From Clostridia bacterium (GTDB lineage Bacteria > Bacillota > DTU025): DNA of 64,000 nucleotides. A model generated the notes under the pieces. That model did not search any database. It was not told the DNA's origin and worked only from the letters and a program-made list of their open reading frames with translations. The stretch's first letter is position 1, and every line of letters starts with the position of its first letter. The position numbers and the translations under genes are program-made. The stretch spans positions 1 to 64,000 of the forward strand of contig JAYFQW010000026.1 in the NCBI GenBank assembly GCA_034926675.1. The letters are read 5' to 3'. Below, piece after piece: positions 1 to 64,000 of the stretch.

Positions 1-31
<31 letters not shown>

Positions 32-81
32 CGCCTGCACTTCATGTTGCCGGGCGACCCTCGCCCGCGACCATGCCTTCG

Positions 82-110
82 TTGCGCCGAAAATGGCATT
101 GTAGTATAAT
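82..110 (+). promoter_or_regulatory. Sigma-A promoter of the V-type ATPase operon
   Basis: A -35 hexamer TTGCGC (82-87) and a perfect -10 TATAAT (105-110) are separated by 17 bases. It lies about 60 bases upstream of the first ATPase gene, which fits a promoter for the whole nine-gene operon. A bacterial housekeeping promoter is inferred from sequence only. Confidence 0.75.
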
Positions 111-172
111 GCCGTGTAGATTGTATACAAGATTCACCTTTGGCCGGATGCCCGATTGGGGGTGATGTGGCA

Positions 173-499
173 TTGAGCATCGACGCGATCAGTCAGGTCC
201 GAGCAGCGGAGCGCGAGGCTGAGGAGATCGTTCGGGAAGCATCGGAACAGGCGCGAGCCAAGGTCGCTCTGGCGGAGAACTCTGGGCGCAGGGCTCTTTC
301 GGAGGCTGAGCAAACTGCCGCGGTTGAGGCCGCCAAGGTGGCGGAGGCATCCCGGAAGGAGATCGCGCGGAAGGCGGAAGAGACGCGCAAGGCTGTAGCG
401 GCGCGAGAGAAGCAAGTCAAAGACACTGCGAAGGTCAAGTGGGGCATGGCGCTGACGCTCGCGGTTGAGAAGGCAGTGAAATCCGTTGGCAATCTCTGA
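173..499 (+). CDS. atpH: V/A-type ATPase subunit H (peripheral stalk, NtpG/AhaH-like)
   Basis: This 108-residue protein is almost entirely alpha-helical and charged, with the heptad-like Glu/Ala/Arg-rich pattern of peripheral-stalk subunit H, which pairs with subunit E to brace the catalytic head of A/V-type ATPases. The start is taken as TTG at 173, giving MSIDAISQVRAAEREAEEI, because a GGTGA-type ribosome site at 158-165 sits 7 bases upstream; an upstream TTG at 140 lacks a site. It is the first gene of the ATPase operon and overlaps the start of subunit I by 14 bases. Identity rests on length, composition and position, since such coiled-coil subunits are poorly conserved. Confidence 0.8.
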   Translation: MSIDAISQVRAAEREAEEIVREASEQARAKVALAENSGRRALSEAEQTAAVEAAKVAEASRKEIARKAEETRKAVAAREKQVKDTAKVKWGMALTLAVEKAVKSVGNL

Positions 500-2477
500 G
501 ATGAGAAGGGTGTCAGTTATTGGGCACGAATCCCGCATCGACGAGGTCGTCCGCGTGCTTCAGCACCTTGGCGCTGTGGAAGTGAGCGAGTACGGCGAGG
601 GCCTCGCGAGCGAGGAGAAGCCCACCATCACGTGTCCATATGATCCAACCGAACGCCTTTCGGAGCTGGACAGCATTCTCGCTGACCTCAAGTACACCAT
701 CGATATGATGGGGAAGCACCGACGCATCACAAAGTCGATTCTCGAGAACTTCACGGGTTATCGACTGTATATGACCGAGAGCGAGTGGAAGGCACAGATC
801 AGCGACGGGGCAGACAACGTGCGCCGGCTCTGCGGCAGGGCCCGTGAGATCGAAGAGTCAATGGCGGATCTTTCTGCTCGCCGCACTCGAATTGCCTCCT
901 CGATTGAGTTCCTAGAGCCATGGGAGGGCTTCAAGGGCGACTCCACGCAGCTCGGTCCCGGTCCTTTCGTCACTATCTCCTTGGGAACCGCTGACTCGAA
1001 GGGCATCGATTCTCGGATGGAAGCAGCGGCATCATCAGTCCCTGGCATTGCATGGGGCGCCGTCGCTGCAGAGCCCGCCCGGGCATACATGCTGGTCGCC
1101 TACCCTACCTCTGTGTCTGAGGAGGCGGCACGAGCTCTATCGGAGGCTGGATTCGCCAGAGTGAGCCTTGACCAGTGCTCCGGGAGCCCGGGTGACGAGA
1201 TCAGGCGGCTTAGAGAGGAACTCGACGGTATCTCGAAGGCAAGCGATAACCTGGAGCGGGAGATCGACTCGTTAGTGGAGGAGAGGCCGCGCGCCTTCGC
1301 CCTCTACGACCACTTCTCCCTGGATCGGGCTCGTTACTACATCACGACCAAATTCGGCGGGACTGCCCGCACCTTCCTTGTGGAGGGATGGGTGCAGCAG
1401 AAGGACATGGGCCGCTTCCGTGCAGCTATTCTGCAGATCGCCGATGATATCGTGGTTCAGGACAGGCCGCCTCTAGAGGACGAGATCCCTCCAGTGGAGC
1501 TCATTAATGGGAAACTCGCACAGCCATTCGAGGTGATCACGAAGACAATGGGCTACCCAGCGCCAGGGTCCATCGACCCGACCCCGTTCCTTGCCCCTTT
1601 CTTCCTCGTGTTCTTCGGGCTGTGCATGACTGATGCCGTGTACGGACTCATCATCGCGGGAGTCGCGCTTCTGCTCATGCGCAAGATGAAAGGAAGAGGA
1701 ACGCAATTCCTCAACCTGATACTAGCGTGCGGGCTCGCTACCGTCGTAGTGGGCGCGCTGCTCGGAGGCTGGCTCGGCGACCTGCCCACCAGGCTGTTTG
1801 GATGGCGTACAGCCATTCTGTTCGACCCGATGCAGTCTCCCACCACATTCCTGATCCTGTCGTTCGGGTTGGGCATAGTGCACATCTTCACCGGGCTTGG
1901 CATCAAGGCCTACGACAACGTCCGCAAGGGGCGCTGGCTGTCGGCCATATACGACCAGGGGTTCTGGGTGCTGTTCCTCGTTGGAATAGGGCTCACTCTG
2001 GGCGGCGGTTCTCTGGGCCCCGGGTTCTCCAGTGTGGCTGAAAACGCCAAGTATGCTGCCTTGGGCGGTGCGGCGGGGCTCGTGGCCACTCAAGGGAGGC
2101 ATCACAAGAATCCACTTCAGCGGCTCGGAGGCGGAGTTCTATCGCTGTACGCGACAACTGGCTATATGAGCGACATTATATCCTACGCCAGGCTATTCGG
2201 CCTTGGGTTCACCAGCACAGTGCTGGCGTCGGTAATGAATGACCTGATGCTGAGGCCTGCGGGCATTCCCATAATTGGGCCGGTGATCGCAGTCATAGGG
2301 CTCGCATTCGGCCATGTGTTCAACATCCTGATCAACATCATCGGGGCGTATGTCCACTCAAGTCGTCTCCAATACGTTGAGTTCTTCGGCAAGTTCTTCG
2401 AGGCGGGCGGCCGGCGTTTCATGCCATTCGGCGCCGCTACCAAGTACGTGGATGTGGAAACCACGAAGGGGGTATAG
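486..2477 (+). CDS. atpI: V-type ATPase subunit I (membrane stator, a-subunit)
   Basis: A 663-residue protein with a soluble N-terminal half (about residues 1-330) that links the peripheral stalks, and a C-terminal membrane half with about seven hydrophobic segments carrying the ion half-channels. The second half contains the typical segment around FFGLCMTDAVYG and a later SYARLFGLG segment with the Arg expected to face the rotor Glu. The start at TTG 486 gives MAISEMRRVSVIG, matching the conserved N-terminus of the family; ATG 501 is an alternative. It overlaps subunit H and lies 3 bases before subunit K, so translation is probably coupled. Confidence 0.93.
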   Translation: MAISEMRRVSVIGHESRIDEVVRVLQHLGAVEVSEYGEGLASEEKPTITCPYDPTERLSELDSILADLKYTIDMMGKHRRITKSILENFTGYRLYMTESEWKAQISDGADNVRRLCGRAREIEESMADLSARRTRIASSIEFLEPWEGFKGDSTQLGPGPFVTISLGTADSKGIDSRMEAAASSVPGIAWGAVAAEPARAYMLVAYPTSVSEEAARALSEAGFARVSLDQCSGSPGDEIRRLREELDGISKASDNLEREIDSLVEERPRAFALYDHFSLDRARYYITTKFGGTARTFLVEGWVQQKDMGRFRAAILQIADDIVVQDRPPLEDEIPPVELINGKLAQPFEVITKTMGYPAPGSIDPTPFLAPFFLVFFGLCMTDAVYGLIIAGVALLLMRKMKGRGTQFLNLILACGLATVVVGALLGGWLGDLPTRLFGWRTAILFDPMQSPTTFLILSFGLGIVHIFTGLGIKAYDNVRKGRWLSAIYDQGFWVLFLVGIGLTLGGGSLGPGFSSVAENAKYAALGGAAGLVATQGRHHKNPLQRLGGGVLSLYATTGYMSDIISYARLFGLGFTSTVLASVMNDLMLRPAGIPIIGPVIAVIGLAFGHVFNILINIIGAYVHSSRLQYVEFFGKFFEAGGRRFMPFGAATKYVDVETTKGV

Positions 2478-2480
2478 CAC

Positions 2481-2960
2481 ATGGAGTACACACTTGGGCT
2501 AATTCTGGCGTTCATCGGGGTAGGTCTCGCGGTTATCCCTGCTGGCATCGGTTCGTCCTCGGGAGTCGGCCTTGTGGGCCGCATGGGCGCGGGCGTTATC
2601 ACCGAAGACCCCGACAAGTTCGGACCGATTCTGCTGCTCCAGGCGATTCCAGGCACGCAGGGCGTATACGGGTTCCTCACGGGCCTGATGATCATGGTTC
2701 GCATAGGCGCGCTTGGCGGTGGGCTGAAGGCTCTCACTGTGAACCAGGGATTGCTGTTCCTACTTGCCGCTATCCCAGTTGGCGTCGTCTGCTGGGTGTC
2801 CGCGACATTCCAGGGCCAGGTGGCCGCGGCTGGCGTGTCTGTCGTGGCGAAGAGGCCTGAGGAAATGGGCAAGTCAGTTATTCTAGCCGCAATGGTGGAG
2901 ACCTACGCGGTTCTCTCGCTCCTTGCAAGCCTCTTGCTCGTCTTCTCCATCCAGGTTTGA
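2481..2960 (+). CDS. atpK: V-type ATPase subunit K (rotor proteolipid, Na+-type ligands)
   Basis: This 159-residue protein has four hydrophobic helices (a duplicated hairpin) and forms the membrane rotor ring. The conserved IPGTQGVYGF motif (about residues 56-65), a Gln at 111 in FQGQVAAAG, and the carboxylate E140 in MVETYAVL are all visible. In the Enterococcus hirae Na+ V-ATPase the Na+ ligands are a Thr-Gln pair in the same PGTQG motif, a Gln in the corresponding third helix, and the Glu of the fourth helix; all have counterparts here. Na+ coupling is therefore likely, although this is inference from ligands. It lies 3 bases after subunit I. Confidence 0.93.
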   Translation: MEYTLGLILAFIGVGLAVIPAGIGSSSGVGLVGRMGAGVITEDPDKFGPILLLQAIPGTQGVYGFLTGLMIMVRIGALGGGLKALTVNQGLLFLLAAIPVGVVCWVSATFQGQVAAAGVSVVAKRPEEMGKSVILAAMVETYAVLSLLASLLLVFSIQV

Positions 2961-2982
2961 TCGGCTGGGAGTGTGTGATGAT

Positions 2983-3585
2983 ATGGAGAACCTTGAGAGG
3001 CTGAAGGAACGGATTACCGGGGAAGCACGGGAGCAGGCCGAGAAGATCCAGGCTGATGGGGCGTCACAGGCTGCCAGAATCGCTGCTGAAGCGAAGAGCA
3101 GGGCAGACCAGTTGTACGCCCGAGCCCTGGAGAACGCCAGGAAGGCCGCAGCCGAGGAAGAGAGGCGGGCTGAGATTGCCCGCTCGCTCGATGAGCGGAA
3201 TGCGATATTGCGTGCCAAAGGCGAGATGGTCGACGCGCTGCTGGCGGAGGTCCCCGGCAGGATCCATGCCCTCCCAGATCCGGATTACCTGGCCCTTATA
3301 AAGACCATGATGGTGAGGCTCGCGCCTGAAGGCGACGTTGAAGTGGTGGTTGCGACAGCCGACCGCTCCAGGATAACACCTGAACTCCTGAAGCAGGTGG
3401 GAGCTGAACTCGCAGCCAGGGGACGCAAGACCTCGCTCAGGCTATCCTCCAAAACGGAGGACATTTCCGGCGGATTCCTGCTCAAAGGCGCCGCCGTCGA
3501 GGTGGATTGCTCCCTTGACTCACTGCTGGCCTCATGCCAGGATGACCTCGCTCCGCTGGTCGCGGGGACTCTGTTCGGGAGGTAA
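2983..3585 (+). CDS. atpE: V-type ATPase subunit E (peripheral stalk)
   Basis: A 200-residue protein with a charged helical N-terminal half (about residues 1-90, rich in Glu/Arg/Ala) and a globular C-terminal half, the layout of subunit E, which with subunit H forms the peripheral stalk and binds the head through its C-terminal domain. ATG 2983 (MENLERLKERI) is chosen because the preceding in-frame codons do not resemble the family; a GGGAG site is 11 bases upstream. The gene follows subunit K by 22 bases and precedes subunit C by 5 bases. Confidence 0.88.
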   Translation: MENLERLKERITGEAREQAEKIQADGASQAARIAAEAKSRADQLYARALENARKAAAEEERRAEIARSLDERNAILRAKGEMVDALLAEVPGRIHALPDPDYLALIKTMMVRLAPEGDVEVVVATADRSRITPELLKQVGAELAARGRKTSLRLSSKTEDISGGFLLKGAAVEVDCSLDSLLASCQDDLAPLVAGTLFGR

Positions 3586-3590
3586 GGACT

Positions 3591-4742
3591 TTGGGCTTCG
3601 ACGGAAGGTTCGCGTACGCCGTCGGCAGAATCCGGGCCCTGGAGAACCGGATGATCGACCAGGCCCGGTTCAATCGGCTGATCGACTCCGAAAGCCCCGA
3701 AGAGCTTGCCCGCATACTCGGAGAGACCGAGTACGGCCAGGCGAGCGATGTGGGTCCGGGGCGCTTCGAGGAGATAATAGATGCCGAGCTGGTGCGCGTT
3801 CATGACTTGGTAGCAGGCATGTCGCCTGACCCCTTGCTCACGGGTGTTTTTCGAGCAAGGCACGATTTCCACAATGTGAAGGTGTACCTAAAGGCGCGCC
3901 TCGCGGCGCGTGATAGGGGCATAGCTGCGGAGGTAAGCTCGGCTGCTGCATCCCTTGGCTGGTTCTCTCCGGACCAGGTCGGCATCATTGTCGATCAGGT
4001 GATAGGCCGGGCAGATGAACTGCAGGAAGGCCATGGCGCGCTATTGGGCGGGGACGCTCCCGCTCGCGGAGTAGGACCTCAGCTTGGGTCTGAGCGTGGT
4101 GCTGCCCTCATAGGAAACGAGCGCGCAACGGCGGGAACGGCGCAGCTTTGGGCTGCCCTTGAAGGCTCAGCCGCCATTGCTCTATCTGCCTATAATGAGC
4201 ACGGCGGCGATCCTCAGCAGATCGACATGGCTTCCGACCGTGAATCGTTCAACTACTTCTACACCGTGGCAAAGTCTCGCAATGCCGCATTCCTTGAGAG
4301 TCTGATCGCCGAGATGGCGGACCTCACGAACATACTCATATCAGTGCGGCTCAGGGCAATTGGCAAGACGGCGGAGTTCGCAGCCAACGCGTTTGTGCCC
4401 CACGGCTCATTGAGTGTGGAGTGGCTGGCGTCAGCGTATGCCGAGCCGGATGAGAAGTTCGCCATTGCCTTCAGGGCAACTCCGTACGAGAGGCTAGTTG
4501 ATGAGGGCCTCGGCCAGTGGCGCGCAGGCGGATCCCTCGCGCCGTTTGAGAACCTCGTCGATTCCCACTTAGCGGCAGTGGCAGCGCGCTCGGGAGGAGT
4601 GCCAATCGGCTATGAGGTCGTGCTTGGCTATCTGCTGGCTCGTGAGGCGGAAGCCGACACACTGCGGCGCATATTCGTTGGGAAGATGAACAGGATTCCC
4701 GCAAGTGTGATCCGTGAGAGGCTGTGTGGTGCTCATGCATAA
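3591..4742 (+). CDS. atpC: V-type ATPase subunit C (central stalk socket)
   Basis: The 383-residue product matches subunit C (d-subunit of eukaryotic V-ATPase), a helical funnel that connects the rotor ring to the central stalk. The N-terminus GFDGRFAYAVGRIRALE is the recognisable family start. Length is slightly above the usual ~350. The TTG start at 3591 has a strong GGGAGGT site ending about 8 bases upstream and sits just 5 bases after the stop of subunit E. Its 3' end overlaps the start of subunit F by 8 bases, indicating translational coupling. Confidence 0.9.
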   Translation: MGFDGRFAYAVGRIRALENRMIDQARFNRLIDSESPEELARILGETEYGQASDVGPGRFEEIIDAELVRVHDLVAGMSPDPLLTGVFRARHDFHNVKVYLKARLAARDRGIAAEVSSAAASLGWFSPDQVGIIVDQVIGRADELQEGHGALLGGDAPARGVGPQLGSERGAALIGNERATAGTAQLWAALEGSAAIALSAYNEHGGDPQQIDMASDRESFNYFYTVAKSRNAAFLESLIAEMADLTNILISVRLRAIGKTAEFAANAFVPHGSLSVEWLASAYAEPDEKFAIAFRATPYERLVDEGLGQWRAGGSLAPFENLVDSHLAAVAARSGGVPIGYEVVLGYLLAREAEADTLRRIFVGKMNRIPASVIRERLCGAHA

Positions 4743-5064
4743 GATCGCCGTGATAGGGGACGAAGATTCCGTCCTGGGATTCCGCGCCCTTGGGGTCTCG
4801 GTGTTCCCAGTGAAAGACAGCACAGAAGCGGAGGCCGCGCTCCGCTCCGCGGCGCGTGAGGGCTTTGCCGTGATATACATTACCGAAGGCCATGCGAGCA
4901 GCATCATTGACGTGATAACTGAGTACAGCCGCAAACCGCTTCCGGTCGTTCTCACAATCCCCGATCAGGGCGGGAACAAAGGGGCGGCTCTTGAGAAACT
5001 CAGGCGGACGGTGGAGAAAGCGCTCGGCGCCGACATCCTGTTCGGGAAAGAAGGGAATGCCTGA
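4735..5064 (+). CDS. atpF: V-type ATPase subunit F (central stalk)
   Basis: A 109-residue protein beginning [20 protein letters not shown], the signature of subunit F (NtpG-type central stalk subunit with a Rossmann-like fold) that attaches to subunit D and modulates ATPase activity. The ATG at 4735 overlaps the end of subunit C; GTG codons at 4726 and 4729 are possible alternatives and better spaced from an AGAGG site. The next gene, catalytic subunit A, begins 1 base after the stop. Confidence 0.9.
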
Positions 5065-5065
5065 C

Positions 5066-6850
5066 ATGGACTCCAGTAGGAACGCAGGAAAGATCATCAA
5101 GGTTTCGGGGCCTCTGGTCGTCGCCGATGGGATGGCTGGGGCCAAGATGTACGATGTCGTGCGAGTCTCCGAGAAGCGCTTGATCGGTGAGATCATCGAG
5201 ATGCGAGGGGACCGCGCATCCATACAGGTCTATGAGGAGACTGCTGGCCTCGGGCCGGGAGAGCCGGTGTTCACCACTGGCGAACCTCTCTCTGTGGAGC
5301 TGGGCCCCGGGCTGATCACCTCCATCTACGATGGAATTCAGCGACCGCTTGATAGGATCAGAGAGGCCTCGGGCGACCGCATCACTCGCGGAGTCGAGGC
5401 TCCCGGGCTGGATCGCCAGCGAAAGTGGGAGTTTGTGCCAAGAGTGAAGGTCGGCGATGAGGTGGTTCCCGGCGATATCCTCGGCGTTGTGCAGGAGACT
5501 CCAGTTGTTGAGCACAGGGTCATGGCGCCTCTGGGAGTGTCGGGAAGAATTGAGTCAATCCACAAGGGGAGTGCGACCGTCACCGATGTGGTTGCCAGGG
5601 TCAAGACTGGCGACGCGCTTCACGATATCACGATGATGCAGAAGTGGCCGGTGAGGCGTGGCCGTCCTGTGGTGGAGAAGCTAACACCTGAAGAGCCCCT
5701 TATCACGGGACAGAGGGTCATCGACACATTCTTCCCGGTCGCAAAGGGCGGCACTGCATGCATACCTGGGCCTTTCGGCTCAGGCAAGACGGTCATACAG
5801 CACCAGCTTGCCAAGTGGGCGGATGCCGACATCATCGTGTACGTTGGATGCGGCGAACGCGGCAACGAGATGACCGACGTTCTCATGGAGTTTCCCGAAC
5901 TGATCGACCCGAAGAGCGGCGAACCGCTTATGAAGAGGACGGTGCTGATCGCTAATACGTCAGACATGCCTGTGGCGGCCCGCGAGTCCTCGGTTTACAC
6001 GGGAATCACGATCGCCGAGTACTTCCGGGACATGGGCTACAGCGTTGCCCTGATGGCCGACTCTACATCTCGATGGGCGGAGGCGCTTCGCGAGATGTCC
6101 GGACGCCTTGAGGAGATGCCCGGTGAAGAGGGATACCCAGCGTACCTAGGGTCCAGGGCCGCCGAGTTCTATGAGAGGTCAGGCCGGGTTGTGTGTATGG
6201 GTTCCGACAAGCGGCAGGGCTCGCTCACCGTCGTAGGCGCAGTTTCGCCGCCAGGCGGCGACCTGTCCGAACCTGTCACTCAGAACACGCTCAGGGTTGT
6301 GAAGGTGTTCTGGTCCCTCGATGCCAACCTGGCATATAGCCGGCACTTCCCCGCGATTGATTGGCTCACAAGCTACTCTCTGTATCTCGACAGAATCGAT
6401 CAGAACTTGCGCGCGAGGCTCGGAGGCGAGTTCATGGAGATGCGGACTGAGGCCATGAAGATCCTGCAGGAGGAGTCGGAGCTGGGAGAGATCGTTAGGC
6501 TCGTGGGTGTCGATGCACTCTCAGTCCGCGACAGAATCACAATGGAGACTGCCCGGAGCATCCGCGAGGATTTCCTGCACCAGAATGCATTCGACGAGGT
6601 CGACACATACACGTCCCTGGAGAAGCAGGGGGCGATGATTCGTGTGATCCTCGCTTTTGATCACGCGTCCCGCAGGGCCGTGGAGGCCGGCGCTTCCCTT
6701 GATGACCTCCTGAAGCTTCCGATACGCAGCAGGGTGGGCCGCATGAAGTATGTCGAGGAGAGCAAGCTCGGCGAGATCCAGGCAATGGTCGAAGAGATCA
6801 GGAGTCAGGTAGGCGCCGTGTCCGATCACGGAGGTGAGGGCGTTGCTTAA
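5066..6850 (+). CDS. atpA: V-type ATPase catalytic subunit A
   Basis: The 594-residue catalytic subunit hydrolyses or synthesises ATP in the A3B3 head. The Walker A loop [11 protein letters not shown] is clear (encoded near 5766), followed by the GERGNEM motif and a Walker B region ending in [18 protein letters not shown]. The N-terminal domain [16 protein letters not shown] and the V/A-type-specific insert (non-homologous region) before the P-loop are both present. Start ATG 5066 lies 10 bases after an AAGGG site and 1 base after the subunit F stop; in-frame ATG 5057 is an alternative. Full length, no disruption seen. Confidence 0.96.
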
Positions 6851-8246
6851 GGAGTACCTAACCATCAGGGAAGTCGCGGGTCCGCTCATGCTCGTTGATC
6901 AGGTGCAGGACGTAAAATACGGCGAGCTGGTTGAGATCCTCATGCCCGCAGGCGAGATCAGGCGCGGCCGCGTTCTGGAGGCGTCGGGCTCTAACGCCTT
7001 GGTGCAGCTGTTCGAGGGTTCCGCCGGGCTTGACATTCAGTCAGCCAGAGTGCGATTCCTCGGCCACGGCATCGAGCTTGGTGTCTCCATGGAGATGCTG
7101 GGGCGCGTCTTCGACGGCCTGGGTCGCCCGCGCGACAACGGCCCGAAGATAATACCAGAGGCCAGGCTCGATACTAACGGGAGCCCGATCAACCCGTACG
7201 CCCGCGACTACCCATCGGAGTTCATACAGACAGGCATATCCGCTATCGACGGCCTGAATACTCTGGTCCGTGGGCAGAAACTCCCGATATTCTCTGCATC
7301 AGGCCTTCCACACTCGCGGATCGCGGCGCAGATAGCGAGGCAAGCGAAGGTGCTAGGCACTCAGGAGCAGTTCGCCGTGGTGTTCGGCGCAATGGGCATC
7401 ACCTTTGAAGAGGCGGACTACTTCATTTCCGACTTCAAGAGGACAGGCGCCATCGAGCGCGCTGTGCTCTTCATGAACCTTGCCAACGACCCCGCCATCG
7501 AGCGAATCGCCACTCCGAGGATGGCGCTCACGGCGGCGGAGTATCTGGCATACGAGAAGGGAATGCACGTCCTGGTCATCCTCACCGACATGACCAACTA
7601 CTGCGAGGCTCTTCGCGAGGTGTCGGCTGCGCGCAAGGAGGTCCCTGGGCGCCGTGGTTACCCGGGCTACCTCTACACCGACCTCGCCACCATATACGAG
7701 CGTGCCGGAAGGATCAAGGGCAAGAAGGGGTCAATCACGCAGATCCCAATTCTCACAATGCCAGAGGATGACAAGACTCACCCGATCCCGGACCTTACCG
7801 GCTACATCACTGAGGGACAGATCATGGTAAGCCGCGAGCTGCACCGCAAGGGCATATATCCTCCAATAGATGTGTTGCCGTCTCTCTCGCGTCTGAAAGA
7901 CAAGGGAATCGGCGTCGGGAAGACTCGCGAGGATCATGCACCTACCATGAACCAGCTGTATGCTGCGTATGCTCGGGGTAAGGAAGCGCAGGAACTGGCG
8001 GTCATCCTTGGCGAGGCGGCGCTGTCGACGGTGGATAAGATCTTCTCGAAGTTCGCGGCCGAGTTCGAGCGACGCTACGTCGGGCAGGGAGAGAACGAGG
8101 ATCGGACTATTCTGCAGACGTTGAACATCGGCTGGGATCTGCTGTCAATGCTCCCAGTCGACGAGCTGACGCGCGTGAGGGAGTCCCTCATAGAGAAGTA
8201 TATGCCGAAGAAAAGCACAGACGACGCTGATTCGGTAGGGGAGTGA
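6843..8246 (+). CDS. atpB: V-type ATPase regulatory subunit B
   Basis: A 467-residue non-catalytic head subunit that alternates with subunit A. TTG 6843 ([18 protein letters not shown]) is preferred because a perfect GGAGGTGA site (6830-6837) lies 5 bases upstream and the N-terminus matches the family; a GTG at 6834 falls inside that site. Conserved segments include [16 protein letters not shown] in place of a P-loop, [15 protein letters not shown], and [13 protein letters not shown], which contains the Arg finger. The gene overlaps subunit A by 8 bases. Confidence 0.96.
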
Positions 8247-8255
8247 TCTGGCGCA

Positions 8256-8897
8256 ATGGAGGTCAGAGTCAGCCCGAACCGGATGCAGCTCCTCCGGCTG
8301 AAAAAGAGGCTAGTCGTGGCCGCTCGCGGCCACAAGCTCCTCAAGGACAAACTGGATGAGCTGATGAAGCACTTCCTTGAGCTGGTGCGAAGGGATAGGA
8401 AACTGAGGGAAGCGGTTGACCAGAAACTTGGAGACGCTTTCCGCGGTTTCCTTATTGCCCGCGGCGCGATGTCATCGAGCGCGGTGAACGCCGCCCTCAT
8501 GTATCCTAAGGAGATGGTAACCCTTCGGGCTTCGCAGAGGCATGTCCTGAACGTCGAGGTCCCTTGCTTTGAGTGGAGCTTTGCAGGGCAGGAGGATAGG
8601 ACGAACATCTACCCGTATGGCTTCGCCTACACGTCGCCGGAGCTGGACGCGGCCATCAGGCTGCTATCAGAGGCCATGCCGAGCCTCGTGGAACTGGCGG
8701 AAGTAGAGAAGTCGGTGGAACTGCTTGCCGACGAAATCGAGAAGACCAGGCGGCGCGTGAATGCCCTTGAGTATGTGCTCATTCCCCAGCTGGAGCAGTC
8801 GATTACGTACATCACGATGAAACTGGACGAGGCCGAGCGAGGGAACCTCACGCGGCTCATGAAGATCAAGGACATGGTCCGGGAGAGAAGCGTCTGA
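8256..8897 (+). CDS. atpD: V-type ATPase subunit D (central rotor shaft)
   Basis: The 213-residue product starts MEVRVSPNRMQLLRLKKRL, the typical start of subunit D, and is a long antiparallel coiled coil that rotates inside the A3B3 head (comparable to F-type gamma). The C-terminal helix containing RRVNALEYVLIPQLEQSI is also diagnostic. It is the last gene of the operon, 9 bases after subunit B, and is followed by an intrinsic terminator. Confidence 0.95.
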   Translation: MEVRVSPNRMQLLRLKKRLVVAARGHKLLKDKLDELMKHFLELVRRDRKLREAVDQKLGDAFRGFLIARGAMSSSAVNAALMYPKEMVTLRASQRHVLNVEVPCFEWSFAGQEDRTNIYPYGFAYTSPELDAAIRLLSEAMPSLVELAEVEKSVELLADEIEKTRRRVNALEYVLIPQLEQSITYITMKLDEAERGNLTRLMKIKDMVRERSV

Positions 8898-8959
8898 ACC
8901 GACAGCATGGTCCGGGCGCAACCCGACTGCACGACCGTAGGCAAGCTCATAGAGATACC

Positions 8960-9011
8960 GACCGTGGATCCTCAGCGGGATGCCCCCGCAAGATCCGCGG
9001 TCGGCCTTTTT
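8960..9011 (+). terminator. Intrinsic terminator of the V-ATPase operon
   Basis: The arms 8960-8970 and 8992-9002 pair over 11 bases with one G-T wobble, an inner GCGGG/CCCGC stem (8975-8979 with 8985-8989) closes the hairpin, and GGCC plus five T follow. It sits 62 bases after the subunit D stop. Confidence 0.88.
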
Positions 9012-9286
9012 CGGCCCCTGCGTCGATCGTGCGCGGCTGACGGCCAACGGAGTTTCGCGTATCCTCTTAGCGTCATCGCCAGGTGGGCAGGCCCGGCGCT
9101 GGGCTGGGAGGAGCAAGCCTCTCGGTCCGGGCTGAGAGGGGGCAGCCTAGGGTTCCCGCGAATACCTGAGCGTGTTTCCCACAATACGGCATCCCATTCG
9201 AAGGGCATCCCTCAAGTGCACCATGCCATCTTTCCCAGTTGGCGGCGCCCATCGGACGAAGCTTCGACGTCACTGCCTAACACATA
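9012..9286. other. Intergenic stretch without a recognisable gene
   Basis: Between the ATPase terminator and the first dispersed repeat I see no convincing coding sequence. The open frames here on both strands have no ribosome site and no family resemblance. No RNA gene or strong hairpin was recognised. Confidence 0.5.
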
Positions 9287-10222
9287 GCCCATCTTCGGCG
9301 CCCTTGACGGGATAGGGGCGGAAGTTCTTCCACTCGAACACGGAGTGACCAGGTTCCTCCCGGATTCGCGCGAGTCGCATACCCAACACGGTATCCAGGT
9401 GCAAGCTGGACGCGGAGCGGTCCGAAACCTTAACTCTGGAGAAGACCTCACGGAAACGCGCGCGGGCCGCCTCGGGCTTCCGGGGAGTGCTCAGGTTTGC
9501 GGCCGCCGTGTGGCTCGTCGTGATCGCCGCGGGCGTTGCTGCCAGGCCAGAGGCGTGTGCAGTGTTGCGCGCGGGCTGCAGCCGGGAGCTGCATATGGGG
9601 GGCTTCATGGCTGCGCGCCCGCGCTGCCTGACGAGGCGCGACCGGCGTGACCGAGCCCTGAGGCGATAATGTCGGCGAATCCAGCAGTGAGACGAGCTCA
9701 ATGTCGATGGAATCGACGTTGAAACGCGTGTAGTGTCGATAGATCCAGCATTGAGGCCCTCCGAACGTGCGTCCGGACGGGATCGGCGACAGGGAGCGTG
9801 AGGAGATGAGATCATGGCATAATGTGGCGCGGCTGACTTGCAGCCAGACGCGTTTTCAGGGATGGGCCGGGTGCGCGATGCAGTTCACGTGTACCTCGAC
9901 AGCGGGAGCCGGACTGTCAATGTCGACGAAATGGACACTGACCCCATGGTCAATGTCGAATTGAGTGGCATTTAGCTCGCGACGATGCCGGTTTGGTCGG
10001 CATTGACCGCCTGCGAGAAGACGTTGAGTTCGATGTGGTGAACGATGAGCCGGTGCATGTGGCTGATGGCGCTCGGACTCTTTCGGAATCAGAGCTGTTC
10101 CGGGATAAGATGTTCCGCGCCCTGGGAGTGTCGCCGTCCGTCTATGTTGCGGCCCCACGGAACGTTCGTTTTCCTTGAAAACCGAGCGGTTGAACGCCCA
10201 AGGGTGCTGAATATGGGGCATA
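9287..10222 (-). repeat. Dispersed repeat, copy A (~0.94 kb)
   Basis: This segment is repeated, in inverted orientation, at 44105-45090. Shared blocks, in order: the GCCCATCTTCGGCGCC edge (9287), a block that reads on the minus strand as SVFEWKNFRP-VKGAEDG, a GC-rich segment, three iterated half-palindromes (9668-9691, 9699-9720, 9731-9755), a CATGGCATAATGTGGCGCGG block, a second cluster of iterated AATGTCGA/GGACACTGACCCCATGG sites (about 9918-10010), and the CGCCCAAGGGTGCTGAATATGGG edge near 10222. No intact gene is visible inside. The iterated terminal-type repeats recall the ends of IS21-family elements, so this may be a non-autonomous element that lost its transposase genes; that is inference. 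Confidence 0.8.
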
Positions 10223-10301
10223 GGCAAGCGCTGACGCTGGAGGCAAGCGCCGATCGTAGCAAATGTGCGAGTGTGATTTCCGCGGGGCATTGCAGCCCAG
10301 T

Positions 10302-11399
10302 CTACACCACTTGACGAGACGTGACCCTTTGCCGTGGGCTAGTCACCTCCGCGAAGAGCGTTCGGGCCGCGGATTTCGGGTCCAAGTGGCTCAGGGTGTG
10401 GACCCTCCAGAACCATGCTACGTACTGAAGAAGATACTTCGTGGCGACGCCGTGGAAATGACGTATCCAGTGCGCAAAGTTGAGGAGAAGCTTCAGGGCG
10501 GCTTTGGGAGCGGATTCTGGGTCGTCGGCGTATCGGTCCATCCGGCACTGGCGATTCCTCTGCTGGCTGACCCAGGTAAGCCTGACACTTGAGTCGTTGT
10601 TGGCGGGCCATATCCCGAAGCCCCGTGTGACGATGAGGTCAGCGTCGGCTTCTGTGAGACGTCTCATGGCATCTGAGAATCCTCCGTCGTGGTTTGGGGA
10701 GAGGACTGCCGCCCTCAGCCTGCCTGTGTCGCTTACTGCAAAGAGAAGTGATGCTCGGCGTGATCGAGGCAGCCGGGAAGTGATGGCCGGCATGTACATC
10801 TTCGCGTACTGTGCCTGCTCGACGGTCCACTGTGCATCGGGAGGGACTACTGAACCTTTGAAGGACCTCACGATGTTGCGCTGCCCGAGGCCGACCTGTC
10901 CGCGAAGCTCGATCTCGGAGTCTGTCTCGGATAAGACGCGGGTGACCCGATGCCGCCAGGCAAACGCAGTGTTCTTAGAGATTCCAAGCCTTTGGGTGAT
11001 CTGAACAAGCGTGAGCCCTCTGATCATGAGTATGCAGAAACCCGGCCATAGCTCTCTTCTGTGAAGGCCCTCAAGTATGGTCCCAGTCAACTCGGTGAAG
11101 TATCTCCCGCATTCCCTACACCTTAGCCTCTGGGCGCCTGCCCGTCGGCCGCACCGCTTTGCTCGCATGCTTGCGCATTGCGGGCACGGAGGGGTCGTGA
11201 TGTCCGCAGTCTGCGCTACAGGAGAGCAGGACCCCTCGAGTCGAGAGCCTGCACCGGCCGCTGACGCCATGTGTGCAGAGGTGTCGACTGTCAACGCCCC
11301 GGGAGTCTCCGCAGTGGGGTCCACCGTGTCGAGAGAGGAAGTGGGCGACCTCATTCGACGTTCACCTCCGAAGCTGACCTCGCCATGGCCGACACCCAT
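10302..11399 (-). CDS. IS1595/ISXO2-like transposase, possibly inactive
   Basis: The 365-residue product has a zinc ribbon (C72, C75, C94, C97, in CPQC and CREC) followed by a helix-turn-helix around LGISKNTAFAWRHRV, the typical N-terminal half of IS1595-type transposases. The C-terminal WIRHFHGVATKYLLQYVAWF block is also characteristic of the family. The first catalytic acidic motif, usually of the form VE-DE-T/Y, is not evident: the corresponding stretch reads GQVGLGQRNIVRSFKG. About 55 N-terminal residues precede the zinc ribbon and may not be translated. Terminal inverted repeats were not found. It is adjacent to repeat copy A, pointing to an insertion hot spot between the ATPase and ccm operons. 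Confidence 0.7.
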   Translation of the reverse strand: MGVGHGEVSFGGERRMRSPTSSLDTVDPTAETPGALTVDTSAHMASAAGAGSRLEGSCSPVAQTADITTPPCPQCASMRAKRCGRRAGAQRLRCRECGRYFTELTGTILEGLHRRELWPGFCILMIRGLTLVQITQRLGISKNTAFAWRHRVTRVLSETDSEIELRGQVGLGQRNIVRSFKGSVVPPDAQWTVEQAQYAKMYMPAITSRLPRSRRASLLFAVSDTGRLRAAVLSPNHDGGFSDAMRRLTEADADLIVTRGFGIWPANNDSSVRLTWVSQQRNRQCRMDRYADDPESAPKAALKLLLNFAHWIRHFHGVATKYLLQYVAWFWRVHTLSHLDPKSAARTLFAEVTSPRQRVTSRQVV

Positions 11400-11781
11400 A
11401 TACTACCAGACAATGGAATGGAATGTCAATTCGACTCGAGACGCCGCATCATGGGAAAGACAGCAGAGGCATTTGAGAACACTCCGATACTCCGGCTGAC
11501 CGATTCCTCCGCCAGGCAGCGCTGCTGGTTCTCCCGGCTCCAGTTGACGCGGCCTCCGCCCAAGCGCCATGGGGAGGCGCGGGCGAGGCCGCTATGCTCG
11601 TGATGGGGTGTGACATGTTGGTGACCTGAGGGACCCGGGGGCTGTGGCTAGGGACCCGGGGCTGTGGCTAATGAGGCCGCCAGCACGTCCGGTGAACCGT
11701 GGACTCCCGGAGCACGGATGCGGATGCCGCCTGGTGGTCCTGAGAGCGGCTCTGTGAGCGGCCTTGTGATTGGGGGATGGC
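11400..11781. other. Intergenic region with a 20/21-bp direct repeat
   Basis: Between the transposase gene and the end of ccmF no gene is recognised. Two nearly identical copies of GGGACCCGGGG-CTGTGGCTA lie head to tail at 11630-11650 and 11651-11670; the G-run differs by one base. GC-rich hairpins in this stretch could terminate ccm transcription but none has a clear T tract on the minus strand. Confidence 0.5.
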
Positions 11782-14082
11782 TTACTTGCCTGTGGAGGCA
11801 CTCTCCATCGTTCGTCGGATGACGGCGACTGCCGTCCCGGCGAGGAGCAGTATCGAACCGATCCATAGCAGCGATGCGAATGGCTTGCGACTGACCTCGA
11901 CACTGATGGCGCCGGACGAATTGCCGTTGCTGTCGCTGGCAGGATTGCTTTGCACATCAGGCTCGGCTGCCTTGTCGCCCATGAGTATGATCTGGATGGT
12001 CGCTGCCCCAGCGCTTGCATCTATGCCTGAGAGGCGAAATGCGACTGGCCCGATGGGTGTGGCGATGACCGCATCATGGAAGTCCTTTCCGCTCTCTGTG
12101 AAGCCTAGAACGGGAGTCGCTGTGGCGATGGCATCGCCGCCAGGTGATGATATCTCTAGCACGGCGCCGACTGCCATCTTGGCCTCTCCGTGCGCCGTCA
12201 TGTCGAACTGCATGAACCGGACTGCCAGTCCTGAGTAGGTGACGGACTGGCCTTTGGTGATGGTGAACTCCTGGGCTCTCCCTGTTGGCCGGAGTGCGCT
12301 TGGCTCTTCTTCCCCAGTAGGCGAGATGTAAATGTCCTGAACGAGGGTGGAGTGAATCGAAGGGCGCCGGATGACTCCGCTGTCGCTCTGCTGGATGGAC
12401 GGCCTGGCTTCGAACTCCATGCCTGCCTTGGTCGCAGTGATCGAGTACTCCCGGCGAGGGTGGGCAGGATCTGCGCCAGGCGATGTCTCTGCTCCGGAGT
12501 AGTTGAACTCCCATCCAAACGCTGAAGCGGACGCCCCGGGTTTGAGGGTGAGGTGTACGGCCTCGCCATATGCTGACGTGGCGATTATGCCCACGAGGAT
12601 GAGGGCCGCTCCCACATGGGTGGCGTACCCTCCTAGCTTGGCTATGCCCCCCTTTGCGGCCCGCACCAGTGCCATGAGGTTAGCGGCGAGCGCTAGGAAG
12701 GATGCGAACAGGAACAGGAGGAACCATGGCTGCCGAACACCGAGGAACACTGCCGCGAGCGTGAGCATGAGAGCCGCGATGCCCGGCCAGGTCATTGCCT
12801 TCTTCAGCTCTGATGTACTCGATCCGCGCCAGGCCAGAAGCGGGCAGATTCCCATAACCAATGCAATCAAGGCGCCCAGCGGCGCGTTCGTGATGTTGTA
12901 GAACGACGTGCTCACCGCGGACGGATTTCCGGTTACTCCGGTGATGAGCGGGGCCGACGTGCCAAGCAGTGTAACCCCTGCTGATGCAAGCAACAGGGTT
13001 GCCGTGAGGACGAATGCGAAGTCGCGCGAGGCGACATGGTCGAAAGGTTCGGAGTACCCTCGCTTTCTGGTCATGCTCGGCAGGCGGTATACGAACAGCG
13101 AGAAAGCCACGGCGGTGTAAAACGCCATCGCCCACACAAGCGCACTGGACAGACCTAAGTCGGAGAAGGAGTGTACCGAGAAGTCCGACAGGACGCCGCT
13201 TCTGGTGAGAAATGTGCCGTATACGATGAGAAGAAAGGTGATGAGCGAGAGCGCCACGTTCGTCCGTATCATCTTGCCGCGGGTTCGCTGCATGAGCATG
13301 GTATGGAGAAGCGCCATCCCAGTAAGCCATGGAACAAGCGAGGCGTTCTCCACAGGATCCCAGCCCCAGTACCCACCCCAACCCAATACCGCATACGCCC
13401 ACTTAGCGCCTATCAGGATTCCGGCGCCCAGGAACAGCCATGCTGCAAGAGCCCACGGGAGGGCGTGTTTCACCCAGGAGGAGTAATCGTCCTCTGTGAG
13501 GGCAGCCAGCGCCCAAGCGAACGGCGCCGCCCACAGCGCATATCCCACAAATACTATCGGAGGGTGTATCACCATCCATGGGTCCTGCAGAAGTGGATTC
13601 AGGCCGACTCCATCGGGAGGCGCTGAGGCCAGCAGCGTGAATGGAGAGGCCTTCACAAGCAGAGCGAGGAGGCCTAGCTGCACCAGTGAGAAGTGCCTCA
13701 TCACGTATGCCTCATGCTCGCCTGAGGTATAGGCCAGCACGAGGCTGACGATTGCCGATAGCATAGCCCATAGCAGGAATGTGCCTTCCTGCCCAGCCCA
13801 GAATCCGGATATCAGGTAGAACGCGGGAAGCTGGCGCGATGAATAGGATGCTACGTATGCCAGGCGGAAGTCGTGGTTCAGAAACGCAGCCATGAGCGCT
13901 GCCGATGATGCAAGAAGCAATGCAAGGCCGCCCCAGGCAGCGCCGCGCGCCATCAGTATCCTCGAACGGCGTACTCCGGCTTCAGGGCCACTCGCGCCTC
14001 TCCCAGATGCTGTCCAGTACAATACCAGCGTCATGAGGCTCATTATGAGCGAACCCCAGACGGCGATGCCCCATCCACTCAC
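11782..14082 (-). CDS. ccmF: Cytochrome c maturation protein CcmF (heme lyase)
   Basis: The 766-residue polytopic membrane protein belongs to the CcmF/CcsA heme-handling family. The WWD signature WGGYWGWDPVENASLVPWL is plain, and the protein has the many transmembrane segments expected, plus a late periplasmic domain (about residues 520-740) and a C-terminal anchor. CcmF takes heme from CcmE and attaches it to apocytochrome c. The GTG start at 14082 overlaps the ccmE stop (GTGA) and has a GGGAGGTG site 6-9 bases upstream. It is the last gene of a ccmABCDEF operon; no ccmG or ccmH follows. Confidence 0.93.
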   Translation of the reverse strand: MSGWGIAVWGSLIMSLMTLVLYWTASGRGASGPEAGVRRSRILMARGAAWGGLALLLASSAALMAAFLNHDFRLAYVASYSSRQLPAFYLISGFWAGQEGTFLLWAMLSAIVSLVLAYTSGEHEAYVMRHFSLVQLGLLALLVKASPFTLLASAPPDGVGLNPLLQDPWMVIHPPIVFVGYALWAAPFAWALAALTEDDYSSWVKHALPWALAAWLFLGAGILIGAKWAYAVLGWGGYWGWDPVENASLVPWLTGMALLHTMLMQRTRGKMIRTNVALSLITFLLIVYGTFLTRSGVLSDFSVHSFSDLGLSSALVWAMAFYTAVAFSLFVYRLPSMTRKRGYSEPFDHVASRDFAFVLTATLLLASAGVTLLGTSAPLITGVTGNPSAVSTSFYNITNAPLGALIALVMGICPLLAWRGSSTSELKKAMTWPGIAALMLTLAAVFLGVRQPWFLLFLFASFLALAANLMALVRAAKGGIAKLGGYATHVGAALILVGIIATSAYGEAVHLTLKPGASASAFGWEFNYSGAETSPGADPAHPRREYSITATKAGMEFEARPSIQQSDSGVIRRPSIHSTLVQDIYISPTGEEEPSALRPTGRAQEFTITKGQSVTYSGLAVRFMQFDMTAHGEAKMAVGAVLEISSPGGDAIATATPVLGFTESGKDFHDAVIATPIGPVAFRLSGIDASAGAATIQIILMGDKAAEPDVQSNPASDSNGNSSGAISVEVSRKPFASLLWIGSILLLAGTAVAVIRRTMESASTGK

Positions 14083-14450
14083 TTCGTCGCACCTCCCTGA
14101 TACTTCGAAGGGCACTTCACGAGGATCTTCCGAGCCTCGAATACATCGCCTCGGATGAGCCCCACCACGACCACGCTCTCGGCCTGGTCGAAGTTGCTGG
14201 GAGGCGCCTCGCGGAACTCAACGCGCATCATTCGGCCATCCCGGTCGGTTAGGCGAAACCGAAAGACCCCGGTCGACACATCCGTTTCCGCACTTCCAGG
14301 GTCCACTGTTCCGGATACCTGCACCGCGCCTCCACGTGTTTCTGCCTCTGTGAATGTGACATATGGAGTGAGTGAGGTGCGGAACGCCCCGAAGGCGAAG
14401 ACGGCGAAAGCGGCAACGATGATCAGTACGAGTATGAGTCGCCTCTTCAC
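14079..14450 (-). CDS. ccmE: CcmE heme chaperone, CxxxY (Cys) type
   Basis: A 123-residue protein with one N-terminal signal anchor (about residues 4-22) and a small periplasmic beta-barrel domain. CcmE carries heme covalently between CcmC and CcmF. In most proteobacteria the heme-binding residue is His in an HxxxY motif; here the motif near the C-terminus is CPSKY (C113, Y117), the rarer CxxxY form known from archaea, Desulfovibrio and some other bacteria (System I*). The GTG start at 14450 overlaps the stop of the upstream ccmD-like gene, and the 3' end overlaps ccmF. Confidence 0.92.
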   Translation of the reverse strand: MKRRLILVLIIVAAFAVFAFGAFRTSLTPYVTFTEAETRGGAVQVSGTVDPGSAETDVSTGVFRFRLTDRDGRMMRVEFREAPPSNFDQAESVVVVGLIRGDVFEARKILVKCPSKYQGGATK

Positions 14451-14659
14451 CTCTTGCTGGACCTCCCGGTGTCCCGAGTCCCACGGGCTTCTGCGGATCT
14501 ATCGGGCGATGTGGAGCCTTCACACGATCCACGCTGGGAGTTCAAACGTGATTCAAGCCGCTTCACGGTCGTGTCCACGTGGACCAGGTATCCGAACACC
14601 GCGATCCATGTTACTACCGCTACTGCGGCGACAGTGTACAGAGCAGATGTCTCACTCAT
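14447..14659 (-). CDS. ccmD: CcmD-like small membrane protein
   Basis: A 70-residue protein with a single transmembrane helix (about residues 8-27) followed by the basic segment VHVDTTVKRLE, the layout of CcmD, which helps release holo-CcmE from the CcmABC complex. The remaining C-terminal part is polar and low complexity. Sequence conservation in CcmD is very low, so the call depends on topology and on its place between ccmC and ccmE, with overlapping stops and starts on both sides. Confidence 0.78.
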   Translation of the reverse strand: MSETSALYTVAAVAVVTWIAVFGYLVHVDTTVKRLESRLNSQRGSCEGSTSPDRSAEARGTRDTGRSSKR

Positions 14660-15327
14660 ATGTGGGCCTCCTTGGGTACGGCAAGCCGTGCTGATATGCG
14701 CGCTACGCGAAGCCGTAGGCTGAACACCCAGGCTGCGAATCCGGTGAATCCCGCCAACGACGAAAGGAACACAAGGAGCATTCGTGCATCCATGTTGAGT
14801 TTCCCACCAGCTGAGATCACGGAGTCAGCAGGGTGGAGGGATTGGACTGCCGGTATGCGAGGCACTACGAATACTAGCACCGGGACGGTGACGAAGGCGA
14901 GTATCGAATAGGCTGCTGACAGTGATCCTCGACGCGCCGGGTCATCGACGGATGATCTGAGAGCGAAGTATGCTCCATATATCAGGAGCAGAACGAATAT
15001 CGACGTCTCTCTTGGGTCCCAGTTCCAGTAAGAGCCCCACGTGGCCTTGGCGAATAGCGATCCGCTTGCAGTGGCTGCCACGCAGAAGAGCAGACCGAGC
15101 TCTGCTGCGAAAGAAGCCGCGAGATCGTCGAGGGCTGCGCGCCCCTTCAGATAGCGGACGCTGTAGATGGCGCACACGAGAAAGGCGAGCACCGTTACCC
15201 ATGCCGTTGGGATATGGAAGAAGATAATGCGCGATATCTGGCCCATATCGACTGAGGCCGGCGCCCACAGGAATGCCGCCAGGATCACGACTATCATCCA
15301 TACACCCAGAAACAGCCTTGCCGCCAT
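14656..15327 (-). CDS. ccmC: Heme exporter/handling protein CcmC
   Basis: The 223-residue protein has six predicted transmembrane segments and the WWD-type motif TWGSYWNWDPRETSIF, with conserved His in FFHIPTAW near the N-terminus for heme binding. CcmC loads heme onto CcmE. The ATG at 15327 (MAARLFLGVWM) is preferred because AGGGGTG lies 5 bases upstream; a longer reading frame to 15366 would overlap ccmB. It overlaps ccmD by a few bases. Confidence 0.92.
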   Translation of the reverse strand: MAARLFLGVWMIVVILAAFLWAPASVDMGQISRIIFFHIPTAWVTVLAFLVCAIYSVRYLKGRAALDDLAASFAAELGLLFCVAATASGSLFAKATWGSYWNWDPRETSIFVLLLIYGAYFALRSSVDDPARRGSLSAAYSILAFVTVPVLVFVVPRIPAVQSLHPADSVISAGGKLNMDARMLLVFLSSLAGFTGFAAWVFSLRLRVARISARLAVPKEAHI

Positions 15328-15353
15328 TTTCACACCCCTGTTCTTGATACTGA

Positions 15354-16034
15354 CTAGTCGTTCCAAACGAAATCGAAGAGGAGAAGTGAGGCTGCTATCA
15401 TCAGCACACTGTAGGCCAGGAGAATTCGAATGTCGCCGGATGCCGCTCCAGCTTGTCCTCCACGCAGCGAGATGGAGGTGGAACGAATGGCAGAGGCCAA
15501 GCCTGGCAGTGAAATCGGGAACGCGAGAACCGCAAACAATGCCCCTTTGCTGTTGGCGCGGGAGATCATCGCCGCAATTATGGTGGACGATGAGGCCATG
15601 GCGATAGTGCCAAGCGCCACAGACGCGGCGAACAGGCCGGGCTGGGCAGGCCGTATATCCATAAGCAGCAGAAACAGGGGCGCCGCGATTACTCCCGCCG
15701 CCGCTTGAATGACTATGTTGAATAGGAGCTTCCCGATGTAAACCGAATCGGAGGAGGCAGCGAGCCTCAGGGCCATTACAGTATGGGACTCTTCCTCCTT
15801 TACGAAAGACCTTGACAGGCCCGACATGGCGGAGAAGAACAGCACGATCCAGAGAAACGCCCCCTGAGCATCTGCGTCGAGGGAGTAGGGGCTAACGGAG
15901 AAACTCACTACTGCAAGTGAGGTAATGGCGAAGAGCAGCAGCGACGAAATGGCATGTCTGGTCCTGAACTCCGATCGTAGATCCTTCGAGAGGACTGCTA
16001 GGGCCTCACGAACCGAGTGAGATGACGAGGTCAC
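15354..16034 (-). CDS. ccmB: CcmB, ABC-type membrane subunit of the heme maturation complex
   Basis: A 226-residue protein with six hydrophobic segments and the conserved SFVKEEESHTVMALRLA region typical of CcmB. With CcmA it forms an ABC complex that uses ATP to release heme-loaded CcmE from CcmC and CcmD. The GTG start at 16034 lies inside the end of ccmA (29-base overlap) behind an AGGTG site, a strong sign of translational coupling. Confidence 0.92.
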   Translation of the reverse strand: MTSSSHSVREALAVLSKDLRSEFRTRHAISSLLLFAITSLAVVSFSVSPYSLDADAQGAFLWIVLFFSAMSGLSRSFVKEEESHTVMALRLAASSDSVYIGKLLFNIVIQAAAGVIAAPLFLLLMDIRPAQPGLFAASVALGTIAMASSSTIIAAMISRANSKGALFAVLAFPISLPGLASAIRSTSISLRGGQAGAASGDIRILLAYSVLMIAASLLLFDFVWND

Positions 16035-16692
16035 CTAGCTGCACCTCCTCAGGCTCGTTGGTCGCGATGGCAATGCATTTCGATGGCCTCAGGGATTCGA
16101 TGACGCTATGGATCAGCGCAACTCCACGGGCATCCAGATTCGCCGTGGGCTCGTCGAGGAGTAGAAGTGGAGGGTCGTGCAGGAGCGCATAGGCGTACTT
16201 GAGCCGCTGCTTCATCCCTGATGAGTATGATCCAACGAGGTCGGCGCCCCTGCCATCGAGCTGAAAGCGGGTGAGTATGCCCGAGATGGCCTCGCGGGAG
16301 GCGCCGTGTCCACGGACCTGCGAAAAGAACATGAGATTCTCCTCTGCGGAGAGCTCATCATATAGAGTCAGGTCGGGGGAGACTAGGCCTATGCAGCGCC
16401 TCCACGCGCCGGCGTCGATGTTGACCCCGCCAAGCCGGCATGCTGCTTTTCCGCTGGACGGCCTCATTAGCCTGGCGGCGATCTTCACCAGTGTGGACTT
16501 GCCCGATCCATTCGGGCCGGAGATCACCATGACCTGACCTGTTCGGGCTGTCGCTGTCACGGCTTCGAGGACGCGGCGCTCCCCGAAAGACCTTGACACA
16601 GATGAGAATTCGAGCTCAAACAGGCTCGAGTCGTGCTTGTTCAATACCCCAACCCCCGACAGTTGCAGCCCCGCCTGCTCAGTGCTTGGCAT
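16006..16692 (-). CDS. ccmA: CcmA, ABC-type ATPase of the heme maturation complex
   Basis: A 228-residue ABC ATPase with Walker A GPNGSGKSTLVKIAAR, signature SYSSGMKQRLKYA and Walker B LLLLDEPTANLD. Context identifies it as the energising subunit of CcmAB. The start is uncertain: ATG 16692 is only a few bases after the predicted transcription start, while TTG 16644 would give MNKHDSSLFELEF. First gene of the ccm operon, divergent from argS. Confidence 0.9.
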   Translation of the reverse strand: MPSTEQAGLQLSGVGVLNKHDSSLFELEFSSVSRSFGERRVLEAVTATARTGQVMVISGPNGSGKSTLVKIAARLMRPSSGKAACRLGGVNIDAGAWRRCIGLVSPDLTLYDELSAEENLMFFSQVRGHGASREAISGILTRFQLDGRGADLVGSYSSGMKQRLKYAYALLHDPPLLLLDEPTANLDARGVALIHSVIESLRPSKCIAIATNEPEEVQLGDLVISLGS

Positions 16693-16704
16693 CCGACGAA
16701 TTCA

Positions 16705-16733
16705 ATTATACCGTTCAGCGGTATACGTGTAAA
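16705..16733 (-). promoter_or_regulatory. Promoter of the ccmABCDEF operon
   Basis: On the minus strand TTTACA (16733-16728) and a perfect TATAAT (16710-16705) are separated by 17 bases, immediately upstream of ccmA. The region also has to hold the argS promoter in the other direction, for which I see only weak matches (for example TTGGCA at 16686-16691). Confidence 0.72.
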
Positions 16734-16814
16734 CCTGAGCAAGCTGCTGGAGTGCGGGAAGGATTTTGGGAGGGAACCGAGGAATACTGCGCGCAAAGGC
16801 TAGGTGAGGTCGTA

Positions 16815-18509
16815 GTGATACAGAACATTATGGACAGTGTGAGGAGCAGTATCAGAGGATCAGTTGAGGCGGCAATTGGGCGACTTCGGGAATTGGGCGA
16901 ACTGCCGCCGGAGGCGGCGCCTAGTGTGCTGCTTGAGGTGCCGAAGGACACGAAATTCGGGGAGTTTGCCACTCCCGTCGCTATGCTTCTGGCCAAACCC
17001 GCAAGGAAGGCGCCTCGGGATATTGCAGCCCTAATAGTGCGGGAACTCATGGGTGCGGAGAATCGCGGCTACATCGAGTCGGCCGAGATCGCCGGACCTG
17101 GTTTCATAAACTTCACGCTGTCGCGAAGGTGGCTTTCTGAGGCTGTGGAACTCATCAGAACTATGGGCGCCAAGTATGGGGAAAGTGACTATGGTCAGGG
17201 TGAGAAGGTGCTTGTGGAGTTCGTGTCAGCCAACCCGGTCGGCCCCCTCAACGTGGTGAACGCGCGTGCTGCTGCTGTTGGCGACAGTTTGGTAAGGCTT
17301 CTTCGTGCTGCCGGCTATTCGGCATCAAGCGAGTTCTACGTGAACGACGCAGGCAATCAGGTGGGGGTGCTCACTGAGTCGGTATACGCCAGGTACATGG
17401 AACTGACTGGAGTTGACTGCCCATTCCCAGAGGATGGGTACAGAGGCGAGTACGTCCGCGATGTTGCCAGGGCCGCCGCTCGGGAGGCGGGCGCGAGGCT
17501 CTCGGCGATGAGCCCGGAGCAGGCCCGTGAATTCCTGAGAGAGTTCGCCCTCTCCTACATGCTTCGCTCGCAGAGCGAAGCCCTTGCCAGATACGGAGTG
17601 AGGTTCGATAGATGGTTCTCAGAACGTGAGCTCAGGGCGACTGGAGCAGTGGAGACGATGCTTCAGGAGATGGAGGCGGCGGGCAATACTTACCAGGCAG
17701 AGGGGGCCACGTGGTTCCGCTCAAGTGCGTTCGGAGATGACAAAGACCGTGTGCTGGTCAAGAGCGATGGGTTCTACACATATGTTGCGCCGGATCTTGC
17801 TTACCATAGAGACAAGATCGCGCGTGGATTCGTCAAGCTTATCGACATACTCGGCCCTGACCATCACGGATACGAAGGGCGGATGCAGGCTGGACTGAAA
17901 TCATTCGGCTGTCCTGACGGAACCCTCGAAGTCATTATCCTGCAGTTGGTCACGTTGATGCGGGAAGGCCAGCCGGTGAAGATGTCGAAGCGCGCCGGGG
18001 AGTTCATCACTATCGATGATTTGCTAGAGGAAGTCCCGTCCGATGCAGCGCGCTACTTCTTCATCATGCGCAACACCTCGTCCCATCTGGAATTCGACCT
18101 CGACCTCGCCCGGGCGCAGACGATGGACAACCCGGTGTGGTACATCCAGTACGCGCATGCCAGGGCGTGCAGCATCTTCCGGCAGGCGGAATCCACCGGC
18201 ATCGAGGACCGCTCGTGGAACGAGGCTGACCTATCCCTGCTCGCATCGCCCCGTGAGGAGGAACTCATTCGCAAGATGGCGGCCTTCCCAGATGAAGTGC
18301 TTGGCGCGGCGATTGAGCGTGCCCCCAGCAGAATCGCAAGGTATGCGCTCGAGCTCGCTGGATTGTTTCAGTCGTTCTACACTGATTGCCGGGTGATCGG
18401 TGAAGACGACGGGCTCACCAGGTCCCGACTCGCGCTGGTGGATGCGGCCAGGACCGTACTGGCCTCAGTGTTGCATGTAATGGGCGTAGGCGCCCCCGAA
18501 AGGATGTAG
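16815..18509 (+). CDS. argS: Arginyl-tRNA synthetase
   Basis: The 564-residue class I synthetase charges tRNA-Arg. It has the N-terminal Add1 domain, the catalytic core with FVSANPVGPLN, a KMSKR loop followed by AGEFITIDDLLEE, and the C-terminal anticodon-binding helices. The usual HIGH-type motif (HVGHAR or similar) reads NVVNAR here (residues 146-151). The GTG at 16815 is chosen because AGGTGAGG ends about 5 bases upstream; ATG 16830 is the alternative. The next gene begins 4 bases after the stop. Confidence 0.95.
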   Translation: MIQNIMDSVRSSIRGSVEAAIGRLRELGELPPEAAPSVLLEVPKDTKFGEFATPVAMLLAKPARKAPRDIAALIVRELMGAENRGYIESAEIAGPGFINFTLSRRWLSEAVELIRTMGAKYGESDYGQGEKVLVEFVSANPVGPLNVVNARAAAVGDSLVRLLRAAGYSASSEFYVNDAGNQVGVLTESVYARYMELTGVDCPFPEDGYRGEYVRDVARAAAREAGARLSAMSPEQAREFLREFALSYMLRSQSEALARYGVRFDRWFSERELRATGAVETMLQEMEAAGNTYQAEGATWFRSSAFGDDKDRVLVKSDGFYTYVAPDLAYHRDKIARGFVKLIDILGPDHHGYEGRMQAGLKSFGCPDGTLEVIILQLVTLMREGQPVKMSKRAGEFITIDDLLEEVPSDAARYFFIMRNTSSHLEFDLDLARAQTMDNPVWYIQYAHARACSIFRQAESTGIEDRSWNEADLSLLASPREEELIRKMAAFPDEVLGAAIERAPSRIARYALELAGLFQSFYTDCRVIGEDDGLTRSRLALVDAARTVLASVLHVMGVGAPERM

Positions 18510-18513
18510 GCAG

Positions 18514-19275
18514 GTGCAGAGGTATTCGCCGGCTGGAGCGGTTGCGGTTGTGGGCAGGAGCTTGGCGCTCGCCTACGAGAAGATGGGTGTGGTGATGCTC
18601 GCGAGCATCGCTTTGTACTTCGCTGCGCTTGCGACATTCTTTGCAGTCCAATTCAGCGTGTGGGGGTTCGGCCTGGTTGTGGTGCTGGTCGGTCCTCTGT
18701 GGGGAGGGCTCATGTACGTTGGCAACCTCCTTGCCCACAAGGAAGACGCAGGGCTCGCGGATTTCGTCCGAGGGTATGCCAGATTCTGGCTCAGATCTGC
18801 GGCCATCGCAGGGCTGCAAGTTGCCGTGGGAATCGTCCTGTATGTGGACATCCAGGCAATCATGGCCTCCAAGGTGGAATGGCTGAGGTATCTCGCCGGG
18901 GTGTGGGCGTACCTCGCCATCTTCGCTGGGCTTGTGTTCATGTATGCGTGTGGAGTGATGGCGGAGCAAGACGTGGGCCTGCGAAAGGCGATCCGCAGGT
19001 CGGTGATTCTCATACTGGACAACCTCGCCTTCACTCTAACGATAGGCGTGTTCGAGGTCGTCATTATTGCTCTGGGCGCACTTCCTACGATCGGGATGAT
19101 TGCCGGGTTCAAAGCGGCAGGCTACTTCATGATCCTTGGGCTTACTGTTGTGGGGGGCATGAACGCGATATACCTCAACCTCGCGGCCGCCCGTGTGCTC
19201 GCACGGTACGATGCCGGGAGAGTGAGTGACCGCGAGAAGCTCGAGCGAGAGCTTCAGGAAGAGCAAAGGAGATGA
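18514..19275 (+). CDS. Six-helix membrane protein, DUF624/YesL-like
   Basis: The 253-residue protein has about six hydrophobic segments, a short basic N-terminus and a charged C-terminal tail (REKLERELQEEQRR). The overall layout resembles YesL/DUF624 family membrane proteins, whose function is unknown, but I cannot confirm membership. GTG start at 18514, 4 bases after argS and 6 bases before the metallo-hydrolase gene, so it is probably cotranscribed with both. Confidence 0.6.
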   Translation: MQRYSPAGAVAVVGRSLALAYEKMGVVMLASIALYFAALATFFAVQFSVWGFGLVVVLVGPLWGGLMYVGNLLAHKEDAGLADFVRGYARFWLRSAAIAGLQVAVGIVLYVDIQAIMASKVEWLRYLAGVWAYLAIFAGLVFMYACGVMAEQDVGLRKAIRRSVILILDNLAFTLTIGVFEVVIIALGALPTIGMIAGFKAAGYFMILGLTVVGGMNAIYLNLAAARVLARYDAGRVSDREKLERELQEEQRR

Positions 19276-19281
19276 CTGGGT

Positions 19282-19929
19282 ATGGATGAACACATAGACA
19301 TCACCTGGTTCGGCCACTCCTGCTTCCTCCTTGCTGCCAGTGGAGGCGTGAGGATCCTCATGGATCCGTTCGACGAGGAGGTGGGCTATGCTGTCCCGAG
19401 GGTTTCGGCTGACCTGGTTACGGTGAGCCACGACCATTTCGACCACAACAACACGAAGGCAGCTGTGGGCACGCCGAAGGTCCTCCGCGGGGCTGGGGAG
19501 TGGAACGTGGGCGGAGTGCGAATCAGGGGAGTGAGCACGCACCATGATGACGTTGGGGGCGCTAAGCGGGGGCCGAATACGGTGTTCGTCATCGAGTCGG
19601 ACGGACTCGTCGTATGCCACATGGGCGACATAGGGCACGTCCCCTGCGACGACGTGGCTTCGGACATAGGAGAGGTGGATGTGCTGATGGTTCCGGTGGG
19701 CGGCACATACACACTGGATGCGGATGGCGCCGCCGCGGCTGCGAAGAAGCTTTCAGCTCGGATCGTGATCCCGATGCATTACTGGACTGCCGGCAGCAGT
19801 GTTAAAGTGGCAGGCGTCGAGCCTTTTCTTGCGAAGATGGCCAGCGTTTCCGTGGCCTCCAACCGCGTGCTTCGCGTTACGCCATCGGAACTTCCAGACA
19901 AGCAGACTGCAGTTGTTCTCAGCTTCTAA
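19282..19929 (+). CDS. Metallo-beta-lactamase-fold hydrolase (UPF0173-like)
   Basis: A 215-residue protein with the metal-binding motif SHDHFDHNN (H-x-H-x-D-H), a preceding WFGHSCF segment and a late PMHYW motif, characteristic of the single-domain Zn-dependent MBL proteins related to UlaG/UPF0173. The substrate is unknown. ATG 19282 follows an AAGGAGATGA region that overlaps the end of the preceding gene. Downstream lies the pyrG promoter. Confidence 0.85.
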   Translation: MDEHIDITWFGHSCFLLAASGGVRILMDPFDEEVGYAVPRVSADLVTVSHDHFDHNNTKAAVGTPKVLRGAGEWNVGGVRIRGVSTHHDDVGGAKRGPNTVFVIESDGLVVCHMGDIGHVPCDDVASDIGEVDVLMVPVGGTYTLDADGAAAAAKKLSARIVIPMHYWTAGSSVKVAGVEPFLAKMASVSVASNRVLRVTPSELPDKQTAVVLSF

Positions 19930-20005
19930 CAAAGAGTGTCGACGACTGGCTTGGCGACCCGATTGGCGGTCCAAGGCGGCCGGCAGCCCGGCGGCCCGAG
20001 GCGGG

Positions 20006-20034
20006 TTGTGTTGCGATTATGGTAGTGGTATAAT
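20006..20034 (+). promoter_or_regulatory. Promoter of pyrG
   Basis: TTGTGT (20006-20011), 17-base spacer, TATAAT (20029-20034), with an extended -10 TGG directly upstream. A short imperfect hairpin (GGTTAGG at 20043-20049 with CCTCAACC at 20056-20063) precedes the ribosome site GGGGAGG. I see no pyrG-type GGGCTC start of the kind used for CTP-sensing reiterative transcription in Bacillus. Confidence 0.7.
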
Positions 20035-20078
20035 ACCAACTCGGTTAGGGGGGTGTCCTCAACCGGGGAGGAAGCTAA

Positions 20079-21692
<1,614 letters not shown>

Positions 21693-21977
21693 CTCCAGCC
21701 CAGCGACTGGATGCACTGAGGAATGAAACCGTCGGTCGTGGAAATAATTGTACGGGCGGCCTTTGGGCCAGAGGATTTCCCACGCCGACGGCGAATACCG
21801 GTTATGCAGCGTTTCATTATCCCTCGGCTGCGATAGCACTTCAGGCAGCCCTCATCTGATCATGAATGCGCCCAGTCATATGCCTTCACAGTGCGCTTTC
21901 GTCGCGACCAGCCTGATACGCGGGTCATTTCTGCGTACATCTGCGCCCATTTGCCCCGAAAGGAAGATGCCTTAGTA

Positions 21978-23261
21978 ATGAACATCGCGGAGCTAGAGAA
22001 GAAAACCGTGCCCGAACTGCACGACATCGCCAAGGAATTGGCGATCCCTAACCACTCCCAGTTGCGCAAACAGGAGCTTACCTTCGAGATTGTGAAGATC
22101 GCCTCTCAGAAGGAGGGAGCGTTGTGGGCCGACGGGATACTCGAGGTGCTCCCAGAGGGCTTCGGCTTTCTTCGCGTGGGCGGTATGACCCCGAGCTCGG
22201 ATGACATCTACATATCCCCATCGCAGATACGCAGGTTCGTGCTGCGAAAGGGCGACATGGTCTCCGGGCAGGTGAGGCCGCCCAAGGAGGGCGAGAAGTA
22301 CTTCGCGCTTCTTCGTGTAGAGGCTGTTAATGGCATGGATCCGGAACTGGCGGCGAGGCGCTCGCACTTCGAGGATCTCGTCCCCGTCTATCCGGATGAG
22401 CGGCTGAAGCTGGAGAGCGACCCGAAGGACATCACGACTCGACTCATCGACCTGATTGCCCCCATAGGCAAAGGGCAGAGGGGGCTCATCGTTTCGGCGC
22501 CTAAGGCGGGCAAGACCACGATATTGAAGAAGCTCGCCAACGCCATGACTGGGAACCACCCGGAGATCAACCTGTTGGTCCTGCTTGTTGACGAGAGGCC
22601 TGAGGAAGTGACCGACATGGAGAGATCGGTGAATGGAATGGTGGTGGCATCCACCTTCGATCAGCCATCGTCGAACCATGTGCGTGTGGCCGATATGGTC
22701 CTTGAGCGCGCGAAGCGCCTCACGGAACACGGCAAGGACGTGGTGATCCTGTTGGACTCTATCACCAGACTCGCCCGTGCCTATAACCTTGAGGAACCAC
22801 CCTCTGGGCGGACGCTTTCCGGCGGAGTGGATCCAGCGGCGCTTCACAACCCCAAGAGATTCTTCGGGGCAGCAAGGAATATTGAAGAGGGCGGAAGCCT
22901 TACGATAATAGCGACGGCGCTCATCGACACAGGCAGCCGAATGGACGATGTTATCTTTGAGGAGTTCAAGGGCACTGGCAACATGGAGCTCCACCTCGAT
23001 AGGAAGCTGTCGGAGCGGCGCATATTCCCGTCGATTGATGTGAACAAGTCGGGAACACGCAAAGACGAGTTGCTCCTTTCCGAGGAGGAGGCGAACTGCA
23101 TGTGGGTATTGCGGAAGGCAATGGGGAACATGGGATCTGCGGAGATGACCCAGCTGCTCATCGACAGAATTCAGCACACGAAGACCAACGCCGATCTGAT
23201 CAGTATCATCCTCAAGTCGGAGTTCGCGGAGAACGTAAGGAATTGGCGGACCTCAAACTAG
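21978..23261 (+). CDS. rho: Transcription termination factor Rho
   Basis: A 427-residue hexameric RNA helicase with the N-terminal Rho-N helix bundle ([17 protein letters not shown]), the cold-shock-like RNA-binding domain (GFGFLRVGG), Walker [13 protein letters not shown] and the Walker B region [30 protein letters not shown] lies between them. ATG 21978 is chosen over the longer frame because the family begins just before the [10 protein letters not shown] segment. The 285 bases between pyrG and rho contain no recognised gene. Confidence 0.96.
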
Positions 23262-23374
23262 AGACTGCAGGTTGGAGATGGGCTCCGCGAAGAGCATCGA
23301 GTGCGGTTGCTCACCAGGGTGGGCGCGTTTTGCAGATTCTGGCGCAAAGATCCGTGGTCGTATTGGATGATCAG

Positions 23375-23383
23375 TGGTATAAT
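23375..23383 (+). promoter_or_regulatory. Extended -10 promoter upstream of the LysM/M23 peptidase gene
   Basis: TGG followed by TATAAT (23378-23383) about 50 bases before the gene; no good -35 at 17 bases, so the TGn extension probably compensates. Confidence 0.55.
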
Positions 23384-23434
23384 GTACAATCAATGGACCA
23401 CAGGCTTCGATCTTGAGCATATGGGGGGAGATTG

Positions 23435-24577
23435 TTGCGACGAAGAGGATTCGTTTCCGCGGTGTGCGCTGTGGCCGTATCGATTTCATCGGCGATGTGC
23501 TCGGGGGCGGCAACTGGCGCCCAGGGCAGGTTGTCCTTTACTGAGGCGCATATCCGGCGCACGCCGGCTTTTGGGATCCTGAAGAGCATTGCCGAGAGGA
23601 GCTGGACCATATTCCTTGCCACTTTCGGCGCCAGTGTCGAGACAATATCGGCGTGGGAGGGCGGGATCCTGGAACGTCCCGCACCGGCGGCTCGCCCAAG
23701 TGATCCTGTGGTTGCTCTGAGAACGCAGAGCGCGAAAGCGATTCCTACCGCCAAGGCCGCATCAATAGCGAGGGCGAGCAGCCCAAGCAGCGGCAAGGCA
23801 GAATCGCCTGCACAAGCAGGCATCAGAATAATCACCCACACTGTCGCGAAGGGCGACACACTTTCGTCGATAGCCGAGAGGCACTCTGTCAGCGTTGACA
23901 CAATCACCTGGGGAAGTGGGCTTTCCAATCCGAACAAGCTCAAGATCGGCCAGGTGCTCAAGTTCCCCTCAATCACAGGGGTCATTCATAGTGTGGCCAA
24001 GGGCGAGACGATATGGTCGATCGCCAAGAAATACGGGGTCAGCCGTGATGAGATCGCCCGGGCCAATGCGCTCTCCAACCCAGACCACCTGCAGCTCAAA
24101 CAATCTTTGGTAATTCCAGATGGAAAGCCGCAGGCATCATCGAAGCAGCCAGTGATGCTCGCATCGAGAGGATCTTCAGGCTCGCGTTCCATCCCCGCAA
24201 GTTCGGGGAGCGGAGTCCTATTATGGCCTGTATCGGGGAGAATATCGTCGCCCTTCGGGTGGCGTTGGGGGCGCCTCCATACCGGCATCGACATTGCGGT
24301 TCCGATAGGAACATCTGTGGCAGCTGCGGCTGATGGACGCGTCAGCTTCGTAGGCACATGTGCCGGGTATGGGAAGCTCGTCATATTGGATCACGGCAAT
24401 GGGATGCAGACTTACTACGCACACAACTCCTCCATGGCGGTGAAGGAGGGGGAGCGCGTAGAGGCAGGCGAGCGAATAGCGAAGTCCGGCAACTCCGGGA
24501 ACTCCCGTGGACCTCATGTGCACTTCGAAGTGAGAGTCGGCGGAAAGCCAGTGAACCCTTCAAAGCATCTCAGGTAG
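23435..24577 (+). CDS. Secreted LysM/M23 peptidoglycan endopeptidase
   Basis: The 380-residue product starts with a signal peptide (basic RRRGF, then a hydrophobic Ala/Val/Ser stretch to about residue 28). Two LysM repeats follow (HTVAKGDTLSSIAERHSV at about 128 and HSVAKGETIWSIAKKYGV at about 183), then a C-terminal M23 domain with HTGID, YYAHNSSM and HVHFEVR zinc and catalytic motifs. All expected zinc ligands are present, so an active wall hydrolase is likely. Tandem TTG codons at 23432/23435 follow a GGGGGGAG site. Confidence 0.93.
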   Translation: MRRRGFVSAVCAVAVSISSAMCSGAATGAQGRLSFTEAHIRRTPAFGILKSIAERSWTIFLATFGASVETISAWEGGILERPAPAARPSDPVVALRTQSAKAIPTAKAASIARASSPSSGKAESPAQAGIRIITHTVAKGDTLSSIAERHSVSVDTITWGSGLSNPNKLKIGQVLKFPSITGVIHSVAKGETIWSIAKKYGVSRDEIARANALSNPDHLQLKQSLVIPDGKPQASSKQPVMLASRGSSGSRSIPASSGSGVLLWPVSGRISSPFGWRWGRLHTGIDIAVPIGTSVAAAADGRVSFVGTCAGYGKLVILDHGNGMQTYYAHNSSMAVKEGERVEAGERIAKSGNSGNSRGPHVHFEVRVGGKPVNPSKHLR

Positions 24578-24592
24578 GAGACGAGACTCTGC

Positions 24593-25873
24593 ATGTTGTC
24601 TGTTGCCGCATGCGACCATGCTGGGCGCGTATTTCCACACAACAAACGGCTCGCGGTCGGACGTGCGGGAAACGTGTTCTTCGAGCTTTCCGAGGCTGAC
24701 ATGCTCCCTCTTCCAGAGGGAGCAACTCTAATGCGCCTTCCGGGGCGAACGCCAGTCGGGATCAACAGCTCAACCGGCGCGTTCGTCGAGTCCGGCCCAG
24801 GTGAACCGCTAGCAGCCATTCTTCCTCAGGGATATACTCGAACTTACCTGCCAGCCTACACACGGCAAGACGGCGCGCCTATCCTGCCGCTTTTCGGCTA
24901 CTGCGCAGTGGCTCTATCAGGCGATGAACTGATGGTCGCCGCGATGCGCACCGATGAACGCAGCACATGGGATCCAATCAACTACAACCTTCCGGAACTC
25001 CCGGCGATGATCCACGCTGCTCTGGCATCTCTGCCGGAGAACAGAATCCTCCGCCATCTGGCCAGGTGCGCCAGGGAGTACGGGTGCTTTACGGCGCAGA
25101 ATGTGTTCTATAGGCGTTGGGAGGGGGGAATACCAGTATCTCCGACCTGCAATGCCGACTGCGTTGGCTGCATCTCTAAGCAGTCGTCGGAGTGCTGCCC
25201 GTCTCCGCAGGAGAGGATTGACTTCGTCCCCACTGTAGACGAGGTGGTGGAGGTTGCCCTTCCGCACCTTCAGGAGGCGCCAGACGCTATCATCAGTTTT
25301 GGGCAGGGTTGTGAGGGAGAGCCAACCTGCCAGTATGGCGTGATCGCCGAATCATGCCGACGAATCAGGCAACACACCGGTGAAGGAACAATCAACGTGA
25401 ACACCAATGCCGGAAACGTGAGGGCGATAGCAGAGATATGCGATGCTGGAGTGGATTCCCTTCGAGTGAGCATGGCGAGCGCCCGACCTCAGTTCTATGT
25501 CAGATACCACAGGCCTACCGGATATGGCCTTTCCGATGTTGAGAGATCGATTGTCCATGCGCGCTCGCGCGGGGTGTTCGTTTCCCTCAACTACCTGGCG
25601 TTCCCTGGGTTCTCTGATCTCGAACCTGAGGTCAATGCCCTCTCAGCACTGGTGGAACGGTGCGGGGTCCAGATGATCCAGATCCGAAACCTCAACATCG
25701 ATCCAGATGTCTTCATGCAGACTATGTCAGGCCAGCTCGGCGAAGCCGGAGGAGGCGGACATGAAGCGAGTTCATGGGGCGAGCCTGCTGGGATGGCTCA
25801 GGTGATTTCCTACCTTCACAATTCCTTTCCAGACCTTTTCATAGGCAACTTCAGCATGCCTGTACACGGCTAA
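24593..25873 (+). CDS. Radical SAM protein of unknown function
   Basis: The 426-residue protein has the CxxxCxxC radical-SAM cluster motif CNADCVGC (C186, C190, C193) followed by FGQGCEGEPT, typical of the SAM-binding glycine-rich strand. About 180 residues precede the cluster motif, an unusual N-terminal extension for this superfamily. A nearby CISKQSSECC adds three further Cys within the next 10 residues. No maturase or peptide substrate gene is adjacent; it follows the M23 gene by 15 bases and may be cotranscribed. The reaction cannot be deduced. Confidence 0.85.
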   Translation: MLSVAACDHAGRVFPHNKRLAVGRAGNVFFELSEADMLPLPEGATLMRLPGRTPVGINSSTGAFVESGPGEPLAAILPQGYTRTYLPAYTRQDGAPILPLFGYCAVALSGDELMVAAMRTDERSTWDPINYNLPELPAMIHAALASLPENRILRHLARCAREYGCFTAQNVFYRRWEGGIPVSPTCNADCVGCISKQSSECCPSPQERIDFVPTVDEVVEVALPHLQEAPDAIISFGQGCEGEPTCQYGVIAESCRRIRQHTGEGTINVNTNAGNVRAIAEICDAGVDSLRVSMASARPQFYVRYHRPTGYGLSDVERSIVHARSRGVFVSLNYLAFPGFSDLEPEVNALSALVERCGVQMIQIRNLNIDPDVFMQTMSGQLGEAGGGGHEASSWGEPAGMAQVISYLHNSFPDLFIGNFSMPVHG

Positions 25874-25881
25874 GCTCTTCT

Positions 25882-25896
25882 TGACCTTATCTGATC
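25882..25896 (-). promoter_or_regulatory. Possible second CtsR-type box, inverted
   Basis: On the minus strand the sequence reads GATCA-GATAA-GGTCA, two direct repeats 5 bases apart similar to the CtsR heptad pattern, about 100 bases upstream of the better box at 25984. One half-site deviates, so binding is uncertain. Confidence 0.35.
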
Positions 25897-25945
25897 AATG
25901 CTCGTGAAACGCCGTGTGATATTGGGATTAGAGGCGAGAAGCCCC

Positions 25946-25976
25946 TTGCGTTTTCCCCGCGTCTGTGTATCATAAT
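25946..25976 (+). promoter_or_regulatory. Promoter of the ctsR operon
   Basis: TTGCGT (25946-25951) with TATCAT (25968-25973) at 16 bases, or CATAAT (25971-25976) at 19 bases. The predicted start lies immediately before the CtsR box. Confidence 0.55.
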
Positions 25977-25983
25977 AGTTGTA

Positions 25984-25999
25984 AGGTCAGAAATGGTCA
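25984..25999 (+). promoter_or_regulatory. CtsR operator
   Basis: AGGTCA-GAAA-TGGTCA, two direct GGTCA repeats at the 10-base period of the known CtsR box, placed at the predicted transcription start of ctsR. This supports autoregulation of the operon by heat and protein-damage stress. Confidence 0.82.
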
Positions 26000-26017
26000 G
26001 ATAGGCTGGAGAGCGCA

Positions 26018-26491
26018 ATGAGCAGTCTTTCGGACTACATCGAGAGCTATCTCAAGCTTCTTTTCGATACTGCGCAGGATGAATGGGTGGAGGTTTGTCG
26101 CCGCGAACTCGCCGAGAGGTTCAGGTGTGCTCCATCTCAGATCAACTACGTCCTTTCCACCAGGTTTACTTTGGAGCGAGGATACCTTGTGGAAACCAGG
26201 CGTGGTGGTGGCGGATATGTGCGGATCTTTCGGCTCGCGAGGCGCCCCAGGTCTGGGGCTGCGGAAATGGTCAGGGATTCGGTGGGAGAAGCTATTGACC
26301 GCGAGGCAGCTGAAGGCCTCATCGCGAAGCTTCTGGAGATGGGCGCCTTGGATGTCCAGGATGCGGCGTGCATTCGTGCTGCAGTGTTCGGCCAGGAGCG
26401 GGAAAACGAGCTGGAACTTGAGAGGGTAGTGAGAGCGCGTGTACTCCGTGCTACACTGCTCTTTATGTTGACTCAGCCTCCATCGGCGTAA
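26018..26491 (+). CDS. ctsR: Class III stress-gene repressor CtsR
   Basis: The 157-residue repressor has the N-terminal winged helix (SDYIESYLKLLF, then RFRCAPSQINYVLSTRF) with the glycine-rich wing RRGGGGYVRI that touches DNA and acts as thermosensor, and a C-terminal dimerisation domain. In Bacillus CtsR is inactivated by McsB at high temperature and degraded by ClpC/ClpP. Start ATG 26018 with GGAGAG upstream. First gene of ctsR-mcsA-mcsB-clpC. Confidence 0.95.
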   Translation: MSSLSDYIESYLKLLFDTAQDEWVEVCRRELAERFRCAPSQINYVLSTRFTLERGYLVETRRGGGGYVRIFRLARRPRSGAAEMVRDSVGEAIDREAAEGLIAKLLEMGALDVQDAACIRAAVFGQERENELELERVVRARVLRATLLFMLTQPPSA

Positions 26492-26545
26492 CCGATTCAC
26501 GTATTAGCGGCTGATGGGCCTTGCTCAGAACAGGGAGGTCTGGAA

Positions 26546-27220
26546 ATGCTCTGTCAGATATGCCATCAACGGCAGGCCAACGTGCATGTAACGAAGGTGA
26601 CGAACAATGTCCGCACTGAGCTGCACATGTGCCAACAGTGCGCGAGAGAGCGTGGGGAGCTGCAGATCTTCGAGGGGCCGAAATTCGCCCTATCGGATAT
26701 CCTCGCCGGCCTAGTTCAGACCGAGACGAGCTGTGGGGCGCCCATGGGCATCAACGTGGGAGGCAGGCGGACCTGCAATACCTGCGGGCTGGACTACTCT
26801 GAGTTCATGAACACTGGTTTCTTGGGGTGCTCTAACTGCTACTCTCAGTTTCAGCCCATACTAAGCCCGCTCATCGGGAGAATCCACGGTCACACCCGCC
26901 ACACCGGGAAGGCGCCTCGCAGGGCCGGGAAGGCCGTAAGAGCACGGCAGGAACTGGAAGGGCTTCGCAGTACGCTAAGGCAGCTGATCCAGGCTGAGGA
27001 ATACGAGAAGGCAGCCCTGGTGCGGGATAGGATCCGCGAAATGGAGCGCGTTGCTCATCAGGATCAATTGCAGGCGGAATCCGCAGGCGGCAGCGGGGCG
27101 GAAGTAGCGGGCAGCGACACTACGCTATGTACTGACGACAGTGAGAAGCGGCAGGAACAGCCGGGAACGCAGCCGGGAACGCAGCCGGGCACTGGATCTG
27201 ACGCTTCGGAGGGGAGGTAG
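26546..27220 (+). CDS. mcsA: McsA, zinc-binding activator of McsB
   Basis: The 224-residue protein has two zinc-finger regions (CQICHQ plus CQQC near the N-terminus; CNTCGLDY plus CSNC at about residues 76-98) and a UVR motif at LRQLIQAEEYEKAALVRDRI, as in McsA/YacH. McsA stimulates the arginine kinase McsB. The tail after about residue 180 is low complexity and includes a short QPGT tandem repeat encoded by three 12-base units (about 27160-27195), so this end is variable. It lies 4 bases before mcsB. Confidence 0.93.
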   Translation: MLCQICHQRQANVHVTKVTNNVRTELHMCQQCARERGELQIFEGPKFALSDILAGLVQTETSCGAPMGINVGGRRTCNTCGLDYSEFMNTGFLGCSNCYSQFQPILSPLIGRIHGHTRHTGKAPRRAGKAVRARQELEGLRSTLRQLIQAEEYEKAALVRDRIREMERVAHQDQLQAESAGGSGAEVAGSDTTLCTDDSEKRQEQPGTQPGTQPGTGSDASEGR

Positions 27221-27224
27221 GCGC

Positions 27225-28292
27225 ATGGCCTCCAGAAAGTGCGGCGGACACGATTCCGCCCTTTGGATGAACGCGGACGGCCCGGAGTCAGGGGTTGTCG
27301 TGTCAAGTCGTGTGAGGCTCGCCCGGAACCTTCAGGCTGTCCCGTTCCCGCATCGTGCATCGGCGGACCAGCTTGCCTCCGTTCTCGGACGCGTGAAGGG
27401 AGCGATTGCGGCCACGCCGTCCATCGGTCCAACTGAGCTGTTCGACCTGCCCGACCTATCCGCCACAGATAGGCAGCTCATGGTTGAGGAGCACCTAACA
27501 TCACCTCAGCATGTGCAGGAACCTGCGAACAGGGCAGTGGTCCTGAACCGGGACAGATCAGTCAGCATCATGGTGAACGAGGAAGATCACATAAGGATAC
27601 AGGCGATCCTTCCAGGGTTACAGCTGGATGAGGCGTTGAGGCTTGCTTCCGCCACTGACGATGCGATAGAAGAGACCATCGACTACGCGTTCGACGAGGA
27701 ACTGGGATACCTGTGCGCATGCCCAACCAACGTAGGGACTGGCCTGCGCGCGTCGACCATGCTCCATCTTCCCGCGCTTGGGATGGTGAACATGCTCGGC
27801 CAGGTGCTCGGGGCTGTATCCAAAGTCGGTGTGACAGTGCGTGGAATATACGGCGAAGGCACCGATGCTGTGGGCAACCTATTCCAGGTGAGCAACCAGG
27901 TGACCATGGGTCGCGCCGATGAGGAGATCGTTGCACATCTCAAGGCAGTGACCAAGCAGATCACTGACAGTGAGAAGAACGCACGGAGCGCGATCGTGAG
28001 TGATGCCAAGGAACAGCTGGAGGATAGAGTGTACCGGTCCTATGGAGTGCTCTCGAATGCCAGGATGACCGCTTCTGATGAGGCCCTTAGGCTGCTTTCC
28101 GACGTGAAACTTGGCGCCGACCTCGGCATTATCCCAGGTCTGCTTCCGTCGGCGATCACCAGGCTAACAGTGGAGATGATGCCGGCGCACGTCCAGAGCT
28201 ACGTTGGAAAGGAACTCACGGCGTGGGAGCGGGATTCCAACCGCGCCGCACTCATTCGGAGCAGGCTTGCCGCAGACAGAGAGGAGTCATAG
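27225..28292 (+). CDS. mcsB: Protein-arginine kinase McsB
   Basis: A 355-residue kinase of the phosphagen kinase fold. VVSSRVRLARNLQ and VMVNEEDHIRIQ-like (SIMVNEEDHIRIQ) catalytic segments are present. McsB phosphorylates arginines on aggregated or misfolded proteins, marking them for ClpCP, and removes CtsR from DNA. ATG 27225 follows a GGGGAGG site. It precedes clpC by 3 bases. Confidence 0.95.
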   Translation: MASRKCGGHDSALWMNADGPESGVVVSSRVRLARNLQAVPFPHRASADQLASVLGRVKGAIAATPSIGPTELFDLPDLSATDRQLMVEEHLTSPQHVQEPANRAVVLNRDRSVSIMVNEEDHIRIQAILPGLQLDEALRLASATDDAIEETIDYAFDEELGYLCACPTNVGTGLRASTMLHLPALGMVNMLGQVLGAVSKVGVTVRGIYGEGTDAVGNLFQVSNQVTMGRADEEIVAHLKAVTKQITDSEKNARSAIVSDAKEQLEDRVYRSYGVLSNARMTASDEALRLLSDVKLGADLGIIPGLLPSAITRLTVEMMPAHVQSYVGKELTAWERDSNRAALIRSRLAADREES

Positions 28293-28295
28293 AGG

Positions 28296-30788
28296 ATGTT
28301 CGGGTCTTTCACTGAGAGGGCGCAGCGAGTCCTCTATTTATCGCAGGACGAGGCCAAGAAACTCGGGCACAACTTCGTGGGAACTGAGCACATACTGCTC
28401 GGCCTGGCCAGGGAGGGTCAGGGTGTTGCAGCCCGTGCCTTGCAGAATCTGGGGATAGAGCCTGATGCCATCCGCGAGGAGGTGGAGGGCATCATTGGAA
28501 AGGGCGATGCAGGGGAAATCGAGATGGTAGGGCTGAGCCCGCGGGCAAAGCGGGTTCTCGAACTCGCCATCGATGAGGCGAGGTCAATGGGGCACGGCTA
28601 CGTTGGCACTGAGCATCTCCTGCTAGGCCTCATACGCGAGGGCGAGGGAGTAGCGGCGCAGGTGCTGCAGAACCTCGGGGCCGATCTGGAGCATGTGAAG
28701 ACCGAGGTTCTGAACCTGCTAAGCGGAGGCGCATCAGGCCAGGCTCAGCGGCAGGAGAACTCCAGCCAGCCAGGAGGCAGGACGCCCAAGAGGAAGGGCA
28801 CTCCCACTCTCGAACAATACGGGCGAAACCTCACGGTCATGGCGCGCGACGGGAAACTCGACCCCGTAATAGGAAGAGAACAGGAGATATCCAGAGTCAT
28901 CCAGGTGCTTTCCCGCAGGACTAAGAACAACCCCGTGCTCATCGGGGACCCTGGTGTCGGAAAGACGGCTATTGTTGAGGGGCTCGCCCAGAAACTCGTG
29001 AACGGTGATGTCCCAGAGCTTCTCAAGGACAAGCGTGTGCTCACTCTGGACATGGGATCTCTCGTTGCGGGCACTAAGTATCGGGGCGAATTCGAGGAGA
29101 GGCTCAAGAAGGTGATCGACGAGATCATCAGCTCCGGAGATGTGATTCTGTTCATCGATGAGCTTCACACCGTGGTGGGGGCAGGGGCCGCTGAGGGAGC
29201 TATCGACGCGGCGAACATACTAAAACCTGCGCTTGCCCGGGGCGAGCTTCAGTGCGTTGGGGCCACTACCCTTAACGAGTACCGCAAGCACATTGAGAAA
29301 GATGCGGCGCTGGAGCGGCGGTTCCAGCCGATACAGGTCGGAGAGCCAACGGTGGAACAGACCATCGCGATTCTGGAAGGCCTCCGTGATCGATATGAGG
29401 CACATCATAGGGTGAAGATAACTGATGGCGCGCTCCGCGCGGCGGCACTGCTGTCCGACAGGTACATCAGCGACAGGTTCCTCCCAGACAAAGCCATCGA
29501 CCTGGTTGACGAGGCAGGCTCCAAAGTGCGCCTGGCCGTCCATGTGGCGCCGTCAGACCTGAAGAAACTGGAGGAGGAGCTTGAGCGGGTCCGTTCAGAG
29601 AAGGAAGCCGCCATCCAGAATGAGGAGTTCGAGAAGGCTGCTCAGCTGCGCGATACTGAACAGAAGATGAGGGACCGTATAGACGAGGAGCGCAGGGAAT
29701 GGCACAATCAGCGGTATCTCGAGGGCGCAGTGGTCACCGATGAGGAGATCGCACAGGTGGTGGCGGACTGGACTGGAGTGCCGGTAACGAAGCTTGCGGA
29801 GACCGAGGCAGAGCGCCTGCTCAAGCTGGAGGAGATTCTGCACAGGCGGGTCATCGGCCAGGATGAGGCGGTCGCCGCAGTGTCCAAGGCGGTCCGACGC
29901 GCCCACGCAGGGCTCAAGGATCCAAAGCGCCCAGTGGGATCGTTCATATTCCTGGGTCCAACTGGAGTGGGCAAGACCGAGCTGGCCCGGGCCCTGGCGG
30001 AGTCGTTGTTCGGCGACGAGGACGCGATGATTCGCATCGACATGTCGGAGTACATGGAGAGGCACACCGTCTCTAGGTTGATCGGAGCGCCTCCTGGATA
30101 CGTGGGCTACGAGGAAGCCGGGCAACTGACTGAGAAGGTTCGCAGACGGCCTTACTCGGTGGTGCTCTTCGATGAGATCGAGAAGGCTCACCCTGAGGTG
30201 TTCAACATCCTACTGCAGGTCCTCGAGGATGGCAGGCTCACTGATGGGCAGGGCAGGACGGTGGATTTCCGGAACACGGTGCTGATTATGACGTCCAATG
30301 TAGGAGCCACTGAGATTCGCCGGGATACCGTGCTCGGGTTCACAACGACGCAGGATGAGCGTGGCGCGTATGACCGCATGCGCGATAAGGTCCTCGCTGA
30401 GCTGAAGCGCACCTTCAGGCCTGAGTTCCTGAACCGCGTAGATGACGTGATAGTCTTCCACGCCCTTGGGCGAGATGAGATGTCGCTCATTGTCGACATG
30501 CTCCTCAATAGGGTTCACCAGCATCTGGCGCCCCGCGGTATATCGCTGGTGTTCACCGAGTCGGCCCGCGCCTTGCTCCTGAGAGAGGGGTATGATCCGG
30601 AATACGGCGCCAGGCCCCTCAGGAGAGTGATCCAGCGGATGGTGGACGATAGGCTCTCTGATGAGATCCTGGCAGGCAATGTGAAGGATGGCCAGACCCT
30701 AGAGGTCGGCGAGGCGGATGGCAGGCTCACGTTCAAAGCGACTGCGGATCCGGTTTCCGGGGCCGCTTCTACGGAGGGTGACGTGTGA
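28296..30788 (+). CDS. clpC: ClpC, AAA+ unfoldase of the ClpCP protease
   Basis: The 830-residue protein has a duplicated N-domain (residues ~1-145) that binds McsB-type marks and adaptors, AAA1 with Walker [17 protein letters not shown], a UVR/M-domain around residues 420-470 ([16 protein letters not shown]), and AAA2 with [16 protein letters not shown]. Full length and uninterrupted. Last gene of the ctsR operon; radA overlaps its stop by 4 bases. Confidence 0.97.
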
Positions 30789-32248
30789 GACCGGAAAAGG
30801 CGATATTCATATGCCAGGCGTGTGGCTATGAGTCAGCCAAATGGATGGGAAAGTGCCCTGCCTGCGAGGGTTGGAACAGCTTCGTGGAGGAGATTCGGCG
30901 CGAACCCGGACCTTCTGGGGCGGGGCGTTCCTCTGGCCGCGGAGGTGCGCGCGCTGTAGGCGCTTGTGAGGGGGGCGGCGTGGCGCGGGCAGGAAGGCAT
31001 GCCAGCCCCGGCCCTGTTCCTGTTGGAGGGATCGAGATTACCCCTGAGGACCGGGTTCCTACTGGAATAGCGGAATTCGACCGGGTGCTCGGGGGAGGTG
31101 TGGTCGCAGGCTCCGTCGTACTCATAGGCGGGGATCCGGGGATTGGCAAATCCACACTGCTCCTGCAGATCTCGGAGAACGTGGCTCGTAGGCGCGGTCC
31201 TGTGCTATATGTTACCGGTGAGGAATCGGTGAGGCAGGTCGGGCTGAGGGCCACGCGGCTAGGGGCAGGAGCTGACTCGCTGATGGTCCTTGCCGAGACC
31301 GACGTATGGGCCATTGAGGATCGAATTGCGTCGATGCGCCCATCTCTCGTGGTGATCGACTCCATTCAAACTATGGCTGATCCTGGCCTGGAGTCATCCC
31401 CCGGCAGTGTCGGGCAGGTGCGCGAGTGTGCCGGAAGGCTTGCGCGGCAAGCGAAGGACCTAGGAGCGCCGGTATTCCTTGTGGGCCATGTCACCAAGTC
31501 GGGCTCGATCGCAGGGCCCAAGGTGCTGGAGCACATGGTGGACACTGTGTTGTACTTCGAGGGGGAGTCTCATCATACCCATCGCCTGATCCGGGCTGTG
31601 AAGAACAGGTATGGCTCCACCGACGAGGTCGGGATCTTCACCATGACTGATCGTGGTCTCGAAGAGGTGCAGAATCCATCGGAGATGCTGCTTTCGGAGA
31701 GGCCCGGCGGAGCGGCAGGTTCTGTTGTGGCGGCAAGTATCGAGGGCAGTAGGCCGCTCCTTGTAGAAATCCAGGCCCTGGTGGCCAGGTCGGTCACGGG
31801 AACTCCGCGGAGGACCACTACTGGGGTCGACTACAACCGCACCGCCATAATCGTTGCGGTGCTCGACCGCCGTGTGGGCCTGGGGATCGGCGCTGAGGAC
31901 ATCTACGTGAACGTTGCTGGAGGTCTCTCCATCGCTGAACCAGCGGCTGACCTTGCCATCGCGGCGGCGATAGCATCGAGTTTCCGGGGCGTGCCCGCTG
32001 CGCCGAGCACTGTGGTGTTCGGAGAGGTGGGGCTGGCGGGCGAATTGCGGGCCGTGAACCACGCGGAACTCAGGGTGGCTGAGGCGGAGAGGCTCGGGTT
32101 CCATCAGTGCGTGCTTCCCAAGCACAATCTGAAGAGTATGACTAGGCGGGCACGGCCCGGAGTGCGGGCCGATGCCGCGGTTCGAATCATTGGCGCCGCT
32201 ACAGTGGGCGAAGCTCTTGATGCTGCACTTCTGGGGGTGGATCGGTAA
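30785..32248 (+). CDS. radA: DNA repair protein RadA (Sms)
   Basis: A 487-residue RecA-like branch-migration protein with an N-terminal C4 zinc finger ([18 protein letters not shown]), Walker [15 protein letters not shown], the [13 protein letters not shown] motif unique to RadA, and a C-terminal Lon-protease-like domain ([17 protein letters not shown]). The GTG start overlaps the clpC stop; the stop overlaps the disA start by one base, the same gene order as in Bacillus. Confidence 0.96.
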
Positions 32249-33306
32249 TGTCGGAGAGGCTGCGTAGGATATTCCATGTGGTCGCGCCAGGCACTGCTCT
32301 CAACGAGGGGCTTGAGAATATCCTTCGGGCTCGTACCGGCGGGCTGATAGTGGTTGGCGACACGCCAGAGATGATGCAGGCGGTGAGGGGAGGCTTTCGC
32401 CTCGATGCCGAGTTCACGCCTGCGGCCCTCTATGAGCTAGCGAAGATGGACGGCGCTATCATTCTTTCGCCCAATGCGGACAGGATCATGTACGCAAACG
32501 TCACACTGGCTACAGATCCAGACATACCGTCCCGCGAGACTGGGCTCCGACACAGCACCGCTGAGAGAATCGCCAAGATGACAGGGCAGCTCGTGATCGC
32601 CATATCCCAGAGGCGTTCTGTCATCACTGTGTACGCCGGTCATACTAGGTATGTGCTTCGAGACATCGGCGTGGTGCTTGCCAAGGCAAACCAGGCTCTG
32701 CAGACAATGGCCAATTATCGCGACTCTCTGTCGAAGGCGCTCGCCGGCCTCACCGCTCTCGAGTTCGTCGAGGAAGTGACGATAATCGACGTGGTGAGGG
32801 TGCTCCAAAGGTACGAACTGATGAGACGAGTGGCGGACGAAGTGTCGGACTACATAGCTGAGCTGGGGCTAGAGGGTCGTTTGGTCAGGATCCAGGCGGA
32901 TGAGATAGTTGCGGGAACGCTCGAGGAAGTGCTATTTGTCGCCATGGACTACATCCCCGAAGGGGGGCAGGCGGAGGCGGAGAGACTGCTGCACACAGTC
33001 GCCGACTGGAGTTTCGACGAGGTGCTCGATCTATCGCTGCTTTCCCGCGCCTTGACGCGGAACCCGTCGATTTCGCTGGAGTCGGGCGCATCACCAAGGG
33101 GATACAGAGCGCTTTCGAAGATAGCCCGTCTTCCGGTGTCAGTAGTGCAAAATGTGGTGCAGGGCTTTGGGTCGCTCAAGGTGATAAGGGCGGCGAGTGT
33201 GGAGGAGCTCGACGAGGTCGACGGGATCGGCGAGGTGAGAGCCAGGGCGGTCCGGGAGGGCTTGGCCCGTCTGCGAGACCAGGCAGCGCGCAACCTGGTG
33301 GTGTGA
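32248..33306 (+). CDS. disA: Diadenylate cyclase DisA
   Basis: The 352-residue protein synthesises c-di-AMP while scanning DNA for lesions. The DAC domain has DGAIILSPNADRI (D68-A70) and the ETG-RH-TAERIAKMTG segment; the canonical third residue of the RHR motif is Ser here (R101-H102-S103). The middle helical spine and C-terminal helix-hairpin-helix domain (VDGIGEVRARAVREG) are complete. Overlaps radA by one base. Confidence 0.94.
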   Translation: MSERLRRIFHVVAPGTALNEGLENILRARTGGLIVVGDTPEMMQAVRGGFRLDAEFTPAALYELAKMDGAIILSPNADRIMYANVTLATDPDIPSRETGLRHSTAERIAKMTGQLVIAISQRRSVITVYAGHTRYVLRDIGVVLAKANQALQTMANYRDSLSKALAGLTALEFVEEVTIIDVVRVLQRYELMRRVADEVSDYIAELGLEGRLVRIQADEIVAGTLEEVLFVAMDYIPEGGQAEAERLLHTVADWSFDEVLDLSLLSRALTRNPSISLESGASPRGYRALSKIARLPVSVVQNVVQGFGSLKVIRAASVEELDEVDGIGEVRARAVREGLARLRDQAARNLVV

Positions 33307-33330
33307 CGCGGCGAGCGCAGCCCTCCGCGT

Positions 33331-33726
33331 CTACGTAAGGTTGAAAAGGCCCAGCATTCGCAGACGGTCATATTCCTTGACCATGATCTCGCTCATATCC
33401 AGACCCATGACAGCACAGAGAGCGGCAGTGTAGAACATGGTCTGACCGATCTCTGCTTCCAGCGCCTCTGCGCAGTCAGGGCAGAGTTCGCCGTACACAT
33501 GGGAGTCCACCAGCCGGCGCAGGTCAGCCAGGTCCGCATCCTCAGGGAACTTCTGGCGTTTTGCACTGACCTCAAGGCATCCGCATGTTGTGACGGACTT
33601 GGCTACTGCCCGGTTCACTCTGGCGCCGGCCTCCTGGAATTTCGACATGACATCGAGGATGCTTCGGTGGCGCACTAGGTACTCCGATACAGCCCCTTGG
33701 AACTCGGTGCAGGACAAATCGGCCAA
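33331..33726 (-). CDS. Conserved clostridial hypothetical protein, helical
   Basis: A 131-residue helical protein beginning MADLSCTEFQGAVSEYLVRH. It has a CGC pair, a CPDC pair (TTCGCLEVSA and ELCPDCAEAL) and a late TMFYTAALCAVMGLDM helix. I recognise the pattern as one found near disA in clostridial genomes but cannot name a function; the helical end weakly recalls MazG-like folds. It is transcribed against disA, with stop codons 25 bases apart and a GC-rich hairpin (33305-33311 with 33325-33331) between them. Confidence 0.7.
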   Translation of the reverse strand: MADLSCTEFQGAVSEYLVRHRSILDVMSKFQEAGARVNRAVAKSVTTCGCLEVSAKRQKFPEDADLADLRRLVDSHVYGELCPDCAEALEAEIGQTMFYTAALCAVMGLDMSEIMVKEYDRLRMLGLFNLT

Positions 33727-33834
33727 CTGGCCTCACCTCCAAATGCCGAATACGCAGGTGATATGGCCGAGCTGAAGTTCACCTTGATTATACGTTTGGG
33801 CAGTTGCGTTGTCAATGAGCGCAGGCTGAAGCAT

Positions 33835-33863
33835 TTGACTGCATCCCGGACCGATGGTACAAT
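33835..33863 (+). promoter_or_regulatory. Promoter of carD
   Basis: TTGACT (33835-33840), 17-base spacer, TACAAT (33858-33863) with an extended TGG. One of the best sigma-A promoter matches in the window; it lies 36 bases before the carD start. Confidence 0.78.
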
Positions 33864-33898
33864 TTAGGCAAGTGCTCCGAGGAGAGTGATGAAAGACC

Positions 33899-34378
33899 GT
33901 GTTTGCTATCGGCGACCGAGTCGTGTACCCGATGCACGGCGCTGGTATGATCGAGGCGATCGAAGAACGCGAGATCCTCGGGCAGCGGGACCATTACTAC
34001 ATCATGCGTCTACAGGTGGGGGATATGAAGGTCATGATTCCTCGCGGAAGCGCCGCTGATGTAGGTTTGAGGCCAATCATCGGCGCTGCCGAGGTTCCCA
34101 AGGTGTACGAGATTCTCAGAGGCGAGAGAACCGCCATGAGTCAGAACTGGAATCGCAGATACCGGGCGAATATGGAGCAGATGAAAACTGGCGACATTTA
34201 CTCTGTGGCTGAGGTCGTTAGGAACCTAGGCCTGAGGGAGTACGAAAAGGGGCTCTCCACAGGCGAACGCCGCATGCTGGAGAACGCGATACAGATACTC
34301 ATCAGCGAGCTTGCCATGGTGGAGATGCGCCCCTCCGAGGAGATCATATCCGAGATTAACTCCATTCTCCGGGCCTGA
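33899..34378 (+). CDS. carD: CarD family transcriptional regulator
   Basis: A 159-residue protein with the N-terminal RNA-polymerase-interacting Tudor-like domain (FAIGDRVVYPMHGAGMIEAIE) and a C-terminal helical domain that contacts promoter DNA. CarD stabilises open complexes, notably at rRNA promoters. GTG start; the neighbourhood disA-carD-yacL is usual in Bacillota. Confidence 0.93.
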   Translation: MFAIGDRVVYPMHGAGMIEAIEEREILGQRDHYYIMRLQVGDMKVMIPRGSAADVGLRPIIGAAEVPKVYEILRGERTAMSQNWNRRYRANMEQMKTGDIYSVAEVVRNLGLREYEKGLSTGERRMLENAIQILISELAMVEMRPSEEIISEINSILRA

Positions 34379-34503
34379 GCCGGGTTGGCGTTCTGCCTGA
34401 GAGTGTGGAGTTGCGCCGACATATACCAGCGCCCGTTGGAGACAATATGCTGGAAGGCATGGCGGCCTAGTCGGCCTTCAGCTCGATGGAGGTGAACGCC
34501 ATA

Positions 34504-35610
34504 GTGCGTAGTAGAGTGGCGAGAATCCTGATGCTGGGAGCCGGCATGGCGGTTGGATACTTCGTGTATGTCGCGCTTCCAGCTCCAGCGATCGCTACAG
34601 GAGCGCCCAAGGCTGGCGTCGGTGTATTGCTAGGCGCCATGACAGGCGGCGGCCTGGCTGGACTTGCAGCGACTCCGCTGCTTTTGCGCCTGTCGGACAG
34701 AATCAGGAGCAGCATGGAATCGGGGGTTCGCGGCGCCTCCGGGCACGGCATAGTGGCCGGTGCAATCGGAATTATAGTTGGCTTGATCATCGCCAACCTC
34801 TTTGCGGTCCCCGTCGCGTTCATCCCTGGGTATGGAACGTACATCGCGATAGCCCTAAACGCTGCCTTTGGGCTCGCCGGCCTGTTCTTTGGCATTCATA
34901 AGCGGGAGGAGATCGTATCGATACTCGCTCCTGCCCAGCGAAGGGGCAGGGAGTTCCGGGGATCCGGGGCGAGAGGGCGCGGGAAGCCCGCCAATGACAA
35001 GGCCTTGCCCAAGATACTCGACACCAGCGTGATCATTGATGGGCGAATCGCCGACATCGCCAGGAGCGGCTTCATAGAGGGCACGCTGGTGGTTCCGGGG
35101 TTCGTCCTCGAAGAGCTGCAGCACATCGCGGATTCATCTGATGTGCTGAAACGGAACAGGGGGCGCAGGGGCCTCGATATCCTGAACCGCATCCAGAAAG
35201 ACCGAGACGTAGCCGTACAGGTAGTGAACAAAACCTTCGACGATCAGGAGGTAGATGCCAAACTCATCAAGCTCGCCCGGGTCATGAGCGGTACGATACT
35301 CACTAATGACTTCAACCTGAACAAGGTGGCGGAGCTTCAGGGTGTGGCTGTCCTGAACATCAACGAACTGGCCAATGCACTCAAACCCGTGGTCCTCCCT
35401 GGCGAGGAGATGACCGTCCATGTCATCAAGGACGGCAAGGAATCGGGGCAGGGTGTAGCATACCTGGACGATGGGACCATGGTCGTCGTGGATGGAGGCA
35501 GGCGGCATATCGGCGATTCCGTGGGCGTGTTGGTCACGAGCGTGCTCCAAACCTCAGCGGGGAGAATGATATTCGCGAAGCCCAAGGGGGCGTCTGAGCG
35601 CGCCGTGTGA
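34504..35610 (+). CDS. yacL: PIN/TRAM-domain membrane protein (YacL-like)
   Basis: The 368-residue protein has four hydrophobic N-terminal segments (to about residue 130), a PIN nuclease domain starting KILDTSVIIDGRIADI with acidic residues and ILTNDFNLNKVA, and a C-terminal TRAM domain (GVAYLDDGTMVVVDGGR). A membrane-anchored RNase role is inferred from the PIN domain. GTG 34504 is chosen because GGAGGTGA (34488-34495) is 8 bases upstream; the longer frame to 34486 would place the site inside the gene. Confidence 0.92.
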   Translation: MRSRVARILMLGAGMAVGYFVYVALPAPAIATGAPKAGVGVLLGAMTGGGLAGLAATPLLLRLSDRIRSSMESGVRGASGHGIVAGAIGIIVGLIIANLFAVPVAFIPGYGTYIAIALNAAFGLAGLFFGIHKREEIVSILAPAQRRGREFRGSGARGRGKPANDKALPKILDTSVIIDGRIADIARSGFIEGTLVVPGFVLEELQHIADSSDVLKRNRGRRGLDILNRIQKDRDVAVQVVNKTFDDQEVDAKLIKLARVMSGTILTNDFNLNKVAELQGVAVLNINELANALKPVVLPGEEMTVHVIKDGKESGQGVAYLDDGTMVVVDGGRRHIGDSVGVLVTSVLQTSAGRMIFAKPKGASERAV

Positions 35611-35628
35611 AGGCCGGAGGTGTAGCCT

Positions 35629-36840
35629 ATGGCCGGAAGGCTGGCCACTGCGATCGTAGCAGCGGCGGGATCCGGATCGCGGATGGGAACGGCGCTGCCG
35701 AAGCAGTACATATTGGTCAATGGAATTCCCGTAGTGGCCAGGACCATACAGGCCCTGGCCACATCTGCTCTCATCGACGAGGTCGTGGTCGCAGTTCCGC
35801 CCGGGCATGAAGAGACGTTCCAGAGGGGCATCATCGAGCGATACGCGCTCTCTTCGCTCTTTCGATCTATCACCGTGGTTCAGGGAGGGCTGAACAGGCA
35901 GGCCTCAGTAGGCCTGGCGCTCGATCGAGTGTCCGGTCGGAATGAGATCGTGCTGGTCCATGATGCGGCCCGCCCAATGGTCGAGGCGAGCCAGATAGAG
36001 GCGGTTATTGCAGCTGCGAGTGAGTATGGGGCTGCTGCATGCGGGGTCCCGCCGGTGGACACGGTGAAATCCGTGGCGTGCGATGGATTCGTAGAGAACA
36101 CCCTAGACAGGGATCATCTCGTGATGATACAGACCCCTCAGGCGTTCAAGTTGCCAATATTGCGACAGGCGTACGAAAGTGCGAGGCGGGATGGATTCAC
36201 GGGCACGGACGATTGCTCGCTAGTTGAGCGCCTTGGCTTGCGTGTGGCGGTCACGCCGGGTTCACGCGGGAATATCAAGATCACGGAAAGGGCTGACCTG
36301 CGGATAGCGGAGGCGCTTACCCCAGAGGGCAAGGGAGCGGCATGTACGATGGAGATGATAGAGATGAGGATCGGACAGGGATATGACGTACACAGGCTGG
36401 CCGCAGGGAGAGACCTTGTGCTAGGAGGGGTTAGGGTCCCATTCGAAGCGGGGCTGCTCGGCCACTCAGACGGAGACGTGCTTGTCCACGCTGTGTGCGA
36501 CGCGATACTCGGAGCTATGGCCTTAGGCGACATCGGAACCCACTTCCCGGATACCGATCCTGAGTACCTGGGGTGTTACAGCATTGCTCTTCTTGAGAAG
36601 GTTTCGTCGATGGCTGCTGAACGCGGCCTTCGGATCGTCAACGTGGACTCCACAGTGGTAGCTGAACGTCCTAGGATCGCGCCCTACGTTCGGACGATGT
36701 GCGAAACCATGGCGAAGGCCATGAACATGCCTGAGTCGTGTGTTAATATAAAGGGAAAGACGACTGAGGGTCTGGGATTCGAGGGAACTGGAGAGGGAAT
36801 GGCGGCCATGGCCGTTGCACTCCTCAGCGCGATTGGCTAG
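35629..36840 (+). CDS. ispDF: Bifunctional IspD-IspF (MEP isoprenoid pathway)
   Basis: A 403-residue fusion. Residues 1 to about 240 are IspD, the cytidylyltransferase with AIVAAAGSGSRMG and PKQYI; residues from about 243 are IspF, with GQGYDVHRLAAGR (metal ligands D and H) and HSDGDVLVHAVCDAILGA. The two catalyse non-consecutive steps of the MEP pathway; no ispE is seen here. In Bacillus the genes are separate, in epsilon- and alpha-proteobacteria often fused. GGAGGTG precedes the ATG. It follows yacL by 18 bases. Confidence 0.95.
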   Translation: MAGRLATAIVAAAGSGSRMGTALPKQYILVNGIPVVARTIQALATSALIDEVVVAVPPGHEETFQRGIIERYALSSLFRSITVVQGGLNRQASVGLALDRVSGRNEIVLVHDAARPMVEASQIEAVIAAASEYGAAACGVPPVDTVKSVACDGFVENTLDRDHLVMIQTPQAFKLPILRQAYESARRDGFTGTDDCSLVERLGLRVAVTPGSRGNIKITERADLRIAEALTPEGKGAACTMEMIEMRIGQGYDVHRLAAGRDLVLGGVRVPFEAGLLGHSDGDVLVHAVCDAILGAMALGDIGTHFPDTDPEYLGCYSIALLEKVSSMAAERGLRIVNVDSTVVAERPRIAPYVRTMCETMAKAMNMPESCVNIKGKTTEGLGFEGTGEGMAAMAVALLSAIG

Positions 36841-36870
36841 TGCGCGAGGCCGGAGCATGAGGCTAGGAAA

Positions 36871-36939
36871 CGCGACTGCCAGTGCGCGACTGCCAGTGCG
36901 CGACCGCCAGTGCGCGACCGCCAGTGCGCGACTGCATGT
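36871..36939 (+). repeat. Tandem 14-bp repeat upstream of cysS
   Basis: About five consecutive units of GCGCGACTGCCAGT (one partial, two with a T-to-C change, the last diverged as GCGCGACTGCATGT) fill the ispDF-cysS gap and end 12 bases before the cysS ribosome site. The unit is not a multiple of 3. Confidence 0.9.
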
Positions 36940-36963
36940 GCGTTCTCAAAGGGGGTTCGTTCT

Positions 36964-38538
36964 TTGGGGATCAGGATATACAACACGCTTTCCAGGCGAA
37001 AAGAGGAGTTCATCACCGAGAAGCCCGGCGTTGTCGGGATGTACAGCTGCGGCCCGACTGTGTACGACTACTTTCACATCGGGAACGCCCGCGCATTCGT
37101 CGTTCCGGATGTGATTCGAAGGTACCTCGCCTACAGGGGATACAAGGTCACTCTGGTGCAGAATATCACCGACATAGATGACAAGATCATCAAGCGTGCG
37201 GCGGAACGCGGGGTCGCGACCCACGATATCGTCGAGGAGTTCACCGAGGCGTACTTCCATGACAGGGAGGCCCTGGGGGTGGGCGCGCCAGATGTTCAGC
37301 CCCGAGCCACAGAGCACGTGCCCGACATCATCAGCATGATAGGCCGCCTAATCGAACGGGGATTCGCCTATGAACGCGATGGAGATGTGTACTTCGACGT
37401 ATCTGCGTTCCCCGGGTATGGCTCTCTCTCAGGGCAGAGTGTGGACGGCCTTAAGGCGGGGGCAAGGGTTGAGGTGGGCGGCGCTAAAGATGACCCCCTG
37501 GATTTCACTCTTTGGAAGGCCGCGAAGCCGGGGGAGCCTTTCTGGGAAAGCCCCTGGGGGCCTGGCAGGCCAGGCTGGCACATCGAGTGCAGCGTGATGT
37601 CGAGCAAGTATCTTGGAACCACGTTCGACATCCACACAGGCGGCGTGGATCTGGTTTTCCCTCACCATGAGAACGAGGTGGCGCAGAGCACGGGCGCGAA
37701 TGGAGTAAAGCCCGTGAGATACTGGGTTCACAACGGATACGTGAACATCGATGGGCAGCGGATGGGGAAGTCGCTCGGCAACTTCAAGACCGTCCGGGAC
37801 ATCCTGAAGCTGTATCCCGGCAAGGTAGTACGCTACTTCCTGATCTCCAATCACTACCGGAAGCCCATCAATTTCAGCGACGAGGAGCTTCGCATGTGCG
37901 CGAAGGCACTGGGAAGGCTTGAGGGCGCCATCGCGAACTCGCTGGCCTGGGCGGGGCTGCGCCCCGATGATCTCGACTCTATCAGGCCTTGGGGCAAGGC
38001 GCCCATGGCCGAGGCGGGTTCGCCTGAGGCTGCGCTGGATAATGCCTGCACCGATGCGCGGGCGAAGTTCGAGGAATCGATGGACGACGACTTCAACTCC
38101 GCAGGGGCCATCGGAAGCCTGCACGACCTGGCCACGGCGATCAACAGCTACGCCAATGCGGGAACGGCGTGCAGGGCTGATGACGATGTGACCCGGGGCA
38201 CTGTGGCGCGCGCGGCGCTCACAATGATCGAGCTTGGGCAGGTGCTCGGCATCGTGGAGCCGGGGGAGATCGGACCTTCCGGGATGGGCTGGGATGCTTC
38301 AGGGCAGGATGGGCAGGCGACTGGCGCGACTGGCGCGACTGGCGCGACGAGCGGCTCAGCCTCGGAGCGGGGTGCATCAGTTGACCAGCTCATGGAGCTC
38401 ATCATGCAGGTGCGCGCCAAGGCGAGGGCTGCGAAGCAGTATGAGCTGTCCGACATGATCAGGGATGGGCTCGGGGATCTGGGAATAGTCATCGAGGACA
38501 CGCGCGACGGGGCGAGGTGGAAGCTTGGAGCTAAGTGA
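36964..38538 (+). CDS. cysS: Cysteinyl-tRNA synthetase
   Basis: The 524-residue enzyme has the zinc/HIGH region CGPTVYDYFHIGNARAF and the catalytic GGVDLVFPHHENEVAQS. The KMSKS loop reads RMGKSLGNF, a deviation. TTG 36964 is chosen for the GGGGG site 8 bases upstream. Near the C-terminus a GAT tripeptide is repeated (9-base tandem unit around 38325-38350), in a linker between the catalytic core and the final helical domain. mrnC overlaps the 3' end by 14 bases. Confidence 0.95.
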   Translation: MGIRIYNTLSRRKEEFITEKPGVVGMYSCGPTVYDYFHIGNARAFVVPDVIRRYLAYRGYKVTLVQNITDIDDKIIKRAAERGVATHDIVEEFTEAYFHDREALGVGAPDVQPRATEHVPDIISMIGRLIERGFAYERDGDVYFDVSAFPGYGSLSGQSVDGLKAGARVEVGGAKDDPLDFTLWKAAKPGEPFWESPWGPGRPGWHIECSVMSSKYLGTTFDIHTGGVDLVFPHHENEVAQSTGANGVKPVRYWVHNGYVNIDGQRMGKSLGNFKTVRDILKLYPGKVVRYFLISNHYRKPINFSDEELRMCAKALGRLEGAIANSLAWAGLRPDDLDSIRPWGKAPMAEAGSPEAALDNACTDARAKFEESMDDDFNSAGAIGSLHDLATAINSYANAGTACRADDDVTRGTVARAALTMIELGQVLGIVEPGEIGPSGMGWDASGQDGQATGATGATGATSGSASERGASVDQLMELIMQVRAKARAAKQYELSDMIRDGLGDLGIVIEDTRDGARWKLGAK

Positions 38539-38932
38539 GAGCGAAGCCAGTGAGATGTCGCCATTGGTCCTTGCCTATGTGGGCGATGCAGTGTGGGAAT
38601 TGCACATCCGTGCAGGGCTGGTGTCGAGCGGGGGCGTGGCTTCGAGGGTTAGTGATCTCCACCGACGCGCGTCGATGGTAGTGAACGCGGATGCCCAGTC
38701 GAGAATGGTGCATGCTCTTTTCGAGAAGCTGTCGCCAGAGGAGCAGGATCTCATAAGACGTGGGAGAAACACCAGGCCAGGCCATGTTCCGAAGGGCGCT
38801 GGTCCGTGCGAGTACCGATACGCCACCGGCTTTGAGGCCTTGATTGGGTTCATGTACCTCACCGGTCGCACATCTAGGTTGCAGGAGCTTCTGAGCCTCG
38901 CAACCTCAATCGGAGGGGCCTCGAATGGCTGA
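38525..38932 (+). CDS. mrnC: Mini-ribonuclease III
   Basis: The 135-residue product is an RNase III catalytic domain without a dsRNA-binding domain, with the signature VLAYVGDAVWELHIR and the conserved acidic C-terminal segment TGFEALIGFMYLTGR. Mini-III matures 23S rRNA in Bacillus. TTG start inside cysS; its 3' end overlaps rlmB by 8 bases. Confidence 0.93.
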   Translation: MELSESEASEMSPLVLAYVGDAVWELHIRAGLVSSGGVASRVSDLHRRASMVVNADAQSRMVHALFEKLSPEEQDLIRRGRNTRPGHVPKGAGPCEYRYATGFEALIGFMYLTGRTSRLQELLSLATSIGGASNG

Positions 38933-39683
38933 TGAATACGTAATCTGGGGACGCCGGCCTGTGCTCGAGGCGCTCGAGGCTGGAAGCGAGTTCAACAAAA
39001 TAGTGGTGGCGCGCGGATCGGCGGATCCGCGGATCATCGCTGCCGCCAGGGAACGGCGCATTCCCGTTATCGAAGCCGACAGGGAAGCGCTTGATAGAAT
39101 CGTGGGGCAGGTGGGTGGGGGTGCGCACCAGGGAGTGGCGGCGTACGTTTCCCCAATCCTATACGTGGAGCTCGACGCAGTTGTGGCGAAGGCTGCGGAT
39201 CGCGGAGAGAGCCTTTTCGTGGTTCTTCTTGATGGCATTGAGGACCCTCAGAACCTTGGATCTATCATCCGCACTGCTGATGCGGCCGGCGCTCACGGCG
39301 TAGTCATCCCTGCCCGGAGGAGCGCGCTGGTCAGCCCTGCCGTGGTGAGAGCGTCTTCAGGCGCTGCGGAGCATACCCTCGTCGCGCGCGTGGCCAACCT
39401 ATCGCGCGCCATCGATGATCTCAAGAAAGCGGGGGCGTGGGTGGTTGGGACTTCGCCCGACGCTAAGAAGAAGTATTTCGAGGCGGACCTCTCCGGACCC
39501 ATCGCAGTGGTTGTGGGCAATGAGGGCAGGGGAATGTCTCACCTAGTCAGCACGAGGTGCGATTTCACGGTGTCGATGCCGATGGCCGGGCCAATTGCGT
39601 CGTTGAATGCGGGCGCTGCCTGGGCAGTGATCGCGTATGAGGTGGTACGACAGCGGACCGCTGGCTCCGCGAACGCTGACTGA
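38925..39683 (+). CDS. rlmB: 23S rRNA Gm2251 methyltransferase RlmB (TrmH family)
   Basis: A 252-residue SPOUT methyltransferase. The N-terminal substrate domain begins EYVIWGRRPVLEAL; the knot domain carries LLDGIEDPQNLGSIIRTADA, VVVGNEGRGMSHLVS and PMAGPIASLNAGAAWAV. TrmH/TrmB subfamily assignment to RlmB is based on the cysS-mrnC-rlmB order. GGAGGGG precedes the ATG. Confidence 0.92.
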   Translation: MADEYVIWGRRPVLEALEAGSEFNKIVVARGSADPRIIAAARERRIPVIEADREALDRIVGQVGGGAHQGVAAYVSPILYVELDAVVAKAADRGESLFVVLLDGIEDPQNLGSIIRTADAAGAHGVVIPARRSALVSPAVVRASSGAAEHTLVARVANLSRAIDDLKKAGAWVVGTSPDAKKKYFEADLSGPIAVVVGNEGRGMSHLVSTRCDFTVSMPMAGPIASLNAGAAWAVIAYEVVRQRTAGSANAD

Positions 39684-39771
39684 TTGCTCCTTCCCGGTCG
39701 CCTGAGGCATATCTGGAAGGCGATGACCAGATATAGCTAATATCGATGGCGCCGGGCGCCAGGCGCCGTGC

Positions 39772-39801
39772 TTGACTGCCTTCTGATGACTGGTGTATAA
39801 T
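39772..39801 (+). promoter_or_regulatory. Promoter of sigH
   Basis: TTGACT (39772-39777), 18-base spacer, TATAAT (39796-39801). Just upstream is a GC-rich palindromic cluster (GGCGCC repeated, 39749-39767) that may end rlmB transcription. Confidence 0.75.
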
Positions 39802-39970
39802 GGCGTTGTTCTTCGGAACAACCACAACACGTTAGCCTGCCTACACTGGTCTTCCTTCCTTTCTTGAGAAGCGCTCCTGCTTCAGTGTCATACCGGAGGT
39901 GATTCTTCAAAGCCAGTCTCGCCGGGAGGCTGATGTCTCTTCAAGCTTGTGGTGTTGGGAGGAGACGCAT

Positions 39971-40615
39971 TTGACCGTAAACCTGCAACGGGAAGCCTAT
40001 CAGAATTTCGAGGAGCTGGCTGATGAACAGATAGTCGACTTCGCGCGCCACGGCGACCGAGTAGCAGAAGAATACTTGATAAACAAGTACAAGAATTTCG
40101 TGCGGGCCAAGGCTCGTTCCTATTTCCTGATCGGTGCTGACCGGGAAGACATCATCCAGGAGGGCATGATCGGGCTCTATAAGGCCATCAGAGATTTCCG
40201 CCCCGACAAGCTGGCCTCATTCCGCGCGTTTGCAGAGCTCTGCATAACGCGCCAAATCATAACTGCGATCAAGACTGCAACACGACAGAAACACATTCCA
40301 CTCAATTCCTACGTGTCACTCAACAAACCAATCTACGACGAGGAATCGGATCGCACTCTTTTGGATGTGCTCTCTGGAAACAAGGTCACCGACCCTGAAG
40401 AACTGGTGATCAGCAGTGAGGAGCTCGGCGATATCGAGAGCAAGATGGGTGAGTTTCTCTCAGATCTAGAACGGCAGGTTCTCAATTCATATCTCGACGG
40501 GAAGTCGTACCAGGAGATTGCAGTTGAGCTCAAGAGGCACGTGAAATCAATCGACAATGCACTTCAGAGGGTGAAGAGGAAGCTGGAACGCTACATAGAG
40601 AAGCGCAACGAATAG
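39971..40615 (+). CDS. sigH: RNA polymerase sigma-H factor
   Basis: A 214-residue sigma-70-family factor matching SigH (Spo0H), with region 2 (REDIIQEGMIGLYKAIRDFRP) and region 4 (DGKSYQEIAVELKRHVKSID). In Bacillus SigH drives entry into stationary phase, competence and sporulation. TTG 39971 has GGGAGGAG 5 bases upstream; the frame extends to a GTG at 39899 but without similarity. Last gene of the conserved block. Confidence 0.94.
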   Translation: MTVNLQREAYQNFEELADEQIVDFARHGDRVAEEYLINKYKNFVRAKARSYFLIGADREDIIQEGMIGLYKAIRDFRPDKLASFRAFAELCITRQIITAIKTATRQKHIPLNSYVSLNKPIYDEESDRTLLDVLSGNKVTDPEELVISSEELGDIESKMGEFLSDLERQVLNSYLDGKSYQEIAVELKRHVKSIDNALQRVKRKLERYIEKRNE

Positions 40616-40667
40616 CAGTATTGCTTCACTTCTCTGTGAACCGCGAATAGTGTGTGATGTGTTGTTC

Positions 40668-40710
40668 AACGCCGCGGAACCTGTAGGCATGGCCTGGGTT
40701 TCGCGGCGTT
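40668..40710 (+). terminator. Probable terminator after sigH
   Basis: AACGCCGCG (40668-40676) pairs perfectly with CGCGGCGTT (40702-40710), with further inner pairing. Only a short T run follows, so termination may be weak or Rho-assisted. Confidence 0.6.
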
Positions 40711-40882
40711 TCCGTCTGGTCACGTCTTCAGCGGTGGCAGCATTCCGAATCAGCTGCCTTTGCTGGCAATTGGAAGTCCATTGAAGGAATTTTCGCGGAC
40801 TTTGGTGAATCATACCCTAATTGCGGATCATCTCATGTCTCAATCGACGATGAGCGAGTGCGCTGAGAGGGGAGCATCGAGC

Positions 40883-41131
40883 ATGCCCGGCCTGTTTCAG
40901 TCTACTGTGACCGCACGAGGGCAGGTAACGATTCCGGTTGAGGTTCGTCGGCGCCTGGGGTTGAAGGCTGGCGACACTGTAGTCATTCAGGAGTCAGACA
41001 CTGGTTACGTCATCAGCTGGAGCCCGAGGGCAACGGGCCAGGCCGGCGCTGGGGCAGTGAGTTCCGCAAGCGGAGGCCTTAGGGGATCAGTTGGAGTACG
41101 ATTTGACGGAGAACGATCACTCGGCGAGTAG
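40883..41131 (+). CDS. AbrB/SpoVT-type DNA-binding protein
   Basis: The 82-residue protein has a single swapped-hairpin SpoVT-AbrB domain (STVTARGQVTIPVEVRRRLG, about residues 7-45) followed by a Gly/Ala/Ser-rich tail with no known domain. Such proteins are transition-state regulators or antitoxins; no toxin gene (for example a PIN or MazF gene) follows, so a stand-alone regulator is likelier. ATG 40883 follows GAGGGGAG. Repeat copy B begins about 40 bases after the stop. Confidence 0.78.
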   Translation: MPGLFQSTVTARGQVTIPVEVRRRLGLKAGDTVVIQESDTGYVISWSPRATGQAGAGAVSSASGGLRGSVGVRFDGERSLGE

Positions 41132-41169
41132 CCAGCGGAATAGGTGGAATGTGAACGACCGTGGGCGCT

Positions 41170-41240
41170 CAATGTCGATTCCATCGACATTAAGCTCGTC
41201 TCACTGCTGGATTCGTCGACATTATCGCCTCAGGGCTCAT
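41170..41240 (+). repeat. Dispersed repeat, copy B (core only)
   Basis: Contains CAATGTCGATTCCATCGACATT (perfect palindrome apart from the centre, 41170-41191, read as two half-sites) and a related site with CTGCTGGATTCGTCGACATT (41204-41223) followed by ATCGCCTCAGGGCTC. The same core is in copies A, C and D. Orientation matches copy C. Confidence 0.75.
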
Positions 41241-41331
41241 TCGCGCCTCGGCTGGCGTAGTCCGCACGAAACCCGACTCATTCGGGGCCCTACCCTGGAT
41301 GGTCTCAATCCCAGTGCGATGAAATTGATGC

Positions 41332-41360
41332 TTGGCAAACAGGGTTGACTCTGATATGAT
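41332..41360 (+). promoter_or_regulatory. Promoter of the T-box/lyase unit
   Basis: TTGGCA (41332-41337), 17-base spacer, TATGAT (41355-41360) with extended TGA upstream. The predicted start at about 41367 lies 15 bases before the first pairing segment of the leader. Confidence 0.75.
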
Positions 41361-41381
41361 ACCAACCAAAGTCCATATGGC

Positions 41382-41698
41382 ATAAAGGCGATGACTGAAA
41401 AGAAGTACGAAATGACGTATCCCAACAGAGAGTTCCCGGTCGGTGCGAGGGGCAGGGATGTCATTTCCGAATACATTTCGGTAGCTGCTCACCGAAAGGC
41501 GCGTTAGCGCCCGGTAGATTGAGACGGGTTCACCCGTTACAGCGATAGAGTATAAGCGCAGCGCTGCATTGCAGGCTTTTCGCTGTAAGTGTTGCACCGT
41601 ACTTGAAAAGGCTGGCATCGTGAGTTGCCGGTGAATTGAGGTGGTACCACGAGATTTGGCGCTCGTCCTCTTGCAGGGGCAGGGGATGAGCGCTTTTT
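41382..41698 (+). promoter_or_regulatory. T-box riboswitch, tyrosine specifier
   Basis: The leader senses uncharged tRNA and prevents termination. Visible: basal stem CTGAAA (41395-41400) with TTTCGG (41476-41481); loop-E AGTA (41404-41407) facing GAA (41469-41471); upper stem AAATGAC/GTCATTT (41410-41416, 41460-41466) and ATCCC/GGGAT; AGAGAG (41427-41432) and the GGTCGGTGCGAG apical motif; T-box AGGTGGTACCACGAG (41639-41653). The codon directly after GAA is TAC (41472-41474) followed by the usual A, i.e. tyrosine. The variable T-box base is T, complementary to an A discriminator, as in tRNA-Tyr. The terminator is at 41659-41698. Family assignment is firm; the Tyr reading is strong inference. 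Confidence 0.93.
41659..41698 (+). terminator. T-box regulated terminator
   Basis: GCGCTCGTCC (41659-41668) pairs with GGATGAGCGC (41684-41693) with one wobble, followed by five T. The upstream ACGAG of the T-box is complementary to the CTCGT of the 5' arm, so antiterminator and terminator exclude each other. Confidence 0.92.
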
Positions 41699-41764
41699 GC
41701 TTTCCCAGCGATATGGGCGTACCGGCGCCAAACGGCACGCACCGATGTAAGGAGCGTGTTTTGC

Positions 41765-43213
41765 ATGGCAAACGTACGGTTCTTCACAGGCGAGCATGTA
41801 CCCCTTGAGATGCACAAGGTGCGCATCGTGCAAAAACTCAGCCTTCCCTGCATCGAGCGCAGGCTCGAAGCGATTACCGAGGCGGGCAACAACACATTTC
41901 TGCTTCAGAACTGCGATATCTTCCTGGACATGCTGACCGACAGCGGCGTCAATGCAATGAGCGATCAGCAGATGGCGGCGATGATGGTGGCCGACGACAG
42001 TTATGCAGGCTCGGCGACTTTCACAAGACTCGAGAACAAGCTGATTGAGCTGTTTGGTATGCCGCACTTTCTGCCCGCCCATCAAGGGCGCGCCTGTGAG
42101 CATATTCTTGCGTCAGCGCTAGTCAAGCCGGGAAATGTCGTGCCGATGAACATCCATTTCACCACGACCAAGGCGCACATCACCAGAAAGGGCGGCAGCG
42201 TTGTCGAGCTGGTTATCGACGAGGGCTTGAAGACGACCAGCGAATTCCCGTTCAAGGGCAACTTTGACCTCAATAAGTTGGGGCAGGTCATCGACGCGCA
42301 GGGAGCAGACAACGTCCCATTCGTGCGGCTGGAGGCGGGCGCCAATCTGATTGGCGGGCAGCCTTTCTCGCTGCAGAATGCGTGCGAGGTTGCGGCGCTG
42401 TGTCGCGCCCATGGTGTCCTGACCGTGCTGGACGCCAGTCTTCTGCAGGATAACCTGTATTTCATCAAGCAACGCGAGGCGGCGTGCAAAGGCATGAGCA
42501 TCCGAGAGATCACCCGCGCACTGGCCGACGAGATGGATATCATCTACTTCTCCGCCCGCAAGCTGGGCTTTGCCAAGGGCGGCGGAATCTGTGTGCGCGA
42601 TGATGCCTTGTTCGCAAAGATGCGCGAGCTGGTGCCCCTTTTCGAGGGCTTCTTGACATACGGCGGTATGTCGGTGCGCGAGATGGAGGCGATCGTTGTT
42701 GGACTGGACGAGACGATGGACGAGGACGTCATCTCCCAGGGGCCGCAGTTCATCCAGTTCATGACGGACGAGCTTGTCAAGGCGGGCGTGCCGGTTGTCA
42801 CCCCTGCGGGTGGGCTGGGCTGCCACTTGAACGCAATGGAATTCTTGCCTCACGTGCCGCAGCATCAATACCCCGCCGGCGCGCTGGCGGCGGCTCTTTA
42901 CATCGCAAGCGGGGTGCGCGGCATGGAGCGCGGCACAATGAGCGAAGCACGTGAGCCCGATGGCAGCGAGGTGTTCTCAAAGATGGAACTGCTGCGCCTG
43001 GCTTTGCCCCGACGGGTGTTCACCCTCTCGCAGGTCAAGTACGCCATCGACCGCATCGTCTGGCTATATGGTCGCCGCGACCTTGTCGGCGGGCTGACAT
43101 TCACCGAAGAACCCGCAGTCCTGCGCTTCTTCTTCGGGAAGCTGAAGCCCACATCAGGCTGGCAGGCTGAGCTGGCGAGGGCCTTTCGCGCGGACTTCGG
43201 GGACAGTCTGTAA
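41765..43213 (+). CDS. Tyrosine phenol-lyase/tryptophanase family PLP enzyme
   Basis: A 482-residue beta-eliminating lyase homologue. Shared with tyrosine phenol-lyase: GYNTF-like GNNTFLLQ, MLTDSGVNAMSD, SYAGSATF, HQGRA (residues 106-110), FTTT, PLP-lysine segment SARKL (K266), SGVRGMERG with the carboxylate-binding Arg, and LRFFF at the end. Changes are seen at usually fixed positions: DATR reads DASL (Arg to Leu at 226), the K after the catalytic lysine is not followed by D. True lyases split Tyr or Trp to pyruvate and ammonia; the altered residues leave the substrate open. ATG 41765 is 10 bases after AAGGAG. Controlled by the Tyr T-box. Confidence 0.85.
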   Translation: MANVRFFTGEHVPLEMHKVRIVQKLSLPCIERRLEAITEAGNNTFLLQNCDIFLDMLTDSGVNAMSDQQMAAMMVADDSYAGSATFTRLENKLIELFGMPHFLPAHQGRACEHILASALVKPGNVVPMNIHFTTTKAHITRKGGSVVELVIDEGLKTTSEFPFKGNFDLNKLGQVIDAQGADNVPFVRLEAGANLIGGQPFSLQNACEVAALCRAHGVLTVLDASLLQDNLYFIKQREAACKGMSIREITRALADEMDIIYFSARKLGFAKGGGICVRDDALFAKMRELVPLFEGFLTYGGMSVREMEAIVVGLDETMDEDVISQGPQFIQFMTDELVKAGVPVVTPAGGLGCHLNAMEFLPHVPQHQYPAGALAAALYIASGVRGMERGTMSEAREPDGSEVFSKMELLRLALPRRVFTLSQVKYAIDRIVWLYGRRDLVGGLTFTEEPAVLRFFFGKLKPTSGWQAELARAFRADFGDSL

Positions 43214-43333
43214 TGCGTGATATCCACACGGCATTCGAGTCGTGTGCAGCATGTGAAGCAGCGGGACGCCCCGCTTGGCTCGCAGGGTGGAGGACATTGG
43301 ATCAGGCACGTGGAATGGATGTGTCCGGAAGCC

Positions 43334-43934
43334 ATGAGTGTGCGCAACTATCTCTTCTACTGCAAGGTGAAGGCTGTAGCCATTGGAAGCATTGCAGGCA
43401 GTATCGGATATCTGTTCTATGCTGTTGCGCCCTCGTGGGGTTGGCTGCTCGTGGGCCATACTGTAGCATCACCGGCTAGGTGCTTTGTGGCCCCTAGTTT
43501 CCAGGCGTTCATCGCGGAGCAGTCCGCAGAGGAAACACGGGCCCGCGTGTTCGCGATCAGTGAGTCGGCATTCGCTGTGGTTGGCATTGTGGGTCCGCCC
43601 ATAGGCGGATTCCTGTCGCAGCGGTACGGGTTCCGCTGGATGTTTGTCGCGGCGTTGCTGTCGCCCGACTACAACTCACTAGTATCAAAGGAGGTTCCCA
43701 TAAGCATTAGGGGGACTGCCTTCGGATTAGTGTCGACCACCATGGGCATAAGCATCGCTTCCGGCGCCGTATATCGGCGGGTTGATGTGGGCCAGGTTCG
43801 GGCCCAAGGCTCCGTTCGCGTTGCCGCTATTGGCCAGCCTGGGCATGGCTGTAATGTTCTGGTTTAAGCTGCCGGGCAAAACGGACAAGGAGGAACAGAC
43901 CGCAGAGGCGCAGGCATCACCGTCGCGAGCATAG
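43334..43934 (+). pseudogene. Decayed MFS transporter
   Basis: Membrane-protein fragments that belong to one MFS permease: GSIGYLFYAVAPSWGWLLVG and SESAFAVVGIVGPPIGGFLS in one frame, then an abrupt junction after RWMFVAALL to a late segment (VPISIRGTAFGLVSTTMGIS), and after about 43770 the C-terminus continues in another frame (MWARFGPKAPFALPLLASLG to a stop at 43934). N-terminus, central helices and reading frame are lost, so it cannot make a working transporter. It follows the lyase gene, so it may once have carried its substrate or product. Confidence 0.8.
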
Positions 43935-43961
43935 CGACACGGCTGTACCGGTTCGCCGTTG

Positions 43962-44000
43962 GCGGACGGACCTGGGCAATTGGGCCCCCGGTCCGTCCGC
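43962..44000. repeat. Strong GC-rich inverted repeat after the MFS remnant
   Basis: GCGGACGGACC (43962-43972) pairs perfectly with GGTCCGTCCGC (43990-44000). It is placed like a terminator 28 bases after the MFS stop, but has no T tract. Confidence 0.6.
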
Positions 44001-44104
44001 GTTGCTGTTAATGACCGTTCAATGGTGAGGAACAGGAGCGGTATTGGGGGCGTAGGACGCAAACGCTGGATGGCGCGTATCCTGTGTCTTTCCGCCCAGT
44101 ACAT

Positions 44105-45090
44105 CCCATATTCAGCACCCTTGGGCGTTCAATATCTTGTCCGATTCATTGCCGTCCATAGCCTCGCCGACGAGGGGTATGCCTTCTGCGTTCACCACAT
44201 CGAACTCAACGTCTTTGTGAAGGGAAACATCCCGCCCGCCGCCCACAGCCGCGGAAACGAATCTACGGTTCCTGAGATTCCGGTCTCGCAGGCGGTCAAT
44301 GCCGACCAAACCGGCATTGTCGCGAGCTGAATGCCACTCAATTCGACATTGACAATGGGGTCAGTGTCCATTTCGTGGACATTGACGGTCCGGCTCCCGC
44401 CATCGAGGTGCACGTGAACTGCATCGCGCGACCGACACATCACTGAAAACGCATCTACCTGCGAGTCAGCCGCGCCACATTATGCCATGCAGTTCGCCGC
44501 GAAAGCTCCCCGTCGCGGATTCTGCCGGAGCTGACGTTTGGAGTGCCTCAATGCTGGATTCATCGACATTGCGGGCGTTTCAATGTCGATTCCATCGACG
44601 CTGAACCCATTTCACTGCTGGATTCGTCGACATTATCGCCCCGGGCTCGGTCGCGCCTGTCGCCCCGGGCTCGGTCGCGCCTGTCGCGCCGGTCGCGCAG
44701 TCGCGCCTCGTCAGGCAGGGCGTGCGTGCAGCCCGCGCGAAACACTGCACACTCCTCTGGCCTGGCAGTCTGGCAACCTGGAGCAACGCCCGCGGCTATC
44801 AGGACGAAGCGAGCCACACGAGGGCCGCAAACCTGGGCGCTCCCCGGAGGCCCGAAAGCGCGAAAGCGCGAGGCGGCCTGAGCGCGTTTCCTTGAGGTCT
44901 CCCGCGAAGGTGTGCGGATCTGACCCAGGCTATTCCGCAAGGTGGTCGAAATCGGATCGGCTCCGCGTCCAGCTTGCACCTGGATACCGTGTTGGGTATG
45001 CGGCGTACGCGAATCCGGGAGGAAACTGGGACTCTGTGTTCGAGTGGAAGAACTTCCGTCCCGATTCCGTCAAGGGCGCCGAAGATGGGC
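44105..45090 (+). repeat. Dispersed repeat, copy C (~0.99 kb)
   Basis: The reverse orientation counterpart of copy A: from CCCATATTCAGCACCCTTGG (44109) through the GGACATTGAC/GGTCAGTGTCC cluster (44350-44390), the CGCCACATTATGCCATG block, the palindromes at 44547-44570, 44581-44602 and 44612-44635, a GC-rich segment in which CGCCCCGGGCTCGGTCGCGCCTGT is tandemly repeated (44637-44690), to GGCGCCGAAGATGGGC (45090). A long open frame ends in the FEWKNFRPDSVKGAEDGQ peptide also readable in copy A, but frame and length differ, so it is decayed or non-coding. Confidence 0.8.
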
Positions 45091-45211
45091 AGGGTGAGTA
45101 AGAACCCTGGGTAGAAAGGCCCAACTCCGCAACAGCCATCGGCGGCCGCGGTGCAGAGCAGAACACCCGCCTACGATAACCCCTGGAAGGCGTGGGCCGC
45201 GGCGCTCATCA

Positions 45212-45240
45212 TTGCGCGCGCGTCTGCCATTATTTATGAT
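45212..45240 (+). promoter_or_regulatory. Promoter of the secreted-paralogue pair
   Basis: TTGCGC (45212-45217), 17-base spacer, TATGAT (45235-45240), about 80 bases before the first gene. Confidence 0.65.
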
Positions 45241-45318
45241 CTCTGCAGGAGTCATGACCCACAGAAGCCAATACTACGCGGCAACAGGATATGCAGGTAC
45301 ATGGGGAGTGTGATCCGC

Positions 45319-46485
45319 ATGAAACGACGTCTGATGCTACTCCGTATGGTTGCTGTAATGCTCCTTGCCGTGATGGCAGGCCTGGGCCCTGCACCGGCGG
45401 TTCGGGCTGCAATTCCGCGGGCTGACCTTCCAGCTGACGTCGCTGCGTGGCTGGCGCTCATGCCAGAACTGGCCGCGGCGCCTGCTCCTCCCTGGCTGAA
45501 GGCAGGCGCACGGCTCACGTACCACATTATGTCGGCTGCAAGAGAGGGCGATACGACGCCCGCAGGCGAGAGCCTGGTGCAGTATGACGTGGTTTCGTCA
45601 GACGGAACGAGCGTGCTCGCCGTAGCCGGAATTCACGTCATCTCCGACGGCATGCTGGCGCCTGTGCGTGACACGGGGTTCATCGTAGGCGCCCCAGGCG
45701 TGGGCGAAGTGTGGATGAACCCGGCGGCGTTGTCTGCTGCGGAAAGGCACGCCAATCAGCATATCTCCATCGCACACGTGCCCATGAACGTGGGCGGGGC
45801 CACAATAAAGGCAGTGAGGTTCGAATCCGCCGAAGGTGTTTCACGGAACGTGAGCGTGTTCGAAGAGGCAACGGGTGTATTGCTGTACCGAATCCAGGCC
45901 CTGGGCAACCTTGACACAGCCAAACAGAACACCGTGATATCGGAGTTCGTGTCGATGAGGCAGATTAACCCGGCATGGGCCGGCGGCTCAACGCCTGCAT
46001 GGGCGGCAGTAGACGCCATGTTCAAGTATGAAGGCACAACTGCGGTCAACGTGGGCCAAGGGTCGCCCGCCATCCCACTTCCCTTGGCAATGCTGGGGCA
46101 AATAGTGTATGCTGCACCGACGTATGCATGTGTAAGGTGGGAAACCTACATGAGCGGCCGCAAGACCGAAGAACGCTACTCTCTGTCGCCGGCGGCTATC
46201 CCGTCAGGAGGCATATTCCTGCCGCCGCAGGCCTTGGCGGTGTTGAGGGCAGGACAGGCGCTTGATGCTGATCCCACAACAGGCGTGACCATATCCGTAG
46301 CGCAAAGCCCCCTGGTCATGGACGGTAAGCAACTGCTTACACTGGTGCATCAGGGCCGATCATTTCAGCGGTTGTACGGCTACGATTGTCAGTCGGGCAT
46401 GCTGATCTACTTCGGCGAGTCGGCACAGCAAGGACTTGCCATGGTCCAAACAGAACTGAAGTTGACCGGCGTGTACGGTAGATGA
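45319..46485 (+). CDS. Secreted protein of unknown function, paralogue 1
   Basis: A 388-residue protein with a signal peptide (MKRRLMLLRMVAVMLLAVMA, Ala-rich cleavage region near residue 32). The mature part is rich in beta-type segments such as LTYHIMS and VLLYRI and shares most of its length with the next gene: WLKAGARLTYH, GVGEVWMNPAAL, ALDADPTTGVTISVAQSPL and YGYDCQSGML are landmarks. I know no family for it. ATG 45319 follows GGGGAG; an upstream ATG at 45301 is possible. It has its own promoter after repeat copy C. Confidence 0.8.
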   Translation: MKRRLMLLRMVAVMLLAVMAGLGPAPAVRAAIPRADLPADVAAWLALMPELAAAPAPPWLKAGARLTYHIMSAAREGDTTPAGESLVQYDVVSSDGTSVLAVAGIHVISDGMLAPVRDTGFIVGAPGVGEVWMNPAALSAAERHANQHISIAHVPMNVGGATIKAVRFESAEGVSRNVSVFEEATGVLLYRIQALGNLDTAKQNTVISEFVSMRQINPAWAGGSTPAWAAVDAMFKYEGTTAVNVGQGSPAIPLPLAMLGQIVYAAPTYACVRWETYMSGRKTEERYSLSPAAIPSGGIFLPPQALAVLRAGQALDADPTTGVTISVAQSPLVMDGKQLLTLVHQGRSFQRLYGYDCQSGMLIYFGESAQQGLAMVQTELKLTGVYGR

Positions 46486-46500
46486 TAATGGGAGGAAGGC

Positions 46501-47679
46501 ATGATGAAAAGCCGTCTTGGTCTATTTCGTCCCAACCTATTCTGTGTGACCCTCGCGCTATGTGTAGGGGCTGCGGGATTGGGGTTGCTGGGCCCGGGGG
46601 CGGCGGCACGGGGGGCAGTTCAGCCCGCAGATATCCCAAGCGATGTTCCAGCTTGGCTGACGCGCATTCCCGAACTGGCCTCAGCGCCCGCGCCTGCCTG
46701 GTTGCGAACGGGCGCGCGGCTCACGTACCACGTCATGTCGACTGCCAAGAAAGAGGATAAGACATCAGGAGGCGAAGCACTGGTTCAGTATGACGTGGCA
46801 TCATCTGACGGGAAAACCGTTCTCGTCATTCTGGGTATTCACAGCATATCTGGAGGTCCTCTCATGCCGCTGCGCGACGGCGGCTTTATCGTGGGCATTC
46901 CGGGTGTAGGCGAGGTGTGGATGAACCCGGCGGTGCTGCCCACTGCAGAAAAACACGGCAATCGAGATTTGGCCATAGGGCACACGTCCATGAACGTGGG
47001 CGGTGCTGCGAGGCAGGCAGTGAGGTTTGAGGCCGACGAGGGCATCGGGCGGAATGTGAGCGTATTCGACGAGCAATCCGGAGTGCTGCTCTACCGAATC
47101 AACACCCTCGACAAGGCCACGCAAAACACGGTGACATCCCAGTTCATGTCGATGAGGCAGATGAACCTGGCGTGGGTTGGCGGCTCGACGCCTGCATGGG
47201 CAGGAGCAGGCACTCAACTAAGGTATGAAGGCACAAGTGAGGTCGGTTTCGGGTATGGGCCGCCTGTAGCGACGCCCACCGTGATGCTGGCGCACATAAC
47301 GCAAGCAGGCCCAACGTGGGCTATGGTAAAGTGGCAAAGCTACCTGAACGGACAGCTCAACGGAGAACGGTATTCCCTGGCGTCGGCGACTATCGCCTCA
47401 GGCGGCGTATTCCTGCCTCAGGCGGCATTGGCGACGCTGAAGGCAGGCCAGGTGCTTGATGCGGATCCCACGACGGGCGTGACAGTGTCGGTTGCGCAGA
47501 CCCCCTTGAGCATGGACGGCAGGCAACTGCTCACACTGATGTATCAGGGCCAGTCGTTTCAGCGGCTGTGCGGTTACGATTGTCAGTCGGGAATGCTAGT
47601 CTACTACTCGTCTTTCTCACAGGAGGGAGTGAGCCAATTCCATACGGAACTCAGGTTGACTGGGGTTTCCGGCAAGTGA
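46501..47679 (+). CDS. Secreted protein of unknown function, paralogue 2
   Basis: The 392-residue tandem paralogue of the preceding gene, 15 bases downstream behind GGGAGGAAGG. Signal peptide residues 1-37. Landmarks WLRTGARLTYHVMS, GVGEVWMNPAVL, QVLDADPTTGVTVSVAQTPL and CGYDCQSGMLVYY align to paralogue 1 without gaps over long stretches, so this is a recent-to-moderate duplication with conserved architecture. The two are likely cotranscribed and act outside the membrane. No enzymatic motif is seen. Confidence 0.8.
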   Translation: MMKSRLGLFRPNLFCVTLALCVGAAGLGLLGPGAAARGAVQPADIPSDVPAWLTRIPELASAPAPAWLRTGARLTYHVMSTAKKEDKTSGGEALVQYDVASSDGKTVLVILGIHSISGGPLMPLRDGGFIVGIPGVGEVWMNPAVLPTAEKHGNRDLAIGHTSMNVGGAARQAVRFEADEGIGRNVSVFDEQSGVLLYRINTLDKATQNTVTSQFMSMRQMNLAWVGGSTPAWAGAGTQLRYEGTSEVGFGYGPPVATPTVMLAHITQAGPTWAMVKWQSYLNGQLNGERYSLASATIASGGVFLPQAALATLKAGQVLDADPTTGVTVSVAQTPLSMDGRQLLTLMYQGQSFQRLCGYDCQSGMLVYYSSFSQEGVSQFHTELRLTGVSGK

Positions 47680-47719
47680 GCCGTAGTCGAAGACGTGTGA
47701 GGATCTAGCATGTATCGTC

Positions 47720-49228
47720 TTAAGGGACGGCCGCCGACCTGAGCGCCTCCCGGACGTCTTCAGCGAGGGCGTCGAGCAATCTCTCCTGATAGCCCGCCTT
47801 CCGCTCTGCTGCCATCGCGTCTTTGGCGGGGACGAGTTCAGGCGCGGTGACCCCCTGAAGCTTCGCGAGGCGGTTTTCGGGAAGAGGCGTCTCTGACACA
47901 CAGCCTAGGTAGTCTTGGAGTCCGTAGCGCCACGGCCGGACTGATCCAGGGAACCGGTTCATCAGCCTCTGGGCCATCTGGAGCCCTTCGGGGTCAAAGT
48001 CTCCTGAGTAGAAGATGGCAGCTCCGCCGGCCGCAAGCTTGTCCATGAGCATCAAGGCAGCCAGCCTGAATTGCCCATGGGTGCACACCATAGGCGGTCG
48101 GCGGGCGTCTCGCGAAGGATCGTCCGATAATCGATCCAGGATAGCTGAGAAGACCCCTGAGTTCTCAACCACAAACACCGCCGGGCCGGCGCCGTGGCCC
48201 GCCCCAGGCCCTGCGCAAGCCTCAAGCGGCATGCACGACCGCGCCTTGACAAGCTCCCGGAGGGGGATGTTGAGCACAGCGCCTTCCCGGCAGGCAGCGG
48301 CCCACGTTGCCAGAGGCTGGGGAACGCCGGGGCCGTCCGATCCGCCTGATCCGCTGCTTGGTAGGGCAATGGGGATCTCGTCGAACGCCAGGATCCCGAT
48401 GCAGGTCACGAAGTTTAGGAGATCGTCCCGTATTATCCCGAAGTGCGCCAGGAGTTCAGCGACGTCCTCGGCCCCATGAGGCGGCGCCGTTGCGCCATCT
48501 GCCGGGCCATCCACCGGGTTGTTCCTAAGGTTGTCCGCCTGGCCGCCAGCACAGTCGCGGCCTGCCACGGCCGCGCGCACCCAACTGAGCGCGGCGATGA
48601 GGTGCTTGCCTTGTTCAGTGTCTATGTCGAAACCATGTGGGTCTCCGGCGAGGCGGCTCGCGAACACTGGGAGCCGTTCATATTGCCCAGTGTCCCGGCG
48701 AGCGGGGTCGGTCGGCAGATTCGCGAGGGCCCGGAGGACCTTCTCGAGCTGTGTGCGCAATGTCGCGGGATCGCGGTCGTAGGAGCGATGGATGCCCCGG
48801 CTTCCTGGGCCTTTCGCCGCGACATTCTCAATCCATGCCCTGCTGTAGCGCGCCCCGCACACCTCATGTAGGCTCTGGAAGAACGCGCTTTTCGCCGCCT
48901 GATACTCCTGCCGCTCTTCCGAGCGGGTAGCGATAGGGTTCCCCTGGTATCCTTCGAGGATCTTGACCAGCTCAACTCCTGCAAACCTGGTGCGCTCAAG
49001 CGCCTTCGCTAAGTGAGCGATGGAGACAACTGCCGATTCGCGCGAGGTGTAGTCTTTGCGGAAGAGCTCGGATAGGGCCTTCCTCTCTGCCGCGTCGAGC
49101 CCGACGAGCCTTACCGTGCCGCGGATGTCGCCGAGGCGCCTGTACTTCTGGATCACCTGGCCGATTAGGCGATGCAGCCCCTTTTCCTTTTTGAAAAACT
49201 CTACCGCCTCCGCTAGCCTCTTGTCCAT
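47720..49228 (-). CDS. jetD: Wadjet JetD-like protein (DUF2399/DUF3323 type, TIGR02679-like)
   Basis: A 502-residue protein with the C-terminal DUF2399 domain: VFVVENSGVFSAILD, CTHGQFRLAAL and YSGDFDPEGLQ, a toprim-like acidic fold proposed to be the nuclease that cuts circular plasmid DNA in Wadjet-type systems. The N-terminal helical part matches the companion domain. It is the last gene of the four-gene operon, 22 bases after jetC, with ATG 49228 behind GGAGGGAG. Function follows from the known JetABCD family. Confidence 0.88.
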   Translation of the reverse strand: MDKRLAEAVEFFKKEKGLHRLIGQVIQKYRRLGDIRGTVRLVGLDAAERKALSELFRKDYTSRESAVVSIAHLAKALERTRFAGVELVKILEGYQGNPIATRSEERQEYQAAKSAFFQSLHEVCGARYSRAWIENVAAKGPGSRGIHRSYDRDPATLRTQLEKVLRALANLPTDPARRDTGQYERLPVFASRLAGDPHGFDIDTEQGKHLIAALSWVRAAVAGRDCAGGQADNLRNNPVDGPADGATAPPHGAEDVAELLAHFGIIRDDLLNFVTCIGILAFDEIPIALPSSGSGGSDGPGVPQPLATWAAACREGAVLNIPLRELVKARSCMPLEACAGPGAGHGAGPAVFVVENSGVFSAILDRLSDDPSRDARRPPMVCTHGQFRLAALMLMDKLAAGGAAIFYSGDFDPEGLQMAQRLMNRFPGSVRPWRYGLQDYLGCVSETPLPENRLAKLQGVTAPELVPAKDAMAAERKAGYQERLLDALAEDVREALRSAAVP

Positions 49229-49250
49229 CCTGCTCCCTCCGAACACCAAT

Positions 49251-52200
49251 TCACTTTCCCGCCGCGGTCACAGCCACCATGTCTCTTGCTGCCCTGGCGT
49301 CCCGAAGCGCATCCTCGGCCGCCTCCTCAAGCACTTCTGATTCCCGGACCGATCCGAGCAACTGGCGCGCGTGACCATCCCAGCGGTAGTGCACGCAAGT
49401 CACGAAGGATGCATTTCTTGGGCGGACAAGCTCGCAAATGGAGAGAGACGAGACGGTATCGTAGTCTCCCCACAGGCTCGCTGAGTTCATGATGTAATCG
49501 AAGCCCAGCTTCTCCAGGAGATCAAACATGTCGCGGATGTTGTTCTCGTCCACTCCGGCAAACGCCTCATCCAGGGAGATGATGTAGGGCGCATCTTCGC
49601 GAGCCTCGGAGTACCTGGAGAACGCGGCAGATAGAAGCGGGATGTACATGGCCATGGCTTTCTCGCCCCCGCTGAACTTGTAGAACGCGTTATTGGTAAG
49701 CTCCCGCTCCCGCTCGCCCTGGCGGGTGTAGTACAGAGTGAAAGAGAACCACTGCCGGTAATCGAGGACTTCCTTGATGACTCCGTGCAGAGTCTCGCCC
49801 TGCCTTCCCTCGGCGAGCAATTCCTTCGCCCGGTCGATCCTGTATCTGAAATGCCTGACCACCATGGTCACATCTTCTTCCTTCAACAGGCTCGGGTTAG
49901 CCCGAAGCAGATCGACGAGGTCTTTCGTGTCCATCTCATCCTCGGACTGGGCGGTCCGGGGCCGCAATCGCAGGTCGAACGTAAGGCCGCTTGAGGTATC
50001 CCTCTCGGCCATGAGCTCTCGCATCCTCTTCACCCACTGCTCGGCCCGGGTTATCCGCTCCCGGATGATCCTGCCGACACTGTGCATGATGATCTCCTCA
50101 TAGAGCTCACGGTCCTTTTCGCTGAGCAATCGCTGCTGAAGCTCGATGTCCTGATCTAGCTGGTTGAGGACGAAGTAGGGGCTTACCCGCTTCCCTCCAT
50201 ACTCCATCAACACCTGGAGCCGCCGAGACTTCTGCTTCAGTTGCTCCCACTCGGCATCCTCAGCGTCGCCGTCTTCAGCGGGGGCAGGCAATTCCACTTC
50301 GAGCACAGGCTCGATCGCAGGACGGTACTCGACCAGGTTCCCGATCTCCTCATAGAAGGCTTTGTTCAGCCGGCCCGTGACCACCTCCCGATCCAGGTTG
50401 GACTTGGCGATCAGGCGCCCGAGTCTCCTGCGGATCACCTTGGCTCTGTCCAGGGCGGGAGCCTCGCCGTCCGCGAAAGCCGCGTCATCGGTCTCGGCCG
50501 CCTGTCCCTCGTGCCCCTGTCTCTGCGACGAGTCGTCGAGCCTGACAAGGTCCAGTCGTTCGTCGTCGAGGAACACCCTTCTCCATGCGTCCGCCGCCAA
50601 CCGAGCGGAGCTGAGATTCCTTGCTTGGTTCGCGATATCGCGCTCGACGGATTCGATTGCCGTGGCCGCGCTCCCGCTCCTGCTTGCAAGCTCTTGGCTT
50701 TGATCGGGAATGGCCCTGAGACGGTCCACTACCTGCTCTACCCGGGCCCGGATTTCGTCTACCCCAAGTTCTGCAAGGCGAGCCCGAACCTGCTCCAGCT
50801 GGAGCGAGATCCGGTCGAGGTCGGCCCCGAAAGAGCTGATCTCCCTCACAAGCTCGGCTGAGTCTGCTGTGACGCTCTTGAACCTCTCCTTGTATTCACT
50901 GTAGAGGGAGAGGTTGTGGACGAGCCCCTTATGCCCGAGCTCGACTTCGTGCAGGTGAAGCATGTAGTCCTTCATGGACTCAATGGCCCAATCGTACGCG
51001 TCTTCAGTCCGCTCGAGCCTCAACCCTTCCGCAGCCGCGCGCAGCCGCCCGCGGACCTCCTCGAGGCTGGAGTAGGTCTGTTTCACCTTTCCGTTGCATC
51101 GTTCCACCTCGCGTTCGTGCGCCTGAACCTGCAGTTTCGCACCGCCAAGGCGCTCGAACGCTGCAAGCGTATCTGCATCCGCCGGGAAAGCCGCGTGGTC
51201 GGCCGCGAGCTGACGCTGCCGCGCTTGAAGGATCTGAAGCCCCGACTCGAGCTTCAGGCGCTCCTCCCGAATCGATGCGAGCTCAGCCTCCAGGCGGACG
51301 ATTGTTTGCTCACGGAACCTCCGCCGCGCTTCCCTGCCGATGAAAGTCGCCCGCCCGGTTTTGGGAGCGGAACCCGCGATTATGCCGATGCGGTAAGCTC
51401 CGCCTTCGGCCAAGGCTGCGGGAGCTGATTCAAGGGCGGCATCGGACGCTGAGTTGGTTACAAGAATGCTTGCCAGGGCGTCTGCGATGTCCCTTTCCGA
51501 GATGCCGGAGCCCGGGATCGCTGCTGGGCGAAGGAAGTCCGCGAGCGTGGAGGCGAGGATCTGTGGTTTCGGCCTGATGATCCTGTCGGAATCCAATCCT
51601 GTGATGTCGAAGCTCTGGGGAACGATGATCGCGTCGAGCAGGCCCATCTCGGTGATGGCCGACTCTACCCGATCTCGCATATCATCGGGCAGTTCATCGC
51701 GAAACTCCACTGCGGCGAAGAATGGCAAGTGCGGTATCCCGGATTCGGCAAGTCTACGCCTTGCAGCGACGGTTTCCGGGCGGCGCAGGGGCTCAGGCTC
51801 CTTTCGCGCACGCCATTCGGAGAGTTCGCCTTCCTTCGCGTCGATCTCCTGTTTCTTGACGCCCATGGCGTGTTGGACCTCCAGGATTTCGGCCTGAAGC
51901 GCGCGCAGCCGACGGGAATAGGCCTCCTCTTCCGGCGCGCGTGCTTTCGCGTATCTGTACAGCTCATATAGCTGAGAGAGCCGCCTTGAGATCTCCTGGA
52001 TTTCCTCATTGGCGAGCTCAAGCTCTCCGCATCCCTTTCGCCAATCGTGGACTGCCTCTATGAGCGCATCCTTTGCCTCTTCGAAGCCTCTTCCAAGCTT
52101 GTGCTCCTCATTTCGCGCGAGGTCAAGTTCCTTTTGGGCCTCGCCGAGCGTGAATTGTGCTTCCTGGTGCTTCTCTTGTTTTCGGGCGTGTTCTTGAATC

Positions 52201-53567
52201 ACGTTCTTCACGGCCTCAAGCTTGCGCAGATGGTCCCCGGCTTCCTTTCTCCACAGGACGAAGTCGCGCGGGGGCCGGGGATCCTGTTCGAATTCAGAGA
52301 TGGACACGGCGGATGGCACATAGTGCGCGTCCGCGGCGTCTGTCCTCATGGTCTCAAGAGCCTTCTTGATGCTGCCCTCTGCCTCCGCCGCTTCAGCCTC
52401 GCAATGACGTGTCTTTTCCTCGAGATCCGATTCCGTCCGCCGTTTGCTCGACAGCTGACTCTCCTTGTGAGACCTGGCCCGCCAAACGTCGGCGTGCTGC
52501 GCCTCCAGGCCTTGCTTCTCCTGTTCGGCCTTGAAGACGTCGTGTTCCTTGAGTCGGGCCTCTTCCTCTTGAAGAACCTCTCTCTCTCGGTTCAGCGCTT
52601 CGAGTTCTCGCTCGCATGCGGCTTTTTCGGCTCGGCGCTCCACGAGTGTGGCCTCGAGCTCCCTGCCCAGGTCTTCGAGGCGGTCCCGGCGATTGACGGA
52701 GCTTCGGAACCCTTCGGCCTTCTCCGCAAGCACGAACTGGTTATACAGGTCATATTGCTTGCATAGCCGCGATAGAGAGGTCTGGTCGCGCGTTATCTGG
52801 TCGAGCTGCTGTTTGATCTGGTCCATGTTCTCGATGGTGTCTGAAAGCGGCCTGAGCTCATCGTCGGAAAGGGCGGGAAGCGACGCGGTCAGGATCTCGT
52901 ATATCACTGTGGGCTTGAAGTCCTTCGACAGCTTGGGCGTGCGAAGCTGGATGAGAAGTTGGATGAGCTCATCATATACTGCAAGGGACTCGAACCCGAA
53001 GATGTACCTGTTGACAAGCTCCATGTAGTCTCTCTGGGTGCGCACCACCCGGCCGCCCGCTCCGAGCTCATCCTCGAGCTGACGCCGGGTCAACGGGATC
53101 TTCTGCTCCTCGCCTTCTTCGGCGCTGAACTCGGTCTTGTAGAGCAGAAGGTCGTGGCCGATGCGCCGATTGTCGTGGATCACGAAACCCCAGAAATCCA
53201 TCTCGGCTCCGCGCCTTGCCCTGAGCCCGATGCCTGTCGTCATGAACTGAGGCTTGTCTGCGCGTTTGTACTCCAGGTAGAGGTATCCGGTGCGCTCCTC
53301 TCGATCCACTACGTCCTTTTCACCCAGAAGGTAGTCCTCCATCCTCCGCGCCCGGGAACCGAACGGGTCCAGCCGGTCTGCGCCCTTCCTCCCATCGAGC
53401 AGCACCGGGATGAGGCTCTGCATCGTTACGGACTTCCCGGAGCCGTTTGCCCCCCGTAGCAGCAGTTTTCCATTGGAGAACGCGAACTCCTCGTCATCGT
53501 AGTACCAGAAGTTCAGGATCCCCGCTCGATGGATCTGCCATCTATCATCGGATCTGCGTCCGTGCAA
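49251..53567 (-). CDS. jetC: Wadjet JetC-like SMC-family ATPase (TIGR02680-like)
   Basis: A 1438-residue SMC-like protein with N-terminal Walker A (residues 39-46, GANGSGKS, in LLLRGANGSGKSVTMQSLIP), long central coiled coils (about 260-1150), and a C-terminal head with the KFSGGEKAMAMYIPLLSA signature and ISLDEAFAGVDENNIRDMFD Walker B/D-loop. It is the DNA-loop-extruding motor of the system. TTG 53567 is preceded by the jetB stop 3 bases upstream. Size, both heads and coils are complete. Confidence 0.92.
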   Translation of the reverse strand: MHGRRSDDRWQIHRAGILNFWYYDDEEFAFSNGKLLLRGANGSGKSVTMQSLIPVLLDGRKGADRLDPFGSRARRMEDYLLGEKDVVDREERTGYLYLEYKRADKPQFMTTGIGLRARRGAEMDFWGFVIHDNRRIGHDLLLYKTEFSAEEGEEQKIPLTRRQLEDELGAGGRVVRTQRDYMELVNRYIFGFESLAVYDELIQLLIQLRTPKLSKDFKPTVIYEILTASLPALSDDELRPLSDTIENMDQIKQQLDQITRDQTSLSRLCKQYDLYNQFVLAEKAEGFRSSVNRRDRLEDLGRELEATLVERRAEKAACERELEALNREREVLQEEEARLKEHDVFKAEQEKQGLEAQHADVWRARSHKESQLSSKRRTESDLEEKTRHCEAEAAEAEGSIKKALETMRTDAADAHYVPSAVSISEFEQDPRPPRDFVLWRKEAGDHLRKLEAVKNVIQEHARKQEKHQEAQFTLGEAQKELDLARNEEHKLGRGFEEAKDALIEAVHDWRKGCGELELANEEIQEISRRLSQLYELYRYAKARAPEEEAYSRRLRALQAEILEVQHAMGVKKQEIDAKEGELSEWRARKEPEPLRRPETVAARRRLAESGIPHLPFFAAVEFRDELPDDMRDRVESAITEMGLLDAIIVPQSFDITGLDSDRIIRPKPQILASTLADFLRPAAIPGSGISERDIADALASILVTNSASDAALESAPAALAEGGAYRIGIIAGSAPKTGRATFIGREARRRFREQTIVRLEAELASIREERLKLESGLQILQARQRQLAADHAAFPADADTLAAFERLGGAKLQVQAHEREVERCNGKVKQTYSSLEEVRGRLRAAAEGLRLERTEDAYDWAIESMKDYMLHLHEVELGHKGLVHNLSLYSEYKERFKSVTADSAELVREISSFGADLDRISLQLEQVRARLAELGVDEIRARVEQVVDRLRAIPDQSQELASRSGSAATAIESVERDIANQARNLSSARLAADAWRRVFLDDERLDLVRLDDSSQRQGHEGQAAETDDAAFADGEAPALDRAKVIRRRLGRLIAKSNLDREVVTGRLNKAFYEEIGNLVEYRPAIEPVLEVELPAPAEDGDAEDAEWEQLKQKSRRLQVLMEYGGKRVSPYFVLNQLDQDIELQQRLLSEKDRELYEEIIMHSVGRIIRERITRAEQWVKRMRELMAERDTSSGLTFDLRLRPRTAQSEDEMDTKDLVDLLRANPSLLKEEDVTMVVRHFRYRIDRAKELLAEGRQGETLHGVIKEVLDYRQWFSFTLYYTRQGERERELTNNAFYKFSGGEKAMAMYIPLLSAAFSRYSEAREDAPYIISLDEAFAGVDENNIRDMFDLLEKLGFDYIMNSASLWGDYDTVSSLSICELVRPRNASFVTCVHYRWDGHARQLLGSVRESEVLEEAAEDALRDARAARDMVAVTAAGK

Positions 53568-53570
53568 TCC

Positions 53571-54776
53571 TCACCACTCCTTCGCGGCCCGATCGGCGGC
53601 TGTGAGCTTTTCTTCGAATTCGGCTGGATACTCCCCAGTCACCCGCCCGAGCGCGGGCATGAGCAGGATCATCCCGGATTCTGGATCCTTGCGCGCGAAC
53701 CTCCACTCGATCAGGAACGCTTCAAGCTCCCGGGCTACTTCCGAGAGTTTCGCCTCCCGATGCTGAACGCCCCAGCCAGGTCCGTATCTAGACTTGCAGA
53801 CCATTACGAGCCGCTCGAAATCTACCGGGGTGAGCCTGATAGTCTCCTCTGGCTGCCTCTGGAGTTCGCCTGCGGAGAGCGCCTCGCGCACAACCGTCGC
53901 CAGCTGCAGAGAAATGTCGGAAATGCCCTTGGTGTCGGGATACGCGGTGTATCTAATCTTTCGCTCTGAAAGGACCAGCATCGCGCAGGTTCGGTATAGC
54001 TCGAGCCTGAAATCGGTGTGAGCCTCGATATCTTCCCGGATGCGGTTCCGGTAGTTGCGGAGATACAGGATGTCCGGGTCCTGGCTCCCGTGTCCGTACA
54101 TCACAGGGCATAGAAAAAGCTCCCGGTAGATCCGGCGCCGCCGAGAAGCGGTGCTCTCCCGGTCGCCTTCCGTCTCGCCCCAGGCTGCCGCGAGGAGTTC
54201 GCGCATGGTCCTGAACTCCGATAGGTCCTTCGGGTAGGGTCGCATGAAGTATCTGGACACGACAGTCACATCGTAGAGGACCTCAGTATCGGCAGAGAAG
54301 CTGAACCGCTCCACGTCTCCCTCGACCGGCTGGATGATGCCTGTTTCCTGGGCGAACGTGAGCACCCTAACCAGGGACTTCCTGTGCTCGTAGTTGACCC
54401 AGTCAAGACCTATCTCAGTAGGGCACGTCGCCCTGAGATCCTCGCATACCTCGCTCAGAAGGAACTGCTCCTCGACCGCTCTCCGGTCCAGATAGGCGAG
54501 AAGGCAGGCGAAAATGGCATAGTCCCTGGGATGCTTGAAGTCCAGGATGCCCATGGAGGCCTCGGGCTCGGCCGGGATCTTCTCGAGCCTGGCGAAGTAT
54601 CGGTGCACGACGAGCCTAAAGCCGAGCTTGTCGAGGGCGTAGGCCGCGAGGGCCGTTTCACGATCTCGGACCATCCGGTACTTCTCAGGCTCTCTGTCTC
54701 TCAAGATCCACCATTGCTCCATGAGGTCTGTCATAGCTTCTTTGGCAATATCATCGAAAGAGTCGTCAGGCGCCAT
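53571..54776 (-). CDS. jetB: Wadjet JetB-like protein (DUF2398, TIGR02678-like)
   Basis: A 401-residue winged-helix/kleisin-partner-type protein that would act with JetA and the SMC as in other JetABC complexes. Recognised segments include RDRETALAAYALDKLGFRLV and WGETEGDRESTASRRRRIYREL. ATG 54776 lies in the end of jetA (11-base overlap) behind GGAGGTAAG, so translation is coupled. Call depends on position and on resemblance to the DUF2398 family; no single catalytic motif is expected. Confidence 0.85.
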   Translation of the reverse strand: MAPDDSFDDIAKEAMTDLMEQWWILRDREPEKYRMVRDRETALAAYALDKLGFRLVVHRYFARLEKIPAEPEASMGILDFKHPRDYAIFACLLAYLDRRAVEEQFLLSEVCEDLRATCPTEIGLDWVNYEHRKSLVRVLTFAQETGIIQPVEGDVERFSFSADTEVLYDVTVVSRYFMRPYPKDLSEFRTMRELLAAAWGETEGDRESTASRRRRIYRELFLCPVMYGHGSQDPDILYLRNYRNRIREDIEAHTDFRLELYRTCAMLVLSERKIRYTAYPDTKGISDISLQLATVVREALSAGELQRQPEETIRLTPVDFERLVMVCKSRYGPGWGVQHREAKLSEVARELEAFLIEWRFARKDPESGMILLMPALGRVTGEYPAEFEEKLTAADRAAKEW

Positions 54777-56295
54777 TCTTACCTCCAGGTCCAGAGGACG
54801 CCACCAGGAATTCGTAATTGGGCATCTCCAAGATCCCATCGTCGGATTCAAGGCATATCCTCGTGTTATCCACCAGCCTCAGCTCTACCCTGCGGCCGGT
54901 CTCTGTCTTCGCACACAGATCCGAGCTGAGCATGCACCTATCGATCCAGGCCAGGAGGACCCTTCGTATATTCGGGTCCACTCGGCCTAACTCTGCCAGA
55001 GCGATCCTGCCGCCAGCGATCATCTCTTCAATCAGACGCCGCTCTGTGGCCCTATCGCGAAGATGCGCTTCAAGCATCTCCTGCTTTTCGCGTTCCTGGC
55101 TCACGATCGCGCTCGGCTTTGTCCGTTCGTGATAATGCCTGGTCCTGGGCTTTATCGCAACAACAGACGGGGGCAGGTCCCATATCTCTGCATACATGTC
55201 CTCCGAGGCCGGGAAGTCCGAGACGAAGCGCCGGGTATTTGGAACCCCGAAGACGCAGGCTGAAAGCTTGTGCGCCTCTTCTATACTGTCGAGCCCTGCA
55301 AACCAGCGAGCCAGATACAGATAATCGTTGTACCGACTGCGGATGCTCTGGCTCCTTTCGCCCAGCCTCTGAGCGAACCTGGTTATCCTGCGGATTGTCT
55401 CATTGGTCTCGTTCTGAAGGTAAGACAGGTCGCTTTCACGGCCCCCGGCGCCCAGAAACCAATCCTTCAGCCCTTGCCACTTCCCGAGCAGAGTGGCCTC
55501 CAGATCGGATTTGGATGGGCGCGCGTCCAGCCTCGGGATGCTGAGCTGATGGTCGGCGACCTGGCTCGCAAGACGCTTGACGACGTCATCCGGCGTGCTG
55601 CGGAGCACTGCATCTATCTTGGCGGAGGTCCGCTGCAAGGAGGACATGAAGTCGCGGAGATACTCAGTGAGCGCATCCTTGTAGACGAGGAACGCCTCGG
55701 TCTTCATGAGCCCCTCTACCTTCTCGCTCTTCAGATGCGCGAGATAGTCGGTGGCGTTCTGGGTCAGCCTTTGGAAATGCCCGAAGGTCTCGTCCCAGAT
55801 CTGGCTGACCTCCTCGCTAGATCGCGTGTTGCTCGGATCCCGCTCGGGCCCAACGAGCATTTCGAGAGATTCCAGCATCCGCTGGACGAGGGTTCTTTCG
55901 AGTGATCCCCCGAAGGATTCACCCATCTGTTCGAGACTGCGCACCATCCTCTCGATCTCGACGGTGTAGGGCGCGCATTGATACCTGAACCTTTTCTTCC
56001 TGAACTGCTCGATGCTGGCGACCCTGCCCGTCTCCTGACGGGGTATCAGGTTCTTCCACTCCACGAGCTGATCGAGGTCTCGCACGAGCAGGTCTTCAGT
56101 ATAGCCCTGGAAATGCGGGCTCTCTCTCAGATTGTCCAGCACCTCATCAGGAAGGAGGTAGTACCTGAGCCGTTCATGTTGGATGTAGAAGTAACGGAGA
56201 ATGGCGCGGTAGCGCCAGGCATTCTCGGTAGTCAGGTAAGTGACCTCAGTGATCGGTTTCAGTAATCTATCGTCCATGAGCATCCGTCCATCCAT
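54766..56295 (-). CDS. jetA: Wadjet JetA-like protein (DUF2397, TIGR02677-like)
   Basis: A 509-residue kleisin-like subunit and first gene of the operon. Typical segments are TTENAWRYRAILRYFY near the N-terminus and long charged helices thereafter. The start is uncertain: ATGs lie at 56295, 56283 and 56277, none with a strong ribosome site. No clear sigma-A promoter was found upstream on the minus strand. Confidence 0.85.
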   Translation of the reverse strand: MDGRMLMDDRLLKPITEVTYLTTENAWRYRAILRYFYIQHERLRYYLLPDEVLDNLRESPHFQGYTEDLLVRDLDQLVEWKNLIPRQETGRVASIEQFRKKRFRYQCAPYTVEIERMVRSLEQMGESFGGSLERTLVQRMLESLEMLVGPERDPSNTRSSEEVSQIWDETFGHFQRLTQNATDYLAHLKSEKVEGLMKTEAFLVYKDALTEYLRDFMSSLQRTSAKIDAVLRSTPDDVVKRLASQVADHQLSIPRLDARPSKSDLEATLLGKWQGLKDWFLGAGGRESDLSYLQNETNETIRRITRFAQRLGERSQSIRSRYNDYLYLARWFAGLDSIEEAHKLSACVFGVPNTRRFVSDFPASEDMYAEIWDLPPSVVAIKPRTRHYHERTKPSAIVSQEREKQEMLEAHLRDRATERRLIEEMIAGGRIALAELGRVDPNIRRVLLAWIDRCMLSSDLCAKTETGRRVELRLVDNTRICLESDDGILEMPNYEFLVASSGPGGKNGA

Positions 56296-56530
56296 ACATT
56301 CAGTGCCCGGGCGCGGCAGTGGCAGGGGGGCGCGGCTGGGGTCGTGACGACCGGCCCTGCGGCGCGGCGAGTTTCGCGCCGATTCTGCACCAGTCAGGCA
56401 CTCATTAATTCTTCGTCAGCGGATTGTGACTTCCTTCAGGTAATGTGCGAGGATACGGCCAACATGGCGCGATACTGGGAGCGGAGCCCGGGGTTGCAGC
56501 GACTCTTTGTATTGTGTCCGAGTGGGGAGG

Positions 56531-56623
56531 GAGCATGTGGACAGCTCTCAGGGCGGGAATGATGCTCTCGAAGTCCTGCTTGAGGATGTATCCTTTCGCC
56601 CCTAGGCGGAGCGCCTTGCTGCA
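56531..56623 (-). pseudogene. Response-regulator receiver-domain tail, remnant
   Basis: The minus strand reads KALRLGAKGYILKQDFESII followed by PALRAVH, the end of a NarL/LuxR-type receiver domain (last strand and helix, with the conserved Lys). Nothing before or after continues the protein in the same frame, so only about 30 codons survive. Confidence 0.55.
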
Positions 56624-56640
56624 CGTGCACTTAGCTCAGA

Positions 56641-56694
56641 GCCATCTCTAACCTGGTGAAGGTCTTCCGCGAGGAACTCTTGGACAGTCTGTAA
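56641..56694 (+). pseudogene. C-terminal end of a second lyase-family gene
   Basis: The last codons read NLVKVFREELLDSL-stop and resemble LARAFRADFGDSL-stop of the T-box-controlled lyase. The identity continues past the stop: GGACAGTCTGTAATGCGTG is present at both loci (43203 region and 56682-56700). Only about 18 codons are left. Confidence 0.6.
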
Positions 56695-56858
56695 TGCGTG
56701 GTGTCTGCACAAGGTGCTGCGAGGAAGGTAGGCTAGACGGCGCGCCGCGTGCAGGATAAGATGCAGATGGTGACTGAACGACGTGAGCTGCGCCATCCAT
56801 CGTTTGGAGGCGCCAGAGCGTGGGCTTTCGGATGCCGCGTGCACGAGAGAGAGGAAAG

Positions 56859-57380
56859 ATGCTAGACATTGCTCTTCAGCAGTTTCTAGCTACTCTCCCC
56901 GCGACTGATGTGGAGCGAGTGATCCAGTTTGGATCCCATGCCCGCGGCTCGCTACGATCCAGCAGTGATGATGATGCCCTTCGTTGGTTACGACAAGCCG
57001 AGCATGATCTCGACGATGCGCATTTCGTCATAACAGGGAATCGACATGGACTCGCTTGTTTCCTAAGCCAGCAATCGGCGGAGAAGGGGGTCAAGGCGTT
57101 CCTATTCGCTTGTGGAGCGGAAGCAGTGTGGGGCCATTCTGTAGCTGAACTCTGTAGAGACGCTGCGGAGCTCGACGGGACGTTTGAACCCATAATCCCC
57201 CTCGGCGCCAGTCTCGACAAATACTACATTCCTACTCGTTGCCCCGATAGTCTACCAGGAGGCATTCCAGCAGAGGCCTTCGATATCTGGGATGCAGAGA
57301 AGGCAGTCAAGACAACTCAGACCATCCTCTCACACGTTCGAAAGCGGATGCGGGATTTGCAGCCGAACGAGCGCGAATAG
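56859..57380 (+). CDS. Nucleotidyltransferase start fused to a HEPN domain
   Basis: A 173-residue protein. Residues 1 to about 38 are the start of a minimal nucleotidyltransferase (VERVIQFGSHARGSLRSSSD, the GSxxRG..SD motif); at DDALRW it changes directly to a HEPN domain (WLRQAEHDLDDAHFVITGNR and ACFLSQQSAEKGVKAFL), with HSVAELCRDA following. Normally these are two adjacent genes of an MNT/HEPN toxin-antitoxin pair. The polymerase-beta fold is incomplete, so an in-frame deletion joining the two genes is the simplest explanation. ATG 56859 has AGAGGAA upstream. Confidence 0.75.
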   Translation: MLDIALQQFLATLPATDVERVIQFGSHARGSLRSSSDDDALRWLRQAEHDLDDAHFVITGNRHGLACFLSQQSAEKGVKAFLFACGAEAVWGHSVAELCRDAAELDGTFEPIIPLGASLDKYYIPTRCPDSLPGGIPAEAFDIWDAEKAVKTTQTILSHVRKRMRDLQPNERE

Positions 57381-57382
57381 GA

Positions 57383-57586
57383 TTACCGCCTCCCAATAGG
57401 CATCTGTACCGGCGGCGCCCCCACCACGAGTCCACCGTTGGTGCTCGCTTGAGCTTTCGCCGGACCGATGCCAGCAGAACCCGATGCCGAGCCACTGATG
57501 TCTGACACCGAGCCATCGGCATCGAATGTGACCTGCGCCCCGAACTTGGCTCCCAGCTTTACGGGGCCTACTCCTACCTTCGGCAC
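57383..57586 (-). CDS. Small Gly/Ala-rich open frame, probably a gene fragment
   Basis: A 67-codon frame starting at GTG 57586 (MPKVGVGPVKLGAKFGAQV and later SDISGSASGSAGIGPAKAQA) ends just before the HEPN gene's stop on the other strand. Its composition is protein-like but no ribosome site precedes it and a TAA is four codons upstream, so it is probably the tail of a lost gene. No family recognised. Confidence 0.3.
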   Translation of the reverse strand: MPKVGVGPVKLGAKFGAQVTFDADGSVSDISGSASGSAGIGPAKAQASTNGGLVVGAPPVQMPIGRR

Positions 57587-58516
57587 GTTCGCATCTTATA
57601 GCAGCGCCGGCGCGATGCCTGTACCGCCGCAGTTGCCGCACTCGTGATGGGAAATGGGGAGCGAGGCCAACATGTCGGTAGTGTCGGCCGCGATCTTCCT
57701 ACCCTGCGTCTCTGAGGTCGCAGCCTGCGCTCGCTGTATGTGCCGCTGCATCATGGAGGCATATCTATCATGTCGGTATCCAGATCGAGATGTTCCGCAG
57801 CACGATCCATGGCCTGAATCGCTGTCTTCCAGAAGTGATCCCCTATCAGCTTCAAATGCAACTGCTGTTTGTCAAACACGTGACAGCTCCGATACCGAAC
57901 CAGCGATCGTCTCGATGCTGCCCCAAGTGCCGAACTGCGGCACATATAGACGGGCTTGGCCCCATGGGGGCGCCAGAGGAACGACCGGAATAAGCGAAGC
58001 CAGCGAGTCGCTGTCGTCCCACTCCGGCGGAAGCGGCGGCGCCTTGTCGGACTCGCCGAGATCAGTTCGTCAGTCGACGGCGAAGCGCCGAGGTCGAGCT
58101 GGGCCACGGAAGCAGGCAAGAAGGGCGCACTTGTTGAAGTGGCCAGCGTCAAGCTGAGCCGAATTGCGGCCGCACGATATCATGCTAATCAACCCTGCAT
58201 AGGCAAGTTGGGGGTCACTGGCAATGCGGGGCTCGATTCAGATGATGATAGCCGACAGGAGATGATCCGCCTGTGGCGGTCGTTAGCGCGATTTCCCGTG
58301 CCACCAGGATGTCGACGAAAGCATGATCTGATCCGTTTGGCTGACGGGACCGGCATCCTGAACGAGCGGGAGGGAATCAGTGGTTATGCCTCTGAGAACC
58401 CGTGAATATCCGGCTGCCTATACCGACGAAGAGAGAGCATTCCTCGACCCTTACATGTCGTCGGCTGTTCACCGCGCATACCTGGATATCAACGAGAGAA
58501 GACCGAAGGGAAGGCT
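57587..58516. other. Decayed region with short coding remnants
   Basis: No intact gene. On the minus strand near 57751-57870 the frame HLKLIGDHFWKTAIQAMDRA-AEHLDLD has the look of the first codons of a glutamate-dehydrogenase-type protein, but it stops after MPP and is too short to be sure. Just before the GNAT gene a plus-strand frame (REYPAAYTDEERAFLDPYM, around 58398) looks coding and then breaks. Confidence 0.4.
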
Positions 58517-58855
58517 TTGCAGTGCGGGCCGCCTGAGGAGCATTTTGAGCTGCTGCGGGGAAGCGATTACGTGGTGTTGGCGCTGGCCGACGACGGTCTG
58601 AATGCCGACGTCGACCGGGTGGTAGGTTTCATCACCGCCGTCAGCGATGGGGTTCTGGCTGCCTACATCCCATTGCTTGAGGTGCTTCCCGACTACCGTG
58701 GGCAGGGCATAGGGACTGAGCTGGTTAGGCGCCTTCTCCACAAGGTGAGGAACCTCTACATGGTGGACGTAATGTGCGATCCGGATGTGCAGCCGTTCTA
58801 CGCGCGTTTGGGAATGCAGCCATCGGCGGGGATGATAATAAGGAGAATGGGCTAG
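58517..58855 (+). CDS. GNAT-family acetyltransferase, short
   Basis: The 112-residue product has the acetyl-CoA-binding motif LPDYRGQGIGTELVRRLLHK and preceding strands AAYIPLLEV, then a VDVMCDPDVQPFYARLGM end typical of GNAT proteins related to GCN5. The N-terminal strands are short (family members often have 130-140 residues), and TTG 58517 behind AAGGGAAGG is the only start, so the 5' end may be lost. Substrate unknown. Confidence 0.75.
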   Translation: MQCGPPEEHFELLRGSDYVVLALADDGLNADVDRVVGFITAVSDGVLAAYIPLLEVLPDYRGQGIGTELVRRLLHKVRNLYMVDVMCDPDVQPFYARLGMQPSAGMIIRRMG

Positions 58856-58894
58856 CCCATTCGACCTTGCAGTCATCAATCACCTTGCACTGCC

Positions 58895-59200
58895 TCACGC
58901 ACCGTTTCGGCGTACATCGCGACCCAGCTTCCAACGAACGAGCTGGCACAACGCCCCCACGTCTTTGTCTTCGTAGAACTTTTCGACATGGTATAGCGCC
59001 TTCCGACCCGAGAGGATGCAGATTGCCAGGGCTTCAATCGCCTTTCCAGGCGAGACTCGGCATCTCGTCCGATCCTATTCGCAGCATCTATCAATGATGT
59101 CTGCTAGGCCAATCTCCTCCGCCATGGCGGCGATCAGAGAAGTTGCGCCTGCGGCAACCGGCCTCACCGCGCCAAGAGCCTCCAAGATAGTCTCCATATG
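58895..59200 (-). pseudogene. IS1634-type transposase N-terminus, decayed
   Basis: The minus strand reads AAMAEEIGLADIIDRCCE, then an in-frame TAG, then VSPGKAIEALAICILSGRKA and LYHVEKFYEDKDVGALC: the N-terminal domain of IS1634/DUF4277 transposases. A stop codon interrupts it and the catalytic part is missing downstream. It has no start codon in the recognisable frame. Confidence 0.7.
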
Positions 59201-59537
59201 CAACAGCGTGCACCTCCGGGATCCACATTACCCGGAGCGAACAAACAAGTCTTTAGCTGGTCACCCCCAAAATGCCTGCTTGCCATATGTTACATGCGGA
59301 ACGTGAGATGCAGACCGACGGCGATAGTGCGATACTCCGAGGGTCCGGAGCATCTTGTCCGGGAACGACTTTGATTCGGAAAGCAGCCGATTGCCATCGG
59401 GAAGCTGAACAAAGATGACAGCATCAAACGAATCCAGGATCATCCGTGCTGTAGGCCGTTTTGTTGTCCTTTTGCCCGGGAGCGGCAACTCCTCATCAGT
59501 GGCTTCAGCATAACGCCTTGCTCGTCGCTGGAACGAT

Positions 59538-60020
59538 ACTGTCGATGAAACCAGCATTGAGACGCCCGCAATGTCGATGAAACCAGCATTGAGATCCTCC
59601 AAACGCGCGTTCCGGCGAAATTGGCGACACTGCGCGCGAAAGGGCGGGATCATGGCATAATGTGGCGCGGCTGGCTTGCAGCTAGACGTGTTTTCGGAAA
59701 TCGCCCGCGCGCGTCATGGAATCTGCGCGAACCTCGACCGCGGGAGTCGGACCATCAATGTCGACCAATTGGACACTGACCCCGTGGTCAATGTCCAATT
59801 GAGTGGCATTGAGCGCGCGACAATGCCGGTTTGGCCGACATTAACAGCCTGCGGGACCGGAATCTTGAGAACCACGGAGCCGCATCAGCGGCTGTAGACG
59901 GCGCGCGAGACGTTGCCTTCCGCGATGCCAAGGCAATGCCCCAGGTACAGACTATCTAGCGAGCTCAGGGCTGCAGCGAAAACCGAGCGATTGAACGCCC
60001 AAGGGTGCTGAACATGGGAC
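59538..60020 (+). repeat. Dispersed repeat, copy D (~0.48 kb)
   Basis: Same orientation as copy A. Two half-palindromes (59538-59561, 59569-59593), CATGGCATAATGTGGCGCGG (59653), the AATGTCGACC-TTGGACACTG cluster (59757-59850) and CGCCCAAGGGTGCTGAACATGGG (59993-60015). The block reading as the FEWKNFRP peptide in copies A and C is absent on this side. Confidence 0.8.
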
Positions 60021-60218
60021 GTGATGGCCGAAGCTGTACTTATGCTGCATTACGACGGCCGACGGAGTGAGATCCGATATCATGCGACTTGTCATCAGCC
60101 GCTGATTTGCGTTTAGCTTGCGCTCAACTTGCGTTCAGTTTGCACCAATCGCTAAGCAGGCCGAAGAGCACGGAGGGTCGGCTTTCGCTATTGGACTGGG
60201 CTCATCAGGCGCACTTGC

Positions 60219-60410
60219 CTAGGGCTTCTCGGTAGTGTCTGGACTTGCGGGCTCTGTCGCCTCAGGTATCTGTGGAGCCTCAGGTATCTTGTAACCCCAG
60301 CGCGTGATGATGTCGGCGTCCAGCCTCGGAAGATCGGGGTTGCTTACGCCCTTGCTGAACATCTCCTCCACGTCTACCAGTACCGTATCGTTCAGCTGAA
60401 TCAGACTCGC
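60219..60410 (-). pseudogene. Displaced C-terminal tail of the serine hydrolase gene
   Basis: Directly after the hydrolase stop, in another frame, an open frame continues ASLIQLNDTVLVDVEEMFSK then GVSNPDLPRLDADIITRWGY, ending with Pro/Glu-rich KIPEAPQIPEATEPASP. It has no start codon and looks coding, so a single-base frameshift near 60410 may have cut a longer ancestral C-terminus from the hydrolase. Confidence 0.5.
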
Positions 60411-62497
60411 GGTTGGTGCACCGGCACAAACAAGTCCCCGGGTTCGCCGATGAAGCCCACATAGCTTCCTTCCTCTAGTAGGAGTGCCTTCTGGCCGTCC
60501 ATTAGGCTATCGTAAGTGAGCTCGCCCGCGGGTGAGAACACCAACACTCTGCCTCGGGTCGGAATGTCGGTGTTGAACACGCCTTGCGTCTGGACCTTGC
60601 GCCATTCGTTGTAGCTGTCGCTTCCGATGGAGATCTTCTCGCCGGGGTCTAGCGGCGCGGCTTGCGAGGCATCAGAGAACAGACATGCCTGCGTCTCGAG
60701 CCACAGCTCTTCGCCGCGCTCGGTTATCTTCGGCTCCATCTGGTCTCTTGCATGTGAGAGAGCCATGGACGCAGTGTGCTCGTCAGTCAGTGCGTAGGGG
60801 GCGCCGATGAAGTGGACATAGCCAGGCAGTTCCTTGACTACCCCCGAAACCGCCACTAGCGGCCCAAATTCGTAGCATGTCAGATTGCGTGGAAGCCACG
60901 TCTTGTTCTCGAACAGACGACCACTGAAAACCGCATTTCTCTGTGGGATCTCCTGCGCGGCCACCGTGCTTCCGACGAGGTCATCGCGATGGGTCATAAT
61001 GAACTTCGTCCCGAACGCCTCCGCAAGGCTCAGCTTCTCTGTTTCGTCTATGTGGAAGCACCCGTCTTCAGCATACATGAACTGGGAAACCGGAACGAAT
61101 TGGCCATTGCAGTATGCCGAGGCCTTCATGACGTTTGCCTCAGTGTCGAATTCCACCTTCATAATCCCACCGGAGGTCCCGTAATAGCCTTCATACTTCA
61201 GTAACTCGCTGGGGATTGCTGCGCTTCGAGGTGGGAACCTGACCGATTGCTCATCTGGGTTGAGAATGCCTTTGCCTTCCATCAGCGCCTGCATAATCTG
61301 CGTGCATATGCTGGCAGGAGCGGTAGGGTCGGCGAAGATGACGGCCACTGATAGCTTCTCGTCCGGCGCAGCGCAGAGCTGCGAGATGAACTGCTGGGTT
61401 CTGCCGTTTTTTACTATGACCTTTTTGCCCTGGCGCGCGAATGCCTCCAGCTCGACACTGTCCCAGCCCAAACCGAACGCGAACTGTGGCGTGCCCTGGG
61501 GGACTGTTTTGGGCCCATACTGCGGTTTCGTGAACTCCTCGAGGACTGACGGTTCGAGAAGAGTGTCTGCCCACAGCACCCGCGAGAAACGGCACAGGTC
61601 CTCGGCGGTGGAGGCGATTCCGCCCGACCCAAGTAGGTTGACGTATTCCGCTGGCAGCGCTCTGCCGGTCGTGATGTCGTACCGACGCGCTATGTTTGCG
61701 TTGCCGTTCTCGAAGTAGCAGCTTGAATGGTTCATGCTGGCCTGAGAGAATATCCTCGTCTCCAGGAAGTCAGCGTAGCTCATCCCTGATACTCTCTCAA
61801 CGATGGCTTCAGAGACGGTGAAGCCGTCATTGCAGTAGACGCTCACATCACCCGGGTCATGCTTCAGATTGCTGTGCGCGAGTTCGGCCAACGCCTCGGC
61901 AACATAGTTGCGGTTCTTCTTGGCGCCAAACCCGGTCTTGATGTATGTACCCGGCATCCCGGAAGAATGATTGAGGAGCATACGAACGGTTATGCCGGCG
62001 TATCGCGGATCTTCCATGGTGAACTCGGGTAAGTAGGTGGTGACCGGTTTATCGAGCTCCACCCGACCGTCATCGCACAGAAGCAGAATCGAGGCGGTCG
62101 CGAACACCTTGCTGATGGAGCCGATGTTGAACTGGGTGTCAGTATCAACGGGGATCGATTCCTCTCTGCTTCGCATTCCGAAACCTTCGGAGTAGACGAT
62201 TGTGCTATCGTCCATGATGGCGACGGTGGCGGCCGAAGCGCCATTGGACAGAGCCTTCCAGATCTCCAAGCGTGCCGTGGCGATGGCATTGTCGTACGGA
62301 GTTGCTGCACGCGCAGACGCCTGGGGGATTCCTGCGAGCAGTTGAGCGACGATCACCAGCACGGTCAAGACAGCGAGACGTCTCTTCGTGGCAATCCACT
62401 CCTCTCTCCTTGATCGGTTGGGCTGGCAATTTGCAGCCAAATCTACAGTACCCTGCAACAACCGAATAATGCAGGGGATATTCCGCATTTCATCCAT
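60401..62497 (-). CDS. Exported serine hydrolase (class C beta-lactamase/PBP4* family)
   Basis: The 698-residue product has an N-terminal export segment (RRLAVLTVLVIVAQLLAGI) and the motifs of penicillin-binding-type hydrolases: the SxxK motif SISK in NIGSISKVFATASILLL, the Tyr motif VYCNDGF, and KNGRTQQF as the third motif. The catalytic domain spans about residues 70-420; a C-terminal region of ~270 residues follows. ATG 62497 is tentative (AGGAGG only 4 bases upstream); a less conventional ATT at 62395 would remove a 34-residue preface. The 3' end appears frameshifted. Confidence 0.85.
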   Translation of the reverse strand: MDEMRNIPCIIRLLQGTVDLAANCQPNRSRREEWIATKRRLAVLTVLVIVAQLLAGIPQASARAATPYDNAIATARLEIWKALSNGASAATVAIMDDSTIVYSEGFGMRSREESIPVDTDTQFNIGSISKVFATASILLLCDDGRVELDKPVTTYLPEFTMEDPRYAGITVRMLLNHSSGMPGTYIKTGFGAKKNRNYVAEALAELAHSNLKHDPGDVSVYCNDGFTVSEAIVERVSGMSYADFLETRIFSQASMNHSSCYFENGNANIARRYDITTGRALPAEYVNLLGSGGIASTAEDLCRFSRVLWADTLLEPSVLEEFTKPQYGPKTVPQGTPQFAFGLGWDSVELEAFARQGKKVIVKNGRTQQFISQLCAAPDEKLSVAVIFADPTAPASICTQIMQALMEGKGILNPDEQSVRFPPRSAAIPSELLKYEGYYGTSGGIMKVEFDTEANVMKASAYCNGQFVPVSQFMYAEDGCFHIDETEKLSLAEAFGTKFIMTHRDDLVGSTVAAQEIPQRNAVFSGRLFENKTWLPRNLTCYEFGPLVAVSGVVKELPGYVHFIGAPYALTDEHTASMALSHARDQMEPKITERGEELWLETQACLFSDASQAAPLDPGEKISIGSDSYNEWRKVQTQGVFNTDIPTRGRVLVFSPAGELTYDSLMDGQKALLLEEGSYVGFIGEPGDLFVPVHQPRV

Positions 62498-62747
62498 CAA
62501 TCCTCCTGTAACGCCGAGTTTCCTCGTTGCGATTCGGCGGTGCGAGCCCCGGAACGCAGGAGCCAGCCAGCGTGGCGAGTTTTCGTGCAGGACACCAGCA
62601 TCGGGCAGAGAATACCGCTCATGATTATGACGGAGGAAGTAGGGCCTCTTTGCCGACAATCCGTTTGTGATAGATCTGTTTGTCTTTCTATGGCATGGCT
62701 TCTACAAGGAACTGAAGGAAATTCACATTTTCAAAGGAGGATACACG

Positions 62748-63212
62748 ATGGGTTATTTCGATGAGAGCCTTCAAGTAATGAACGAACTATACGGGCATGA
62801 TACGGCAATGACACTCGCTACGGTCAACGGCGAAAAAGCCAATCTAAGAGTCGTAAATGCGTACTATAAAAGCACGGCCTTTTACATCACAACATATGGT
62901 CTGAGCAACAAAATGAGGGAGATTGCAGTGAATCCTCATGTAGCAATCAATCACAATTTGTTTGTCGCACATGGTTTGGGCGAGAATCTTGGCAATCCGC
63001 TCGACGAAAACAACAAGGATTTACGTGAAGAATTGAGGCGTGTGTTCTCTGCATTTTACGACAAACATGTTGATGAGGAAGACAAAAACACCTGTATTCT
63101 GAAAATCAAGTTGCAGGATGCACTGGTATTTGCTCACGATTTCAAATACTTCATTGACTTTGAGAAAAGAACTGCCACAAAGGAAAAATGCGTTGTTGAT
63201 ATAGTGTTTTAG
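62748..63212 (+). CDS. Pyridoxamine 5'-phosphate oxidase-like flavin-binding protein
   Basis: A 154-residue split-barrel protein: GHDTAMTLATVNGEKANLRV, then NAYYKSTAFYITTYG-LSNKM are the flavin-facing strands seen in PNPOx-like proteins. The reaction is unknown, and most such proteins are flavin reductases or heme-binding. ATG 62748 has AAAGGAGG 7 bases upstream. Its base composition is visibly richer in A/T than the surroundings and favours AAA, AAT and ATA-like codons, so it was probably acquired from a low-GC Bacillota. Confidence 0.8.
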   Translation: MGYFDESLQVMNELYGHDTAMTLATVNGEKANLRVVNAYYKSTAFYITTYGLSNKMREIAVNPHVAINHNLFVAHGLGENLGNPLDENNKDLREELRRVFSAFYDKHVDEEDKNTCILKIKLQDALVFAHDFKYFIDFEKRTATKEKCVVDIVF

Positions 63213-63414
63213 TGTGGATTATGAACAACTAGCAGGGGATATCCTTCAGTGAGTGCGTATTCCGACGCCGTGCGGAACCACCGCATCACCTCCCCGCAGA
63301 CGAATACGGGACAGCAAGGCAGCCGCCCAACAGACACATGTATCATCAGTGACCGGCGACGCCGCTCAGGGTCAACTATAGTGGCAAGGCGATGGGCAGA
63401 AGACGTTCCTCTTA

Positions 63415-63567
63415 ATGCTGACTGAGTTCTACATCGAGGCTCGCTGCCCTGGCGATCGGCTGCAACTGAGCGTGGTCTGCAACCGGAAGTTTGCCGAAAC
63501 GCTTTTGACCAGCACTGAGGAGATGGTCGAATGGCTCGAGAGCCAGATGAAAGAACCTGCTTGTTAG
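63415..63567 (+). pseudogene. HEPN-domain C-terminus, remnant
   Basis: An open frame of 50 codons reads TEFYIEARCPGDRLQLSVVC, ETLLTSTEEMVEWLESQMKE, which is the end of a HEPN-domain protein. It begins at ATG 63415 but the N-terminal two-thirds of the domain, with the usual catalytic segment, is missing. Confidence 0.55.
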
Positions 63568-64000
63568 CGGGGTTCACGTTCTCGCCTGTCTCGAGATCGG
63601 AGTATCCGAATCCGCGCGATGTCACGACCTCGCCGTCATTGAGATCGAGGAGATTGTATTCGATGGCGTAGATATCCACGGACGTGAGCGCTGTGACTAT
63701 GCCCACGAGGTCCCGGAACTTGACAAGGCCTTTTCCTTCGACCTGGCAATCACTGCGTCGGTTCGGGCTATCCCGGCAGTCGAGATCATTGGCGGGTATC
63801 GGTATGAAAGTACTAGCGTCGAGCTCGATCCGACGGTCAGCTTTTATGGGGCCTCCGCGTATGCAACAAACGCAAGCGTGTTCCACGTTGGCGCTAGGTG
63901 CAGGTTCTAGTGCGTTCTGTGTCACAGGAGCCGGCCGGGGGCTTAACCCGACCGGCTCCTGTGTTCTCCAAGGGAATCCACTCGTTGATGAACCGTTTGA
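63568..64000. other. Unassigned end region
   Basis: No intact gene is recognised. On the minus strand (63590-63760) the segment VDIYAIEYNLLDLNDGEVVT with GFGYSDLETG looks protein-like, but it is part of a frame that crosses the HEPN remnant and has no clear start or homologue. An 11-base perfect inverted repeat, ACAGGAGCCGG (63924-63934) with CCGGCTCCTGT (63952-63962), could be a bidirectional terminator. Confidence 0.4.

Follow-up and report, generated by a model that had tools for sequence, protein, structure and literature searches.

A T-box leader with a tyrosine specifier stands before a gene for a PLP enzyme related to tyrosine phenol-lyase (TPL), and as read from the sequences tyrosine starvation most likely turns this gene on, its product then providing tyrosine. 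Within the TPL/tryptophanase fold, the enzyme is probably a member that serves biosynthesis (salvage), making tyrosine from phenol. Both lie in the window, by which we mean the whole 64,000-nt stretch of DNA analyzed here.

The leader was found by cmscan as a match to RF00230 on the forward strand, with the full model (1-219) aligned at 103.1 bits against a gathering threshold of 93 (E value of 1.2e-21), and it is the sole Rfam match within the window. It has a codon in the specifier loop, a UGGN bulge and a terminator, and lies 65 bases before the lyase gene (Table 1). These results bear out the initial annotation, which had claimed a T-box leader with all core elements and a terminator. The specifier codon claimed there, TAC, is placed by the model alignment, and free folding independently gives an internal loop with C-GAA-UAC-A on its 3′ side. 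Bacterial tRNA-Tyr has A73 as its discriminator, and the variable base of the UGGU bulge matches it, as had also been claimed. The terminator has a folding energy of -30.6 kcal/mol (z of -4.0). A TTGGCA-like box, as in the putative promoter, also occurs 5′ of the T-box in locus L004. By these features and by the homologous leaders described below, the assignment as a T-box, its tyrosine specificity and its conservation appear well established. The initial annotation treated 41382-43213 as one feature; the leader does start at 41382, but the coding sequence itself begins only at 41765.

Table 1 Features of the T-box leader and the lyase gene in the window.
Feature	Position	Strand	Details and basis
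Likely sigma-A promoter (putative)	41332-41360	+	TTGGCA (41332-41337), 17-base spacer, TATGAT (41355-41360); direct sequence reading
T-box leader RNA (RF00230)	41382-41673	+	Covariance model
Stem I AGAAGTA, 5′ side of specifier loop, loop E-like motif	41401-41407	+	RF00230 consensus alignment; fold
Stem I distal elements	41424-41449	+	AACAGAGAG (41424-41432), GGTGCGAG (41442-41449); RF00230 alignment; AGAGA conserved in homologous leaders
Specifier codon TAC (Tyr)	41472-41474	+	Context GAA-TAC-A; RF00230 alignment, fold, conservation in 27/28 T-box genomes
T-box bulge UGGU, pairing with tRNA ending ACCA	41642-41645	+	Variable base T at 41645; sequence; U in every homologous leader checked
Intrinsic terminator	41659-41698	+	GCGCTCGTCC / GGATGAGCGC then TTTTT (RNA: GCGCUCGUCC...GGAUGAGCGC-UUUUU); sequence, fold
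Likely ribosome-binding site	41750-41756	+	AGGAGCG; sequence
TPL-like PLP enzyme, third TPL/tryptophanase clade, 482 aa, proposed tyrosine-forming	41765-43213	+	ATG 41765, TAA 43211-43213; profiles, residues, model, tree

In 28 Bacillota genomes, which belong to many families, the ortholog has a T-box on its 5′ side, and the specifier is UAC in all of them except one. AAUACA, which includes UAC, is invariant among 15 aligned leaders (mean column identity of 54%). The exception, L056 (genome G236), has the cysteine specifier GAA-UGC-A with the T-box still UGGU, and its sister species (L053) has UAC; the L056 leader is possibly a decayed or re-specified switch. A chance occurrence of the T-box was rejected because the specifier and the leader are conserved among orthologs, and tyrosine control, judged by this conservation, is not accidental. 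No T-box was found in the sequences upstream of six canonical-type homologs, nor upstream of L001, a paralogue in the window's own genome with tryptophanase-type residues. Orthologs in Proteobacteria, spirochaetes and Akkermansia have no recognizable tyrosine control, and tyrA is present there.

The lyase is a Beta_elim_lyase protein (Pfam) of the NCBIfam subfamily PRK13238, ‘tryptophanase’ (587 bits). It fails the TPL equivalog TIGR02618 (441.7 bits against a cut-off of 720.7) and the tryptophanase equivalogs TIGR02617 (344 against 825.8) and NF053783 (390 against 750), as other members of its clade also fall short of the equivalog cut-offs. Its identity is about 40% to TPL and 35% to tryptophanase. 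In an AlphaFold2 model with a pLDDT of 88, the top PDB matches are TPL structures (TM of 0.94, 40% identity), with tryptophanases behind them. In a maximum-likelihood tree, the lyase and its orthologs form a clade of 37 rows on a long stem with 100/100 support, and TPL and tryptophanase fall together in another clade, so that the lyase does not cluster with characterized TPL. Profiles and tree thus place it in a third clade, neither characterized TPL nor tryptophanase. The kinship with the TPL/tryptophanase family that the initial annotation saw is upheld, but not membership in either characterized enzyme proper, and the puzzle it raised, of a degradative lyase under T-box control, is largely resolved because the gene lies in this separate clade.

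When species genomes were scanned, orthologs with identities of 66-89% turned up in Bacillota, Pseudomonadota, Spirochaetota and Verrucomicrobiota. In a sample of 399 genomes from the window's phylum, of which about 44 have orthologs (partly the same genomes as in the species scan), an identity gap separates clade orthologs (at least 51%) from canonical homologs (at most 45%). At the loci looked at, the gene stands alone, and the neighbors differ from locus to locus, giving no functional hint and no biosynthetic cluster.

Incidentally, a degraded-looking MFS transporter fragment of 216 aa (43217-43867) directly follows the lyase gene in the window, and the pair is unlike an operon. Further downstream are two tandem paralogous proteins of about 390-440 aa, apparently secreted and with no Pfam match (45151-47679), and on the reverse strand a complete Wadjet-like defence operon, jetA-jetB-jetC-jetD (47720-56295; PADLOC JetA2, JetB2, JetC2, JetD2).

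Active-site residues were compared in the numbering of Citrobacter TPL. Y71, R100, N185, D214, K257 and R404 are kept across the whole clade, as are the TPL-type ring contacts T124, M379, R381, F448 and F449. T124, R381 and F448, the phenol-binding residues of TPL, are thus all present in the window lyase. In tryptophanase, positions 124 and 448 are Asp and His, where the window lyase has Thr and Phe. A structural study found that tryptophanase needs Asp-133 and His-458 (Proteus numbering) for indole, and its tryptophanase structures show the PLP 3′-oxygen bonded by an Asn as well (PMC11301627). This Asn is kept in the window lyase. Tryptophanase activity was rejected because the indole-binding Asp and His are replaced by T124 and F448.

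The PLP side is different. Every clade member checked has D69, L217, R256, Lys or Arg at 262, and Leu or Val at 343, replacing E, R, K, N and H; the window lyase has D69, L217, K262 and L343 in place of the potassium-site residues E69 and N262 and of R217 and H343. In TPL, R217 contacts the PLP oxygen, and E69 and N262 are part of the potassium site. The Lys or Arg in place of the potassium ion suggests a cation-independent enzyme. The change from DATR to DASL, which had been noted as favoring altered chemistry, turned out to be fixed in every clade member checked, a subgroup at 53% identity reading DASL or DTSL. Altered chemistry around PLP is possible, and the changes at R217, K256 and H343, like those in the potassium ligands (E69D, N262K/R), speak against the proposed phenol chemistry.

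We compared the presence of tyrA among main-clade Bacillota genomes whose upstream DNA could be read, many of them draft MAGs, taking matches below the Pfam cut-off as absent. By this count, tyrA is absent from 18 of the 28 T-box genomes and from 2 of the 16 without a T-box (Fisher P of 0.001, not corrected for kinship). About 23% of the 399-genome sample lacks tyrA. Among the first 22 orthologs, a T-box always went with the absence of tyrA, but an absolute rule of this kind was rejected in the larger sample, in which 10 T-box genomes keep tyrA and only the enrichment remains. Because these 10 keep it, the gene is not merely a replacement for TyrA.

The window's genome, G000 (97% complete), is without tyrA, pheA, aroC (chorismate synthase) and trpA, and several other tyrA-less T-box genomes keep chorismate synthase. 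Genomes without chorismate synthase also need phenylalanine, and no matching phenylalanine route was found there. In G000, T-boxes with Trp specifiers precede a TrpB2-type enzyme and a ferredoxin/aldehyde-oxidoreductase protein. Besides these and the one before the TPL-like gene, T-boxes stand 5′ of several aminoacyl-tRNA synthetase genes or operons, of metF and of cysE-cysK, these last groups being named from sequence. Nine trpB loci were examined in genomes of this kind, most of them without trpA, and every one has a UGG (Trp) T-box; this combination of a Trp T-box with stand-alone trpB likely serves indole salvage. The T-boxes before stand-alone trpB are at L080 (G000:C62:32408-32701), L118, L120-L123 and L125-L127. 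At L077 (G000:C46:19051-19318), the Trp T-box (UGG) lies 5′ of the protein with fused ferredoxin and aldehyde ferredoxin oxidoreductase N-domains.

Other tyrosine controls were seen on the same gene. Three species of one genus in the window's order (g6; L064, L065 and L066), without tyrA and aroC, have a relative 53% identical with the same residue signature. A small ORF, MNRYY(I/A)YTTACxxAYR, with four Tyr codons and then a terminator lies 200-245 bases before its ATG, a classical attenuator layout and a candidate for ribosome-mediated attenuation by Tyr codons. Tyr-rich leader peptides were sought in all relatives without a T-box, and convincing ones were found in this genus only.

Other Bacillota without the T-box have in common the element GTAGGAYGGTAGRAA. 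Over the 399 genomes it gave 20 matches in 18 genomes, compared with 13 for the reversed pattern. Nine matches are just 5′ of aroF, two of the TPL-like gene, one of chorismate mutase (named from sequence) and one of a TrpX-type binding protein; in 6 of the 9 aroF cases, a tyrA gene on the same strand follows at a distance of about 1-1.7 kb. The element is not represented in Rfam and is a candidate new regulatory element of aromatic biosynthesis. Because the leader peptide and the element shared with aroF are found in them, lineages without the T-box appear to co-regulate the TPL-like gene with tyrosine biosynthesis.

The element often occurs as TGGTAGGA repeats with an 8-base period, and it is either followed by a terminator or placed at the ribosome-binding site (loci L104 in G149, L107 and L116 in G234, L101, L102, L105, L106, L110, L112-L115 and L117; further loci L013, L037, L043, L047 and L054). 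At L097 (G234:C37), a gene for the alpha subunit of phenylphosphate carboxylase, an enzyme of anaerobic phenol use, has a ribosome-binding site that overlaps with the 13-base core of the aroF-type element. Genome G234 also has a TPL-like gene, and the overlap may be by chance.

We propose the following course. When uncharged tRNA-Tyr accumulates, its anticodon would pair with the UAC specifier and its ACCA end with the UGGU bulge, and this pairing would stabilize the antiterminator, allowing the lyase gene to be transcribed. Serine, or pyruvate and ammonium, would then give the enzyme a PLP-bound aminoacrylate, to which it would add phenol to yield tyrosine. It would thus stand in for prephenate dehydrogenase (TyrA), in the way that stand-alone TrpB builds tryptophan from free indole in these genomes. 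We infer the direction of the reaction, its substrates and the source of phenol. Addition of phenol to the aminoacrylate is proposed because the ring contacts are kept, the chemistry of the family is reversible, and TrpB offers a parallel. TPL and tryptophanase chemistry runs both ways (PMC11301627; PMC7508748). The initial annotation had left a choice between the synthetic direction and a different substrate. The synthetic direction is favored because three unrelated tyrosine controls, one of them common with aroF-tyrA, act on the gene and T-box genomes tend to lack tyrA; a different ring substrate is disfavored by the kept TPL ring contacts.

A catabolic role is unlikely. It is highly improbable that the enzyme is an ordinary degradative TPL whose T-box is there by coincidence or for some other end, such as providing pyruvate and ammonia in times of starvation. 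An identity of about 40% to TPL and TPL as the best fold match would fit this, but the lyase forms a separate clade below the TPL and tryptophanase cut-offs, the canonical-type homologs are without T-boxes, and the three tyrosine-starvation controls, with a leader element common to aroF, argue against it.

There is a small chance that the enzyme supplies or recycles tyrosine from another phenolic or donor, for example by exchange on a tyrosine-like amino acid, rather than from free phenol. The fixed changes on the PLP side (R217L, K256R, D258L/S, H343L/V, and the potassium site turned to Lys or Arg) suggest altered chemistry, and the regulation is compatible with any tyrosine-supplying role. 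However, all TPL residues that bind the 4-hydroxyphenyl ring are kept, and the chemistry of the family is addition and elimination at the beta carbon. We consider it improbable that the product is a tyrosine-derived or tyrosine-like compound, such as a phenolic metabolite, and not protein tyrosine, with regulation by tyrosine supply. Orthologs in tyrA-positive Gram-negatives without visible tyrosine control are in its favor, yet the gene stands alone with no biosynthetic cluster at any locus looked at, and T-boxes activate genes when an amino acid is short, pointing to supply rather than consumption.

Synthesis of tyrosine from phenol, the reading we prefer, can be set beside known systems. 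The window lyase shares with TPL (EC 4.1.99.2; Citrobacter freundii, Erwinia herbicola) the fold, the PLP lysine, Y71, R100, N185, D214, R404, the ring-binding residues and a reversible chemistry, but differs in overall identity, the failed TIGR02618, the separate clade, R217L, K256R, H343L, the potassium site and T-box control. With tryptophanase, or tryptophan indole-lyase (EC 4.1.99.1), it shares the superfamily, fold and PRK13238, but not the indole-binding Asp and His, and it fails both TIGR02617 and NF053783 at its lower identity. The leader has the RNA family, UAC specifier, UGGU T-box and terminator of known tyrosine T-box leaders. A 2008 T-box survey places tyrosine T-boxes before tyrS, a tyrosine operon, and genes for phenylalanine hydroxylase and for NhaC transporters, and its main text names no lyase (PMC2494555). 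The controlled gene class is new for tyrosine T-boxes, and a search of the literature open without subscription found no paper tying a T-box to a TPL-like gene. The Trp T-box with stand-alone TrpB follows the same logic, in that an uncharged cognate tRNA leads to the joining of a free aromatic ring with an amino acid unit of three carbons; the fold is different, and TrpB chemistry is established whereas that of the TPL-like enzyme is proposed.

The chances are about even that the third clade as a whole is a widespread, unrecognized natural tyrosine synthase that uses free phenol and no prephenate, is controlled by T-box, leader peptide or repeat element, and replaces TyrA where it is missing. 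If so, it would be a second bacterial route to tyrosine, bypassing prephenate, and would explain how anaerobes without tyrA cover their tyrosine by phenol salvage. The ‘tryptophanase’ annotations of many genomes would then be wrong in both substrate and direction, and a natural tyrosine-forming enzyme would be of practical interest for producing tyrosine and its analogues.
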